A DNA stretch of 55,999 bases, from positions 1-55,999 of the forward strand of contig JAJZXI010000003.1 of NCBI GenBank assembly GCA_021806545.1. The letters are read 5' to 3'. Positions 1-55,999 of the stretch are shown here, piece by piece. Source of the stretch: Actinomycetes bacterium (lineage in GTDB: Bacteria > Actinomycetota > Acidimicrobiia > Acidimicrobiales > Acidimicrobiaceae). How positions within the stretch are numbered: position 1 is the first letter of the stretch; every line of letters starts with the position of its first letter. The notes beneath the pieces were generated by a model. It made no database searches. It was not told where the DNA came from and saw only the letters and a list, made by a program, of their open reading frames with translations. The translations under genes were made by a program, and so were the position numbers.

Positions 1-585
1 GGCAAGGCCAGGTCCAAGAAGATATCTCGGCTCTGCTCGTCATGGGCAAGGGACGAGAACAAAGAACGCATTACGGTACATGCCTATGTCGGAGGTTCCG
101 GCATCCAAACGGTCAACGCGGCCTACACCAGCCAAACATGTCCTGATCCAACGTGTGGGTATGTCCATAGGGACAACCGACACGGGGATGTGTTTCACTG
201 TCGCAATCCTTATTGGGAGTGCAACTGGCAGGGCGATGTGGATCACGTGGCCGCTATGAACATCAAGTCAAGGATCAAAGATCGCCAGATCAGCCGGTTC
301 ACTCCCTATACGGAGGTGAAGAAGATCCTTGATGAGAGGTTCCTACGCCGAAAGGAAAGCCGAGTTGGAGCACGTATCGTCCCTTTGGGGACCACTGACA
401 ACGGTGTCCGAGATACGTGTGTTGAAGACGGAGCTACCGCTCACGGCAGGACTCTAAGCAAACCACGACAACGAAAGTTGGACGTGGGAGGTAAACAACC
501 ATCGACTCGCCCTAGTTTTGTCCCTGTGGATAGGGCAGAACACGCAAAGGCGGCTGGAGAGCGAAAACAAAAGAGGTGCATATAA
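1..585 (+). CDS. tnpB: TnpB-family RNA-guided nuclease, C-terminal part (IS200/IS605-type), cut by window edge
   Basis: The reading frame is open from base 1 to the TAA at 583-585, so the 5' part lies outside the window. The visible part contains the TnpB zinc ribbon (TCPDPTCGYVHRD, then two further Cys at FHC and WEC) followed by GDVDHVAAMNIKSR, which matches the third RuvC-like motif with its Asp. A basic tail of about 100 residues follows, as in many TnpB proteins whose 3' coding end overlaps the guide RNA. TnpB proteins are transposon-encoded nucleases guided by an RNA from the element's right end. No IS200 TnpA is visible in the window. Whether the full gene is intact cannot be judged here. 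Confidence 0.85.
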   Translation, partial: GKARSKKISRLCSSWARDENKERITVHAYVGGSGIQTVNAAYTSQTCPDPTCGYVHRDNRHGDVFHCRNPYWECNWQGDVDHVAAMNIKSRIKDRQISRFTPYTEVKKILDERFLRRKESRVGARIVPLGTTDNGVRDTCVEDGATAHGRTLSKPRQRKLDVGGKQPSTRPSFVPVDRAEHAKAAGERKQKRCI

Positions 586-632
586 ATGTATATGTACCTT
601 GGAGCGGCGCTGCCGCGTGTACTGTTGGCTTC
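440..632 (+). ncRNA. candidate omega (guide) RNA and right end of the TnpB element
   Basis: In TnpB elements the guide RNA is transcribed in the gene's direction, overlaps the 3' end of the ORF and runs to the right end of the transposon. The interval covers the tail-coding part of tnpB and the short gap before the next gene. A perfect 5-bp stem with a 3-nt loop (GCGGC-GCT-GCCGC, 604-616) lies 18 nt after the tnpB stop. The boundaries are inferred from family architecture, not from a recognised covariance pattern. Confidence 0.25.
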
Positions 633-2201
633 ATGGAAATCAGTTCGAGCCCCCTGGGCTACACCGTTGGGATCAACCACTTCAGCGTCGACCCAGTAGT
701 CATGGCGATTGCACAGGGCCTCGTTCCAGATCCCTTTCTCTCACAGCTCGCCGACCTCGGTCATCTCGTCGGCAACCACGTGGTGCCTGTTGGCAACGAA
801 ATCGATCACCAACCTCCGATCGAACTGATCAGCCACGATATCGATGGCCGCCGCGTCGATCAAGCAAGGCTCACCCAAGCTCATCGGAGTACCTACGAGC
901 TTCTCCGCCCCGTGATAGCTACGCCCCAGACTAGCGCCGGATTCGCCGGCCACTTCCTGGAGGGCTATCTAATCGCTGATCCTGGTTTCTACTGTCTCAT
1001 CACGCTCTCGACCCAGGTAGCGACCGCCCTGCATCTCCTTCATCCCTCCCCCGAGGATCTGCTCCGACGACTTACCCAAGGTTCCAGCTGGGGAGGAACA
1101 TGGTTCACTGAGATCCATGCCGGCAGTGACCTCGGGGCGAACCGTACGAGAGCGATATCCGAAGCGGCCGGTTGGTCGCTCTCAAGCGGCGACAAGTACT
1201 TCGCCAGTGGCGCAGGAATGACCGATCTCGCACTGGTGAGCGCCTACCCCGAGAATGCGATCTCCCTGCGGGATCTCCATCTCTTCTTGGTCGAGCGTTA
1301 CGCTCAAGACCAAGAGCTGAACTTCATCGTGCGTCGGCTCAAGTCGAAACTTGGGACCAGGGCTATCCCCACGGGCGAGGTAGAGCTCGATAGAAGTCAC
1401 GCAGTGCTCCTCGCCGGAGCCAACGACGGCATCTATCGAATTCTCCAGAGTCTCACCCTTGCTCGTACCGCCAACGCAGTGGCCAGCGCCGGTGTTGCTA
1501 GGATCGCGATACTCGAAGCTACGCTACGCGGCGACCGCAGGAGCGCGTTCGGAACATCGCTGGCTCAACATCCACTCTTTGCCCGCGACCTCGTCACGAT
1601 GCGGCTTGCGCATCTCGGCATCACCGCTCTGGCACTCTTGTGCGCTGAAACCTTCGCCTCGAACTACGATTTTGTCGACCACAACGATTCCGAGTATCTG
1701 GTCCTCAGGCTGCTCAGCCACGCGACGAAAACCCACACCGCGACGACGTCCATCGCTATTACCCAGCAGGCACTCGAATGCTTCGGCGGCTTGGGCTTCT
1801 TAGAAGACTACGCAATCGCGCGATGGCATCGCGAGGCGCTGGTCCTGCCGATCTGGGAGGGAAGTACCAACATTCACGCGCTCGATGCGGCAGAGGTTGC
1901 CCGCCATCCCGAGGCTGCGCAGGGGATTTGCGACCTCATCCAGCAGTGGGTCCCAGACTCGCTTCGACCGGCAGTCGTCGCACAAGCAGACAAGGCTCTC
2001 CACGACCTCAAGGGCGAGGCTTGGTACGCCAAGGAGGCGCTCGCTGAGCTCGGGCATTGCCTCGAGATCGCGGCACTCGGTCGATTCGCCACGTTCGTGC
2101 CCGAGCTGGCCGATGTAGCAAACCTGCGTTGGAGATACCATGCAACCGGCACCCTCCCGATCTGGCATCTTCCTGAGTCTCTGCAGTTCCGAGTTACCTA
2201 G
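633..2201 (+). CDS. acyl-CoA dehydrogenase, AidB-like
   Basis: A flavoprotein of the acyl-CoA dehydrogenase superfamily, about 522 residues, longer than the usual 380-400. The extra N- and C-terminal parts and motifs such as WFTEIHAGSDLGANRT and LPIWEGSTNIHALD resemble the AidB subgroup more than short-chain acyl-CoA dehydrogenases. The Glu in IWEGSTNI occupies the usual catalytic-base position. The ATG at 633 is chosen because homology-like sequence starts there; a GTG at 576 in the same frame would overlap the tnpB stop. No strong Shine-Dalgarno is visible. AidB of E. coli binds DNA and FAD in the alkylation response. The substrate here is unknown, so a lipid-catabolic role is equally possible. 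Confidence 0.8.
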   Translation: MEISSSPLGYTVGINHFSVDPVVMAIAQGLVPDPFLSQLADLGHLVGNHVVPVGNEIDHQPPIELISHDIDGRRVDQARLTQAHRSTYELLRPVIATPQTSAGFAGHFLEGYLIADPGFYCLITLSTQVATALHLLHPSPEDLLRRLTQGSSWGGTWFTEIHAGSDLGANRTRAISEAAGWSLSSGDKYFASGAGMTDLALVSAYPENAISLRDLHLFLVERYAQDQELNFIVRRLKSKLGTRAIPTGEVELDRSHAVLLAGANDGIYRILQSLTLARTANAVASAGVARIAILEATLRGDRRSAFGTSLAQHPLFARDLVTMRLAHLGITALALLCAETFASNYDFVDHNDSEYLVLRLLSHATKTHTATTSIAITQQALECFGGLGFLEDYAIARWHREALVLPIWEGSTNIHALDAAEVARHPEAAQGICDLIQQWVPDSLRPAVVAQADKALHDLKGEAWYAKEALAELGHCLEIAALGRFATFVPELADVANLRWRYHATGTLPIWHLPESLQFRVT

Positions 2202-2230
2202 GCGTTGCCCGGCCGGCGGCCAACCGAACA

Positions 2231-3181
2231 TCACCCGTTGATCGGCCCGTCCACGGCTCGGAGACTGCGCCCAGAGCGTCCGCGCACAACGCTCACAAAC
2301 TCGGCGATAATCGCCATCGCGGTCTCGGCCGTCGTCCGAGACCCGATATCGAGACCCGCTGGCCCATAGACACGCTCGACATGGTCCCCGACACCGCCAT
2401 CGATCAGCCTTCGCCGCCGCTCCTGTTGCGTTCCGCGCGATCCCAAGGATCCAATATAAGCCACCTCGGTGTTACCGAGCAGGTGGCACAGCAACGGAGT
2501 AACGCGATCGTGGTCGTGGTCGAGCACCACGACCGCATCCGCTCGACCCAATTGCGGAACGTCGCCTTGGAACTCCACTACCTCAAACCCCAACATCTCG
2601 CCCTGATGGCGCAGCGCACTCGCGAGTGCGCCACCGCCGATGACCACAACTCTCGAGCTTGGCACAAAACATTGCACGTGGACCCGCTGCCCCTCGAGCT
2701 CAACAACAGTCACACCCGCCCTACCGTGCTCGAGTAGTTCGAGCGCGGTATCAACTGCTCGACTCCCACCTCGATCGCCAAGTCCGATGACCGTCACCGA
2801 TGTTGGTCGCGCCTCGGCATCAACCTCGGTCACCAATGCGAAGGGCCGACGCGCCCGGAGATGTTCAGTCATCTTGCTCACCCAACTCCATGGGTGCACG
2901 ATGACCCTCACGGTGCCACCACAGGCGAGTCCATTGGCAACCGCCTCCGGGTCGCCAATCTCACCGACCAGACTCCGTGGGAGTGTCGAGGTGTCCTGGG
3001 CGACGATCTGGAGGCCAAGTTGTGGTGTAAGCACCGATCCAATGGGCCGTGAACCCGCGATGACCATGAAGTCACTCGCCCGATCCCCGCCGCCAAAGCC
3101 CGTAATCTCAAAGAGGCGAACCACCGGCGCCTCAGGGGACAAGGTGGCATCTAACAGCGAACTCAGCTCGTCAAACGTCAT
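2231..3181 (-). CDS. XdhC/CoxI-family protein
   Basis: 316 residues. The N-terminal part carries the XdhC_CoxI pattern (EIGDPEAVANGLACGGTVRVIVHPW-like). The C-terminal half is a Rossmann-type XdhC_C domain with VVVIGGGALASAL and YIGSLGSR. Family members insert or sulfurate the molybdenum cofactor of xanthine dehydrogenase or CO dehydrogenase-type hydroxylases. No molybdo-hydroxylase genes lie in this window, so its client is elsewhere. The ATG follows an AGGAGGG ribosome site. It starts 12 bp after the stop of the upstream class IV aminotransferase gene, so the two are probably co-transcribed. Both genes' stop and start regions are tightly packed with neighbours. Confidence 0.82.
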   Translation of the reverse strand: MTFDELSSLLDATLSPEAPVVRLFEITGFGGGDRASDFMVIAGSRPIGSVLTPQLGLQIVAQDTSTLPRSLVGEIGDPEAVANGLACGGTVRVIVHPWSWVSKMTEHLRARRPFALVTEVDAEARPTSVTVIGLGDRGGSRAVDTALELLEHGRAGVTVVELEGQRVHVQCFVPSSRVVVIGGGALASALRHQGEMLGFEVVEFQGDVPQLGRADAVVVLDHDHDRVTPLLCHLLGNTEVAYIGSLGSRGTQQERRRRLIDGGVGDHVERVYGPAGLDIGSRTTAETAMAIIAEFVSVVRGRSGRSLRAVDGPING

Positions 3182-3193
3182 GACGTCTCCCTC

Positions 3194-4027
3194 CTAAGGA
3201 TCCATTCGATCACGCATCAACTCGGCGAAGTAACGCTGCGCCTTCACCGTGACAGGACCAGGGGCGCCGCTAAAGACACGCTCGTCGATCCTCGAGACAC
3301 CCTGGACCATCCGCAGTGTCGAGGTCACAAAGACCTCCGAGACAGAACTCTCCCTCAGCGCTGAGACTGCAATATCCTCTTCGATGGCTCCAATGCCTTC
3401 AATGACGAGATCGCGAGTAACGCCCGCCAAACAGCCTGCACTCAGCGGTGGTGTCGTGACACTACCATCGCGAACAACGAACACATTCGATCCCGAACCC
3501 TCACACAGGTTGCCGACGGTATTGCTAAAAAGCACCTCGTTTGCCCCCTGTTGCACGGCCCAGGCGAGCGCGACCACGTTCTCTGCATATGAGGTCGTTT
3601 TCAATCCAGCGAGCACTCCACGCTCGTTGCGCGGCCACGGAGCTAGAGCGAGCGTCGTGCTGGCAGGCTCGAGCGAGACGGGTTCGGCCGCGATCACCGA
3701 CCTCGACACCATCGGCTGCGGTCGACCAGAGCCCAAGCTCGCGTCCCCCGCAGTATAGGTGATGCGAATCTTAGCCATCGACAGTCGGTTGCGGTCAATA
3801 AGCTCGATGACACCCTCTCGGATCCGGTCGAGCGCGGGTACAGGAAGCCCCATCCCGGCCGCAGTTCGGGCAAGCCGATCAAGATGGCGCGAGAGTGCAA
3901 AGGGCCGGCCATCCACGGCCACAAGGGTCTCGAACGCGCCATCACCGCACACCAGACCATGGTCGACTACAGGAACACCCGCGGTTTCGGCATCGTGAAA
4001 ACATCCATCAATCCATACAACTGCCAC
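3194..4027 (-). CDS. class IV PLP aminotransferase / 4-amino-4-deoxychorismate lyase-like
   Basis: About 277 residues, fold-type IV PLP enzyme. It begins VWIDGCFHDAE and has VVDHGLVCGDGAFETL, LKTTSYAENV with the PLP-binding Lys, and NEVLFSNTVGNLCEGSGSNVFV, all typical of the BCAT/DAAT/ADCL superfamily. The length and short N-terminus fit PabC, which makes p-aminobenzoate for folate, better than IlvE; a true IlvE gene exists at 26.7 kb. I place the start at a GTG at 4027, preceded by GGGGAGG, rather than the more distant upstream start, because homology begins there and the divergent gene starts at 4059. A D-amino-acid aminotransferase activity cannot be excluded. Confidence 0.75.
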   Translation of the reverse strand: MAVVWIDGCFHDAETAGVPVVDHGLVCGDGAFETLVAVDGRPFALSRHLDRLARTAAGMGLPVPALDRIREGVIELIDRNRLSMAKIRITYTAGDASLGSGRPQPMVSRSVIAAEPVSLEPASTTLALAPWPRNERGVLAGLKTTSYAENVVALAWAVQQGANEVLFSNTVGNLCEGSGSNVFVVRDGSVTTPPLSAGCLAGVTRDLVIEGIGAIEEDIAVSALRESSVSEVFVTSTLRMVQGVSRIDERVFSGAPGPVTVKAQRYFAELMRDRMDP

Positions 4028-4058
4028 AGCTCCAACCTCCCCGAGATATCCTAGTGGT

Positions 4059-4445
4059 ATGCTCGACCCCGCTCTCGAAGACCTCGTCCACGGACCCAAC
4101 TTTGCCGTATTGACTACCCTCACACCCCATGGCACAGCACAATCTTCGGTCATGTGGATCGACTGCGATCATGATCATCTGCTCATCAACACGGAGGTAG
4201 GACGAGCAAAATATCGCAATATCGTCCAAAATCCAACCGTGACGCTGCTCGTTTGGGATCGCAACAATCCATACCATTATTGCGAGGTACGCGGCACGGT
4301 CAACACCGCCATTACTGGACCTACCGCACGCGAACAGCTCGAAGATCTCGCGCTCAAGTACACTGGACAGGCGTTTGCCGGGACCATCGAGTCCGAACGG
4401 GTGATCCTGGAGATCACTCCCCACCGAACTCGAGTCGTCGATTGA
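4059..4445 (+). CDS. PPOX-class (F420-dependent type) oxidoreductase
   Basis: 128 residues with a split-barrel pyridoxamine-phosphate-oxidase fold: FAVLTTLTPHGTAQSSVMWIDCDHDHLLINTE, then GRAKYRNIVQNPTVTLLVWDRNNPYHYCEVRGTV in successive pieces. The size and pattern are those of small actinobacterial TIGR03618-like proteins that use the deazaflavin F420. No Shine-Dalgarno precedes the ATG. The divergent neighbour starts only 31 bp away, so a leaderless transcript is likely. The substrate is unknown. Confidence 0.8.
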   Translation: MLDPALEDLVHGPNFAVLTTLTPHGTAQSSVMWIDCDHDHLLINTEVGRAKYRNIVQNPTVTLLVWDRNNPYHYCEVRGTVNTAITGPTAREQLEDLALKYTGQAFAGTIESERVILEITPHRTRVVD

Positions 4446-4533
4446 GACAGCCCGCCGATCAAGGTGGCCGAGATCCGCTGGTCTTAGGGCAAACTGGGAG
4501 TCGCAACGCCCGAGAGTACGCCTGGTTCGCGAC

Positions 4534-5778
4534 ATGAACCCGTCGACTCACCATGATGACCGAAATCGTGTCCGAGACCTGATGGTGCTAGGGTGGTCCC
4601 ACGCTGGCCAACACGCCTATGTGGCCTCCCTGGGCATCGCCATTCCTTATGTGCTCGTCGCCTTTCATACAAACTATGCGACGGTGGGCATAATGCTCTC
4701 AGTCGCGGCGATCATCGGCAGTGGCCTCCAAGCACTTTCGATGATCGTCAGACGAACCTCGATCAGAGTGCTGATCACGATCCAGAACGTTGGGTCCCTC
4801 ATCGGTGCGGTGATCGCTGCACTTGCCCCCGGGATCTCTGTCTTCATGGCCGGACGCCTGATACAGTCAGGGTCCGGATGGCCTCAACACCCCGTCGGAG
4901 GTGCATACCTAGCCAATCGATACGCAAGCACCCGAGCTACGACACTCAGCTGGCATGTCACTGCAGGGAACCTCGGCACCCTGCTTGCGCCGGTGATCAT
5001 GCCGTCAATCATCGTCGCTTACGGTTGGCGTGCGGCGTTCTGGGCACTCTCTATCCTGCTCGCAACCACGATCGTGGTCGTGGTATTCTGGCTGCCATCG
5101 CCCTGGCATCGTCTCGCGGCACCCAACGACACCACGACCGCTCCCATCGAGGCGAGTTTCTGGCGTCGTCTCGGAACCCTGACGCGACAGCGTCCGATTT
5201 TTGCTCTACTGCTCGCAGGCGCGATTGCTGCTGGTGGGCAAGGGATCGGCATCGTCGGCGTCTATACGCCAGGTTATCTCCACAGCTCGTTGCATCTTTC
5301 CGCTCTCGCTCTTACCGCGGTGTTGACGCCACTCTACGCTGGCGCAGTCGTTGGACCAATCCTCATGGGATCGATCGCTGATCGGACAAACCATCGAGCA
5401 ATCCTCGTGGCGAACTATGGACTCGGAGCGCTCGCACTCGTCTTGTTCGTCCTCATCGGACACGGACTCGTCGGACTTGCGCTTGTTGGAATCGCGATCG
5501 GTATATTCTCGTATTCGGAGCTGTCTTTGCGACAGACGGTTTTCGCCGACTATCTTCCACCCGGTCTATCGCGGGCAGCCTTTGGAATATTCTTCACCGT
5601 CTCACAGTCGATCGGTGCCGTGTGGATTGCGGTGATCGGAATCGTCGTCACCGACGCTGGGTTCCGCATCGCATTCGCCGTGATGGCGACGACCTTTGTC
5701 GTTGCTGCCTTGGTCGTCCTCTGGGGAACCCATCCGCGCGCCAGCGCCCTGCGAACCAACCTCCAACACGATACATAA
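4534..5778 (+). CDS. MFS transporter
   Basis: 414 residues, very hydrophobic, with about twelve membrane-spanning segments in two halves separated by a charged central loop near residues 195-215 (PWHRLAAPNDT then FWRRLGTLTRQRP). A PILMGSIADRTNHR stretch in the second half is the family's conserved loop 8-9 type motif (GxxaDRxxxr). The substrate cannot be read from sequence. It is flanked by a PPOX gene 88 bp upstream, with a tRNA gene on the other strand downstream. Its start is the first ATG of the frame, without an obvious ribosome site. Confidence 0.82.
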   Translation: MNPSTHHDDRNRVRDLMVLGWSHAGQHAYVASLGIAIPYVLVAFHTNYATVGIMLSVAAIIGSGLQALSMIVRRTSIRVLITIQNVGSLIGAVIAALAPGISVFMAGRLIQSGSGWPQHPVGGAYLANRYASTRATTLSWHVTAGNLGTLLAPVIMPSIIVAYGWRAAFWALSILLATTIVVVVFWLPSPWHRLAAPNDTTTAPIEASFWRRLGTLTRQRPIFALLLAGAIAAGGQGIGIVGVYTPGYLHSSLHLSALALTAVLTPLYAGAVVGPILMGSIADRTNHRAILVANYGLGALALVLFVLIGHGLVGLALVGIAIGIFSYSELSLRQTVFADYLPPGLSRAAFGIFFTVSQSIGAVWIAVIGIVVTDAGFRIAFAVMATTFVVAALVVLWGTHPRASALRTNLQHDT

Positions 5779-5931
5779 CTGCTTGCGTTGCAAAGCGAAG
5801 CCGACGATTGCCAGTAGTCGCGCGGCGCCACCGGCTAGGTGGAAACCAGCGCTCGGCTGATCAGCGAGCCCGACAACGCCCACGACTGCGACGAAGCCCT
5901 CTACCTGCGAGCGAGGACCGCCTGCCCCAAC

Positions 5932-5950
5932 AACCCACGAGTCGTGGGTT
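5932..5950 (-). terminator. palindromic hairpin after tRNA-Glu
   Basis: A near-perfect inverted repeat (AACCCACGA, one base, TCGTGGGTT) starts 4 nt beyond the encoded CCA of the tRNA. It probably terminates tRNA transcription or marks processing. The T-run after it is poor. Confidence 0.5.
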
Positions 5951-5954
5951 ATTC

Positions 5955-6030
5955 TGGCAGCCCCAACGGGATTCGAACCCGTGTCTCCACCTTGAGAGGG
6001 TGGTGTCCTAGGCCTCTAGACGATGGGGCC
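5955..6030 (-). tRNA. tRNA-Glu (CTC)
   Basis: A complete cloverleaf is visible. The acceptor stem is GGCCCCA/TGGGGCT with a G1-U72 wobble. The D arm is GTCTAGAGGCCTAGGAC. The anticodon stem is CCACC/GGTGG with loop CTCTCAA, and the T arm is ACGGG TTCGAAT CCCGT. Discriminator G is followed by an encoded CCA. The 76-nt length includes CCA. Anticodon CTC reads GAG. It lies downstream of the cytochrome b genes on the same strand, 117 bp after their stop. Confidence 0.97.
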
Positions 6031-6146
6031 TCTAGGAGACTCGATCCACTCTAATGGCTCGCCATTGAGAAGTCGCCACTTCTCACCTCGAACGGTCGCC
6101 TCTACAGGCCAGGCCACCAACACTCGCTACGGGCTCAATTATCTCG

Positions 6147-7136
6147 CTAAGTCCGCTGCACATCGGTGAATTCTGGATCACGATAGTAGCGGCGCCAGAT
6201 TAGTCGATACAACGGTAACTTCTCCGGTATGTTACGGAGCCCAGGGATGACCGGAACGAGGAGTAGCGCAACGCTCAAGACCGTCATGATCGCCAAGACC
6301 TCGACATCTACATCGCTTGAGTTGGACATCGGCGGCACCTGATACCACATGGTGTAGAGCCACATCCACGGCTGACCCGGCCACGACCCTGTCTCGTTCA
6401 TCACCCCCCACTGATCGCCCTGCAGATGGTCGGTGGTCACAAGCTTGTTCCAGTAGCTGTTTGGTTGCGCCACCACCGAGTCGCCGATGAACATCAAGGG
6501 GTTGGTGTAGTTCGTGGTATAGAAGCTTGACTGGGTCAAGAGCTGAGCATCGAGAGCACCGGATTGCGCCATGGCGAGCAGGTGCGTCATGAGCTCTGGC
6601 ACTGGACCCGCCGACGGCAGGTGCGCAACGATCGTCGCACTGCTAAGGGGGAGCTTGTTCATCTTGGACAGATAGATGCCAACCCAATGGTCCTGTGTCG
6701 CCGTCGAAGCGTGCTCATAGGTGCTGATTGCACGGGTCAAGGCGGGGAAATGCGGCAGGGTCGCCAGTGGGTTGAGCACGAAGTCCCTCGCGGTATTGAT
6801 CGGATACTTCACTCCGAAGAACTTCTGAATCGAGACCGGTCCAAGTGACTGCAGCGAACCCGTCTGGTTGTTGTACGGTGGTCCGTAGGTCGCGGTGGTA
6901 CTCGTCCTGTTCAATTCGGTAAGCGCAACATCCACAAAGCCTGCGGGCTGAGCCTTAGCCCAGGATTGGATCGTCACCGGAGGAACGTCGGGCGAGGAGA
7001 ACGTGATGGCGAGAAGGAAGGTCAAGACCAGCACCACCACAAAGCCGATTGTCGCCTCCTTCAAGATGTCGTAATGGCGCAACGGGCCATGCCAAGGCCG
7101 ACTGTAGGTGCGCTCACTTTCGCTCCAGCGACTCAT
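6147..7136 (-). CDS. membrane partner of cytochrome b, unknown family
   Basis: 329 residues. One membrane segment lies at about residues 29-46, followed by a domain of some 230 residues on the other side of the membrane and a second membrane segment at about 277-296. A conserved-looking basic tail (IPGLRNIPEKLPLYRLIWRRYYRD) ends the protein. The central domain includes TYGPPYNN, NPLATLP, QWGVMNETGSWPGQPWMWLYTMWYQV. I know no biochemical function for such proteins. They tend to sit beside a cytochrome b N-terminal-domain gene, as here, where its start overlaps the stop of the cytochrome b gene (ATGA type, 7133-7136). It does not look like the usual cytochrome b C-terminal subunit IV, which is shorter and has three helices. 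It is inferred to be a second subunit of the same membrane complex. Confidence 0.65.
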   Translation of the reverse strand: MSRWSESERTYSRPWHGPLRHYDILKEATIGFVVVLVLTFLLAITFSSPDVPPVTIQSWAKAQPAGFVDVALTELNRTSTTATYGPPYNNQTGSLQSLGPVSIQKFFGVKYPINTARDFVLNPLATLPHFPALTRAISTYEHASTATQDHWVGIYLSKMNKLPLSSATIVAHLPSAGPVPELMTHLLAMAQSGALDAQLLTQSSFYTTNYTNPLMFIGDSVVAQPNSYWNKLVTTDHLQGDQWGVMNETGSWPGQPWMWLYTMWYQVPPMSNSSDVDVEVLAIMTVLSVALLLVPVIPGLRNIPEKLPLYRLIWRRYYRDPEFTDVQRT

Positions 7137-8014
7137 TGCCCTACCTCCATCTCCGTAGTACTCGTCTTGGCCTGGGCAGCCTCACCAACCTCTCCGAGAT
7201 GCGTTGGCTCCGCTCCTATCGGCGGAACGACGCCACGGATACGCACCATGAGCACATGGATCCCGACGATGAACACCAAGATGATCGGGACCAGCACGAT
7301 ATGGAGCATCAGCGCCTGACCAAAGTTCATGGCGTTGAAGAAGGCACCGATGCCTCCAGAGTTGAATGCATCCTTGGATTCAAAGGCAATCCACTGCGAG
7401 TCAAAGTTTGTCTGCGACAGATATCCTGTGAAGGCCTCGATGATAGAGACCAGGAAGGCTACCACGCCAGTCATCCAGGTCAGCCATCGCTTGCCTCGCC
7501 ATGCTGCCATCCAGAACTTCGCCCAAAGGTGGACCGTCATGAAGCCCATGAACAGCTCGACTGACCACAGGTGCAAGGAGTTGACGAAGTGACCAACATC
7601 GCTCACGTGCCACCAGGTTGGCCCTTCAATGGCGAGCACCATACCACTGAGGATGGCCATTGCGAGAGCACCAATCGTCAGCACCCCAAAAACGTACACC
7701 CACGACGACACGTACGAGGGTTGACCATCAGGCAACAACTTATCTGGCGGGAGATACTTCAGACCAATATGTCGACTACGGCCGGTCCAGCTGTCTGGAG
7801 CCTCGCTCCCCTCATCGGCCGTAGCCTGCTGATAGACCTTGCGCTTGATCGGCTTCCCTTTCAGGAACGGAAGGCTGATCGCAAGGACGAATAGCACGAT
7901 GAGCACGACGATGACGATGAAGTTCGCCAAAGAGATCAGAATGAAACCCCAGTGAATGTACTGATCGGGCTGATTGAGGTTGACAATCGCTCCGACACCC
8001 AGATGACCGTCCAT
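7133..8014 (-). CDS. cytochrome b6-like diheme protein
   Basis: 293 residues from the ATG at 8014, which follows GGAAGGG with good spacing. An extra N-terminal membrane helix (about 23-48) precedes the four-helix cytochrome b N-terminal domain. Two heme-ligand His pairs are visible: H148/H162 (14 apart) in SLHLWSVELFMGFMTVHLW and H238/H253 (15 apart) in LMLHIVLVPIILVFIVGIH. Spacing of 14 and 15 is the b6 pattern, whereas mitochondrial-type bc1 has 14 and 14. The next gene overlaps its stop by 4 bp. No Rieske or cytochrome c gene lies beside it, so this is not an ordinary qcrCAB operon. It most likely transfers electrons to or from quinone across the membrane. Confidence 0.85.
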   Translation of the reverse strand: MDGHLGVGAIVNLNQPDQYIHWGFILISLANFIVIVVLIVLFVLAISLPFLKGKPIKRKVYQQATADEGSEAPDSWTGRSRHIGLKYLPPDKLLPDGQPSYVSSWVYVFGVLTIGALAMAILSGMVLAIEGPTWWHVSDVGHFVNSLHLWSVELFMGFMTVHLWAKFWMAAWRGKRWLTWMTGVVAFLVSIIEAFTGYLSQTNFDSQWIAFESKDAFNSGGIGAFFNAMNFGQALMLHIVLVPIILVFIVGIHVLMVRIRGVVPPIGAEPTHLGEVGEAAQAKTSTTEMEVGQ

Positions 8015-8228
8015 CGCGGTACCCTTCCTAACGCTCGCGCGTAGCTGACACACCCAACACGGAACCTTCTCTCTCGACCAGCCCCAACAACTATCCTACG
8101 GAGAAGCACTCGACATCGTTAGGGACTTTCGTCACACAAACCCGAGAAGCATTGTCCATTGATGCTGAGATCGAAGCCTGGCCAGATAGTCGGCTGTCCC
8201 AAGGCAAGTGCACAAGAATGGCCTACGA

Positions 8229-9419
8229 TCAGCCCTTGGGGATCTGTGACCAGGGAAGATCCTTGTCAGCTCGCGGTTCTGCGGGCAGACCGAGAACGCG
8301 CTCACCAAGAATGTTGCGCATCACCTCGGAGGTCCCCCCTTCGATGGTGTTGGCGCGGGAGCGTAAGAACGCCTGGGTTGTCGTTCGCTCCAGCGACTCA
8401 GCATGGACGCCTGCCAACGCAGGACGTCGCATGGTATAGTCAGGATACAGGAGTCCCAGGTCGCGTTGTATGTCGACACAATATTCGTATATTCTCTGGT
8501 TGAGTTCGGCGCTCGCCAGCTTGACGACCGAACCCTCTGGGCCTGGGTTGCCTTGAATACGCTGTGCTGCGGCGCGCAACGAAGTCAGTCGCAGTGCCTC
8601 AGCACTGCACCACAGTTGCATCAGTTGATCAAGCGACTCCTGAGGAGCGCCAAAGGACCGATAGCTCTCGATCGCCTCCCCGATGGCACCACCACCGCGA
8701 GGCAGCACAAGGCCACCTATCGATGCACGCTCGTTCATCAGCGTGGTAATCGCGACGGACCAGCCCTTACCGATATCGCCGAGCCTCATGGTATCCGGCA
8801 CTTGAACATCACTGAGATAGACCTCATTGAACTCAGCCTCACCGGTAATCTGGCGAAGCGGGCGAACTTCAACGCCGGGAGCCTGCATATCGAGTATGAA
8901 GTACGTCAGACCCCGATGCTTGGGCGCATCGGGATCGCTTCTGGTCAATAGCATCCCCCAACGCGCCACATGAGCTAGCGTGGTCCAAACCTTCTGCCCG
9001 GTAATCGTCCACTCATCACCATCTTGAATCGCCCGCGTAGCCAGGGACGCTACATCAGAGCCAGCACCTGGCTCGGAGAACAGCTGACACCAGATCTCTT
9101 CCCCGGTAAAGAGCGGACGCAACAGCCGTTCTTGCAGCGTTGCCGAGCCATAGGTCATGACAGTCGGCGCCGCCATGCCGACCCCGATCGGATTGCTCGC
9201 GAATGCGGGTGGCACCTTTGCCTCCGCGAGCATCTCATCGATGACACCCTGGAGATTCGGCGACAGGCCAAGACCCCCCAATCCAACCGGGTGATGCACG
9301 AACGCGAGGCCCCGGTCGTACTGCTCTCCACGAAATGTCGCCCCGCCAACTGCCTGGTGGTCGACCTCATCGATGAGACGCGACGTCGCCGCTTGCACCA
9401 CTTGAACCTGGTCTGGCAT
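8229..9419 (-). CDS. acyl-CoA dehydrogenase
   Basis: 396 residues from the ATG at 9419, which has a GAGGAGG site; 18 further upstream codons in frame are not needed. Recognisable motifs are FSEPGAGSDVASLATRA (FAD/substrate loop), WTITGQKVWTTLAH and the C-terminal TIEGGTSEVMRNILGERVLGLP, in which the Glu of IEGGT is in the position common to many actinobacterial long-chain acyl-CoA or sterol-chain dehydrogenases. It oxidises an acyl-CoA to the enoyl-CoA with transfer of electrons to an electron-transfer flavoprotein. The specific chain length is unknown. It is one of three acyl-CoA dehydrogenases in this window. Confidence 0.9.
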   Translation of the reverse strand: MPDQVQVVQAATSRLIDEVDHQAVGGATFRGEQYDRGLAFVHHPVGLGGLGLSPNLQGVIDEMLAEAKVPPAFASNPIGVGMAAPTVMTYGSATLQERLLRPLFTGEEIWCQLFSEPGAGSDVASLATRAIQDGDEWTITGQKVWTTLAHVARWGMLLTRSDPDAPKHRGLTYFILDMQAPGVEVRPLRQITGEAEFNEVYLSDVQVPDTMRLGDIGKGWSVAITTLMNERASIGGLVLPRGGGAIGEAIESYRSFGAPQESLDQLMQLWCSAEALRLTSLRAAAQRIQGNPGPEGSVVKLASAELNQRIYEYCVDIQRDLGLLYPDYTMRRPALAGVHAESLERTTTQAFLRSRANTIEGGTSEVMRNILGERVLGLPAEPRADKDLPWSQIPKG

Positions 9420-9482
9420 CTGTCCTCCTCTGCGGAGCAATCCTAGCAAACCGATATCGTCAGCGCAGACCACCCGAGCCCA

Positions 9483-12400
9483 TCAGCGCAATCGACTCGA
9501 AATGTCCTCTCGCAACGCCTGGATGTGTCGCACCCAGTGAGCCGCCAGCGCGGGGTGGACGCTGCGGCCCATCGATCGTTGATGTAGCTGCTCATGCACC
9601 GACGCGGCGGCGTCAAAGCTTGCCAGGTTACCCCACGAGGACCCACGAGTGGTGAACCAGTCAAAAAATGGGCACTCCTGGAATGACTCCTTGTACATGC
9701 TATCGAGATGGCGACCCACGACGAGTGCATCGTTGAGCAGCAAAAAGTCCTCTACGGCGAACGCAGTTGCAGGCAAGTGCAACAGCTCAGCTCTCGCGAG
9801 AACTCCCAGCAGCGCCTCAAAATCGATGGGGCGCGAATAAAGATAGCCTTGAACGAGCTGGCCACCCAATCGGATCCATCGAGACAGCTCATCGACCGTC
9901 TCGACTCCTTCGGCAACGACCTTGATACCCGCTATACGGGCAAGAAAACTCAAAGAGCTCACCACGGCAAAGGAGTTGACGTCCATACCGAAACGGGAGA
10001 TGAACGAGCGGTCGATCTTGAGCTCATCAACGTCAAGGAGCGCAACATTACTCAGCGACGCATAGCCAGTTCCGAAATCGTCAACGGATACGGCAACGCC
10101 AACCGAGTGCAGCATGCCAATCATCGATCGAGCTGCGGCCAGGTCATCGAGGGCTACGTCCTCGGTGATCTCAACCGTAAAGTGCCAAGGATCCTCGGAT
10201 GCAAACAAGGCAACATCGCTCGGAAAATGAGTCGAGAGAAAGTGAGACGGAGTAACATTGAGCGACACGTTGAGATCAGGATACCCAGCCTCCGTCAACT
10301 GGTGGTGGGTCGTAAGGGCCGATCGAATGGCGTGGTTGCCAAGCATCCGAGCAAGCTCAGGATCGCTCTGGACCTCCTTGAGGACCGACTCCAAGGGAAC
10401 GCCATCCCATCGCATCAGGAGTTCGACTCCAACAACTGCGCCGGTCGTTCCGTTGACCTTGGGCTGGAGCGCAAAGTAGAGCTCTCCTGTTTCGATCGCC
10501 GTCGGCAGCCGGTCACGAACCTGTCGACGCAGTTCAATGGAGCGCGCTACCATGCCACCAAAGAGATACGAGCGAGCTTTTCCTGCATCCTTGGCGGCGT
10601 ACAGCGCCTCGTCGGCGTGAGCCAAAAGGCTCGGATAATCCCGACCGTCCGTCACCGACATCGACCAGCCTAGCGAGCCAGTAATACGAAACTCCTGGCC
10701 CACCTCGGCGACGAGACGCATCACATGCTCAACCAGCTCGTCTATCTTCCGGTAGTCGCCATCGGCGACACAGAAACCAAACTCATCTCCCCCGAGACGA
10801 GAGACAAAATCATCACCGTCAACGAGGCTGCGCAGGCCCGAGCCGAGCGACTCCAGGAACTTATCGCCTGCCCAGTGTCCAGCCGTGTCGTTGAGCTCCT
10901 TGAAGCCATCGAGGTCAAGGATCCCGACCGCCACCTCACGACCAGAGACCAAGAGGTGGCGGACCTTCTCCTCAAACGCCAGCCGATTGTCCAAACCAGT
11001 CAACATATCAGTGCGGGCCGCGAGACGCTGGATATTTCGTTCCCGTTCGAGCGCCTGCTTGAGATTGAGATCGGCGATGCCCTGCTCGATCATCTTGACA
11101 ACCGTCTCGAGCAAGGAGATCACCGCGGGGGTGATGGTATTCGTGACCTGGGACATGACGGTCAATGCGGCAAAGACCCGTCCATTTTTATGGATAGGCA
11201 CCGCCACGCCGCAGTTCCAGCCAAAGGTCCGAAGGAAGTCGAGCCACGGACTCACCGCGTCATCGGCGAGTTCATCCTGATTCCACACGACCGCGTCAGA
11301 GCGAATTGCCCTCAACACCAGCGGTCCTTCACCCACCAGGTCCAACGGGACGAGCAAGGTACCCACCTCGTCAGCACCCCTTCCGGCGCTCGCCATCGGG
11401 ACCAGACGATTCATCGCCGCGTTCGGAGCCGCAACCCACGAGGAGGTGAACACGCTCTCGGTCACCAGTACCTCACAAAAGGACTGGAGGAGTTCGACCT
11501 CAGATTGGGCGGACACCATGATCGACGCGCTCTGGAGCACCGTCAACGTGAGGTTGTTCAGCCAACGATTCTCCCACTCAGAACGATTATGTTCCACCCG
11601 GGCGATCGCCTGATGAACCAACTCATCCATGGCCGAGACGACATCATCACCAATCCCCTGATCTGCCTGATCGTCGATTGCAAGGACCAAGACGCCGTGG
11701 CTCTGGCCAGCAATTACGATCGGGATCCGCAAGATGGCGCTCCCATGAGCCAGGAGTGCCGTCATCTCCGGGAGATCATGGTGATCCACACGCTGGATGA
11801 GACCATTGGTCACCAGATCCTGCTGGAATCGAAAACAGCGTGCGGTCGCACTCAACCCATCCATCTCCCCAACGATCGTTACCTCCAGATCAAGGAGCTC
11901 TTGCCGAGCCTCAGGACTGAGATCGCCCCAGATGCCGGCACACCGCAGGACCCCAGCGCTGGGGTCTGCGCGCAACAGGCAGATCTGTCGGATCGACACC
12001 TCCCCGATGAGCGCCTCGGCCAAATCACGCATTGCGACCACCCAGTCGGTCGCCGTCGACATCTGGAGCCCTGCCTTGCTCTCGAGGATCCGTTCGAGCA
12101 GGCGTCCATGCGCATAGGCGGTCCGCGCCTGGAACAGTCTCCCCAGCTCCGAGCCGAGCGCACCCATCATATCCTCGATGTCGATCGGGATAGGGTCTGA
12201 CTCCCTCCGATACAGCGCGAGCGCCCCGCTGCGGTTGAGCGAAATAGGAAATGGCACCACGATCGCCGAGGCCAAGTCGTAACGCTTCAACTCGTTGATC
12301 CAGGTCTCAAAACGGCTATCCATCTCCCTGGTGCCCAGCGTGACGTGACCGCTGCGCAAAGCGATACCAACCGGCCCCTGCCCGCGCAGATCGTTGGGGT

Positions 12401-13085
12401 CGGTCCGAAGATCAAGCTGCATCGCATAGGTACGCGCAGGGCCAGCGGCGACCGCGATCGTCACCTGGTCGCCAAGACCAGTCTCTGGGGTGCCAAGGAC
12501 CGTTGCGAGATAGACCAACGGTGCCTGGGTCGCTCGCTGGATCATCTCGACAAGCTGCTCACCGAGTTGGGACTCGGGCATCTGAACGTAACGGCCGAAC
12601 AGATTCGCCACCTCCACGATGGTCTGTTGCAGTGCCTCTCGTGCACTCCACAGGCGCAGACTCGCCTCAGCCGTGGTAGCGAGCAGCTCCTTCTCATGGA
12701 GAAGGAGCAAACCTTGTTCATCGGCGTCAAGCACCCCCGCAAGCTCCGAACGGTACAGCGTATAAATCCGGTCGATCCAGGTGGGGCGTATGTTCATCCG
12801 CATGTGGACATCCCCAACGCGCGCGATGACCCTATAGTCGACGCGATGCTCGGAAAACAGCCGGATGAACTCCGCAGTGATGAGCCGCGCGATACGTTCC
12901 ACCTCCGTCGGGTCACTCTCTTGAAACCCACTCAGCTCCACCCTGATGAGCTCACAGAGCTGAGGTACCAGTCGACGCAGCGCCTTGATCACCTGCGCGG
13001 GAGGACGACGAGGCGGTGAGGCCGGCGCTCCCGAGAGAGGGCGCCGAGCGCCAGGTTCTGGGCCAAATCCCGAATTTAGCTCCAT
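9483..13085 (-). CDS. globin-coupled sensor with GAF domains, GGDEF and EAL (c-di-GMP turnover)
   Basis: 1200 residues, cytosolic. Residues about 30-165 resemble a protoglobin/globin-coupled sensor domain; RVGDVHMRMNIRPTW places His94 at the heme-proximal position. Two or three GAF-like regions follow (about 170-680). The diguanylate cyclase domain has an intact GGDEF at 765-769 but no RxxD inhibitory site before it (VDGDDFVSRL instead). The phosphodiesterase domain (about 865-1110) keeps ELL, VEITED, DDFGTGYASL and VVAEGVET, so it looks catalytically complete. A C-terminal stretch of about 90 residues is unassigned. It probably senses O2 or another gas and makes or degrades cyclic di-GMP. 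The ATG follows GAGGAGCTGAGGT; the gene is divergent from the next acyl-CoA dehydrogenase. Confidence 0.85.
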   Translation of the reverse strand: MELNSGFGPEPGARRPLSGAPASPPRRPPAQVIKALRRLVPQLCELIRVELSGFQESDPTEVERIARLITAEFIRLFSEHRVDYRVIARVGDVHMRMNIRPTWIDRIYTLYRSELAGVLDADEQGLLLLHEKELLATTAEASLRLWSAREALQQTIVEVANLFGRYVQMPESQLGEQLVEMIQRATQAPLVYLATVLGTPETGLGDQVTIAVAAGPARTYAMQLDLRTDPNDLRGQGPVGIALRSGHVTLGTREMDSRFETWINELKRYDLASAIVVPFPISLNRSGALALYRRESDPIPIDIEDMMGALGSELGRLFQARTAYAHGRLLERILESKAGLQMSTATDWVVAMRDLAEALIGEVSIRQICLLRADPSAGVLRCAGIWGDLSPEARQELLDLEVTIVGEMDGLSATARCFRFQQDLVTNGLIQRVDHHDLPEMTALLAHGSAILRIPIVIAGQSHGVLVLAIDDQADQGIGDDVVSAMDELVHQAIARVEHNRSEWENRWLNNLTLTVLQSASIMVSAQSEVELLQSFCEVLVTESVFTSSWVAAPNAAMNRLVPMASAGRGADEVGTLLVPLDLVGEGPLVLRAIRSDAVVWNQDELADDAVSPWLDFLRTFGWNCGVAVPIHKNGRVFAALTVMSQVTNTITPAVISLLETVVKMIEQGIADLNLKQALERERNIQRLAARTDMLTGLDNRLAFEEKVRHLLVSGREVAVGILDLDGFKELNDTAGHWAGDKFLESLGSGLRSLVDGDDFVSRLGGDEFGFCVADGDYRKIDELVEHVMRLVAEVGQEFRITGSLGWSMSVTDGRDYPSLLAHADEALYAAKDAGKARSYLFGGMVARSIELRRQVRDRLPTAIETGELYFALQPKVNGTTGAVVGVELLMRWDGVPLESVLKEVQSDPELARMLGNHAIRSALTTHHQLTEAGYPDLNVSLNVTPSHFLSTHFPSDVALFASEDPWHFTVEITEDVALDDLAAARSMIGMLHSVGVAVSVDDFGTGYASLSNVALLDVDELKIDRSFISRFGMDVNSFAVVSSLSFLARIAGIKVVAEGVETVDELSRWIRLGGQLVQGYLYSRPIDFEALLGVLARAELLHLPATAFAVEDFLLLNDALVVGRHLDSMYKESFQECPFFDWFTTRGSSWGNLASFDAAASVHEQLHQRSMGRSVHPALAAHWVRHIQALREDISSRLR

Positions 13086-13232
13086 ACCTCAGCTCCTCGG
13101 CAGCGCACACTACCCTTTTACACCATAGACAACCCGACCAAAACTCCTCCCTATTGTATCGGCACCTGCGACTCGAACCTAAGGCACCGCCGCAAAGTGG
13201 CGGAACTCGCAGGGAGGGTGCACAATGGAGGA

Positions 13233-14384
13233 ATGACACACTTCGCACTCAGTGACGAGCAGAAACAATTTCGCGCGGTACTGCGCTCCTTCGCAGAGAG
13301 TCGCATCGCTCCTTATGCACAAGAGGTCGATCAAAACGAGAGTTTCCCTTGGAAGAGCTTCGAGGCCTGTAGGGAGATGGAGCTTCCCGCGCTTGGCGTA
13401 CCGGAGGCCTACGGAGGCGCAGGCGCCGACGCGATCACGAGTGCCATCATGGTGGAGGAGCTTGCACGGGTCTGCGCCTCGACATCGCTCACGATGTTGA
13501 TCTCAAAACTCGGTATGACGCCGGTGATCTATTGGGCATCAGAGGAGCTCAAGAAAAAGTATCTGCCGCGAGTGGCCTCCGGGGAGGCGCAGGCATCCTA
13601 CTGTCTCTCGGAGCCAGATGCGGGGAGCGACGTTGCCGCGATGACCACACGCGCGGTCCGTGATGGCGACTCGTACGTCTTGAGTGGAACCAAGTACTGG
13701 GTCACGAACGCCGGGATCTCGGATACCTACACCGTCTTCGCCAAGACCGACCCGCAAGCTGGCCACCGGGGGATCAGCGCCTTTATCGTCGAGGCTGACT
13801 GGGGTGTCAAGGTCACCAAGCTCGAGAAGAAGCTCGGTGTGCGCGGCTCTCCCACCGGCGAGGTGACTTTTGACGAGGTACGTGTTCCGATAGCGAACCG
13901 GATCGGCGAGGAGGGACAGGGCTTCTACATCGCTATGGGTACGTTGGATCGCTCACGACCAACGATCGGGGCCCAGGCTGTAGGCATCGCTACGGGTGCA
14001 CTCGACTACGCTGCCAGCTACATCAAGAGTCGACGCCAGTTTGGCCGCTCAATCGCTGACAACCAGGGAATTCAGTTCATGCTGGCCGACATGGCAACCA
14101 AGGTCGAGGCAGCTCGTGGGCTCGTTTACCAGGCCTGCCAGCTCATCGATGACGACCCAGATGGACAGCTCACCAAGTACGGGGCTATGGCCAAGATGTT
14201 TGCCTCAGATGTCGCGATGGCGACGACCGTCGACGCACTCCAGCTCCTGGGAGGCTACGGCTATACCAAGGACTTCCCGCTCGAGCGTATGATGCGCGAT
14301 GCCAAGATAACCCAGATTTACGAGGGGACGAACCAGATCCAGAGGATCGTCATCTCGCGTCAAGTGCTCGGAGGTCAGAAATAG
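13233..14384 (+). CDS. acyl-CoA dehydrogenase (short/medium-chain type)
   Basis: 383 residues. The start at 13233 (MTHFALSDEQKQFRAVLRSF) directly follows GGAGGA. Motifs CLSEPDAGSDVAAM, YWVTNAGISDTYTVFAKT and the C-terminal YEGTNQIQRIVISRQVLG are classic butyryl/short-chain acyl-CoA dehydrogenase signatures; the Glu of YEGT is the catalytic base. Its stop TAG overlaps the GTG start of the 3-hydroxyacyl-CoA dehydrogenase by one base, so the two enzymes, which act at successive stages of beta-oxidation or butyryl-CoA synthesis, are translated together. Confidence 0.92.
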   Translation: MTHFALSDEQKQFRAVLRSFAESRIAPYAQEVDQNESFPWKSFEACREMELPALGVPEAYGGAGADAITSAIMVEELARVCASTSLTMLISKLGMTPVIYWASEELKKKYLPRVASGEAQASYCLSEPDAGSDVAAMTTRAVRDGDSYVLSGTKYWVTNAGISDTYTVFAKTDPQAGHRGISAFIVEADWGVKVTKLEKKLGVRGSPTGEVTFDEVRVPIANRIGEEGQGFYIAMGTLDRSRPTIGAQAVGIATGALDYAASYIKSRRQFGRSIADNQGIQFMLADMATKVEAARGLVYQACQLIDDDPDGQLTKYGAMAKMFASDVAMATTVDALQLLGGYGYTKDFPLERMMRDAKITQIYEGTNQIQRIVISRQVLGGQK

Positions 14385-15238
14385 TGATACATCGTCTTGG
14401 AGTAGTTGGAGCCGGCCTCATGGGATCCGGCATCGCCGAGGTTGCCGCGCGCCAAGGCATCGACGTGATCGTCGTGGAGGCCAACGAGGCTGCGGCTCAG
14501 GCAGGTCTCGCCCGCATCACTAAATCCCTGGACCGAGGCATGCGCTCGGGCAAGCTGACCGAAGATGCGCGCACGGATGCCCTGGGCCATATCGAGGTCA
14601 CCACCTCCTTTGAGAGATTCACCGACCGTGAGATGATCGTTGAGGCGGTGATCGAGGACGAGTCCACCAAGCTCGACGTCTTTCGACGTCTCGATCCCAT
14701 CGTCGAGGACCAGGGGGCCGTCCTGGCATCGAACACCTCCTCCATCCCGATCATGAAGCTCGCAATGGCGACGAAACGACCGGAACAGGTCGTGGGTATT
14801 CACTTCTTCAATCCAGTACCGGTGATGCCACTCGTGGAGGTCGTCACCTCGCTGATGACCGATCCCAAGGTAGAGCAGGCTGCCCACGAGTTTGCTGGCG
14901 GGCAGCTCGGCAAACACGTGATCAAGTCGAAGGACCGAGCCGGTTTCATCGTGAACGCCTTACTCATCCCGTATCTCCTCTCCGCCATCCGGATGTTCGA
15001 GTCAGGCTTTGCGACCGCGGAGGATATCGACACCGGCATGGTGGATGGTTGTGCTCATCCCATGGGACCACTCGCCCTTGCTGATCTCATCGGTCTCGAC
15101 ACGACCATGGCCGTCGCCCAATCTCTCTATGAGGAGTTCAAGGAACCACTCTATGCCCCGCCACCTCTCCTTTCGAGAATGTGCGAGGCCGGTCTTCTGG
15201 GACGCAAGGTCGGTCGGGGGTTCTACCAGTACAGCTAA
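14384..15238 (+). CDS. 3-hydroxybutyryl-CoA / 3-hydroxyacyl-CoA dehydrogenase
   Basis: 284 residues with an N-terminal NAD-binding motif GVVGAGLMGSGIAEVAARQG and the HFFNPVPVMPLVEVV active-site region with the catalytic His, typical of the HbdA/PaaH family. Helical C-terminal domain with DRAGFIVNALLIPYL and GCAHPMGPLALADLIGLD. It oxidises 3-hydroxyacyl-CoA to 3-oxoacyl-CoA with NAD(P), or the reverse. It starts with GTG in a TAGTG overlap with the upstream acyl-CoA dehydrogenase. No thiolase or enoyl-CoA hydratase is adjacent. Confidence 0.92.
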   Translation: MIHRLGVVGAGLMGSGIAEVAARQGIDVIVVEANEAAAQAGLARITKSLDRGMRSGKLTEDARTDALGHIEVTTSFERFTDREMIVEAVIEDESTKLDVFRRLDPIVEDQGAVLASNTSSIPIMKLAMATKRPEQVVGIHFFNPVPVMPLVEVVTSLMTDPKVEQAAHEFAGGQLGKHVIKSKDRAGFIVNALLIPYLLSAIRMFESGFATAEDIDTGMVDGCAHPMGPLALADLIGLDTTMAVAQSLYEEFKEPLYAPPPLLSRMCEAGLLGRKVGRGFYQYS

Positions 15239-15309
15239 CGGGCCTCGCACCTCAACCTGGACACCAAGGCTAGGATAGGCGTCCTAGCGCACGCCCGAAG
15301 GAGGAGTCA

Positions 15310-16731
15310 TTGAGTCCGTCGCACCCAGAGAGGGTCCGTTTCGCCCCGTCACCGACGGGATTCTTCCACGTCGGTAGTGCTCGCACGATCCTGTATAACT
15401 GGCTGCTCGCCCGGCAATCGAATGGGGCGATGCTGCTCAGGATCGACGACACCGATACGGAGCGCAACCGGGAAGAATGGGTCGATGGTATCTATCGTGC
15501 AATTCGTTGGCTTGGTCTCGACTGGGATGAGGGGCCAGTACGTCAGTCCACCCGCATCGACCACTACCAAGCGATCGCCTTTGACCTCTTCGAACGCGGT
15601 CTGGCCTACTGGTGCGACTGTACGCGCGAAACGCTTGATGCCCGCAAGCCTCCCGGAACGCCACCAGGCTATGATGGCTTCTGTCGCGACCGAAAGCTCT
15701 CGCAAGGGCCGGGCCGGGCACTACGCTTCAGAGTCCGCGAGGGAGAGATCGTCGTCAACGACCTGATTCGAAGTCAGGTTATTTTCCCGGCTGGTGCGGT
15801 CGAAGACTTCGTCATCTTGAAGTCGTCCCTTGCTCCCCTCTACGTCTTGGCAAACGTCATCGACGACATCGACTTCTCCATCACTACGGTACTCCGTGCT
15901 GAAGAGCACCTACCGACCACTCCCAAGGCGGTCCTTCTTCACGAGGCGCTCGGTGGCCCGCTGCCTCGATTTGGACACCTCCCGGTCCTCGTCAACGAGC
16001 AGCGTCGCAAGCTCTCCAAACGCAGAGATCGTGTCGCAGTCGAAGACTACCGTCAACTTGGCTATCTGCCGGAGCCGATGATCAACTATCTCGCCCTCCT
16101 TGGATGGAACCCTGGCGACGATCGCGAGTTCTTCACGCTCGATGAGTTGATCCACGCCTTCTCACTGGAACGAGTCGGCCACTCACCCGCATACTTCGAC
16201 GAACAACGCCTACTGCACTTCAACAAAACATATATCGCGTCGCTCTCAGCACAGGAGTTCGCACGGATCGCTCGACCTTTCGTCGACCCAATGATGACGG
16301 GCAGCACTGACGGCGACGAGCGCCTTGCGCAAATCCTACCAGAGGTGCAGACTCGGATTGGGACCCTCTCTGAGCTACCTGCGATGATCGGCTTCCTTTT
16401 CCACTTCTCACCCGACTACGACGAACTCGCTGACAGACTCCGAGCCGGCGACGATCACTATCTGAAGGCCGTCGCTGATGTGCTGGCCGTGACCGATCCC
16501 TTCGATTCACCTACCATCGAGACGAGCCTGCGCACCGCGGCCGAAGAGCTCGGTACCAGTCTGCGCAAGCTACAGGCTCCCGTGCGTATCGCCATCACTG
16601 GAGCACCGATCGGTCCGCCCCTCTTTCACTCAATGGCGATCCTGGGACGTGATGAATGCCTTCGCAGGATCCAAGCACTGCTTGAGGCTCTCCATCAACG
16701 TACTCCCGCCCCCGAACCACCCTTACCCTAG
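15310..16731 (+). CDS. gltX: glutamyl-tRNA synthetase
   Basis: 473 residues, class I synthetase. The HIGH-type motif appears as PTGFFHVGSARTILYN and the KMSKS-type motif as KLSKRRD; RFAPSPTG near the N-terminus and IDDTDTERNREEW are also family signatures. The start is a TTG at 15310 after AAGGAGGAG. It charges tRNA-Glu with glutamate. Because gatCAB and tRNA-Gln are also in this window and no glnS is, this enzyme is probably non-discriminating and also mischarges tRNA-Gln, which GatCAB then amidates. tRNA-Gln lies 48 bp downstream on the same strand. Confidence 0.95.
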   Translation: MSPSHPERVRFAPSPTGFFHVGSARTILYNWLLARQSNGAMLLRIDDTDTERNREEWVDGIYRAIRWLGLDWDEGPVRQSTRIDHYQAIAFDLFERGLAYWCDCTRETLDARKPPGTPPGYDGFCRDRKLSQGPGRALRFRVREGEIVVNDLIRSQVIFPAGAVEDFVILKSSLAPLYVLANVIDDIDFSITTVLRAEEHLPTTPKAVLLHEALGGPLPRFGHLPVLVNEQRRKLSKRRDRVAVEDYRQLGYLPEPMINYLALLGWNPGDDREFFTLDELIHAFSLERVGHSPAYFDEQRLLHFNKTYIASLSAQEFARIARPFVDPMMTGSTDGDERLAQILPEVQTRIGTLSELPAMIGFLFHFSPDYDELADRLRAGDDHYLKAVADVLAVTDPFDSPTIETSLRTAAEELGTSLRKLQAPVRIAITGAPIGPPLFHSMAILGRDECLRRIQALLEALHQRTPAPEPPLP

Positions 16732-16779
16732 CTTCAATGGCAGCGATCGGGCATTTGACTGCTAGGATCGAAAGGACCT

Positions 16780-16851
16780 TCGGGGGTGGTGTAATTGGCA
16801 ACACTGCAGATTCTGGCTCTGCCATTGGGGGTTCGAGTCCTCCCCCCCGAG
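16780..16851 (+). tRNA. tRNA-Gln (CTG)
   Basis: Cloverleaf: acceptor TCGGGGG/CCCCCGA, D arm GTGTAATTGGCAACAC, anticodon stem GCAGA/TCTGC with loop TTCTGGC (anticodon CTG), T arm GGGGG TTCGAGT CCTCC and discriminator G. CCA is not encoded, unlike tRNA-Glu at 6 kb. It follows gltX on the same strand and may share its transcript. Confidence 0.97.
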
Positions 16852-16905
16852 CTCAATGCCAGCGACGCGGTGACCCGCACCCCTCGGGTAGTCGGTCGAC
16901 ATGAC

Positions 16906-18441
16906 TCATGGCGTCTCCGTATTCGACGCCTTCTCGCTGGCGCGTAGCAGCCGATTGAGGGCGTTGAGATAGGCCTTCGCCGATGCTTCAACGATGTCGG
17001 TTGAGATGCCACGACCCGATACCTCGGCATCCTCGGTGCGCAGCGTCACCACCACATCTCCGAGCGCGTCCACGCCACCGGTGACGGATGCTACCGTAAA
17101 GCCCGTCAGCTGTGCCATCATGCCGGTCGCATCCTGAAGAGCCCTGCCGATAGCATCGACCATACCGTTCCCAGTCGACTCTGCGGTAACGGGTTTGCCA
17201 TCGATTGCGATGGACACCTTGGCGCGGGCGGGCTCGCCCGATGTCGCTTGGACCGATAATGCCTGCAACTCAAACCGCTCGGCAACGGTAACCCCGAGCT
17301 CGTCGGCGACGATAGCCTCGAGATCAGCCGCCGTGATCTCCGTTTTGCGGTCAGCCATCTCTTTGAATCGCTCGAACGCGGCGTTGAGCGCATCGCCGGC
17401 AAGATCAAATCCCATGTCCTTGAGGGTGGATGTGAAGGCGTGACGTCCCGAATGCTTCCCAAGGATGATCTGAGAACCCTGCTGGCCGACGCTCGTGGCA
17501 TCGATGACCTCGTACGTGCTGCGGTCGGCAAGTACTCCATGCTGGTGGATGCCGGACTCGTGCGCAAAGGCATTCCGTCCAACGACAGACTTGTTGTACT
17601 GCACTGGGTAACCAGTCAAGCGCGCCACCAGGCGCGATGCCTTGGCAAGCTCCTCGGTGTGGATCTGGGTTCCCAGGCCCTTGAAAAGGTCAGCCCTCAC
17701 GCGTAGGGCCATCACAATCTCCTCGAGTGCGGCGTTGCCCGCGCGCTCTCCAATGCCATTGATGCAGCACTCTACCTGGCGAGCCCCACTAGCTACCGCA
17801 GCGAGTGAGTTAGCCGTTGCCAGACCAAGGTCGTTATGGCAGTGGCTCGAAATCACATAATCACCATTGACGTTGCGACGCACCTCTTCGATCATACGGC
17901 CAAACTCGGAGGGGATCCCATAGCCGACGGTATCAGGGATATTCAGCGTGCCCGCGCCATTGTCAACCGCCACCTGTAGGACTTGGTAAAGGAAGTCCAA
18001 CGGGGTGCGAGTCGCGTCCTGTGGCGAGAACTCGACATCATCAGTGAAGCTTCGAGCATGCGCCACCGACGCCTTCACCTCCTCGAGCACTGTCTCGTTC
18101 GTCATCTTGAGCATGTGAGTGAGATGGGACGGGGAGGTTGAGATAAAGATATGGATACGCGCCTGTTCAGCGTCGCGCAGGGCCGACCAGCAACGGTCGA
18201 CATCGCGTAGCTGTGTCCTTGACAATGCCGCGATGGTAGGACCCTGTACTCGCCGCGCAATGGCCTGCACGGCCTCGAAGTCACCTTGGGACGCTACCGG
18301 GAAACCAGCCTCGATATAGTCGACGTTCAGCCGTGCCAACTGCTCCGCTATCTCGAGCTTCTCGAGCACATCGAGTGAAATCCCCGGAGACTGCTCCCCG
18401 TCGCGCAATGTCGTGTCAAAGATAATAACCTGCTCGTCCAT
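16906..18441 (-). CDS. leuA: 2-isopropylmalate synthase
   Basis: 511 residues, the usual length for the form with a C-terminal leucine-binding regulatory domain (about 385-505). The catalytic barrel has FDTTLRDGEQSPGISL with the metal-binding Asp, SSHCHNDLGLATANSLAAV with the metal His, and NGIGERAGNA. It condenses acetyl-CoA with 2-oxoisovalerate in the first step of leucine synthesis. The ATG at 18441 follows GAGGAGC. A leucine leader peptide and terminator lie upstream between serA and leuA, so expression is likely controlled by Leu-tRNA charging. The neighbouring leuB, leuC and leuD are 5-9 kb away in separate transcripts. Confidence 0.95.
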   Translation of the reverse strand: MDEQVIIFDTTLRDGEQSPGISLDVLEKLEIAEQLARLNVDYIEAGFPVASQGDFEAVQAIARRVQGPTIAALSRTQLRDVDRCWSALRDAEQARIHIFISTSPSHLTHMLKMTNETVLEEVKASVAHARSFTDDVEFSPQDATRTPLDFLYQVLQVAVDNGAGTLNIPDTVGYGIPSEFGRMIEEVRRNVNGDYVISSHCHNDLGLATANSLAAVASGARQVECCINGIGERAGNAALEEIVMALRVRADLFKGLGTQIHTEELAKASRLVARLTGYPVQYNKSVVGRNAFAHESGIHQHGVLADRSTYEVIDATSVGQQGSQIILGKHSGRHAFTSTLKDMGFDLAGDALNAAFERFKEMADRKTEITAADLEAIVADELGVTVAERFELQALSVQATSGEPARAKVSIAIDGKPVTAESTGNGMVDAIGRALQDATGMMAQLTGFTVASVTGGVDALGDVVVTLRTEDAEVSGRGISTDIVEASAKAYLNALNRLLRASEKASNTETP

Positions 18442-18554
18442 TGTTGCTCCTCATCTCTATGATCACCTCGCGCCAGATGCTTACCACCGCGAGCTCCTAC
18501 TCAACATGTCCCCGCTGAACCCCATCGACAACGAGTTTCACCGGGAAATAAAAA

Positions 18555-18582
18555 GACCCTCCGATCAGCGATCAAGAGGGTC
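18555..18582 (-). terminator. intrinsic terminator of the leuA attenuator
   Basis: GACCCTC pairs with GAGGGTC around a 14-nt interior that can extend the stem through GATC/GATC. TTTTTATTT follows on the transcribed strand. It lies between the leader peptide and leuA, where a regulated terminator belongs. Confidence 0.85.
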
Positions 18583-18584
18583 AA

Positions 18585-18609
18585 GGGCGATCACCGTCGG
18601 TGATCGCCC
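18585..18609 (-). promoter_or_regulatory. leuA attenuator first hairpin
   Basis: A perfect 11-bp stem with a 3-nt loop (GGGCGATCACC/GGTGATCGCCC). Its 5' arm begins at the last base of the leader peptide's TAG, so a ribosome at the stop would cover it. GCGATCA in its 5' arm can also pair with TGATCGC inside the terminator, giving a mutually exclusive fold. Confidence 0.75.
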
Positions 18610-18647
18610 TACCTAAGAAGAAGTCCTGTAACTGCCAAAGTTCCCAT
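18609..18647 (-). CDS. leuL: leucine leader peptide of leuA
   Basis: A 12-codon ORF encodes MGTLAVTGLLLR and stops with TAG. It has three consecutive CTT leucine codons just before AGG-TAG, and the stop overlaps a stable hairpin followed by an intrinsic terminator and leuA. That is the architecture of ribosome-mediated attenuation, in which slow translation at scarce Leu-tRNA alters folding of the downstream RNA. The ATG lies 12 nt after the serA stop. A TAGGTT hexamer 9 nt upstream fits an actinobacterial -10 for a leaderless or nearly leaderless transcript. It is far too short for ordinary gene finding. Confidence 0.85.
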   Translation of the reverse strand: MGTLAVTGLLLR

Positions 18648-18656
18648 GTGCGCTAG

Positions 18657-18685
18657 AACCTAATCGACAACTGGCTCTGATCCAA
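18657..18685 (-). promoter_or_regulatory. candidate promoter of the leu leader
   Basis: TTGGAT at 18680-18685, a 17-nt spacer and TAGGTT (TANNNT form) at 18657-18662. The -10 overlaps the serA stop codon. It would place the start of transcription at or next to the leader ATG. Confidence 0.5.
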
Positions 18686-20243
18686 CCGGCTTGGCATAAA
18701 TAATCCCCGCGTTGGCCTCGAGGATCTGGATAACCTCAGGCTCAACCGGGCGAGAGACGCTCAGCAACATGAGCGCCGTGCCGTCATCCACTCGTGGGGA
18801 GACAGCCATCGAGTCGATCGAATAGCCAGCATCGCCAAGAACCTTGCCGACCACTCCGATCATGCCTGGCTGATCAAAGTTGCGAACCGCCAACATCGAC
18901 GCCGCCGGGGGTACCTCGACCCAGTGTCCATCAACAAGTACGATCCGAGGCTCGGACCCGCTTGCCCCTGCCAGAGTCCCACCAACCACGTGCTCGGGCG
19001 TGCGCAGGATGACCAGGTTGCGGAAGTTCAAGCTGTTGGCGACCGTCGTCTCGCGAATCTCTAGACCCCGCTCCGACGCCAGCTGCGGCGCATTGACATA
19101 GGAGACGGGCTCGTTCAAACCCACCGAGAAGATCCCCTTCAAAATGGACAGCGTGAGCAGACGGGTATCCTCGTGCGCGAGTTCACCTTGGTATTCGATC
19201 TCGAGCGCCCCAGGAAGGCCCCCAGTCAGCGAAGATATGAACTGTCCAAGGAACTCGACCAGTCCCAGGTAAGGACGAACCTGGGGCGAAGCCTCTGCCG
19301 CATTGACGTTGACAGCAAAGGGGACGAATTCGTTGGCGAGTGCAAGCTGTACCTGCTCAGCGATCGTGATCCCCGCTTTGTTTTGCGCCTCCTCAGTGCT
19401 CGCACCAAGATGCGGAGTGACGACGACCGAATCGAGCTCGAGCAGCGGCGAACCCGACGGGGGTTCAGTGGCGAACACGTCGAGTGCGGCCCCCCCAACG
19501 ATGCCCTCGACGATCGCGGAGTACAGCGCCTCCTCGTCAATGATGCCCCCGCGCGCCGCGTTCACGAATCGAATTCCCGGTTTCGCCTGTGCGAGAAGCT
19601 CCTTACCGATGAGACCTTTGGTCTCCTTGGACTTGGGAAGATGAATAGTCACGAAGTCGGCCCGCTGAACAAGATCAGTGAGCGACGTCAACTCAACACC
19701 CATCTTCTTTGCTCGCTCCTGCGAAATGTATGGATCGTATGCAATCAACGTCATGCCAAAAGCGAGGGCTCGCTGGGCAACCAAGGCCCCAATACGGCCC
19801 AAACCCACGATGCCAAGAATCTTGCCGTAGAGCTCAACGCCCTCGAAGCTCGACCGCGCCCACCTTCCCGACGTCAGACTGGCGTGCGCTTGGGGGATCT
19901 GGCGCGCGAGCGCGAGTAACAGAGCCAGGGTGTGCTCCGCTGCGGAAATGATGTTGGATTGTGGGGCGTTGACCACCATAACCCCGGCTTGAGTGGCGGC
20001 CTCGACGTCGACGTTGTCAAGACCAATACCGGCCCGACCGATAACGACGAGGTGAGGAGCATTCGCTATCACCTCAGCAGTAACCTTGGTGGCCGACCGG
20101 ATGATGATGGCGTGCACGTCACGAACCGCGTCAACCAGCTGCTCTGGCGAGAGATCGAGCGACACACGAACCTCGTGCCCTGCGCCTCTGAGGATATCGA
20201 GTCCTCGATCCGCTATGACCTCGCTTACCAGGATGGTGGCCAC
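18660..20243 (-). CDS. serA: D-3-phosphoglycerate dehydrogenase
   Basis: 527 residues, the long type with intervening and C-terminal ACT regulatory domains (about 315-527), as in Mycobacterium. The catalytic part has GRAGIGLDNVDVEAATQAG, the NAD-binding GIVGLGRIGALVAQRA and the ARGGIIDEEAL and HLGASTEEAQ motifs with active-site Glu and His. It makes 3-phosphohydroxypyruvate for serine. serC, the next enzyme of the pathway, lies 1.3 kb away on the other strand. The leu leader peptide starts 12 nt after its stop, so serA transcripts may run into the leuA attenuator. Confidence 0.95.
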   Translation of the reverse strand: MATILVSEVIADRGLDILRGAGHEVRVSLDLSPEQLVDAVRDVHAIIIRSATKVTAEVIANAPHLVVIGRAGIGLDNVDVEAATQAGVMVVNAPQSNIISAAEHTLALLLALARQIPQAHASLTSGRWARSSFEGVELYGKILGIVGLGRIGALVAQRALAFGMTLIAYDPYISQERAKKMGVELTSLTDLVQRADFVTIHLPKSKETKGLIGKELLAQAKPGIRFVNAARGGIIDEEALYSAIVEGIVGGAALDVFATEPPSGSPLLELDSVVVTPHLGASTEEAQNKAGITIAEQVQLALANEFVPFAVNVNAAEASPQVRPYLGLVEFLGQFISSLTGGLPGALEIEYQGELAHEDTRLLTLSILKGIFSVGLNEPVSYVNAPQLASERGLEIRETTVANSLNFRNLVILRTPEHVVGGTLAGASGSEPRIVLVDGHWVEVPPAASMLAVRNFDQPGMIGVVGKVLGDAGYSIDSMAVSPRVDDGTALMLLSVSRPVEPEVIQILEANAGIIYAKPVGSEPVVD

Positions 20244-20352
20244 GTGTACTCCCTTTCGGTTACCAGCTCGACGTTATCACGACTCCACACCCAAGCGCCA
20301 TTGCTCGAGTCCACCTCACAACCCTGATGATCTGGATCAGTCAAGGTTCCCC

Positions 20353-21558
20353 CTAGAGTTTAGCGATGAACTCCGAAATTCGACCAACTCCATCAACAAT
20401 CCCCTCGTCCGAGAGCGCATATGAGAGGCGCAGGTAGCCCGGAGCATCGAAAGCCTCCCCCGGGATCACTGCCACCTTGGCATGCTCGAGCAGGAGTTCG
20501 GCGAGACGGTAACTCGAGCCGATAGGAGTTCCAGCAAACTCCTTGGTCAAGATATCCGCAACCGATGGGAAGGCGTAAAAGGCTCCTTGTGGCCACATGA
20601 CATCAACACCGTCGATCGCTGAGAGCGACGTTATCATCGTCTCGCGGCGACGTGCGAACGCGTCGCGCATGTATTGAGTCGCCCCGGCATCAGCCCGCAG
20701 CGCAGCGATTGAGGCTCGCTGCGAGACATTTGCTACGTTTGAGCACAGTTGCGACTGGAGCTTGATCACACCTTTAGCGATGTCGATTGGTGCAACTACC
20801 CAACCCACTCGCCACCCCGTCATGGCGAATGACTTGGCGACGCCATTGACGAGCACCAGCCGCTGAGCCAGTTCATCGCTGGCAAAACTCCCAATAGCAG
20901 GCGCGCTCGGCATGCCGTAGGTGAGCTGCTGATAGATCTCATCACTGACCACGAAGAGACCCCGTGCATCGGCAAACTCCGCGAGGGCCGCGGACTCTTC
21001 GTCGGAGTAGACCGCGCCCGTAGGGTTGGAGGGAGAGACGTGGATCAACATCTTCGTCCGTGGCGTGCAGTAACGCTCGAGCAACTCTGGTGTGACTTTG
21101 AACCCGGTAGTGAGATCCGTTGGCACCGCGATCGGAGTGCCGCCAGCCAGACGGACCACCTCTGGATAGGTGACCCAATAGGGGGCAGGAATCAATACCT
21201 CATCGCCCTCATCAAGGAGGGTCATCATCACTGAGTAGACCGCATGCTTTCCGCCATTGGTGACGACCACCTGAGCCGACTCGACCGACACGCCACTGAA
21301 GTGCGCACTGCGTTGTGCAATCAGCTCTCGGAGTTCGCTGAGTCCGGCTGCCGGCGTGTAATGATGATTCCGCGGATCCCGTGCCGCCTCGACCGCAGCC
21401 TCCACGATGAATTCCGGCGTCTCAAAATCAGGTTCTCCTGCCGCAAAGCTCACGAGGTCGACTCCGCGGGCTAGCATCGACTTTGCAGTTGCATCAATTG
21501 CGAGGGTCGCAGATTCGTTCAATTGCTCGATTCGTGCAGCGATCCGGCCCAAAACCAT
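20353..21558 (-). CDS. aspartate aminotransferase, class I (Ib type)
   Basis: 401 residues of fold-type I PLP enzyme. NGVAKSFAMTGWRVGW carries the PLP Lys (SxxK context), VSFAAGEPDFETPEFI and HVSPSNPTGAVYS are subgroup Ib signatures, and LRLSYALS holds the substrate-binding Arg near the end. It most likely exchanges aspartate and glutamate; members of this group can also act on prephenate or aromatic substrates. It is divergent from serC with only 29 bp between starts, and the start ATG follows AAAGGTG. Confidence 0.88.
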   Translation of the reverse strand: MVLGRIAARIEQLNESATLAIDATAKSMLARGVDLVSFAAGEPDFETPEFIVEAAVEAARDPRNHHYTPAAGLSELRELIAQRSAHFSGVSVESAQVVVTNGGKHAVYSVMMTLLDEGDEVLIPAPYWVTYPEVVRLAGGTPIAVPTDLTTGFKVTPELLERYCTPRTKMLIHVSPSNPTGAVYSDEESAALAEFADARGLFVVSDEIYQQLTYGMPSAPAIGSFASDELAQRLVLVNGVAKSFAMTGWRVGWVVAPIDIAKGVIKLQSQLCSNVANVSQRASIAALRADAGATQYMRDAFARRRETMITSLSAIDGVDVMWPQGAFYAFPSVADILTKEFAGTPIGSSYRLAELLLEHAKVAVIPGEAFDAPGYLRLSYALSDEGIVDGVGRISEFIAKL

Positions 21559-21587
21559 GGCGATTCACCTTTCAGATTGGAGAGACG

Positions 21588-22709
21588 ATGAGTGCGAGTT
21601 CCTACATCACCCTACCCCCAGACCTGTTGCCCTCCGACGGCCGCTTTGGATCAGGTCCGTCAAAAATCCCAACGTTCTTTCTTGAGGGTCTCGCTGACAC
21701 GCAGGACACCCTCCTTGGCACCTCACACCGCCGCCCAGCCGTCAAGGATCTCGTTCGCGTGATCCGCGAACGGCTGACCGAACTTTTCCAACTTCCTGAC
21801 GGTTACGAGGTCGCACTTGGCAATGGTGGAGCAACCCTCTTTTGGGATATGGCCGTGCACTCGCTGATCAAATCGTCAAGTGAGCACCTCGTGTTTGGCG
21901 AGTTCTCTTCAAAGTTTGCCTCTGCGGCACGCCAAGCACCCTTCATCGCCAACGTCAAGGAGGTCAAGGCGGACTATGGATCCTGCCCTAGCATCGAAGA
22001 GATCGAAGGAGTCGACACTTACGCGTTGACACACAACGAAACCTCTACCGGCGTGCTCGCCCCATTGTCGCGCCCACAGTCAGCCGACGCCCTGGTACTC
22101 GTCGATGCTACCTCAGCGGCCGGCGCGGTCCCGGTCGATCCACAGGTGTTTGACGCCTACTACTTCTCGCCACAGAAGGCCTTCGCGTCAGAAGGCGGGC
22201 TCTGGGTTGCGCTGCTCTCCCCTCAGGCGGTCTCGCGGGCGGTCGAGACCGTTGCGTTAGGTCGCTATGTTCCCACGATGCTCGATCTGTCGGTTGCCAT
22301 TGAAAACTCTCGGGAAAATCAGACCTATAACACCCCTGCGATCGCAACTCTCTACCTGATGAACGCGCAGCTCGAGTGGATACTCTCCCACGGTGGGCTC
22401 GCCTGGGCGACGCAACGTTCGGCCGACTCGGCATCGATCCTCTATCGCTGGGCCGACGCCGCGACGTATGCACATCCCTTTGTCGCCGATCCCGCGTTGC
22501 GCTCCCCCGTCATCGCCACCATCGACTTCGACGAGAACATCGACGCCAAGACCATCGCTGCGACCCTACGAGCCAACGGCATCGTGGACACTGAGCCCTA
22601 CCGCAAGCTTGGGCGCAACCAACTACGAATTGCCCTGTTTCCATCGATCGATCCTGACGACGTAGAGGCGCTCACCCAGTGCATCGACTTCATCGTCGGA
22701 CGGCTCTAG
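21588..22709 (+). CDS. serC: phosphoserine aminotransferase, actinobacterial type
   Basis: 373 residues from the ATG at 21588; the 35 in-frame codons upstream overlap the divergent aminotransferase and are not homologous. LPPDLLPSDGRFGSGPSKIP is the start typical of the mycobacterial SerC group, and YFSPQKAFASEGGLW contains the PLP Lys. It makes phosphoserine from phosphohydroxypyruvate and glutamate and forms the serine pathway with the serA at 18.7 kb. GGAGAG precedes the start. Confidence 0.93.
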   Translation: MSASSYITLPPDLLPSDGRFGSGPSKIPTFFLEGLADTQDTLLGTSHRRPAVKDLVRVIRERLTELFQLPDGYEVALGNGGATLFWDMAVHSLIKSSSEHLVFGEFSSKFASAARQAPFIANVKEVKADYGSCPSIEEIEGVDTYALTHNETSTGVLAPLSRPQSADALVLVDATSAAGAVPVDPQVFDAYYFSPQKAFASEGGLWVALLSPQAVSRAVETVALGRYVPTMLDLSVAIENSRENQTYNTPAIATLYLMNAQLEWILSHGGLAWATQRSADSASILYRWADAATYAHPFVADPALRSPVIATIDFDENIDAKTIAATLRANGIVDTEPYRKLGRNQLRIALFPSIDPDDVEALTQCIDFIVGRL

Positions 22710-22754
22710 CACCCTCACCGAGCGCGAACTCTCAGGACGAGGCCAAAAGAGAAC

Positions 22755-22778
22755 GCTGGCACCATGTCGCTCGCCAGC
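22755..22778. terminator. weak hairpin between convergent serC and leuD
   Basis: GCTGGC and GCCAGC form a 6-bp stem around a 12-nt loop in the 87-bp gap between two convergent genes. There is no clear T-run on either strand. Confidence 0.3.
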
Positions 22779-22796
22779 TATGACAGGTGCGCTTCT

Positions 22797-23396
22797 TCAG
22801 TGGGTGCCAACCCTTGGAGCCCACCGGGGACGCTGAGCCTCATACTGGGAGATTGCGGCCTCTTTGGTCAAGGTGATACCAATCTCGTCAAGACCGGCGA
22901 GTAGACGAGCCTTGGCGGTAGGGTCAATCTCGAAGCCGAACTCGATCTCCTGTGCGGGCACGCTCACGCGTTGGCTCCCTAGATCCACCAGGATCTCCGT
23001 CGTCGGCTCAAGGGTGACCAAATCAAGGAGTCGCTGTACCTCTTCAGTGGTCAGTTCGACGGGCAACAGGCCAACTTTGAGCGAGTTGTTTCGGAAGATG
23101 TCTCCAAACCTTGGCGATATCACCACACGAAAGCCATAATCCATGAGAGCCCAGACCGCGTGTTCTCGAGAAGAGCCCACACCAAAATTCTCCCGCGCGA
23201 TCAGAATCGTAGACCCAGAAAAGCGCTGATCATTGAGGACGAAACCCGCATCCTGGCGCCACTCTGAGAACAGCCCTTGACCAAAACCCGTACGCTCGAC
23301 GCGCTTGAGCCAATCACTCGGAATGATCTGATCGGTATCGACATCCGAGATTGCCAACGGCAGTGCATGCCCGCGTAGTTCGGTAATCGGCTCCAT
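22797..23396 (-). CDS. leuD: 3-isopropylmalate dehydratase small subunit
   Basis: 199 residues of the aconitase swivelling domain: DVDTDQIIPSDWLKRVERTGFG, FGVGSSREHAVWALMDYGFRVV and the FRNNSLKVGLLPV block. With LeuC it isomerises 2- to 3-isopropylmalate, and citramalate to methylmalate in the CimA route. It starts 46 bp after the leuC stop on the same strand. The Shine-Dalgarno is GAGAGGATGGGAC-like. Confidence 0.95.
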   Translation of the reverse strand: MEPITELRGHALPLAISDVDTDQIIPSDWLKRVERTGFGQGLFSEWRQDAGFVLNDQRFSGSTILIARENFGVGSSREHAVWALMDYGFRVVISPRFGDIFRNNSLKVGLLPVELTTEEVQRLLDLVTLEPTTEILVDLGSQRVSVPAQEIEFGFEIDPTAKARLLAGLDEIGITLTKEAAISQYEAQRPRWAPRVGTH

Positions 23397-23442
23397 GTCC
23401 CATCCTCTCCCTATTAGAACGTTTTCTCTCGGTCAGCTCTCT

Positions 23443-24852
23443 TTATGCCAGGTCGCTGGGTGTGCTAAAGGTGCCACGAACAGCCGTTGCCGCCGCGATG
23501 GCAGGCGAGACCAGATGGGTGCGACCACCCCGTCCTTGGCGACCTTCAAAGTTACGGTTTGAGGTCGACGCGGCTCGCTGTTGGGGCGCTAGCTGGTCGG
23601 GGTTCATGCCGAGGCACATCGAACATCCGGGTTCACGCCACTCCGCGCCGGCAGCCCGGAATACCTTGTCAAGTCCCTCCGCCTCCGCCTGCTGCATCAC
23701 CCGTCGCGAGCCAGGAACTACGAGCGTCCGCACTGACGAAGCGACGTGACGGCCCTCGAGTACCTTCGCTGCAATCCTGAGATCCTCAATTCGCGAGTTC
23801 GTGCACGACCCGATGAATACGACGTCCACCGGAACATCACGGATGGGGGTGCCCGTCGCGAGACCCATATAACGGAGCGCGCGCGCGGCTGCCTCTCGTT
23901 GTGGAGCGAGTCCGAACTGCTCGGGATCTGGAATGATACCATCGATGTCGATCACCTGAGATGGGTTGGTCCCCCAGCTGACCTGGGGTCGCAGGGCGGC
24001 CGCATCGAGATGAACCTCCCGATCGAAGACCGCATCCTGGTCCGTCACAAGCGCAGCCCACTCCTTCGTGGCTTCCTCGAACAGATCGCCAGCTGGAGCG
24101 AACTCACGACCTGCCAGAAATGCGAAGGTGGTGGCATCCGGCGCAATCATACCCGCTCGTGCCCCGGCCTCGATACTCATGTTGCAGACCGTCATTCGGG
24201 CCTCCATCGAAAGGCCGCTGATGGCCGGGCCACGGTATTCGATTACGTGCCCGATGCCCCCGCCGGTGCCAATCTGGCCAATGATGGCAAGGATCAGATC
24301 CTTGGCGAAGGTGCCCTCCGGTAGCGCACCATCTACGGTAATCGCCATGGTCTTCGGTCGCACCTGTGCCAGAGTCTGGGTCGCCAGGACGTGTTCTACT
24401 TCAGACGTACCGATCCCAAAGGCGAGAGCGCCAAAGGCCCCATGCGTGGCCGTATGCGAGTCGCCACAGACAACGGTCATACCCGGCTGTGTCAGCCCCT
24501 GCTCCGGGCCGATCACGTGAACGATGCCTTGACCCTGAGAACCCATCGGATAGTAGCGAATACCAAACTCCTCGCAGTTCCTCGCCAACACCTCGAGTTG
24601 TTTGGCGCTGATGGGATCTGCAACTGGACGATCGATATGCTCAGTGGGAACGTTATGATCTGCGGTCGCGACAGTGAGATCAGGTCGGCGCACGCGCCGA
24701 CTCGCGATACGTAGCCCCTCAAACGCCTGCGGCGAGGTGACCTCATGTACGAGATGGAGGTCGATATAGATGAGGTCGGACTCTCCCGGTGCGCCGCGCT
24801 CCACGACATGCGAATCCCACACCTTCTCGGCAAGCGTGCGTCCAGTAGTCAT
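23443..24852 (-). CDS. leuC: 3-isopropylmalate dehydratase large subunit
   Basis: 469 residues. The three [4Fe-4S] ligand Cys are visible: one in [12 protein letters not shown] and two in [34 protein letters not shown]-type sequence and [30 protein letters not shown] are family signatures. It works with LeuD in both the leucine and the citramalate-isoleucine routes. A 57-nt ORF ends 3 nt before its ATG, and a 20-bp-spaced direct repeat lies about 90-115 bp upstream. Confidence 0.95.
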
Positions 24853-24937
24853 CGATCATCCCTCCATATCCTGCTCGTGAATTGCGTCCACCAACATTCT
24901 CATCGCCCGCATAGCATCGCGCACGCGGCCTCTGTCC

Positions 24938-24967
24938 ACCTGAGAACCGACCTACCTACCTGAGAAC
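24938..24967. repeat. direct repeat ACCTGAGAAC, 20-bp period, upstream of leuC
   Basis: Two exact copies of ACCTGAGAAC at 24938-24947 and 24958-24967, on the same helical face, in the 140-bp gap between greA and leuC. They could bind a regulator of leuCD; no known consensus is recognised. Confidence 0.55.
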
Positions 24968-24992
24968 TTAGTCACCGATCAGGCCAGCTCAG

Positions 24993-25466
24993 CTACGCCC
25001 TGCGAATAGCTACCACCTCAACTTTGAGAAGTCCTCCTGGCGCCTGATACTCTACCCAATCACCAACTCGTGCTCCGACAACTGCTTGTCCGAGGGGCGA
25101 CGTCGGTGATACCACCTCTACTCCAGAGTGCCGTTCCTCGATGGAGCCCAGGAAATACTCACTGGACTCATCGTCATCCTCGTAACGCAAGGCAACGATT
25201 AGGCCTGGGCGCACGCTGTCGATCACAGAATCCTCGTCCGAGACGACAACAGCGCTCTCAAGAAGGGCCTCGAGTTGGCGGATCCTCGCCTCCATCTTCC
25301 CTTGGGCGTCCTTGGCAGCGTGATAATCACCGTTTTCACTCAGGTCTCCGAGTGCACGTGCCGACTCGATCGCTTTAGCGATCTCAATTCGACCCGTGGT
25401 AGTCAGCTCCTGCAACTCGGCTACCAGAGCATCATAGGTAGCCTGAGAGATCGTGGTTTCGGTCAT
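24993..25466 (-). CDS. greA: transcription elongation factor GreA
   Basis: 157 residues from the ATG at 25466 (MTETTISQATYDAL). The N-terminal coiled coil has ELTTTGRIEIAKAIESARALGDLSENGDYHAAKD with the acidic tip (GDLSENGDY), and the FKBP-like C-terminal domain has SPTSPLGQAVVGARVGDWVEY. GreA rescues backtracked RNA polymerase by stimulating transcript cleavage. Nineteen further codons upstream in frame lack homology. It is divergent from leuB and 140 bp upstream of leuC on the same strand. Confidence 0.93.
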   Translation of the reverse strand: MTETTISQATYDALVAELQELTTTGRIEIAKAIESARALGDLSENGDYHAAKDAQGKMEARIRQLEALLESAVVVSDEDSVIDSVRPGLIVALRYEDDDESSEYFLGSIEERHSGVEVVSPTSPLGQAVVGARVGDWVEYQAPGGLLKVEVVAIRRA

Positions 25467-25562
25467 GGAAGATACTCTAGTGTCTTCTCCGGGCCGTCGT
25501 TGGCAAAGGTTTCGGACCGACACGGCGCCAGTAGCTGGTCAACGGTTACAGCCCAGGGGATT

Positions 25563-25614
25563 CCCAAGCTTGGGCGCTCAGCAATTTCCAATTCTAGCCG
25601 AGACAGCCTACAAT
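25563..25614 (+). promoter_or_regulatory. candidate leuB promoter with adjacent 12-bp palindrome
   Basis: TTCCAA, 17 nt and TACAAT at 25586-25614 fit a promoter about 95 nt before leuB. A perfect palindrome CCCAAGCTTGGG at 25563-25574 lies just upstream, in the divergent greA-leuB gap, and could be an operator. Only the -10 is convincing. Confidence 0.4.
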
Positions 25615-25710
25615 GATCGGGTACCTAGATAGAGATGGGGCAGATCACGTGAGAAGGTTGCAGCGCTTGAGCATTACTGGAGCGGGGGTGTTGATGGCGC
25701 GGGAGTATCG

Positions 25711-26730
25711 ATGAAACATCGCATCGCCGTCATCGGAGGTGACGGAATAGGGCCTGAGGTAACCTCTGAGGCCGTGAAGGTGGCACGAGCCGCCGGTGCC
25801 AACCTTGAAACACAGGAGTTTGACCTCGGTGCGGCTCACTATGAACGCACGGGCGAGGTGCTTGACGATGCTACGTTGACTCAGCTCATGGGCTTCGATG
25901 CAATCCTGCTTGGGGCGATCGGACCAGCCATCGGCTCGACAGCCGTACCGTCTGGCATCCTGGAGCGCGGTCTCCTGCTGAAGCTACGTTTCGCACTCGA
26001 TCTCTATATCAACCAACGCCCCTTTCTCACACTGGATCCATCGGTCACCACGACTCACAAGCCGGTTGACATGATCGTCATTCGTGAGAACACAGAGGGC
26101 GCCTACGTCGGCGAAGGCGGCCTTCTCCGCAAGGGTACGCCCTTCGAGGTTGCCACCCAGGGCTCCGTCAATACGCGCAACGGCGTTGAGCGTGCAATCC
26201 GTTACGCCTTCGAGATCGCAAGGTCACGAGAGCGCAAACTCCTCACCTTGGTGCACAAAACCAACGTGCTCACCTTCTCGGGCGATCTGTGGTACCGAAC
26301 CTTTGTGGAGGTGTCCTCTGAGTATCGTGACGTGACCACGAGTTACAACCACGTCGATGCCGCCTGCATCTACCTGGTGGAGGCTCCTGAGCGATACGAT
26401 GTCATCGTGACCGACAACCTTTTTGGGGACATTCTCACCGACCTTGCCGCGGCAGTCTCCCAGGGAATCGGTTACGCCGCATCTGCCAATATCAATCCCG
26501 AACGCACCGGTCCGTCGCTGTTCGAGCCGGTACATGGTGCTGCCCACGATCGTGTAGGAACCGGCGAGGCTAATCCCTATGCTGCAATTCGTTCTGCCGC
26601 GATGATGTTGGATTTTCTGGGTGAGACCGAGGTTGCCAAGCGCATCGAGGACGCACTGGGCGTGCTCCCTCCCGAGGGCGCCAGCACGAGCGAGATAGGT
26701 GACTTCTACGGAGAAAGGGTGATCAGATAA
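25711..26730 (+). CDS. leuB: 3-isopropylmalate dehydrogenase
   Basis: 339 residues. IAVIGGDGIGPEV, VIRENTEGAYVGEGG, NVLTFSGDLWYRTF, YNHVDAACIYLV and NLFGDILTDLAAAV are the decarboxylating-dehydrogenase motifs, with Lys in VHKTN and Asp in the last two for metal binding. It oxidises 3-isopropylmalate to 2-oxoisocaproate and, in the citramalate route, methylmalate to 2-oxobutyrate. The stop overlaps the ilvE ATG (TAATG). A 22-codon GTG-started ORF at 25649-25714 overlaps its start. Confidence 0.93.
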   Translation: MKHRIAVIGGDGIGPEVTSEAVKVARAAGANLETQEFDLGAAHYERTGEVLDDATLTQLMGFDAILLGAIGPAIGSTAVPSGILERGLLLKLRFALDLYINQRPFLTLDPSVTTTHKPVDMIVIRENTEGAYVGEGGLLRKGTPFEVATQGSVNTRNGVERAIRYAFEIARSRERKLLTLVHKTNVLTFSGDLWYRTFVEVSSEYRDVTTSYNHVDAACIYLVEAPERYDVIVTDNLFGDILTDLAAAVSQGIGYAASANINPERTGPSLFEPVHGAAHDRVGTGEANPYAAIRSAAMMLDFLGETEVAKRIEDALGVLPPEGASTSEIGDFYGERVIR

Positions 26731-27656
26731 TGCCGATACAGCCGATGAAGTACGTGTGGATGAATGGGGCCCAGGTCCCCTTCGAGGACGCCAAGGTCCA
26801 CGTCTTGACCCACGCATTGCACTATGGTTATGGCGTCTTCGAAGGTATACGCGCGTACGAGACGCCACGTGGCTCTGCCGTCTTCCGCCTCACCGATCAT
26901 ATCAACCGCTTCTACGAGTCCGCGAAGATTCTGATGATGGAGATCCCTTACGCCCCATCAGAGTTAGTCGAAGCTACCAAGGTTCTCGTGACCGACAATG
27001 AATACCCATCGTGCTACATTCGCCCGATTGCCTATCTCGGTTATGGAGAAATGGGGCTCAACCCGCTCACCGGCACCACCGATGTGGCCATCGCTACGTG
27101 GCCGTGGGGTGCTTACCTCGGCGAAGAGGGCCTCGCCAAGGGCATCCGCGCCAAGATCTCCTCGTTCAAGCGCCATGACCCCAACATCATCCCGCCGGCC
27201 GCAAAGACAACCGGTGGTTATATTAATTCGGCCCTAGCCAAGGCCGAAGCGATAAAGGCAGGTTACGACGAGGCTATCATGCTCTCCGGCCAAGGGTACG
27301 TGAGTGAATGCACGGGCGAGAACATCTTCATCGTCAAAGGAGGCGTTCTTATCACCCCGTCCGATGCCTCCGGCGCGCTCTCGGGCATCACCCGTCGAAC
27401 CATCACCCAGCTAGCCAACGACATGGGCATCGAAACTCGTGAAGCACAGCTACTGCGCACCGACCTCTACCTAGCCGACGAGATGTTTATCACTGGGACT
27501 GCCGCCGAGGTCGTCCCCGTGAGTTCGGTCGACGACCGGCCGATCGGGACCGGAGAGCCAGGCAAGGTGTCGAGGGAGCTACAACGCCGGTATTTCGAGA
27601 TCGTAACCGGCAACAACGCCGACTACGACCATTGGCTCGAGTACACGAAAGGCTAA
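26730..27656 (+). CDS. ilvE: branched-chain amino acid aminotransferase
   Basis: 308 residues, fold-type IV. MKYVWMNGAQVPFEDAKVHV, HYGYGVFEGIRAY, KTTGGYINSALAKAEA with the PLP Lys, GYVSECTGENIFIV and ADEMFITGTAAEV are all typical of prokaryotic IlvE. It makes the final transamination for Val, Leu and Ile. It overlaps leuB by one base and ends 4 bp before the citramalate synthase gene, so leuB-ilvE-cimA form one operon. Confidence 0.95.
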   Translation: MPIQPMKYVWMNGAQVPFEDAKVHVLTHALHYGYGVFEGIRAYETPRGSAVFRLTDHINRFYESAKILMMEIPYAPSELVEATKVLVTDNEYPSCYIRPIAYLGYGEMGLNPLTGTTDVAIATWPWGAYLGEEGLAKGIRAKISSFKRHDPNIIPPAAKTTGGYINSALAKAEAIKAGYDEAIMLSGQGYVSECTGENIFIVKGGVLITPSDASGALSGITRRTITQLANDMGIETREAQLLRTDLYLADEMFITGTAAEVVPVSSVDDRPIGTGEPGKVSRELQRRYFEIVTGNNADYDHWLEYTKG

Positions 27657-27660
27657 CCAT

Positions 27661-29226
27661 CTGCACAAGGTTGACATTTACGACACCACACTGAGGGACG
27701 GGTCACAACAAGAGGGCATCTCCCTCACCGTTGATGACAAGCTGCGGGTTGCCCGTCAGCTGGACAGCCTCGGCGTCCAGTTCATCGAGGGCGGCTGGCC
27801 TGGTGCCAACCCCAAAGACGCGGCCTTCTTCGCGCGTGCGCGCTCAGAGCTTCGTCTGCACACGGCCAAGCTTGTCGCCTTTGGATCTACCCGGCGAGCC
27901 AATGGACAGGTCACAAGCGATCCCAACCTCCATGCGCTGATCACCAGTGGTGTCAGCGATGTCTGCATCGTCGCAAAGGCATGGGACTACCATGTCATTC
28001 ATGCGCTCCGGACCTCCCTAGAGGAGGCCCTAGCGATGGTTCGTGAGTCAGTCGCCTTTCTTGTCGAGCACGGCTGTAACGTGTTTCTCGATGCAGAGCA
28101 CTTCTTCGACGGCTTTAAGGACAATCCGACATTTGCACTCTCGGTTCTTGAAGTCGCCGCAAGCAGTGGCGCATCAACCCTCGTGCTTTGCGACACCAAC
28201 GGGGGCACGCTGCCGACCGAGATTCCCTCGATTCTTGCCAAAGTCAAGGACCAGGTGGCTGTCGATCTCGGTGTCCATTTTCACAACGACTCAGGGTGTG
28301 CTGTCGCCAATTCCTTGATTGCGGTGGATCTCGGTGCATCCCAGGTTCAGGGCTGCCTCAACGGCTACGGCGAGCGAACCGGTAATGCAAACCTCATCCC
28401 CATCATCGCCGCACTCTCGCTCAAGCAGGGGATCACGACGATACCAACCGAAAATATCGAACTCCTCACGTCAACAGCTCGACACATCGCAGAGATCACC
28501 AACCTTCCCGTCCCACCCCAGACGCCATATGTCGGTGCCTCAGCCTTTACCCACAAAGCCGGTCTCCATGTCAGTGCCATTGCTCGCCGCAGCGACGCTT
28601 ACGAGCACATCGATCCCAGCTTGGTCGGCAACCACACCCGTTTCGTTGTATCCGAAATGGCGGGCCGCCAGACTCTGATCATCAAGGCGGCGGAACTTGG
28701 TCTTGAGCTGACTGACGACGCAACCACCTCTCTTCTTCAACGCCTCAAGGATCTCGAACATCAGGGCTATCATTTCGAAGTCGCCGATGGATCACTCGAG
28801 CTGCTGATGCGCCAGGCGCTGGGCTGGCAGCAGTCCTACTTTGCCGTCGAATCCTACCGCGTTGCGACCGACGACTACCGAGGCTCGGGACTGCTCACCG
28901 AGGCGACCGTGAAAATACGCATCGGCCAGGACCGGGTGATCGCCACCGCCGAGGGTAACGGCCCGGTACACGCCCTCGATCAAGCGCTGCGCAAGGCGCT
29001 CCAACCAACATACCCGATGTTGGCATCGATGGGCCTTGACGACTTCAAGGTGCGAGTTCTCGATACCTCCCGAGGAACCGATGCGGTCGTACGGGTGCTG
29101 ATCGACTTCTCAGATATCGATGCGCAATGGACGACGACCGGAGTATCCACTAACATCATCGAAGCCTCGTTCTCTGCACTGACCGAGGGCTTCGTGTTAG
29201 CCCTGCTGAGAACGAACCCGACATGA
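27661..29226 (+). CDS. cimA: (R)-citramalate synthase, probable CTG start
   Basis: 521 residues if translated from the CTG at 27661, preceded by GAAAGG with 8-nt spacing. The frame from there reads HKVDIYDTTLRDGSQQEGIS, then FIEGGWPGANPKD, the start and early motifs of CimA; the frame has a stop at 27604 and no ATG, GTG or TTG before the catalytic DTTLRDG motif. The first ATG, at 28036, would remove about a quarter of the barrel. HFHNDSGCAVANSL and NGYGERTGNANL complete the active site, with a LeuA-type regulatory domain at the C-terminus. It condenses pyruvate and acetyl-CoA to citramalate, the threonine-independent start of isoleucine synthesis. Confidence 0.88.
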   Translation: MHKVDIYDTTLRDGSQQEGISLTVDDKLRVARQLDSLGVQFIEGGWPGANPKDAAFFARARSELRLHTAKLVAFGSTRRANGQVTSDPNLHALITSGVSDVCIVAKAWDYHVIHALRTSLEEALAMVRESVAFLVEHGCNVFLDAEHFFDGFKDNPTFALSVLEVAASSGASTLVLCDTNGGTLPTEIPSILAKVKDQVAVDLGVHFHNDSGCAVANSLIAVDLGASQVQGCLNGYGERTGNANLIPIIAALSLKQGITTIPTENIELLTSTARHIAEITNLPVPPQTPYVGASAFTHKAGLHVSAIARRSDAYEHIDPSLVGNHTRFVVSEMAGRQTLIIKAAELGLELTDDATTSLLQRLKDLEHQGYHFEVADGSLELLMRQALGWQQSYFAVESYRVATDDYRGSGLLTEATVKIRIGQDRVIATAEGNGPVHALDQALRKALQPTYPMLASMGLDDFKVRVLDTSRGTDAVVRVLIDFSDIDAQWTTTGVSTNIIEASFSALTEGFVLALLRTNPT

Positions 29227-29241
29227 AAGGAGAAGGCTACC

Positions 29242-29703
29242 ATGAGTCAGCCTGATATGGTCGAACTCAACCAGGCCGAGCGTGCGCCCAGGTACTGGGC
29301 GGAGCCGGTCAACCCGGTCGAGGTCGCGCTGGAGCGACCTGCCGAGCTAACCGGTCGCCGCCTGCTCCAGGGTCAGCTCAACGGCCGACCCGGCCCAGAC
29401 CAAGGCTACGCGCTCTCCCTCTTTACCCACCTTGCCAACCAGCTTCAGGCGGTACCAGGAGAACAGCTTGGTGATATCCAGGCCGGCGTCGTCGCGTGTG
29501 CGATGGCGCTAGCGAGCAGACTCGGTCGAGCCCCGGTGCAGGCTGACCTTCGCCTCGTGCTCGAGCACTTTGGTTATCTTGGAGGTGCCACCTCGGAGCA
29601 GATTCAGATTCGTCGGGACCGCTTCCGAGGTGTCAGTCATGACTATCAGGCGCTCCGTCGCATGGTTGCCCTCACCGAGATGGAGATCAACCTCCAAGAA
29701 TGA
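29242..29703 (+). CDS. conserved hypothetical protein
   Basis: 153 residues, soluble and mostly helical, not recognised. It starts 15 bp after cimA with AAAGGAGAAGG as ribosome site, so it is the last gene of the leuB-ilvE-cimA operon. Visible features are a Pro-rich start, LFTHLANQLQAVPGEQLGDIQ and a C-terminal helix ending MVALTEMEINLQE. No cysteine cluster or nucleotide-binding motif is apparent. Its 3' end overlaps the convergent ndh gene by 17 bp. Its position suggests a link with amino-acid synthesis, but the sequence does not show one. Confidence 0.75.
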   Translation: MSQPDMVELNQAERAPRYWAEPVNPVEVALERPAELTGRRLLQGQLNGRPGPDQGYALSLFTHLANQLQAVPGEQLGDIQAGVVACAMALASRLGRAPVQADLRLVLEHFGYLGGATSEQIQIRRDRFRGVSHDYQALRRMVALTEMEINLQE

Positions 29704-30982
29704 CCCGGGGGCCCTTGCCCCACGAGATGTAATGCCACGTCCAGTTGATCATCACCGATGCCTTGTTCCGCGATCCCAGCAGGGTCACCACGTGCAGACC
29801 TAACCAGGCGAGCCATGCAGGGGTCCCGCTGAGCCGAATACCATGGCCGATCTCCGCCACGGCGGCCCGGCGTCCGATGGTAGCCATCGTCCCTTTGTCT
29901 CGGTAACGAAACGGATAGGTCGTCTCACCCCTTGCCAGCGCAGCGATCTGGCGGGCCGCATGACGGCCACCCTGGATCGCTGGCTGGGCCAGCTGTGGCA
30001 GCGGATTACCGCTCGGATCGGACGCCAACGCGACATCGCCCACGGCGAAGATGTACTCCGAGCCGATCACTCGCAAATCCCCACCGACCATGAGTCGCCC
30101 TCCTCGTCCAGTTGGGAGGCCTAAACGTCCGATCACCGGCGGCACCGCGACGCCTGCCGCCCATAGCACCAGCCCATTTTGAATCTCTCGCCCACTGTGT
30201 AGCAAGATGACACCCGGCTCGAGTGCCTCCACTGTCTCTTCCAGGAGGACCGTAACGCCTCGCGTACGCAGCTCTCGGCGCGCGTACTCGGAGAGGCTTT
30301 CGTTGAATGCCTCAAGCAGGCGTTGCTGTTGCTCGATCAGGATCACCTTGACATCGTCAGGGTTCAGGCTGGTGTAGTCGGTATAGAGCGCCCGGTGTGC
30401 GAGCTCCGCGATTGCCCCGGCGAGCTCCACGCCAGTCGCACCTCCTCCGACCACGACAAAAGTGAGAGCGCCGTCACGTACTCCATGCGCAACCGCCTGT
30501 TCGAACTGATGGAAGAGATGATTTCTCACATCAAGGGCCTCATCGAGCGTGTAAATGGCGTGTGAGTACTCACGAGCACCGGCGATACCGAAGTAATTTG
30601 CCGTCGCTCCGACACCGAGGATCAGATAGTCGTAGTCCAATGTTCTGCCGTCCTCGAGCACGATGAACTTGCGCTCAACGTCAACCGACGCCAACTCACC
30701 CTGTTCGAACTTCGTTCTTGCCATACTGCGGATCACCGTTCGAATCGGGAAGGCGACGTCGCCTGGATTGAGTCCAGCGGTAGCCACCTGATACAACAGG
30801 GGCTGGAAGGTCGCAAAGTTATGGCGATCAACCAGGGTCACATCGGCTTCAAGCTTCGCAAGCTCCTCGATCGCTGCCAGTCCGGCGAAACCGGCACCGA
30901 CCACCACCACCCTGGGACGGCTAGCTGGGGCCGTCGTACCAAGAGTTGTCGTTTTGCGCTGTCGAAGCCGCGTCGCTATCAT
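29687..30982 (-). CDS. ndh: type II NADH dehydrogenase (NDH-2)
   Basis: 431 residues. Two dinucleotide-binding motifs: VVVVGAGFAGLAAIEEL (FAD) and VVVGGGATGVELAGAIAEL (NADH). FATFQPLLYQVATAGLNPGDVAFPIR is the quinone-site region typical of NDH-2, and FAVGDVALASDPSGNPLPQLAQPA is the third FAD motif. It passes electrons from NADH to quinone without proton pumping at the inner membrane face. The 3' end overlaps the convergent unknown gene by 17 bp. It lies 69 bp downstream of the ABC-like gene on the same strand. Confidence 0.9.
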   Translation of the reverse strand: MIATRLRQRKTTTLGTTAPASRPRVVVVGAGFAGLAAIEELAKLEADVTLVDRHNFATFQPLLYQVATAGLNPGDVAFPIRTVIRSMARTKFEQGELASVDVERKFIVLEDGRTLDYDYLILGVGATANYFGIAGAREYSHAIYTLDEALDVRNHLFHQFEQAVAHGVRDGALTFVVVGGGATGVELAGAIAELAHRALYTDYTSLNPDDVKVILIEQQQRLLEAFNESLSEYARRELRTRGVTVLLEETVEALEPGVILLHSGREIQNGLVLWAAGVAVPPVIGRLGLPTGRGGRLMVGGDLRVIGSEYIFAVGDVALASDPSGNPLPQLAQPAIQGGRHAARQIAALARGETTYPFRYRDKGTMATIGRRAAVAEIGHGIRLSGTPAWLAWLGLHVVTLLGSRNKASVMINWTWHYISWGKGPRVILGG

Positions 30983-31051
30983 GCTACCTCCTCGTACTTT
31001 CGAACGAGCATAGTTGGCCCTGCGAATGACGGGGTTGTGCGTAACCGTCTC

Positions 31052-31663
31052 TTAATCTCGAGTGGCTCGCACCTCAAGTCTACGCGACTGCCCTGCAAGG
31101 TTCGCGAGTGCCTCAGCCTCGGTCCACAGGACAATCGCGACCCGGTGGCCAACGGCATCTTTGATGCGTTGTACCACGCCAGGCGATGGTTCGAAGGATG
31201 CCGGCAGCATCAACACCCATACCGGCAGCAGCCGAACCAGCGTCATCGCCAGCGAGAGCCTTAGCCGCCCATCCGCTCGCAGCTGGGATGCCGGTGTATT
31301 CGCGAATGCGGTCAGGCCGACATCGTCGAGCACCTGCCGAAACGACGGAACCTTCCCCAACCTGGGCGGACCGATGCGAACCGCCAGCGCGAGATGTTCA
31401 AGTACCTTCAACGCAGGAACCGGTTCAAAGCCGGCAAAGGTCATGGCATAGGCTGTTCGAGCCTCGCGGCTTCCGACTTTTGCCCCAACGATACGAATAT
31501 CGGCATCAGGCTCAAGTCCAAGGAATGCCCGCGTCACCAACTCCATGGAAGCCCCGCTCAGGTGCATCACCTCGCCCTCTGCTAACCGCCAGGTTCCGAG
31601 ACGCAAAGTCCCTGCGGTATGGCTCGCCGATCCTTGAACCTCGAGGACGGTCTTAGGAGTCAC
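31052..31663 (-). CDS. ABC-ATPase-like protein lacking catalytic motifs
   Basis: 203 residues from a GTG at 31663 with GGAAGG 9 nt upstream; an alternative GTG lies at 31672. The order of segments follows an ABC nucleotide-binding domain: RLAEGEVMHLSGASMELVTRAFLGLEPD at the Walker A place (no GxxGxGKT), AMTFAGFEPVPALKVLEHLALA at the Q-loop place, SQLRADGRLRLSLAMTLVR at the signature place (no LSGGQ) and VWVLMLPASFEPS at the Walker B place (no DE). It is therefore probably unable to hydrolyse ATP. Its start overlaps the end of the preceding polytopic membrane gene, and both follow ilvC. I infer a pseudo-ATPase partner of that membrane protein. Confidence 0.6.
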   Translation of the reverse strand: MTPKTVLEVQGSASHTAGTLRLGTWRLAEGEVMHLSGASMELVTRAFLGLEPDADIRIVGAKVGSREARTAYAMTFAGFEPVPALKVLEHLALAVRIGPPRLGKVPSFRQVLDDVGLTAFANTPASQLRADGRLRLSLAMTLVRLLPVWVLMLPASFEPSPGVVQRIKDAVGHRVAIVLWTEAEALANLAGQSRRLEVRATRD

Positions 31664-32903
31664 GGATCTCACCCTTCCACCAACTCGTAAGCGAGATGCC
31701 GATCACCCCCATGATCACCGAAAAACTGGTGCCAGTGCTCGCATACTCGAAGAAGAGGCCGTGAGCAGCAAAAGCGTTATTGAGCTGCACAAGTGGCGCT
31801 AGCGCGCAGCCTGCAAACGCTACGGCGAGTACGCTCGAGACCCAACGACTCTGCGCCAACGCGAGGTCTTGCGCCATCACGCGCAAGGCGACACCAGCAC
31901 CGATGAAGCCGACCCCACAGCCCAATGCGATCATCGCCACCGTCCCAAAACCCACGAGAAAACTCAACCGCCACGCGACCAGAATCGCTGCTAGGACGAA
32001 CGCGCTCGCTGCCAGAGCAGGTAGGACTGACGTCCTCCGGCCGTAGGACCCGCGAGTTCTCGGAAGTACCCCGAGCAGTCCCTCAGGAGCGACGAGTGAA
32101 GAGGTGATCGGCGTGAGCTCCCAGCCGAGCCAACAACCCAACGCCGCCACGAGCGGAGCAAGCACCAACAGACCCTCAGTGAGTCCAATACCCAATGGGA
32201 CAAGGGCGAGCGTGCCCAGGATGATCTGGAGCCAGCGACGGCGCCCAGCACGAATCACACCCATGCCACCCAAGGTAAGACCTGGATACGCCAGCAAAAA
32301 CGTAAGTCCTAGTGACCGGTCGATAAAGCGCCCGTCAGGCTGCGCCACCGGCTTGGCTGTCCTCGGCGCCCAACGCGAAGCCAAAAAGACTCCAACTCCC
32401 GCTAGGAGCACAATGGATGCATGCTCGAGAGCATGACCCCCTTCCAGGAGAGCTGCAATACCACGTTGCAGTCCCAGCGAGGCTCCCGTTGTGACCAGAA
32501 TGACCCACGCAACCCCAAGGAGCGCGAGAACGAGATCGACCAACCGACTCCACATCGCGAACCGGTTGAATCCGACAAGCCAACCAGCGACACCAACCCC
32601 CACGACCAACCATGGGAAAACACTCGAATGGATGAGACCGCCGTGTTTCAACGCATACCATGCCACGATCGAGTATCCGACCGTGACCCCCGCGATCAGG
32701 CTCGCTATGCCTCTAGGCCAGCGGCTGCCCGCGCTGAGAGCCGTCAGCGCGACAACCGCGGCAAGGAGGCCTCCGCCCAGTGCAGCCTCTGGCAACGAAC
32801 GCACGACCCTATCCAGATCACGGTCGAGAACCGCCATCAAGACAACTAGGCTCACAACCCCCCATAGCACCGGCCTTCGCCAGACCCGAAGGGCCTCGGC
32901 CAT
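31653..32903 (-). CDS. polytopic membrane protein, unknown function
   Basis: 416 residues with roughly eleven or twelve hydrophobic segments and few conserved polar residues; not recognised. It begins 4 bp after the ilvC stop and its end overlaps the next gene, so it appears to be part of the ilvB-ilvN-ilvC transcription unit. The repeated glycine-rich segments (LIAGVTVGYSIVAWYAL, VGVGVAGWLVGF) are compatible with a transporter or an ABC-type permease. Together with the ABC-like gene it could handle branched-chain amino acids or another membrane process; that is only position-based inference. Confidence 0.7.
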   Translation of the reverse strand: MAEALRVWRRPVLWGVVSLVVLMAVLDRDLDRVVRSLPEAALGGGLLAAVVALTALSAGSRWPRGIASLIAGVTVGYSIVAWYALKHGGLIHSSVFPWLVVGVGVAGWLVGFNRFAMWSRLVDLVLALLGVAWVILVTTGASLGLQRGIAALLEGGHALEHASIVLLAGVGVFLASRWAPRTAKPVAQPDGRFIDRSLGLTFLLAYPGLTLGGMGVIRAGRRRWLQIILGTLALVPLGIGLTEGLLVLAPLVAALGCWLGWELTPITSSLVAPEGLLGVLPRTRGSYGRRTSVLPALAASAFVLAAILVAWRLSFLVGFGTVAMIALGCGVGFIGAGVALRVMAQDLALAQSRWVSSVLAVAFAGCALAPLVQLNNAFAAHGLFFEYASTGTSFSVIMGVIGISLTSWWKGEIRDS

Positions 32904-32907
32904 GCCG

Positions 32908-33930
32908 TTAGCCCCCTGAGACCTCGGTCAGCTTGGACTTTGTCGACAGGAACGGCATCATCGACCGAAGCGTAGCGCCCACCTGTTCTACCGCCTGTCC
33001 CTTCGCCTGCTCGCGAAGTTGATTGAAGCGGGGTCGCCCTGCGGCCATCTCGTCGATCAACTCGCGAGCAAACGAGCCGTCTTGGATCTCGGCGAGAATG
33101 CGCCGCATCTCGGCCCGAGTAGCTTCGGTCACAACCCGTGGCCCACGCGTTAAGCCTCCGTATTCTGCAGTCTCCGAAACCGAGAACCACATGCCAGCAA
33201 GGCCATTTTCATAGAGGAGGTCGACGATCAACTTCATCTCATGAAGGCACTCGAAGTACGCCGACTCCGGTTGGTACCCTGCCTCAACGAGCGTGGTGAA
33301 CCCAGCCACGATCAGCTCACTCAATCCACCACAGAGGACAACCTGCTCACCGAAGAGGTCGGTCTCGGTCTCCTCCGCGAACGTGGTATCGAGTACTCCC
33401 GCCTTGGTAGACCCGATGCCCCAAGCGTACGAGAGTGCCAAAGCATGGCCCACGCCCTCTGGATCGTTCTCCACCGCAATGAGTGACGGTACGCCACCGC
33501 CCTCTTCGTAGGTCCTGCGAACAAGATGCCCTGGACCCTTCGGCGCTACCATGATGACTGCGACATCGTCGGGCGGGACGATCTGCTGATATCGAATATT
33601 GAAACCATGGGCAAAACCAAGCGTCTGCCCCTTGTGCAGGTGGGGAGCGACCTGCTCATCATAGATCTGCTTTTGAACCGTATCAGGGGCGAGGAACATG
33701 ATAAGGTCAGCCCACGCTACCGCCTCAGGCACGGAGAGCACCTCGAGGCCACTCGCCCATGCCTTCTCTCCCGACGCTGAACCGGGACGGAGCGCCACAC
33801 GCACCTGCACCCCAGAATCAGAGAGGTTCAACGCATGGGCATGCCCCTGAGAGCCATATCCGATAATCGCAACACGAGTGCCACTGATGATGGATGAATC
33901 CGCATCCTTGTCGTAATACATCTGTGCCAT
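32908..33930 (-). CDS. ilvC: ketol-acid reductoisomerase
   Basis: 340 residues. [33 protein letters not shown] shows the NADPH-binding motif (GYGSQG); [28 protein letters not shown] and [10 protein letters not shown] with metal-binding Asp/Glu follow. It is the class I short form. It makes dihydroxy acids from acetolactate or acetohydroxybutyrate. ilvN ends 2 bp upstream, and the unknown membrane gene starts 4 bp after its stop. Confidence 0.96.
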
Positions 33931-33932
33931 TG

Positions 33933-34508
33933 CTATGATATCTTTCCCTTCTTCGGTCGTCGTGCGGGCTTGGGCAACTTGCTGAGTGCAATCCTACCGG
34001 TCCGTTGAAGCTCAATCACACCGAATTCCGCCAAGAAGGCCTCGACATCGTCAAGCTTCTCAGGAGAAAGGGCAAAAACGACGGTCAAGCGGTCGAGCGA
34101 GACATCGATAATCTCACCGTGAAATATCTCCACCAGCTCCATCACCTTGGACCGGGCGCCAGCCTCAGCATTGATCGTCGCAAGCATGCACTCATACTCC
34201 AATGCATCGGCTGGATCGATCTCGGTGATCTTAATGACGTTGATGAGTTTGTGGAGTTGTTTGGTGATCTGCTCGAGCGGCACCGACTCCACATCTACCA
34301 CGATCGTCAACCGCGAGAAACGCTCATCATCGGTCGGCGCTACCGCCAGCGAATAGATGTTATAGCCGCGTCGAGAGAACAGTAGCGACACACGAGCCAA
34401 CACACCGGCTCGGTTCTCCACCAGTACGCTCAAGATGTGATGACGGCCACCAACATGCGGGCGGATCGAGCCGATAGGCACGAGATTTGAGGATCGCTCT
34501 GCCATCAT
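33933..34508 (-). CDS. ilvN: acetolactate synthase small (regulatory) subunit
   Basis: 191 residues with an N-terminal ACT domain ([37 protein letters not shown]) and a C-terminal ALS_ss domain ([26 protein letters not shown]). It binds Val and stimulates IlvB. The start is one of two adjacent ATGs (34508, 34505) that overlap the ilvB stop. A basic tail [11 protein letters not shown] ends the protein. Confidence 0.95.
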
Positions 34509-36211
34509 CGCCCCCTGATTTGATGTGGCGGAAGAACAATATCGTCGTTTGGCGCACCAGCGGGAACCATAGGGTACACCTTCTCGAAGGTGTCCACCCT
34601 GAAGTCGATCACGACTGGCCGATCATCGATCTGGTTCGCCTTTTCGATCACGGGATCGACCTCGCTCCCCTGATCGACGCGGAAACCAACGGCTCCCATC
34701 GCCTCCGCCCACTTCACGTAGTCGGGAAGGTCAGGCGAGAGGAAAACCTCCGAGTAGCGCTCCTCGTAGAACATCTCCTGCCACTGGCGTACCATCCCGA
34801 GGTATCCATTGTTTAAGATGGCCACCTTGATAGGGATGCGCTCTGCGGTCGCGGTCACCAACTCCTGGGCGGTCATTTGGAAGCAACCATCCCCGTCGAT
34901 TACCCAAACCGTGCTCAGTGGACGACCTGCCTTCGCACCAATTGCCGCTGGCACCGCGAACCCCATTGTTCCAAGGCCGCCGGAGTTGATCCAGGTATTG
35001 GGTGATTCAAAGCGAAAATATTGCGAGGCCCACATCTGGTGCTGGCCCACACCCGAGACCACGATGGTGTCGACCGGTGCGAGCGCTGAGATCCGCTCGA
35101 CGACATACTGGGGCTTGATCGCCGCACCAGCCTCCGCAGGCTCGTAGGAGTAAGGGTACTGCTCCCTCCATGCATTGAGCTGTGTCAACCAGGCCGAAAT
35201 ATCTCGGCGCTCGCTGGGCAAGAGACGAACGATCTCAGGAATCACCGACTTAACATCACCAACGATAGGTACGTCAGGTCGGCGCACCTTTCCGAGCTCG
35301 GCTGGGTCGATATCGACATGGATGACCCGTGCTTTTGGAGCAAAAGCATCGACCTTCCCGGTGACGCGATCGTCGAAGCGAGCACCCAACGCGATCACGA
35401 GGTCGGCCTCCTGGAGCGCGGTGACCGCGGTGAAGTTACCATGCATCCCCGGCATCCCTAAGCACAGCGGGTGCGAATCTGGCAGAACACCACGTGCCAT
35501 GAGCGTGGTGACGACCGGAATGCCTGCACGATCCACCAAGGTCCGCAGCTCATTGGAGGCGTCTCCTCGGATGAGGCCTCCGCCCGCGTAGATAACCGGG
35601 CGCGCTGCGCTCGCGATCAGGGCAGCGGCCTGTTCGATCATCTTTGGGTGACCTTTGACTGTTGGCTGGTAGCCAGGAAGATCGAGTCGGCGCGGCCAGT
35701 ACCATTCCATCGTGTCGTTGGCGACATCCTTTGGTAGGTCAACTACCACTGGCCCTGGTCGACCGGTGGTAGCGACATGGAAGGCCTCCGCGATCACGCG
35801 GGGAATATCTCGAGCTTGAGTGATGAGCCAGTTATGTTTGGTCACCGACATGGTGATTCCCGTGGTATCAGTCTCTTGAAAGGCGTCGGTTCCGATCGAC
35901 GTGGTAGCCACCTGGCCGGTGATCACTACGATAGGGATCGAATCAACATACGCATCCGCCACCGCCGTAACGATATTGGTAGCTGCCGGGCCACTGGTCA
36001 CGATCGCAACCCCAGGCCGACCAGTCGCCTGGGCGAAACCCTCAGCTGCATGCCCTGCGCCCTGTTCATGACGGACGAGGATATGTCGGATAGGCGATTC
36101 AAGCAGCGGATCATAAACCGGAAGGATTGCCCCACCAGGGAGACCAAATACCGTCTCGACCCCCTCCATCTCGAGGGACTTGATCAGCGCCTGCGCTCCC
36201 GTCAATCTCAT
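34505..36211 (-). CDS. ilvB: acetolactate synthase large subunit
   Basis: 568 residues from the ATG at 36211, which follows AAGGAGGCGGTC. The N-terminal thiamine-PP domain has [16 protein letters not shown] and [21 protein letters not shown] with the catalytic Glu position. The C-terminal domain has the ThDP/Mg motif [18 protein letters not shown], then [13 protein letters not shown]. It makes acetolactate or acetohydroxybutyrate. A leader peptide and terminator upstream mark transcription attenuation; ilvN and ilvC follow with overlaps or gaps of 2 bp. Confidence 0.96.
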
Positions 36212-36290
36212 GACCGCCTCCTTATTCTCCACTGCAAACGATGCCCAAGAGTTGCCTTCAGTTCGGTAGCCCAACGTGCGCAGATACGAA

Positions 36291-36315
36291 AAGACCTCCC
36301 GACGAGGGAGGTCTT
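36291..36315 (-). terminator. intrinsic terminator of the ilvB attenuator
   Basis: A perfect 10-bp stem AAGACCTCCC/GGGAGGTCTT with a 5-nt loop, with TCTTTTC at its end on the transcribed strand. It directly abuts the upstream hairpin at 36316 and lies 79 nt before the ilvB ATG. Confidence 0.85.
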
Positions 36316-36343
36316 GGGCACGACGCTACGCGGAGCCGTGCCC
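36316..36343 (-). promoter_or_regulatory. ilvB attenuator first hairpin
   Basis: GGGCAC pairs with GTGCCC and the stem extends with one mismatch to about 9 bp. Its 5' arm begins at the last base of the leader peptide's TAG, the same geometry as in the leuA leader. Confidence 0.75.
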
Positions 36344-36381
36344 TAACGAAGGAGTACTACCAGCGAGCGTCGATCGATCAT
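36343..36381 (-). CDS. ilvL: branched-chain leader peptide of ilvB
   Basis: A 12-codon ORF encodes MIDRRSLVVLLR and stops with TAG. It carries CTG GTA GTA CTC CTT, five consecutive Leu/Val codons, just before CGT-TAG, then a hairpin and a terminator before ilvB. This is the architecture of ribosome-mediated attenuation by Leu and Val tRNA charging, with one Ile at position 2. The ATG lies 27 nt after the ilvD stop, and TATGAT sits 7 nt before it, so a leaderless start is likely. It is too short for ordinary gene finding. Confidence 0.85.
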   Translation of the reverse strand: MIDRRSLVVLLR

Positions 36382-36388
36382 GACAAGT

Positions 36389-36394
36389 ATCATA
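36389..36394 (-). promoter_or_regulatory. candidate -10 of the ilv leader
   Basis: TATGAT lies 7 nt before the leader ATG, the spacing expected for leaderless actinobacterial transcripts. No clear -35 is seen 16-19 nt upstream. Confidence 0.5.
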
Positions 36395-36408
36395 CCCAAC
36401 TCGACCGG

Positions 36409-38094
36409 CTATCCGCCAGTTACAGCGCCGATTTCTGCCCCCTTGACCAGAAGAGCATACTTGCCAAGCGCGCCTTCGGTATAGCGAGCCTTCGCCGGCG
36501 TGAAGACCGAGCGCCGGCGCTCGAGCTCTTCGTCGTCGACCAGAAGCTCGATCGAATGCGTTGGCACATCGATGACGATCCGATCCCCGTCTTGCACCAA
36601 ACCGATCGGACCTCCGTCTGCTGCCTCAGGCGCGACGTGCCCGATGCAAAAACCATGCGTACCACCAGAGAAGCGTCCGTCGGTTATCAACGCGGCATCA
36701 TGCCCCCGGCCCGCACCCTTCATCGCGCCGGTCACTGCGAGCATCTCGCGCATACCTGGGCCACCCTTTGGCCCCTCGTACCGGATGATCACGACGTCAC
36801 CGGCTTGAATGGATCCTGCGAGAATCGCGTCGAGGGCAGCCTCTTCGCGATCAAACACCCGCGCGTGACCATCGAAGTGCTCCTGATCAAGGCCAGCAAC
36901 CTTGACGACCGAGCCCGCCGGTGCAAGAGATCCTCGTAAGACCGCGATACCGCCCACTGCATGGAGCGGCTGATCTAGATGGTGGATCACCTCACCGTCG
37001 GGTCGTGGCGGATCATAGCGGCTAAGCTCCTCAGCCAAGGTTCGCCCAGTGACCGTAAGACAATCCCCGTTGAGTAGGCCAGCATCGAGCAGTTCAGCGA
37101 GCACCACGGGAATCCCACCGATCCGATCGAGATCAGTCATGTGATACTTGCCATGGGGCTTGGTGTCGGCAAGATGCGGCACCCGCGCAGCGACACGATT
37201 GAAGTCGTCGAGGGTCAACTCCACCTTCGCCTCATAGGCGATTGCCAGCAGGTGCAGGACGGCATTCGTCGAGCCCCCAAGCGCCATCACCGCGGCGATT
37301 GCATTCTCGAAAGCCCCCTTCGTCAGGATCTGGCGCGGCGTAATACCTTGGGACAGCAGGTTCATCACCGCTTGGCCCGCCTCGAAGGCGATATCCTCGC
37401 GGCGCCGATCCACTGCAGGGGCTGAAGCCGAGCCGATCTGTGCCAGGCCCAGCGCCTCTGACACCGAGGCCATCGTATTGGCCGTGTACATCCCTGCACA
37501 CGACCCCTTGGTTGGGCAGGCATTGCGCTCGATGTCAAGCAATCGCTGATCGTCAATGCTGCCCGCCGCATGGGCTCCTACCGCCTCAAAGACGCTGACA
37601 AGATCCAGTGTCTCTCCGTGAAATCGCCCCGGAAGGATGCTGCCACCGTAAACAAACACCGCGGGAAGATTGAGACGAGCCGCAGCCATCATCATACCTG
37701 GCAGGGACTTATCACAGCCGGCCAAGGTCACCATGGCATCGAAACGCTCGGCATGCATCATCAGCTCTACCGAGTCAGCGATGACCTCGCGCGACACCAG
37801 TGACGAGTGCATGCCTTCATGGCCCATCGATATGCCGTCTGAGACCGCGATGGTACCAAACTCAAGAGGTACACCCCCAGCAGCCCGAACACCGGCCTTT
37901 GCCCGTTGTGCAAGGTCAGAGAGCACCAAATTGCAGGGGGTCACCTCGTTCCACGATGACGCAATCCCGATCTGGGGTTTGGAAAAGTCCTCGTCATTGA
38001 GGCCCACGGCGCGGAGCATCGCCCGAGCAGGAGCCCGGCGCGGCCCCTCGGTTACCTCCTGGCTACGAATCCTGATTGACCGTGTCTCACTCAT
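36409..38094 (-). CDS. ilvD: dihydroxy-acid dehydratase
   Basis: 561 residues. [20 protein letters not shown] and [21 protein letters not shown] provide two of the Fe-S ligand Cys; [19 protein letters not shown] is the C-terminal signature. It dehydrates dihydroxy acids to 2-oxo acids for Val and Ile. It lies upstream of the ilvB leader on the same strand, so its transcript can enter the attenuator. gatB ends 99 bp upstream. Confidence 0.96.
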
Positions 38095-38193
38095 GCTGCA
38101 CTTCCCCTTACCTGCTGCGTAATATTGCCCTTGTCCGACCGATGTATGCCACTGTAGCCTCGCCCATCGACGCGTGATGCCGAGCCAGATCCC

Positions 38194-39657
38194 CTAGCTC
38201 GACTCGGCGCGAGCCTCCTCAGCGAGCCTGGTCAGAGCTTGACGAGCATCAGATCCGGATATCTGCCGCCCATACCGGCGCATCACCTGCCCGAGGAGGA
38301 AACCGGCCACCTTCTCATCACCTGCGAGGTAGCGGGACCACTCCTGGGTACATGAGGCAACCACCTCAGCCACCATCGCCTTGACTGCATCAGCATCACT
38401 CGCTGTGAAGCCCAACTTGGCAACCAGCTCAGGTATGGCAAGCGGATCGAGGCAGGCCTCGCGTAGGAGAACCTTGACCTGCGATGCCCCAAGCTTTCCC
38501 TCATCTTCGAGTGCGAGCACCTCCACGAAGCGAGAAGGGCTGAGGGCGCCGATCTCGTCCAGTAACGCTACCAACTCATTCGCACAGCGTGCGACGGCTC
38601 TGTGTGGTGTGATGTTGGCATCAAGAGCAGCACGTAGATACGGCCAGCACTCATCTGTGATCACCGTCTCCCTGAGATCCCGGCTCAGTTCGGGCAAAAC
38701 GTCAGCAAGCTGTGCCCGCCGAGTGCTCAAGAACTCCGGGAGCTCGGATCTGCGTGCCTCGATCACCAGCGGGTCCGGTGCGACAGGAGGAAGATCTGGC
38801 TCCGGAAAATATCGGTAGTCATTTGCCTCCTCCTTCAGACGCAAGGCACCAGTCACGGCGCGGGCCTCGTCCCAGAATCGCGTCTGCTGAAGCATCGCCT
38901 CGCCATCCTCATAGAGCTGAACCTGGCGCCGTCCCTCGAACTCCAGGGCACGCGTGAGCGAGCGCAGGGAGTTGAGATTCTTGATCTCCACGCGGGTGCG
39001 CATTTGGGTTTCGCCAACCGGCCGGACAGAGACGTTGGCGTCAACGCGAAGCGAACCCTCCTCCATACGGCCATCGCTGGCTCCGACGGCTACCAGAATG
39101 GATCGCAACTCCGCGACATACTCTTTTGCCTCTTCAGGGTCGCGAATATCAGGCGCGGAGACGATCTCGAGCAACGGGACCCCGGAGCGGTTGTAGTCGA
39201 TCAGCGAGTATTCAGCCGACTCGATCCGCCCGCCCCCTCCGCGGTGAACGAGCTTACCGGTGTCCTCCTCGAGGTGGGCTCGCTCAATACCGATCACCGC
39301 ACCCGAGGGCAACTCGAGGTGTCCGTTGGCATTGATCGGCACGTCATATTGGGAGATCTGAAAGTCCTTTGGCATATCGGGATAGAAATAGTTCTTCCGG
39401 TGGAACTGGCTGCGCTGGATCGTGGCGTTGAGCGCCAACCCCACTCGAATGGCGAAATCGACTGCCTGCGCGTTCATGACGGGAAGGCTGCCCGGCAAAC
39501 CGAGACAGACCGGACAGATCGAGGTGTTTGGCTCCTCACCAAACGCGTTGGGACAGCCGCAGAACAGCTTGGTGGCTGTCCTGAGCTCCGTGTGCACCTC
39601 CAGACCAATCACGTATTCCCATCCGCGCGCCGGACCGGCGATGGTTCGCGAACTCAA
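38194..39657 (-). CDS. gatB: Asp/Glu-tRNA amidotransferase subunit B
   Basis: 487 residues. VIGLEVHTELRTATKLFCGCPNAF and SICPVCLGLPGSLPVMN carry the four zinc Cys; FYPDMPKDFQISQYDVP and GVPLLEIVSAPDIRDPEEA belong to the amidotransferase kinase-like site. The C-terminal YqeY-like domain binds tRNA. It activates misacylated Glu-tRNA-Gln (or Asp-tRNA-Asn) and amidates it with ammonia from GatA. It overlaps gatA by 4 bp. Confidence 0.96.
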   Translation of the reverse strand: MSSRTIAGPARGWEYVIGLEVHTELRTATKLFCGCPNAFGEEPNTSICPVCLGLPGSLPVMNAQAVDFAIRVGLALNATIQRSQFHRKNYFYPDMPKDFQISQYDVPINANGHLELPSGAVIGIERAHLEEDTGKLVHRGGGGRIESAEYSLIDYNRSGVPLLEIVSAPDIRDPEEAKEYVAELRSILVAVGASDGRMEEGSLRVDANVSVRPVGETQMRTRVEIKNLNSLRSLTRALEFEGRRQVQLYEDGEAMLQQTRFWDEARAVTGALRLKEEANDYRYFPEPDLPPVAPDPLVIEARRSELPEFLSTRRAQLADVLPELSRDLRETVITDECWPYLRAALDANITPHRAVARCANELVALLDEIGALSPSRFVEVLALEDEGKLGASQVKVLLREACLDPLAIPELVAKLGFTASDADAVKAMVAEVVASCTQEWSRYLAGDEKVAGFLLGQVMRRYGRQISGSDARQALTRLAEEARAESS

Positions 39658-41090
39658 TGCAGTCCCTCCTCAATCACGAAGGCCGCCCGAAAAAGTACCT
39701 GCTCGCTGAGTGCAGGCCCCAGCAGTTGTACCCCGATCGGCAGACCGTCAGCGTCAACACCAGCAGGAACCGAGATCGCTGGATCACCCGAGAGGTTGGA
39801 GGGGATCGTACACACGTCCGAGCGGTACATCTCCACTGGATCATTGGAACGCTCGCCAATGCGAAACGCTGTCGTCGGCGAGGTTGGCGCGATGAGAAGG
39901 TCAAATGATACGTACGCGCGTGCAAACGCTTCGCGCACGAACGTGCGTACGCGCTGCGCAGTCACATAGAATGCGTCATAGTAGCCGGCTGAGAGTGCAT
40001 AGGTACCCAGCATGATGCGTCGCTTGACCTCTGGTCCAAAGCCTTTGGTGCGCGTCGCAATCATCATCTCCTCTACCGTTACTCCTGGCTCACGCAGTCC
40101 ATAGCGAACACCGTCATAGCGCGCAAGATTTGACGAAGCTTCCGCGGGAGCGACAACATAGTAGGCCGCGAGTCCATAAGCGAGCTCCTTGAGGGCCACC
40201 TCTTCGACGATCGCGCCAGCCCGAGCCAGGGCCTGGATTGCCGCCTCCACACCAGCCTGGACCTCGGGGTTTGCAGCCTCAATGAGGTTCGTGACGACGC
40301 CGATACGTATGCCTTGTACGCCCTGGCTGAGCGAGCCAAGCAGCTGGGGGGGCGCCTCCTGTAACGACGTGGCGTCTCTGGGATCGTGACCCATGATACA
40401 CTCTGCGACCAACGCGGTGTCCTCAACCGAGGCTGCCAGAGGTCCAATCTGATCAAGTGAGGAGGCGAAGGCCAGCAGGCCATAGCGTGAGACGCGCCCA
40501 TAGGTTGGCTTCAGGCCAACGATGCCAGTTAGTGCTGCGGGTTGGCGGATCGAACCACCGGTATCCGAACCAAGACCGGCCAGCGCCATCCTGCTCGCAA
40601 CCGCGGCTGCAGACCCACCCGAAGAGCCTCCTGGGACACGATCAAGGTCGTGGGGGTTTCGCGTGATCTTAAAGGCTGAGTTCTCCGTTGACGAGCCCAT
40701 GGCAAACTCATCAAGATTGGTCTTGCCGAGCACGATCGCGTCCTCTTCGTCCAGGCGGTCGACGACCGTCGCATTGTACGGAGGCACCCAGCCATCCAGA
40801 ATTTTCGACGCCGCAGTCGTCGGAAAGTTGATGGTGCATAGATTGTCTTTGAGGACGACCGGTACGCCAGCCAAGCGTCCAAGCCTCTCCCCTCGTGCTC
40901 TGCGTTCGTCCTGGTAGGATGCTCGTCGCCGTGCGGCCTCGAGATCCAACGACAAAAAGGCATCGACCTCGGGCTCTTGAATCGCGATCTGCTCCTGGTA
41001 GGCCTCGAGCACCTCGACAGCGGACACCTCCGCGCTCTCGAGTCTGCGCTGCAGCTCTCGAATCCCCCAGTCAAGAATCTCATCGTTCAC
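39654..41090 (-). CDS. gatA: Asp/Glu-tRNA amidotransferase subunit A (amidase)
   Basis: 478 residues of the amidase-signature family. The Lys of VVLKDNL, the cis-Ser of PGGSSGGSAAAVA and the nucleophile Ser of SDTGGSIRQPAAL form the Ser-cisSer-Lys triad. It releases ammonia from glutamine for GatB. Start and stop overlap gatC and gatB by 4 bp each, giving a gatCAB operon. Confidence 0.96.
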   Translation of the reverse strand: MNDEILDWGIRELQRRLESAEVSAVEVLEAYQEQIAIQEPEVDAFLSLDLEAARRRASYQDERRARGERLGRLAGVPVVLKDNLCTINFPTTAASKILDGWVPPYNATVVDRLDEEDAIVLGKTNLDEFAMGSSTENSAFKITRNPHDLDRVPGGSSGGSAAAVASRMALAGLGSDTGGSIRQPAALTGIVGLKPTYGRVSRYGLLAFASSLDQIGPLAASVEDTALVAECIMGHDPRDATSLQEAPPQLLGSLSQGVQGIRIGVVTNLIEAANPEVQAGVEAAIQALARAGAIVEEVALKELAYGLAAYYVVAPAEASSNLARYDGVRYGLREPGVTVEEMMIATRTKGFGPEVKRRIMLGTYALSAGYYDAFYVTAQRVRTFVREAFARAYVSFDLLIAPTSPTTAFRIGERSNDPVEMYRSDVCTIPSNLSGDPAISVPAGVDADGLPIGVQLLGPALSEQVLFRAAFVIEEGLH

Positions 41091-41386
41091 GACGACCCCA
41101 AGATGCGAGGCACACGAAAGTAGTTGTCTTCGGCACTTGGCGCCGCTTCGAGCACCTCAGCCCGATCGAGTCCTGGCACGACAAGGTCTTCCCGCAAGAG
41201 GTTCACGGTCTCCAACGGGTGATCCATCGGTGCAAACCCCGAGAGATCCTCAGAGTTCATCACGTCGATCACCTCGAGAATCCGTGAAAGCGAATTCTGG
41301 TAACTGTCGATCTCATCATCACTCAGCGACAGGCGCGCGAGCTTGGCAATATGTGCCACATCCGCTTGGTCGATCCGATATGTCAT
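41087..41386 (-). CDS. gatC: Asp/Glu-tRNA amidotransferase subunit C
   Basis: About 99 residues from the ATG at 41386: TYRIDQADVAHIAKLARLSLSDDEI and LETVNLLREDLVVPG are GatC signatures. It holds GatA and GatB together. The Shine-Dalgarno GGGAG is too close to this ATG; an in-frame TTG at 41416 would add ten residues, so the start is not certain. It is the first gene of gatCAB. Confidence 0.88.
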   Translation of the reverse strand: MTYRIDQADVAHIAKLARLSLSDDEIDSYQNSLSRILEVIDVMNSEDLSGFAPMDHPLETVNLLREDLVVPGLDRAEVLEAAPSAEDNYFRVPRILGSS

Positions 41387-41445
41387 CTCCCAGAGCCTAG
41401 ACCTCAGCCCAGGCAAGTCAGCCCACGATCGTGCCGTTGACCACC

Positions 41446-41889
41446 CTAGGTTGTGATCGCCTTGAGGAGCGCCGACATCGGGTCATCGTCAGCACGGCCG
41501 GTAAAGATCTGGGTCAGACCAAGGAGCTTCGTCATGTCCCCAGTAACAAGGATCTTGCCGGCGATAAAGGACTCGATGGCACGTTGTGGATTGAACTCGA
41601 CAAAGAGCGACTTTGCCGTCTCGTAGTCGAGCGCTACCGTGAGGTCAGCGTTGTCGAGCTCCCCAAGATCCAGCGTCACCACGCCAGAGGAGGTATCGAG
41701 AAAAGCCTTCAGCGGTTCGTCCTGGAATGGACAGCCAGAGATGATCTGGTTCATTCGCAACGCCACGTCAACCCGCATCGGTTCGATGTTGAGTCGCTCA
41801 GTGATGCTGCGAAACTCATCAAGCCAGTCACGACTCAAGAACTCGTGACGATTAAGGCCCTCCAGCATGGACATGTCGAACTCCGTCAT
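41446..41889 (-). CDS. SCP2 sterol-binding-domain protein
   Basis: 147 residues from the ATG at 41889. GVVTLDLGELDNADLTVALDYETAKSLFVEFN and FIAGKILVTGDMTKLLGL follow the SCP-2 fold, which carries lipids or acyl-CoA in a hydrophobic tunnel. The first 30 residues are an unassigned helical segment. It starts 67 bp after the end of the PASTA kinase on the same strand; the longer upstream frame overlaps that gene and is rejected. The ligand is unknown. Confidence 0.8.
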   Translation of the reverse strand: MTEFDMSMLEGLNRHEFLSRDWLDEFRSITERLNIEPMRVDVALRMNQIISGCPFQDEPLKAFLDTSSGVVTLDLGELDNADLTVALDYETAKSLFVEFNPQRAIESFIAGKILVTGDMTKLLGLTQIFTGRADDDPMSALLKAITT

Positions 41890-41956
41890 CGATGCTACCG
41901 CCTCTTTCCTTCTGCGCTCCAGCCTAGAAGACCAAAAACTATTCTCACCGACATCA

Positions 41957-43933
41957 CTACGGAATAACGAGCAGATTGACACTCGCCCCATAGAGAACCG
42001 TCTGGCCAGCTGCTGGACTCTGGTATTGAACGATCGCTCCGCCAAAGGGTGCTGACACCGTGCCAATCGTGAAGCCCTGACTCTGCAGCGTCGACTCAGC
42101 CGCACTGAGCGCATCACCGACTACGTTCGGGACCTGCACGTAATGTGGACCCAACGACTCGACCAATGCAACATCTGACCCAACCGCAAGGACTGTTCCC
42201 GCATTGACAGACTGCGAAATGACGTCCCCGTTGGCCACCGAGTTCGAGTACTGCTTCTGCACGCTGTAGGTGAAGCCCTGGTTTGTCAGGTCAGTCTCAG
42301 CAGTTGAAAGAGACGCTCCGATGACGTTGGGTACGGGTCGAGGTGCCGGGCCCTTTGACACAATGAACTTGACTACTGAATGGTAGGCCACCTTCTGGTT
42401 GACCGGACTCTCCCCGATGACCACGCCCGCCGGCACATCCGGCGAGTACTCATAGGTTGGATCCACCTGAAAGCCTTGCGCCGTGAGTTGGCGTTTGGCA
42501 GCACTGAACTGTGCCGACTGAAACGAAGCGACAAAAACCGGGGCGTGGCCCTTGGAGACGTACAACACCACCGTATTGTACGGGTGTACACTCGCCCCAC
42601 CTTGCGGGTTGGACGCAATCACATGGCCAGGGGGCACGTTCGCGGAGTACCGCCGTTGGACCGAGAGGTGCGTGATCCCCTCGCCTCGAAGCCGTTGCGA
42701 AGCCGTTGTGACGGTCAGGTTCGCGACATTGGCCATCTTGACCTCGCGTAAATGCTGGTACAGGACCGCGATGCCGAGAGCAGCCGCAACCAGAATCGGT
42801 AGGAGGAAGAACAACAACCACCAGGGTCGCCGGCTTCCTACCTCCTCGGAGTCCGGTACTGCCGGTACGCCAGGCTCCGCAACCTCCAGTGCCGACGTCC
42901 GATCGTTGCGCTCCGGATCTTGGGCACCCAGAGCCGTCATCGTGTGTCCAAGGCTCGTCTTCGCTAGGTAATCGGTCGCCTCCGTGGAGTCGGCAGCAAC
43001 TGTAGCCCCATCAGCCAGCCACTGGAGGCTATCATCCATGACCATCTCAGGGGTCGTTTCTTGGGCATTGGCATGAACAGGAAACAATGGCTCCGGATTC
43101 GTCAGATCTCGAGCAAATGCATTCCACGTTCGCTCTACCTCAGCCGCACTCGGGCGCCGATCGGGATCACGATCAAGCATCGCTACGATGGACTGGGCGA
43201 CCGGGTCTCCAGGACGTGGATTGACGACCGGGTCCCTCAAGCGGGCAAAGGCGAGTGCAAGCTGGGTGTCACCCTGGAAGGGAATCGCCCCAAACAGTGC
43301 CTCATAGAGCACTAACCCAAGGGAGTAGACGTCACTGCCAGGAACCGAACGCTTGCCCTCCACCTGCTCTGGCGCCATGTAACGCGGGGTTCCAAGAATC
43401 CCACCACCCGTCTCGGTCACGGTCGTCTCCGAGAGTGCCCTGACGAGACCAAAGTCAGCAATGCGCACCCTGCCACCATCATCGAAGAGAAGGTTTGCGG
43501 GCTTGATGTCCCGGTGGAGGAAGTTACGGTTGTGGGAGTACGCAAGCGCCGAAGCCGTGGCGGCTCCGATCTGGACCACCTGGGCCGTTGAGAGCGAGGC
43601 TCCCTGCGCATAGCGTTCGCGCAGCGACCCGTTGGAGAGGTACTCCATCACAAGATAGGGCTCACCCTCGTCTGAACCCCAGTCAAAGACCTTCATGATG
43701 TTCGGGTGATTCAGCTGTGCGGCAGCCTGTGCCTCGTCGCGGAACCTGCGCAGGAATATCGGATCATCGGTGAGTCCACGCTGCAACAGCTTGATAGCGA
43801 CCGTGCGCCCAAGCCGATCGTCGAGAGCACGATACACGATTCCGGCACCGCCTGACCCCCTCCGGGCCACAATGCGATACCGATTACTCAGGACCCGGCC
43901 AATGTTCTCGTCCGTACCCGTAGTCTTCGCCAG
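41957..43933 (-). CDS. PASTA-domain serine/threonine protein kinase, possible CTG start
   Basis: About 658 residues. Kinase domain: YRIVARRGSGGAGIVYRALD (Gly loop), VAIKLL, FLHRDIKPANLLF, ADFGLVRAL and MAPEQ. A membrane helix (WWLLFFLLPILVAAALGIAVLY) separates it from four extracellular PASTA repeats, which bind peptidoglycan fragments. Such PknB-type kinases control cell-wall growth. The GTG at 43870 would cut off the first kinase strand (NRYRI). The frame upstream is open to about 44000 without ATG, GTG or TTG, and the CTG at 43933 has AAGGTAGG 7 nt before it, so I take it as the probable start. Confidence 0.8.
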   Translation of the reverse strand: MAKTTGTDENIGRVLSNRYRIVARRGSGGAGIVYRALDDRLGRTVAIKLLQRGLTDDPIFLRRFRDEAQAAAQLNHPNIMKVFDWGSDEGEPYLVMEYLSNGSLRERYAQGASLSTAQVVQIGAATASALAYSHNRNFLHRDIKPANLLFDDGGRVRIADFGLVRALSETTVTETGGGILGTPRYMAPEQVEGKRSVPGSDVYSLGLVLYEALFGAIPFQGDTQLALAFARLRDPVVNPRPGDPVAQSIVAMLDRDPDRRPSAAEVERTWNAFARDLTNPEPLFPVHANAQETTPEMVMDDSLQWLADGATVAADSTEATDYLAKTSLGHTMTALGAQDPERNDRTSALEVAEPGVPAVPDSEEVGSRRPWWLLFFLLPILVAAALGIAVLYQHLREVKMANVANLTVTTASQRLRGEGITHLSVQRRYSANVPPGHVIASNPQGGASVHPYNTVVLYVSKGHAPVFVASFQSAQFSAAKRQLTAQGFQVDPTYEYSPDVPAGVVIGESPVNQKVAYHSVVKFIVSKGPAPRPVPNVIGASLSTAETDLTNQGFTYSVQKQYSNSVANGDVISQSVNAGTVLAVGSDVALVESLGPHYVQVPNVVGDALSAAESTLQSQGFTIGTVSAPFGGAIVQYQSPAAGQTVLYGASVNLLVIP

Positions 43934-44092
43934 CTCGCTACCTACCTTATGAATACCGTCTGGCCCGACGGTGAGCCTGTGAGATTCAGCTACAGCCTAC
44001 ACCGACCAGTCCGCAAGCATTCGCAGCATTCACCATCTCGTCGGCCGCCACGATAAGCATGATCGAGGGGGAACTACCTGTGCCCAGATCCG

Positions 44093-47115
<3,023 letters not shown>

Positions 47116-47123
<8 letters not shown>

Positions 47124-47880
47124 CCAGCACCGCCAAGGCCCGTGCTGGGTAATCGGTCACAATCGTGTCAAATCCCATGTCTCGCATCCGGCGAAGATCC
47201 TCCTCTTGGTTGACGGTCCACACCCATACCGCAATGTCCTGCCGATGAGCCCACGCGACAAGCTCAGGCGTGAGGTATTCGACCCCCATCAACCTCACTG
47301 GAAGCGACAGAACACGGTACTCGGGTTGCGAGAGCACCCCGTTATGGAAATTCTGATACCAACCGATCGACTCGTTACTTGAGGCGGCGGTTACGATCGC
47401 GGGGAAGAGCGATCGAAAACGTCTCAATGGTGCGTCGAGAAACGAAGCAACCACCACCCGGTGCGTTGCTCGGTACCCCTCGATCACACTACCAACCTTC
47501 TCTTCAACCCATGACTCGGGGCCAAGGTCCTCCTTGATATCGATGGAAACCATCGCATCCCCGGAGAGGGCCAACACCTCGCCGAGCGTCACAACCTCTA
47601 CCCGTGTTGATGCAGACCCATTGGAGAGATCGACATCGGCGCGCAACTGGTCGACGGTAAAGTCGTGGATCCAGCCGAAGGCATTTGTCGAGGGATCGAG
47701 CCTGTCGTCATGAAAAACCACCAGCTCACCGTCGGCGGTTGGGTGGACGTCAAGCTCGAGATCGACCCCGAGTTCGAGGGCTGCCCTGCGGAACGCCTCC
47801 CCCGAAGAGGCTACCGCCTCCCCCATGCCCCCGCGGTGCGCCGCAATACGCACCATGTGTGGTTGGGATATCGCGGTCAT
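47116..47880 (-). CDS. glycerophosphodiester phosphodiesterase
   Basis: 254 residues from the ATG at 47880 (GGAG ribosome site). IAAHRGGMGEAVASSGEAFRRAALELGVDLELDVHPTADGELVVFHDDRLD contains the HRG and EDVxxTxDG-like catalytic residues in sequence pieces; WVWTVNQEEDLRRMRDMGFDTIVTDYP is the C-terminal signature. No signal peptide is seen. It hydrolyses glycerophosphodiesters to glycerol-3-phosphate. The longer upstream frame, with no homology, was not used. Confidence 0.88.
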
Positions 47881-48139
47881 GTCAGATCTCCAAATGATGA
47901 GCGACGGGCCCAAACTGTATGGCTGCCGGTTGTCCTGGAATCGTCCTTTCTCATATCTAAGAGAGGCTAGCGTGAAACACCATCGGGACGCGGAGCTGCC
48001 TCCAGGGGTAAGTCCGCAAACACATCGAACAGAATCTCCAGGGGCACATGACAGCTCAAGAGACCGCCCAGTCGCCACTCGCCCGTCGCGCCGTACAGTC
48101 TCTCATTTCATTGATGTTTATCCGCTACCAAAAGCGGTG

Positions 48140-49168
48140 TCAGTGAAGTTTCGTTTCCAATCCTCGGATGCTCCAAAGGGAGGTTAGCCCGACTGTGACA
48201 GGGCGTCGCTCCTTCGCGAGGCGTAGCTTCTCAGCGTCGCCGGGTTTAAGACCCCAGCGAGCTTCAAACCTTGGGTCAAGGCGTTGGAGGACGGTCTGCC
48301 TACTGGCGTATGGATATTGCAACCCCTGCGAACGTCGCAGGGATATAGTGCGCGATCCATTGGTGTCAGCATTGAGACGCTTGTTACAGAATCCGCAGAC
48401 AAAGTGTGGACCCTTGCGATTGTGGTTGGAGACAAACCCACACCCCGAGCACTCACGACTCGTATGGGCGGGATTGACCTCGTGTATCTCGATGCCTTGG
48501 GTCTCAGACATCGACTTAAGCTTTTCTTTGACGGCTGCTCTTGCTGCTCTGGTGAGTATGCGGTTCATCCTTCTGGACAAGTGGCCATTCCGAAGGTCAA
48601 GGGTCTCGAGTGTGATTGATTTTATCCCGTATCGCTTGACCAGTCGGTTGAGGATTCTGCCAACCTCGTTGCGCACGTACTCGCGGATTCTCTGGTTGAA
48701 CTTACGATAGCGGGCGTTCGTCTTTGGTTTGATCCCTCGACGTTGTAGTTCGACGTTGATCTTGGTCAGTTGGGCATCCACTTTGCGCAGCCACGGATAG
48801 AACTGTCTGCCTAGCTGATCTCCAAGATCGCTGGCGAACATGGAGTTGAGACCCCAGTCAAGACCGATGTCTTTGCCTGTCGTGACCGGCGCGGCTCTGT
48901 TGGATCGTTTGACAAGCGTGACTTTGAGCGCTCTATCCCGAGATATCGTAACCTGTGCGAAGTTCGACAGCTCGCCAGGCGCATCATCGAAGAACTGGTT
49001 TTTCTTTAATGGAACCCATACAGGATGACCCACGTCCAGCATTGAGATATGGACCCAAAGAGGCATCCGCGCCGACGGGTGAAGGCCAACTACTGGTAGC
49101 CCGTTCAAGCACTGAAAAGATCGCGCCGCGTTGCCGTACGAGAGAGGGCCATGGGTGCCGTCGAGCAC
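48140..49168 (-). mobile_element. tnpB: 5'-truncated TnpB nuclease gene
   Basis: 342 residues from a GTG at 49168; an upstream TGA closes the frame with no better start. All RuvC-like residues are visible: D100 in GKDIGLDWGLNS, E188 in SITLETLDLRN and D268 in LNADTNGSRTISL. The zinc-ribbon Cys are C240, C243, C258, C261. The usual N-terminal DNA-recognition region is reduced or missing, since ordinary TnpB proteins are longer and begin with a helical segment. No TnpA is adjacent. It is therefore a decayed element with its catalytic core preserved. It differs clearly from the first TnpB tail at 1-585. Confidence 0.85.
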
Positions 49169-49193
49169 CCTCGGGCGACTAGAATCCCGAGGG
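49168..49193. repeat. inverted repeat between tnpB and the next gene
   Basis: CCCTCGGG and CCCGAGGG form an 8-bp perfect stem around a 10-nt spacer, between the divergent tnpB start and the ATG at 49195. It could be a transposon-end hairpin or an operator. Confidence 0.55.
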
Positions 49194-49194
49194 A

Positions 49195-49788
49195 ATGCTC
49201 GATCATCTCTTTCTTCGCTTCATAGCCTCACTCAAAGCCTCCCTCAACTCTTCGATGCTTGAGCGAGCCGGGCTGGAGGAGCAGCTGCACAATGACTTAA
49301 TGCTCGGAGATCTCACCTTCGAGACGTCGTACAGCCTGCCAGGCGAGGCCTCCCCTCCTCGCGTACGCGCCGACTTAACCGTAGAGTGGCCAACATGGAG
49401 TCAAGGTTCGTATCGAAGCTGGGCGATCGGGGACGGTATCGAAGATCCAATCGAGATCGTCATCGAAGTCGCCCTCAGGTTCACCGGACTTGGTGAGCTC
49501 CCAACAACACCGCTCCAACTCCTTACCCACCTGCCGCGGCACTCAACCCAGACTATTTTGAACGCTCCTATGGAGCTGCAGCGTGTCACCGTCGAGACGA
49601 GCTACGACATCACCACCGACGACTCCGAATTGAGTGCAGAGGTCGTCTACGAAACGACCTGCACTTTTGACGAGCAGCTGATCGATGACGAAGATCGAGT
49701 GCAGCAGGCACTCCACCAACTCACCGGTTGGATCTCCTCGGTCCTCGTGCAAGCCAGCGATATTCCCCTAACATATCTTCAACTCTGA
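49195..49788 (+). CDS. hypothetical protein
   Basis: 197 residues, acidic, soluble, not recognised. Its sequence alternates beta-like stretches (FETSYSL, VTVETSYDI, AEVVYETTCTF) with short helices, so an all-beta or barrel fold is possible. It starts 1 bp after an inverted repeat and lies 91 bp before the Lgt-family gene on the same strand. A hairpin GAGCGC-CAAA-GCGCTC overlaps its stop (49787-49802). No partner or function is evident. Confidence 0.65.
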   Translation: MLDHLFLRFIASLKASLNSSMLERAGLEEQLHNDLMLGDLTFETSYSLPGEASPPRVRADLTVEWPTWSQGSYRSWAIGDGIEDPIEIVIEVALRFTGLGELPTTPLQLLTHLPRHSTQTILNAPMELQRVTVETSYDITTDDSELSAEVVYETTCTFDEQLIDDEDRVQQALHQLTGWISSVLVQASDIPLTYLQL

Positions 49789-49878
49789 GCGCCAAAGCGC
49801 TCTGGCTTGCTGACTACGGATACCCGTGGAGTTGGTTTAGACTTGCGGTGGATAAGGAGCGATGGGAGGTAACGTGAC

Positions 49879-50691
49879 GTGAAGCCGATACCAATTGAGT
49901 TTCACATCGGCCCGCTAGTGCTTCATACGTACGGCTTTGGCCTAGGGATTACCTTCTGGTTCGCCTACTGGTATTTGAGTCGGCGCTTCCATCGCTATGG
50001 ACTCTCGACAACCTGGCTCGAAAAATCCTTTATTTGGATCATCGTCATGGCCGTCATCGGCGCACGGATCGTGCACTGCGTTGCCCATACCGGTTATTAT
50101 CTCGCCCACCCGCTCCTGGTATTCGCGGTATGGCAGGGAGGACTCTCGTCCTACGGGGGTATCGCCGGGGGTTTGATCGTCGCGCTCTGGGCACTACACA
50201 AGTACAATCCAGAGATCTCGTTCCGTACCGCGGCAGACGTGACCGTTCCCGTTCTCCTCGCCTCATGGGCCATAGGGCGACTCTTGGGCCCACAGCTCAT
50301 GTACGCGGGTGGTGGTCACCCTACTACCGCGTGGTATGGGATGCAATATGCGGGAGAGGTCGGCAATCGCATCCCGGTTCCGATCTTTCAGTCGCTGGAG
50401 ACGACTGCCACCTACGTCATAGTGCTCCAACTTGCCCGGCTCTATCCCAAGTGGAAGATGCCGGCACTCTCGCTAGCGGTGACCGCCTACGGGATCTGGT
50501 CGATCGGCCGTTTCTTCGACCAGTATCTGTGGCTTGCCGTCCCGCGCGTCTGGGATGCAGTGGAGGTCTTCGCCTTGATCAGTCTGGCGGCATCAATCGT
50601 AATCTTGATTGTTCTCCTGCAACGACGAGGTAAGGACGACACTATCGTGGCTACCCCTCGGCCGCTTGAGGTCGCCGACTCCCATGGCTGA
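49879..50691 (+). CDS. prolipoprotein diacylglyceryl transferase family (Lgt), divergent
   Basis: 270 residues with about seven membrane helices. GPLVLHTYGFGLGI, GARIVHCVAHTGYYLAHP and GGLSSYGGIAGGLI match the Lgt core, but the GGxSFHGG His is replaced by Tyr and the signature GRxxNxxNxE reads GRLLGPQLMY, so residues considered essential in E. coli Lgt are not obvious. PVPIFQSLE is a weak match to the family's H-P-x-x-xYE segment. It may be a divergent or different acyltransferase. It begins with GTG after GGGAGG and overlaps pncB by 8 bp. Confidence 0.7.
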   Translation: MKPIPIEFHIGPLVLHTYGFGLGITFWFAYWYLSRRFHRYGLSTTWLEKSFIWIIVMAVIGARIVHCVAHTGYYLAHPLLVFAVWQGGLSSYGGIAGGLIVALWALHKYNPEISFRTAADVTVPVLLASWAIGRLLGPQLMYAGGGHPTTAWYGMQYAGEVGNRIPVPIFQSLETTATYVIVLQLARLYPKWKMPALSLAVTAYGIWSIGRFFDQYLWLAVPRVWDAVEVFALISLAASIVILIVLLQRRGKDDTIVATPRPLEVADSHG

Positions 50692-51994
50692 CCAGAGCGC
50701 CCTGTTTACCGATCGCTATGAACTCACGATGCTCGAGGCCGCGCTTCACAGTGGGATCGCCTCTCGTAGAGCGACCTTCGAGATCTTTGGACGCGGGCTC
50801 GGCGCTCGCGGCTACGGGGTCATCGCAGGCCCGGCAAGGATCGCGAAGCTACTCGATCGCTTCACCTTTACCGAGACCGAACTCGACTATCTCGAGCGCA
50901 ATTCGATCTGCTCGAAGGAGACGCTCAGTTACCTCGCGAGCCTGCGCTTTTCTGGGTCCATATTCGCCTATCCAGATGGTGAGATCTACTTTCCTTTTTC
51001 GCCAGTCCTCCGCGTCGAAGCAAGCTTCGCTGAGGGACTTATCCTAGAGACCCTCCTGCTCTCAGTGCTGAATTTCGACTCCGCGATAGCGACCGCTGCC
51101 TCACGGATGGTGCTCGCGGCACAAGGGAGGACGTTGATCGAGATGGGTACGCGCAGGACCAACGAACATGCAGCCCTAGTCGCCGCGCGCGCAGCTTATA
51201 TCGCTGGCTTTGCAGCAACATCAAATCTCGCGGCTGGGCTCGAATACGCGATACCTACCGCTGGCACGATGGGACACGCGATCGTTCTGGCTCACGACAG
51301 TGAAGCAGCGGCCTTTTGCGCACAGAAGGCGGTGATGGGCGAGGACACCACTGCGCTCGTAGACACCTACGATACGATGAACGGCATCCGCACCGCGATC
51401 GAAATCTTTGGGCCATCCCTCGGCGCGATCCGCATCGACTCCGGTGACCCAGCCAGTACCGCCGCGCAAGCTCGTCAACTCTTGGACTCGCTGGGTGCGA
51501 CTAAAACCCAGATCATCGTCTCCGGTGACCTTGACGAGGATGCGATCAAACATCTCAATGTCGCTCCAATTGACGGTTTCGGTGTCGGCACGAAGTTGGT
51601 CACCGGGTCAGGCGTACCCACGGCCGGTTTCGTGTATAAGCTCGTTGCGATCGAGCGCAACGGTGAGCGCGTTGGAGTAGCCAAGCAGTCCGAAGCCAAA
51701 ACCTCTGATGGGGGAGCCAAGACCGCCTATCGGCGAACACGAGGGAAACGAGCGATCGAGGAGTTCTCGCTCGATCCAGCCGCTGTCATCGCGTCGACCT
51801 CCTCCGATGAACTCCGTGAACTTCAGATACCGATCGTGTCCGACGGTGAGGCGGTCATTGTCGACGACCTCGAACGCTGGCGTCGCCTTCACCGGGAGTC
51901 ACTCAGCGAGTTCGGACCAACTCACGAGATCCTGAACACGCCGTCGCCCCTACTTATGTGTCGCTATATCGGACCAGGAACGCTTGGCGGCTAG
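50684..51994 (+). CDS. pncB: nicotinate phosphoribosyltransferase
   Basis: 436 residues. FTDRYELTMLEAALHSG is the start motif; EMGTRRTNEHAAL, GTMGHAIVLAH, DTYDTMNGIRTA and IRIDSGDPASTAAQ are family signatures. It makes nicotinate mononucleotide in NAD salvage, which supplies NAD for LigA and NDH-2. It starts at 50684 within the end of the Lgt-family gene; an in-frame upstream start is unsupported. Confidence 0.93.
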   Translation: MADQSALFTDRYELTMLEAALHSGIASRRATFEIFGRGLGARGYGVIAGPARIAKLLDRFTFTETELDYLERNSICSKETLSYLASLRFSGSIFAYPDGEIYFPFSPVLRVEASFAEGLILETLLLSVLNFDSAIATAASRMVLAAQGRTLIEMGTRRTNEHAALVAARAAYIAGFAATSNLAAGLEYAIPTAGTMGHAIVLAHDSEAAAFCAQKAVMGEDTTALVDTYDTMNGIRTAIEIFGPSLGAIRIDSGDPASTAAQARQLLDSLGATKTQIIVSGDLDEDAIKHLNVAPIDGFGVGTKLVTGSGVPTAGFVYKLVAIERNGERVGVAKQSEAKTSDGGAKTAYRRTRGKRAIEEFSLDPAAVIASTSSDELRELQIPIVSDGEAVIVDDLERWRRLHRESLSEFGPTHEILNTPSPLLMCRYIGPGTLGG

Positions 51995-52019
51995 TCAAAC
52001 TCAGAGAGGGGAACCGCGT

Positions 52020-53243
52020 GTGCCTATTGAGATGACGTCACTAGAGGAAGCAGGCCTCTATCGGCCGCAGGTGGAGCGGTTGACCGCCCACCTGGAGCAC
52101 TACGTCGACACCGGCAAAATCCCTGGATTTGCGCTGCTGATCGCGAGAGACTCAGCGGTGGCGCTCCGTCATAACTATGGGATGGCCGACCCTATAGCGC
52201 AGGCGCCGATCCAGGACTCCACTCTCTACCGGATTTATTCGATGACCAAGCCTATTACGTCGGTCGCTCTCATGACATTAGCCGAGGCTGGGCTCATCGA
52301 CCTACAAGACGAGGTCGGTGCGTACATTCCATCCTTCAACAACATCAGAGTCCTTGATGGAGGCTCAACGCTGGATCCCCTGTATCGACCGGCTACTGAG
52401 CCAGTCCGTGTCTGGCATCTCCTCACACATACGGCAGGCCTGACCTATGGCTTCCAGAATCAAACTATCCTTGACGCCTTCTACCGTCAGCACGTCTCAG
52501 AGTTCAACCTGCCCGAGGACACCACGCTCGAGGAGTTAGTGGATCGCTATGCCGACCTCGGCCTCCTGTTCGACCCAGGCCACGGGTGGAATTACTCGGT
52601 CGCCACCGATGTCGTTGGCAGGCTCATCGAGGTCATCACCGGCCAACCATTGGCAAGCTATCTCCGCCAGACGATCTTTGAACCTCTGGGGATGAGCGAC
52701 ACCACCTTCGAGCTCGATACGGATCAACTCGAACGCGTGGGGGCTCTCTTCCTCCGAACCACAGCACAGACCACACAGCGCCTTGGTGGAGCCGTTCCAG
52801 AGCGACGCGTTTCCCCGGTTGACCTGGGCGGAGGCGGCCTCTTTTCCACCATCGAAGACTACCTCCACTTTGCGCTGATGCTGATGAACCGAGGGACCTT
52901 CGATGGGAGACGAATCCTTGGACCTCGCATCGCCGACCTCATGACAACCAACCACTTGCCAGGAGGTGTGGACGTCGTCGATCTGTGCCGCTACCGGCCC
53001 CAACCAATCAACCAGCCAGGTGAAGGCTTTGGCCTAGGAGTCTCGATCGCAACCAACCCTACAGCCGCCAAAAACTTCGCCCTCCAAGGTGAGTTCGGCT
53101 GGGGCGGAATGGCGAGCACCAACTTCTTCGTTTCACCGAAAGACCAGCTGGTGGTCATCTTTATGACCCAACTGATCCCCTCGAGCGCCTACGCATTCGG
53201 TCATGAGATCCACCGACTCCTAGTCCCGGCCCTTACGAGCTAG
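52020..53243 (+). CDS. serine hydrolase, beta-lactamase / esterase family
   Basis: 407 residues from a GTG at 52020 preceded by GAGAGGGG; an upstream in-frame start overlaps pncB. SMTKPITS contains the SxxK nucleophile, and WNYSVATDVVGRL has the YxN-like Tyr motif, both of class C beta-lactamase / EstB proteins. FGLGVSIATNP and WGGMASTNFFV lie near the third motif. No signal peptide is evident, suggesting a cytosolic esterase or peptidase-like enzyme rather than an antibiotic-resistance enzyme. Confidence 0.85.
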   Translation: MPIEMTSLEEAGLYRPQVERLTAHLEHYVDTGKIPGFALLIARDSAVALRHNYGMADPIAQAPIQDSTLYRIYSMTKPITSVALMTLAEAGLIDLQDEVGAYIPSFNNIRVLDGGSTLDPLYRPATEPVRVWHLLTHTAGLTYGFQNQTILDAFYRQHVSEFNLPEDTTLEELVDRYADLGLLFDPGHGWNYSVATDVVGRLIEVITGQPLASYLRQTIFEPLGMSDTTFELDTDQLERVGALFLRTTAQTTQRLGGAVPERRVSPVDLGGGGLFSTIEDYLHFALMLMNRGTFDGRRILGPRIADLMTTNHLPGGVDVVDLCRYRPQPINQPGEGFGLGVSIATNPTAAKNFALQGEFGWGGMASTNFFVSPKDQLVVIFMTQLIPSSAYAFGHEIHRLLVPALTS

Positions 53244-53321
53244 TACGACGTCGTCTCTCGGTATGGTTGTCGAGCCTTCACCGGCGCAGTGCAACCGACA
53301 TAGCGGAACGTTAATCTCCGC

Positions 53322-53924
53322 TCATCCGGCCACTGGCGGATCGAGCAGCAAGACAAACTTTGCGATATCGACACGTCGTGCCTCCTCTGGAGTCTCCTCG
53401 TACCCGTGTGCTCGGGCCGTTGCCAGCTCAGCCAGCTGATCGAACAGCTGGTCGAGCTCGGTCAACTCCGCAACGGTGAGCCAACCAGTCCCTTCGGAGA
53501 GTCCGCAGACGTCCCGCCACGGTGAGGGGAGCTGTGTGGCAAATCGTCGATGCGCGCGATAGCGCTCCACAATTGCGTTGGTCACCTGTTCCGCAAGTGC
53601 GTTGAAACCTGTGGTCACCTCGCCAGCGTCATCAGCAACGGTGATTCCAAGGTATTTCAGACGCCAAGGGTGCTCGCGACGGCTCGACACCTTGACCGCC
53701 TCGACGAAGTCGTGTTTGGCAAGCTGGCGCAGATGGAAGGAGCAGTTCGCTGCTGTCGTACCAAGTGTGCGCGCAGCCTCGGCCGCCGTAAGAGTGTCGT
53801 GCTGTCCCAATAGGTCAATCAGCGCCAGGCGCAACGGATGTGCCAGCGCCTTGATCGCACCGACGTCGTCTATCACTCGACTCGGGATCATCCCCTCTCT
53901 TTGATCATCACCACGGTGATCCAT
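53322..53924 (-). CDS. ArsR-like winged-helix regulator
   Basis: 200 residues from the ATG at 53924, which follows GGAGG. The winged helix is IKALAHPLRLALIDLLGQHDTLTAAEAARTLGTTAANCSFHLRQLAKHDFVEAV (in pieces). No metal-binding Cys pair typical of ArsR/SmtB is visible, so it may sense something else. A helical C-terminal domain of about 110 residues follows. It lies 149 bp downstream of the glutamate decarboxylase gene on the same strand, and could regulate it. Confidence 0.8.
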   Translation of the reverse strand: MDHRGDDQREGMIPSRVIDDVGAIKALAHPLRLALIDLLGQHDTLTAAEAARTLGTTAANCSFHLRQLAKHDFVEAVKVSSRREHPWRLKYLGITVADDAGEVTTGFNALAEQVTNAIVERYRAHRRFATQLPSPWRDVCGLSEGTGWLTVAELTELDQLFDQLAELATARAHGYEETPEEARRVDIAKFVLLLDPPVAG

Positions 53925-54073
53925 CGTCTTCAACCTCCATGCACTGTGACCCAGTGGCCCGTCCCCATGCACGACAGGCCACCAAAGGGCAAAACGATGC
54001 GACACCGCCAACACTGTATTGGCAGGTCACCCGCTTGCTAGTATGGGCTTTACCCTACTGCAGCGATGCCACC

Positions 54074-55474
54074 TTAGTGGTGAAAACCGTTCACCTGTGA
54101 CGATGTTGGCATTGGTGAGTCCAGCACATCCAGCTCACGAACCGCCCGTTTGATGTCGTCGACAAACACCGCAGCGAGATCGCTACGAAAACCATTGCGC
54201 AACACCGCCCGCATGATCAGCTCATCAGCAAGGTTGTCAGGCATGGGGTAAACAGGCACCTGCCAACCTCGCTCGCGCAGCTTGGATGACAGATGGTGTA
54301 GGTTCCAGTTTGGGTTCGAATCAGCCGTCTTCATCCAGGCCACCACCGGCAATTCACTACCCCGCGCGAGCACTGACATCGAAGGAAGCTCATCGAGGCC
54401 GGCAGCAATGATAGCCGCGGTCTGTTGGGATCCACGCTGAACTCGACGATACCCTTCGAATCCCAAGCGGACGAGATTGTAGTACTGGAGCAGAACCTGC
54501 GCTCCAGGGCGTGAAAAATTGAGTCCAAAGGTCGGCATCTCGCCACCCAAGTACGAAACCTTGAAGATTAGCTCTTCGGGTAACAGTTCCTTGCTTCGCC
54601 ACAGGACCCAGCCAAGCCCGGGATAGACCAATCCATACTTGTGTCCTGAAGTATTGATCGAGTGAACGCGAGCCAAAGAAAAGTCCCACACGAGGTCAGG
54701 TTGGAGAAACGGGGCCACGAAGCCACCGGAAGCGGCATCGACATGAATCGGGATATCAAGCTCTGAGGCGGCCGCGAGACCGTCGAGGGCCCGAGCAATC
54801 TCGGCAATAGGCTCGTAGATGCCGGTGTAGGTGACACCAAGGATCGGAACCACTCCGATAGTTCGCTCATCGACTACTTCCAAGACGCCACGAGGGGTGA
54901 GGTAGGGCTCCTCGCGGGTGATCGGCACGTACCGCGGCTCGACCTCGAAGTAGTTGGCAAACTTCTCCCACACCACCTGTACAGAGGAGCTGAATACGAT
55001 GTTGGGACGCTCCGTATCCTTGCCCAGGGCTCGCCTCTTGGCCATCCAACGTCGCTTGAGCGCAAGCCCGGCCAACATACAAGCCTCCGAAGAGCCCGTC
55101 GTCGAAGTACCGATGACGTTCGATGGATCCGGCGCGTGCCAGAGATCGCCAATCATTGCAATACATCGATCTTCGATAGCCGCAGTCTGAGGATACTCGT
55201 CCTTATCGACAATATTCTTGTCGACCGCCTCGAGATAGAGCTGGTCCGCCTCTGGCTCCATCCATGTCGTTACGAAGGTCGCGAGGTTGAGGCGTGCCGA
55301 CCCATCAAGATCGATCTCGTCGCTGATCATCTGATAGGCAGCACGGGCACTCATGCCGTCCTGAGGCATCTGGTACTTTGGAATTTCATGATCTTCACCG
55401 TCAGCGTAGATCGGATTGATTTTGATTCCCTCAGACATTTCGTTGGCTTCATGGTTTCCACTGAGTCGGGTCAT
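54074..55474 (-). CDS. gadB: glutamate decarboxylase
   Basis: 466 residues, PLP-dependent. SINTSGHKYGLVYPGLGW contains the PLP Lys; IPIHVDAASGGFVAPF and GTSTTGSSEACMLAGLALKRRW are the other family motifs. The ATG follows AAGGAGGAC. It converts glutamate to GABA and consumes a proton, an acid-tolerance reaction. No glutamate/GABA antiporter is visible, so whether it acts in pH homeostasis or GABA metabolism is open. Confidence 0.95.
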   Translation of the reverse strand: MTRLSGNHEANEMSEGIKINPIYADGEDHEIPKYQMPQDGMSARAAYQMISDEIDLDGSARLNLATFVTTWMEPEADQLYLEAVDKNIVDKDEYPQTAAIEDRCIAMIGDLWHAPDPSNVIGTSTTGSSEACMLAGLALKRRWMAKRRALGKDTERPNIVFSSSVQVVWEKFANYFEVEPRYVPITREEPYLTPRGVLEVVDERTIGVVPILGVTYTGIYEPIAEIARALDGLAAASELDIPIHVDAASGGFVAPFLQPDLVWDFSLARVHSINTSGHKYGLVYPGLGWVLWRSKELLPEELIFKVSYLGGEMPTFGLNFSRPGAQVLLQYYNLVRLGFEGYRRVQRGSQQTAAIIAAGLDELPSMSVLARGSELPVVAWMKTADSNPNWNLHHLSSKLRERGWQVPVYPMPDNLADELIMRAVLRNGFRSDLAAVFVDDIKRAVRELDVLDSPMPTSSQVNGFHH

Positions 55475-55779
55475 CTATCGTCCTCCTTGGGACCAGACTA
55501 GCAACGACACCTCGGTAGACACTGAGCGGCCTGATTCTCATCGCAAACTCCTCCCCAGCGCTCACTGAGACCGTTTCCCGCGCTGTCGTTTGGTCGGCCT
55601 AGCTCATCAACAATAACTCCAGTATGACAAGCGCACCTCCACCGCCACTGAACCTCGGGCGTGGTTCGCTTGGAGGTTAGTCACCTACGAAATCCATGTT
55701 GACCAGGCTCCTCAGATTTGAGTGGGGATTTTTGTCAGTCCTAACCACGCGTCAGAGGTGAGTCTGGGGAAAATGCAGA
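55475..55779. other. gene-free stretch before IS21-type element
   Basis: No convincing gene is seen; start and stop patterns do not form a coherent frame. AACCTC and GAGGTT (55651-55678) form a 6-bp inverted repeat. The left boundary of the insertion sequence probably lies near 55750-55780 but cannot be placed without a known terminal sequence. Confidence 0.6.
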
Positions 55780-55821
55780 TTTCGAAGTTTTCGGACACCC
55801 GTTTCGGAGTTTTCGGACACC
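55780..55821 (+). repeat. IS21-type left-end direct repeats
   Basis: TTTCGAAGTTTTCGGACACC and its 19/20 match TTTCGGAGTTTTCGGACACC lie 22 bp apart, upstream of istA. Such repeated transposase-binding sites are typical of IS21-family ends. Confidence 0.75.
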
Positions 55822-55886
55822 TAGCGAAGGTGGGCCACTGAGGTAGCCATACTGAATCGGACAACGAGTTTGCCGAGGAGGTAGTC

Positions 55887-55999
55887 GTGTCACGTCCCCG
55901 CATCATCATGCGTGCAATCAGAGAAGTACTTAAGGCTCTCACTTTCCAAGGGCCGCCCGGTACGAGAAATCAGTCAGGCCTGCTCGCTCCCAAAGAGCA
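55887..55999 (+). pseudogene. istA: istA-type transposase start, frameshifted and cut by window edge
   Basis: GTG at 55887 after GAGGAGG starts a frame reading SRPRIIMRAIREVLKAL, the beginning of IS21-family IstA. After about base 55929 the expected continuation (SKGRPVREISQACSLPKS) is found in the next frame, from TTA at 55930. One extra C at about 55929 explains the shift. It is either a pseudogene or a sequencing error; the rest lies outside the window. Confidence 0.7.

Follow-up and report, generated by a model that had tools for sequence, protein, structure and literature searches.

What lies between ilvD and the ilvBNC genes at this locus, and could it set expression of the operon according to amino acid supply? 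In the window, by which we mean the whole stretch of 55,999 nucleotides analysed here, the gap from ilvD to ilvB on the minus strand contains, in order, a TATGAT hexamer, a 12-codon ORF, a hairpin (P1) and an intrinsic terminator hairpin (P2), all listed in Table 1. From comparison with related sequences, we give a probability of roughly 0.8 to the reading that this arrangement is a ribosome-mediated transcription attenuator of ilvBNC, reading charged Val-tRNA (mainly through GUA) and Leu-tRNA. The ilvB gene is taken to start at the ATG at 36211, which makes the longer TTG-start ORF of the program's list unnecessary. An earlier, sequence-only reading of this DNA had placed the leader ORF 27 nt past the ilvD stop codon, with five Leu/Val codons in succession, a TAG that opens a hairpin, a perfect 10-bp stem terminator directly behind it, and TATGAT 7 nt ahead of the leader ATG. 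The distance from ilvD agrees to the base, the five codons are those given in Table 1, the fold and the coordinates confirm both hairpins, and the hexamer is at the position described.

Table 1. Features of the ilvB and leuA loci in the window, with the basis of each assignment.
Feature	Positions	Strand	Basis
ilvD	36409-38094	-	NCBIfam model above cut-off
Weak -35-like hexamer CTGGCG, 19 nt 5' of the -10 box	36414..36419	-	Sequence; partial match only
-10 box TATGAT, 7 nt upstream of the leader ATG (36381)	36389..36394	-	Sequence and enrichment in relatives
Leader ORF MIDRRSLVVLLR-TAG, 12 codons, probably leaderless	36343..36381 (stop 36345-36343)	-	Sequence and relatives
Putative regulatory codons CTG GTA GTA CTC CTT	36349..36363 (two GTA at 36355-36360)	-	GTA enrichment in leaders
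Hairpin P1, 5' base = G of the TAG stop	36316..36343	-	P1 in relatives, covariation, folding
Hairpin P2, predicted intrinsic terminator; 10-bp stem, 5-nt loop, then U residues	36291..36315	-	Folding, covariation
ilvB, acetolactate synthase large subunit	34505..36211	-	NCBIfam TIGR00118/NF005860 above cut-off
ilvN, acetolactate synthase small subunit, second gene of ilvBNC	33933..34508	-	NCBIfam TIGR00119 above cut-off
ilvC (presumed from family knowledge of its sequence), third gene of ilvBNC	32908..33930	-	ORF
leuA-element leader ORF MGTLAVTGLLLR-TAG, codons CTT CTT CTT	18609..18647	-	R1 match and sequence
leuA-element P1, starting in TAG	18584..18610	-	Folding
leuA-element P2 terminator, then TTTTT	18555..18582	-	Sequence and folding
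leuA	16906-18441	-	NCBIfam model above cut-off

The leader ORF reads ATG ATC GAT CGA CGC TCG CTG GTA GTA CTC CTT CGT TAG. Because runs of five Leu, Val or Ile codons end 6 of the 1763 short-ORF starts in the whole window, the peptide by itself is weak evidence. We compared the regions upstream of ilvB at about 100 order-level loci, the named ones belonging to the Acidimicrobiales or close to them; the sequences behind all counts given here are related to one another, and many come from MAGs. A total of 87 leaders passed the ORF filter, typically ending in L-V-V/L-V/I-T followed by the stop; the filter demanded a Leu/Val/Ile run, which biases amino acid counts, not the choice among synonymous codons. 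The codon choice is firmly established by this comparison: GTA accounts for 143 of 217 leader Val codons (66%) versus 110 of 3149 (3.5%) in the ilvB coding sequences at those loci (Fisher p about 1e-124, a value inflated by the relatedness of the sequences). As GTA represents 10% of the Val codons in the source genome (13 window genes), it is not very rare there, a point against the attenuator. Codon -4 relative to the stop is Val in 73 of the 87 order-level leaders and GTA specifically in 68. Given that changes at the third base of this codon are silent and that the base is part of neither P1 nor P2, selection on the GTA codon itself is the simplest reading.

Free drift of the leader codons among relatives, which the sequence-only reading had named as counter-evidence, was thus not seen at codon -4. 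Its expectation that LLR-TAG and the stems would be conserved held for the stems; LLR-TAG is limited to close relatives, and the key conserved feature is instead a GUA three to five codons before the stop. Leaders of ilvB in actinobacteria further removed, among them a MRTRILVLGKRVG type, also carry CTC GTA CTT/CTC. In leaders of this type (L185, L186 and others), the ORF runs beyond CTC GTA CTT, and the stop codon is not where P1 begins.

A covariance model (R1) built from 71 of the leaders gave a full-length match before ilvB at 97 of 99 loci, 71 of which formed the training set, and the matches include loci missed by the ORF filter. The leader is also retained at 24 of 29 loci without an upstream ilvD, and hence the element belongs to ilvB. 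Conservation across the Acidimicrobiales removes chance as an explanation of the element.

Both hairpins and their spacing are likewise established across the relatives. At the ilvB locus P1 adjoins P2 with a gap of 0, and P2 reads AAGACCTCCC-TCGTC-GGGAGGTCTT, its perfect stem being followed by TT. The folding energy of P1 and P2 together is -35.6 kcal/mol, against -18.2 +/- 2.9 for shuffled sequences (z = -6.1; 0 of 200 shuffles as good). All 76 leaders examined have P1, and in 70 of them the stem begins to pair at nucleotide 1, 2 or 3 of the stop codon. The loops of P1 are often C-rich. The distance from the 3' end of P1 to P2 is 0-6 nt in the 76 leaders; that the gap is never negative is partly by construction in this survey, a constraint of which the truncated folds described below are independent. 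In a sequence-only alignment (A1), 89.7% of the cells of the P1+P2 structure can pair, 104 cells carry double changes versus 32 in shuffles and at most 38 in slid versions of the structure, and the covariation score is 0.300 versus 0.044-0.114 when slid. The core of P2, CCTCCC/GGGAGG, is kept in most lineages, while base pairs of P2 covary. Of perfect hairpins of at least 8 bp followed by a T-run, the window has only two on both strands, P2 being one. We also considered whether the P2 stem might be a generic terminator of the source genome, and rejected this, the pattern CCTCCC-N3-6-GGGAGG occurring at only two loci there.

Upstream of the ORF, the position of the promoter is similarly fixed. 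When 61 leaders were aligned on the ATG, NANNNT, its T falling between -7 and -10, was strongly enriched, TTG was common from -39 to -35, and no Shine-Dalgarno signal was seen before the ATG of these aligned leaders. A conserved promoter at a fixed distance from the ATG, together with the lack of a Shine-Dalgarno signal, supports the leaderless transcript that the sequence-only reading had proposed, and transcription is predicted to start at the leader AUG or immediately beside it.

The ilvB element had also been described as sharing the same geometry with another, a claim borne out by the element before leuA at 18555-18647 on the minus strand, which is probably what was meant. Its P1 and P2 together fold at -39.7 kcal/mol (z -6.7). 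Elsewhere in the order, class and phylum, R1 matches were identified before ilvB, leuA, leuS, the citramalate synthase gene (cimA) and leuB-ilvE. Citramalate synthase feeds isoleucine synthesis. The residues encoded by codons -5 to -2 change with the downstream gene, with Ile at 24 of 31 cimA loci, Leu at 21 of 24 leuA and 6 of 8 leuS loci, and Val, Leu or Ile before ilvB. No other evidence speaks as strongly for a leader that reads specific aminoacyl-tRNAs as this tracking of the downstream gene by the putatively sensed residues, and amino-acid-specific, ribosome-mediated transcription attenuation is, on these comparisons, a well-supported reading.

Individual loci add detail. Runs of the Ile codons ATC and ATT occur in the same chassis ahead of citramalate synthase at eight loci (L139, L141, L142, L143, L153, L171, L172 and L173), about 300 nt inside the oriented end, and leuS, encoding leucyl-tRNA synthetase, is preceded at two (L169 and L170) by a chassis with the Leu codons CTG CTT CTG. 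In a single distant family of actinobacteria, three genomes (L160, L166 and L168, at about position 300) also gave R1 matches before isocitrate-lyase-like genes. At these loci the small ORF ends in Val(GTA)-Ser-x-x-stop, placing GTA at -4 without a branched-chain run, and P1 and P2 follow.

Several other functions for a structured region at this position must be weighed. P1 and P2 lie directly 3' of ilvD and might form its end terminator, the small ORF being incidental. This is hardly credible given that the element is kept at the ilvD-less loci counted above, that the ORF is conserved at the level of codons with its stop codon within P1, and that leuA, cimA and leuS are preceded by the same element with matching codons; the ilvD-less loci and the codon-matched elements before other genes in essence refute it. 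Control could alternatively be translational, with the Leu codons CUCCUU sequestering the ilvB Shine-Dalgarno sequence AAGGAG in the manner of the LEU element proposed for leuA in other Actinobacteria. These six bases are indeed paired in the minimum free energy fold of the whole leader and could pair in the nearest relatives as well, but leaders of distant relatives lack CTCCTT though P1, P2 and GTA persist, and a strong predicted terminator separates the two sites, leaving sequestration very improbable. A strongly structured and conserved 5' region before a branched-chain amino acid (BCAA) operon would also suit a ligand-binding riboswitch or a T-box in place of leader-peptide control. An Rfam search, however, returned no family at the gathering score (the best weak match was Phe_leader, 18.5 bits versus 55; ilvB-II may not be in Rfam 15), the conserved parts are codons and two plain helices, with no conserved unpaired core, and the sensor codons vary with the downstream gene, all of which make such a regulator very improbable.

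A more serious competitor concerns how the attenuator would work. In a classical three-segment attenuator, a base-paired antiterminator would form here as a pseudoknot or as a short-lived intermediate that equilibrium folding misses. Experimentally studied relatives have been interpreted in this way (PMC11857589, PMC10272879, PMC13236596), and the G-rich 3' arm of P2 is a possible pairing partner of the C-rich P1 loops. Equilibrium folding of 81 sequences in three states (no ribosome, or a ribosome whose A site holds GTA or the stop codon) nonetheless revealed no base-sharing antiterminator. P2 was dominant in 81 of 81 sequences at all ribosome positions, folding at a mean probability of about 0.98 in each of the three states, so that RNA folding alone predicts termination always, which also speaks against attenuation at this locus. 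Before the 3' arm of P2 exists, its 5' arm was 12-14% paired with a stalled ribosome versus 32% once the ribosome had reached the stop, whereas an antiterminator requires the opposite. Pairing of the P1 loop with P2, as in ilvB-II-type models, was no better than with shuffled or swapped loops (-3.86 observed, -3.96 when swapped between species). We regard the three-segment scheme as possible but rather unlikely. The attenuator proposed by the sequence-only reading is accordingly upheld by codon conservation and by the match of codons to genes, while the classical antiterminator that it implied was not found by folding.

Under the ribosome-mediated attenuation that we favour, the transcript would start at or adjacent to the leader AUG and a ribosome would initiate on the leaderless 5' end. 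When the amino acid is ample, the ribosome would reach UAG and mask the 5' arm of P1, leaving P2 free to fold and to end transcription. When Val (or Leu) is scarce, it would pause at GUA, three to five codons before the stop, with its leading edge at the base of P1; P1 could then fold fully, and ilvBNC would be read through. A ribosome halted at GTA extends about 13-14 nt downstream, and 62 of 75 leaders have 12-15 nt between GTA and the first paired nucleotide of P1, such that P1 would be able to fold at the edge of the stalled ribosome. We infer that leader translation, termination at P2, induction on starvation and antagonism of P2 by P1 together make up this response. In the version that we prefer, P1 would serve as a retractable spacer, the folding of which draws the stalled ribosome near P2 and hinders P2 from folding. 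The stop codon is 25-40 nt from P2 (median 32) in the leaders compared, and the stalled A site at GTA is 11-23 nt from P2 once P1 is folded (median 15); the path between ribosome and P2 would thus shrink from a median of 32 nt to about 15 nt. In Escherichia coli, a terminator is almost silent with a ribosome a few nucleotides upstream and recovers when the distance exceeds about 27 nt (PMC4824070). It is from this repression by a nearby ribosome, together with the spacing of GTA, P1 and P2, that an action of P1 through proximity of the stalled ribosome is proposed; it is a tentative suggestion, and no direct precedent for the step was found in the literature searched. As a whole, the complete scheme, in which P1 is ribosome-gated and forms solely on stalling three to five codons ahead of the stop, a ribosome within about 15 nt sterically blocks P2 with no base-sharing antiterminator, and across several lineages of the phylum one chassis carrying Val, Leu or Ile codons controls ilvB, leuA, leuS and citramalate synthase, may be correct but is doubtful.

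The element shares much with known regulators. Enterobacterial trp/ilv-type attenuators likewise combine a leader peptide, regulatory codons and a terminator, with the position of the ribosome as the signal, but differ in operating through overlapping, mutually exclusive hairpins and Shine-Dalgarno-led initiation. Leaderless short ORFs acting as amino-acid-responsive attenuators are reportedly known also from mycobacteria, in the polycysteine uORFs of Canestrari et al. 2020, which differ in using cysteine codons. A conserved terminator hairpin is lacking from the cys leaders of mycobacteria (PMC1262725).

Also related are the ilvBNC leader of Corynebacterium glutamicum and the ilvB-II leaders (PMC11857589, PMC10272879), which resemble the present element in having a BCAA leader before ilvB (leaderless or nearly so there, probably leaderless here), CUU and GUA codons, and an intrinsic terminator, the response to valine being that of C. 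glutamicum. Transcription of the C. glutamicum leader begins one nucleotide from the start codon, the leader peptide is MTIIRLVVVTARRLP, and CUU and GUA are its control codons (PMC11857589). In those systems the uORF spans P1 and a base-sharing antiterminator (the H2 hairpin of C. glutamicum) has been proposed, whereas here P1 has its first base within the stop codon and shares no bases with P2, and no such antiterminator could be detected. A response to BCAA supply is known for equivalent leaders of C. glutamicum (PMC11857589) and Mycobacterium tuberculosis (PMC13236596). In ilvB1NC of the latter, changing LVVI to AAAA abolishes induction and GUA is the modelled stall codon (PMC13236596). That leader, compared here by description only, is alike in its BCAA uORF, in a stall-dependent hairpin masked by a ribosome at the stop and in a terminator before ilvB, but differs in its mutually exclusive terminator and antiterminator and in a 166-nt leader treated as not leaderless (PMC13236596).

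Seliverstov et al. 2005 (PMC1262725) described candidate ilvB leader peptides in actinobacteria, encoded by short ORFs that contain Ile/Val/Leu runs and are accompanied by terminators, and the signature used there, a BCAA-run uORF with a terminator directly before ilvB in an actinobacterium, is found at the present locus. Their set was without Acidimicrobiia, contained no conserved P1 and assigned leuA to regulation by the LEU pseudoknot; antiterminators were not identified, attenuator elements were noted to be absent from such leaders, and the mode of regulation of these ilvB leaders was called unclear (PMC1262725). Mutation results on Streptomyces ilvB leaders are contradictory, and the S. 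coelicolor ilvB leader, which was unresponsive to codon substitution, stands against attenuation by leader translation (PMC1262725), a reading that the sequence comparisons nevertheless render very probable for the element described here.

This kind of switch is therefore already known in Corynebacterium, Mycobacterium and Streptomyces, and the GUA control codon, named before in Corynebacterium (PMC11857589) and M. tuberculosis (PMC13236596), is an extension, not a discovery. No report was found, in a literature searched mostly without subscription journals, of the order-wide spread, the stop-anchored P1, the undetectable antiterminator or the exchange of codons across ilvB, leuA, leuS and citramalate synthase. 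Searches returned no paper on leader-peptide attenuation under the stem Acidimicrobi, and citramalate synthase with leader peptide gave one irrelevant-looking paper; such absence from the literature is weak evidence of novelty.

The ilvB gene and its attenuator attract current interest in drug work on M. tuberculosis (PMC13236596), and how actinobacterial ilvB leaders work without a visible antiterminator is a question dating from 2005. The conserved P1, starting on the stop codon at a fixed distance from GUA and abutting P2, is a concrete candidate for the missing element and one that can be put to mutation. The swapping of sensor codons according to the gene that follows, in turn, offers natural evidence of a modular chassis that would sense individual branched-chain aminoacyl-tRNAs.
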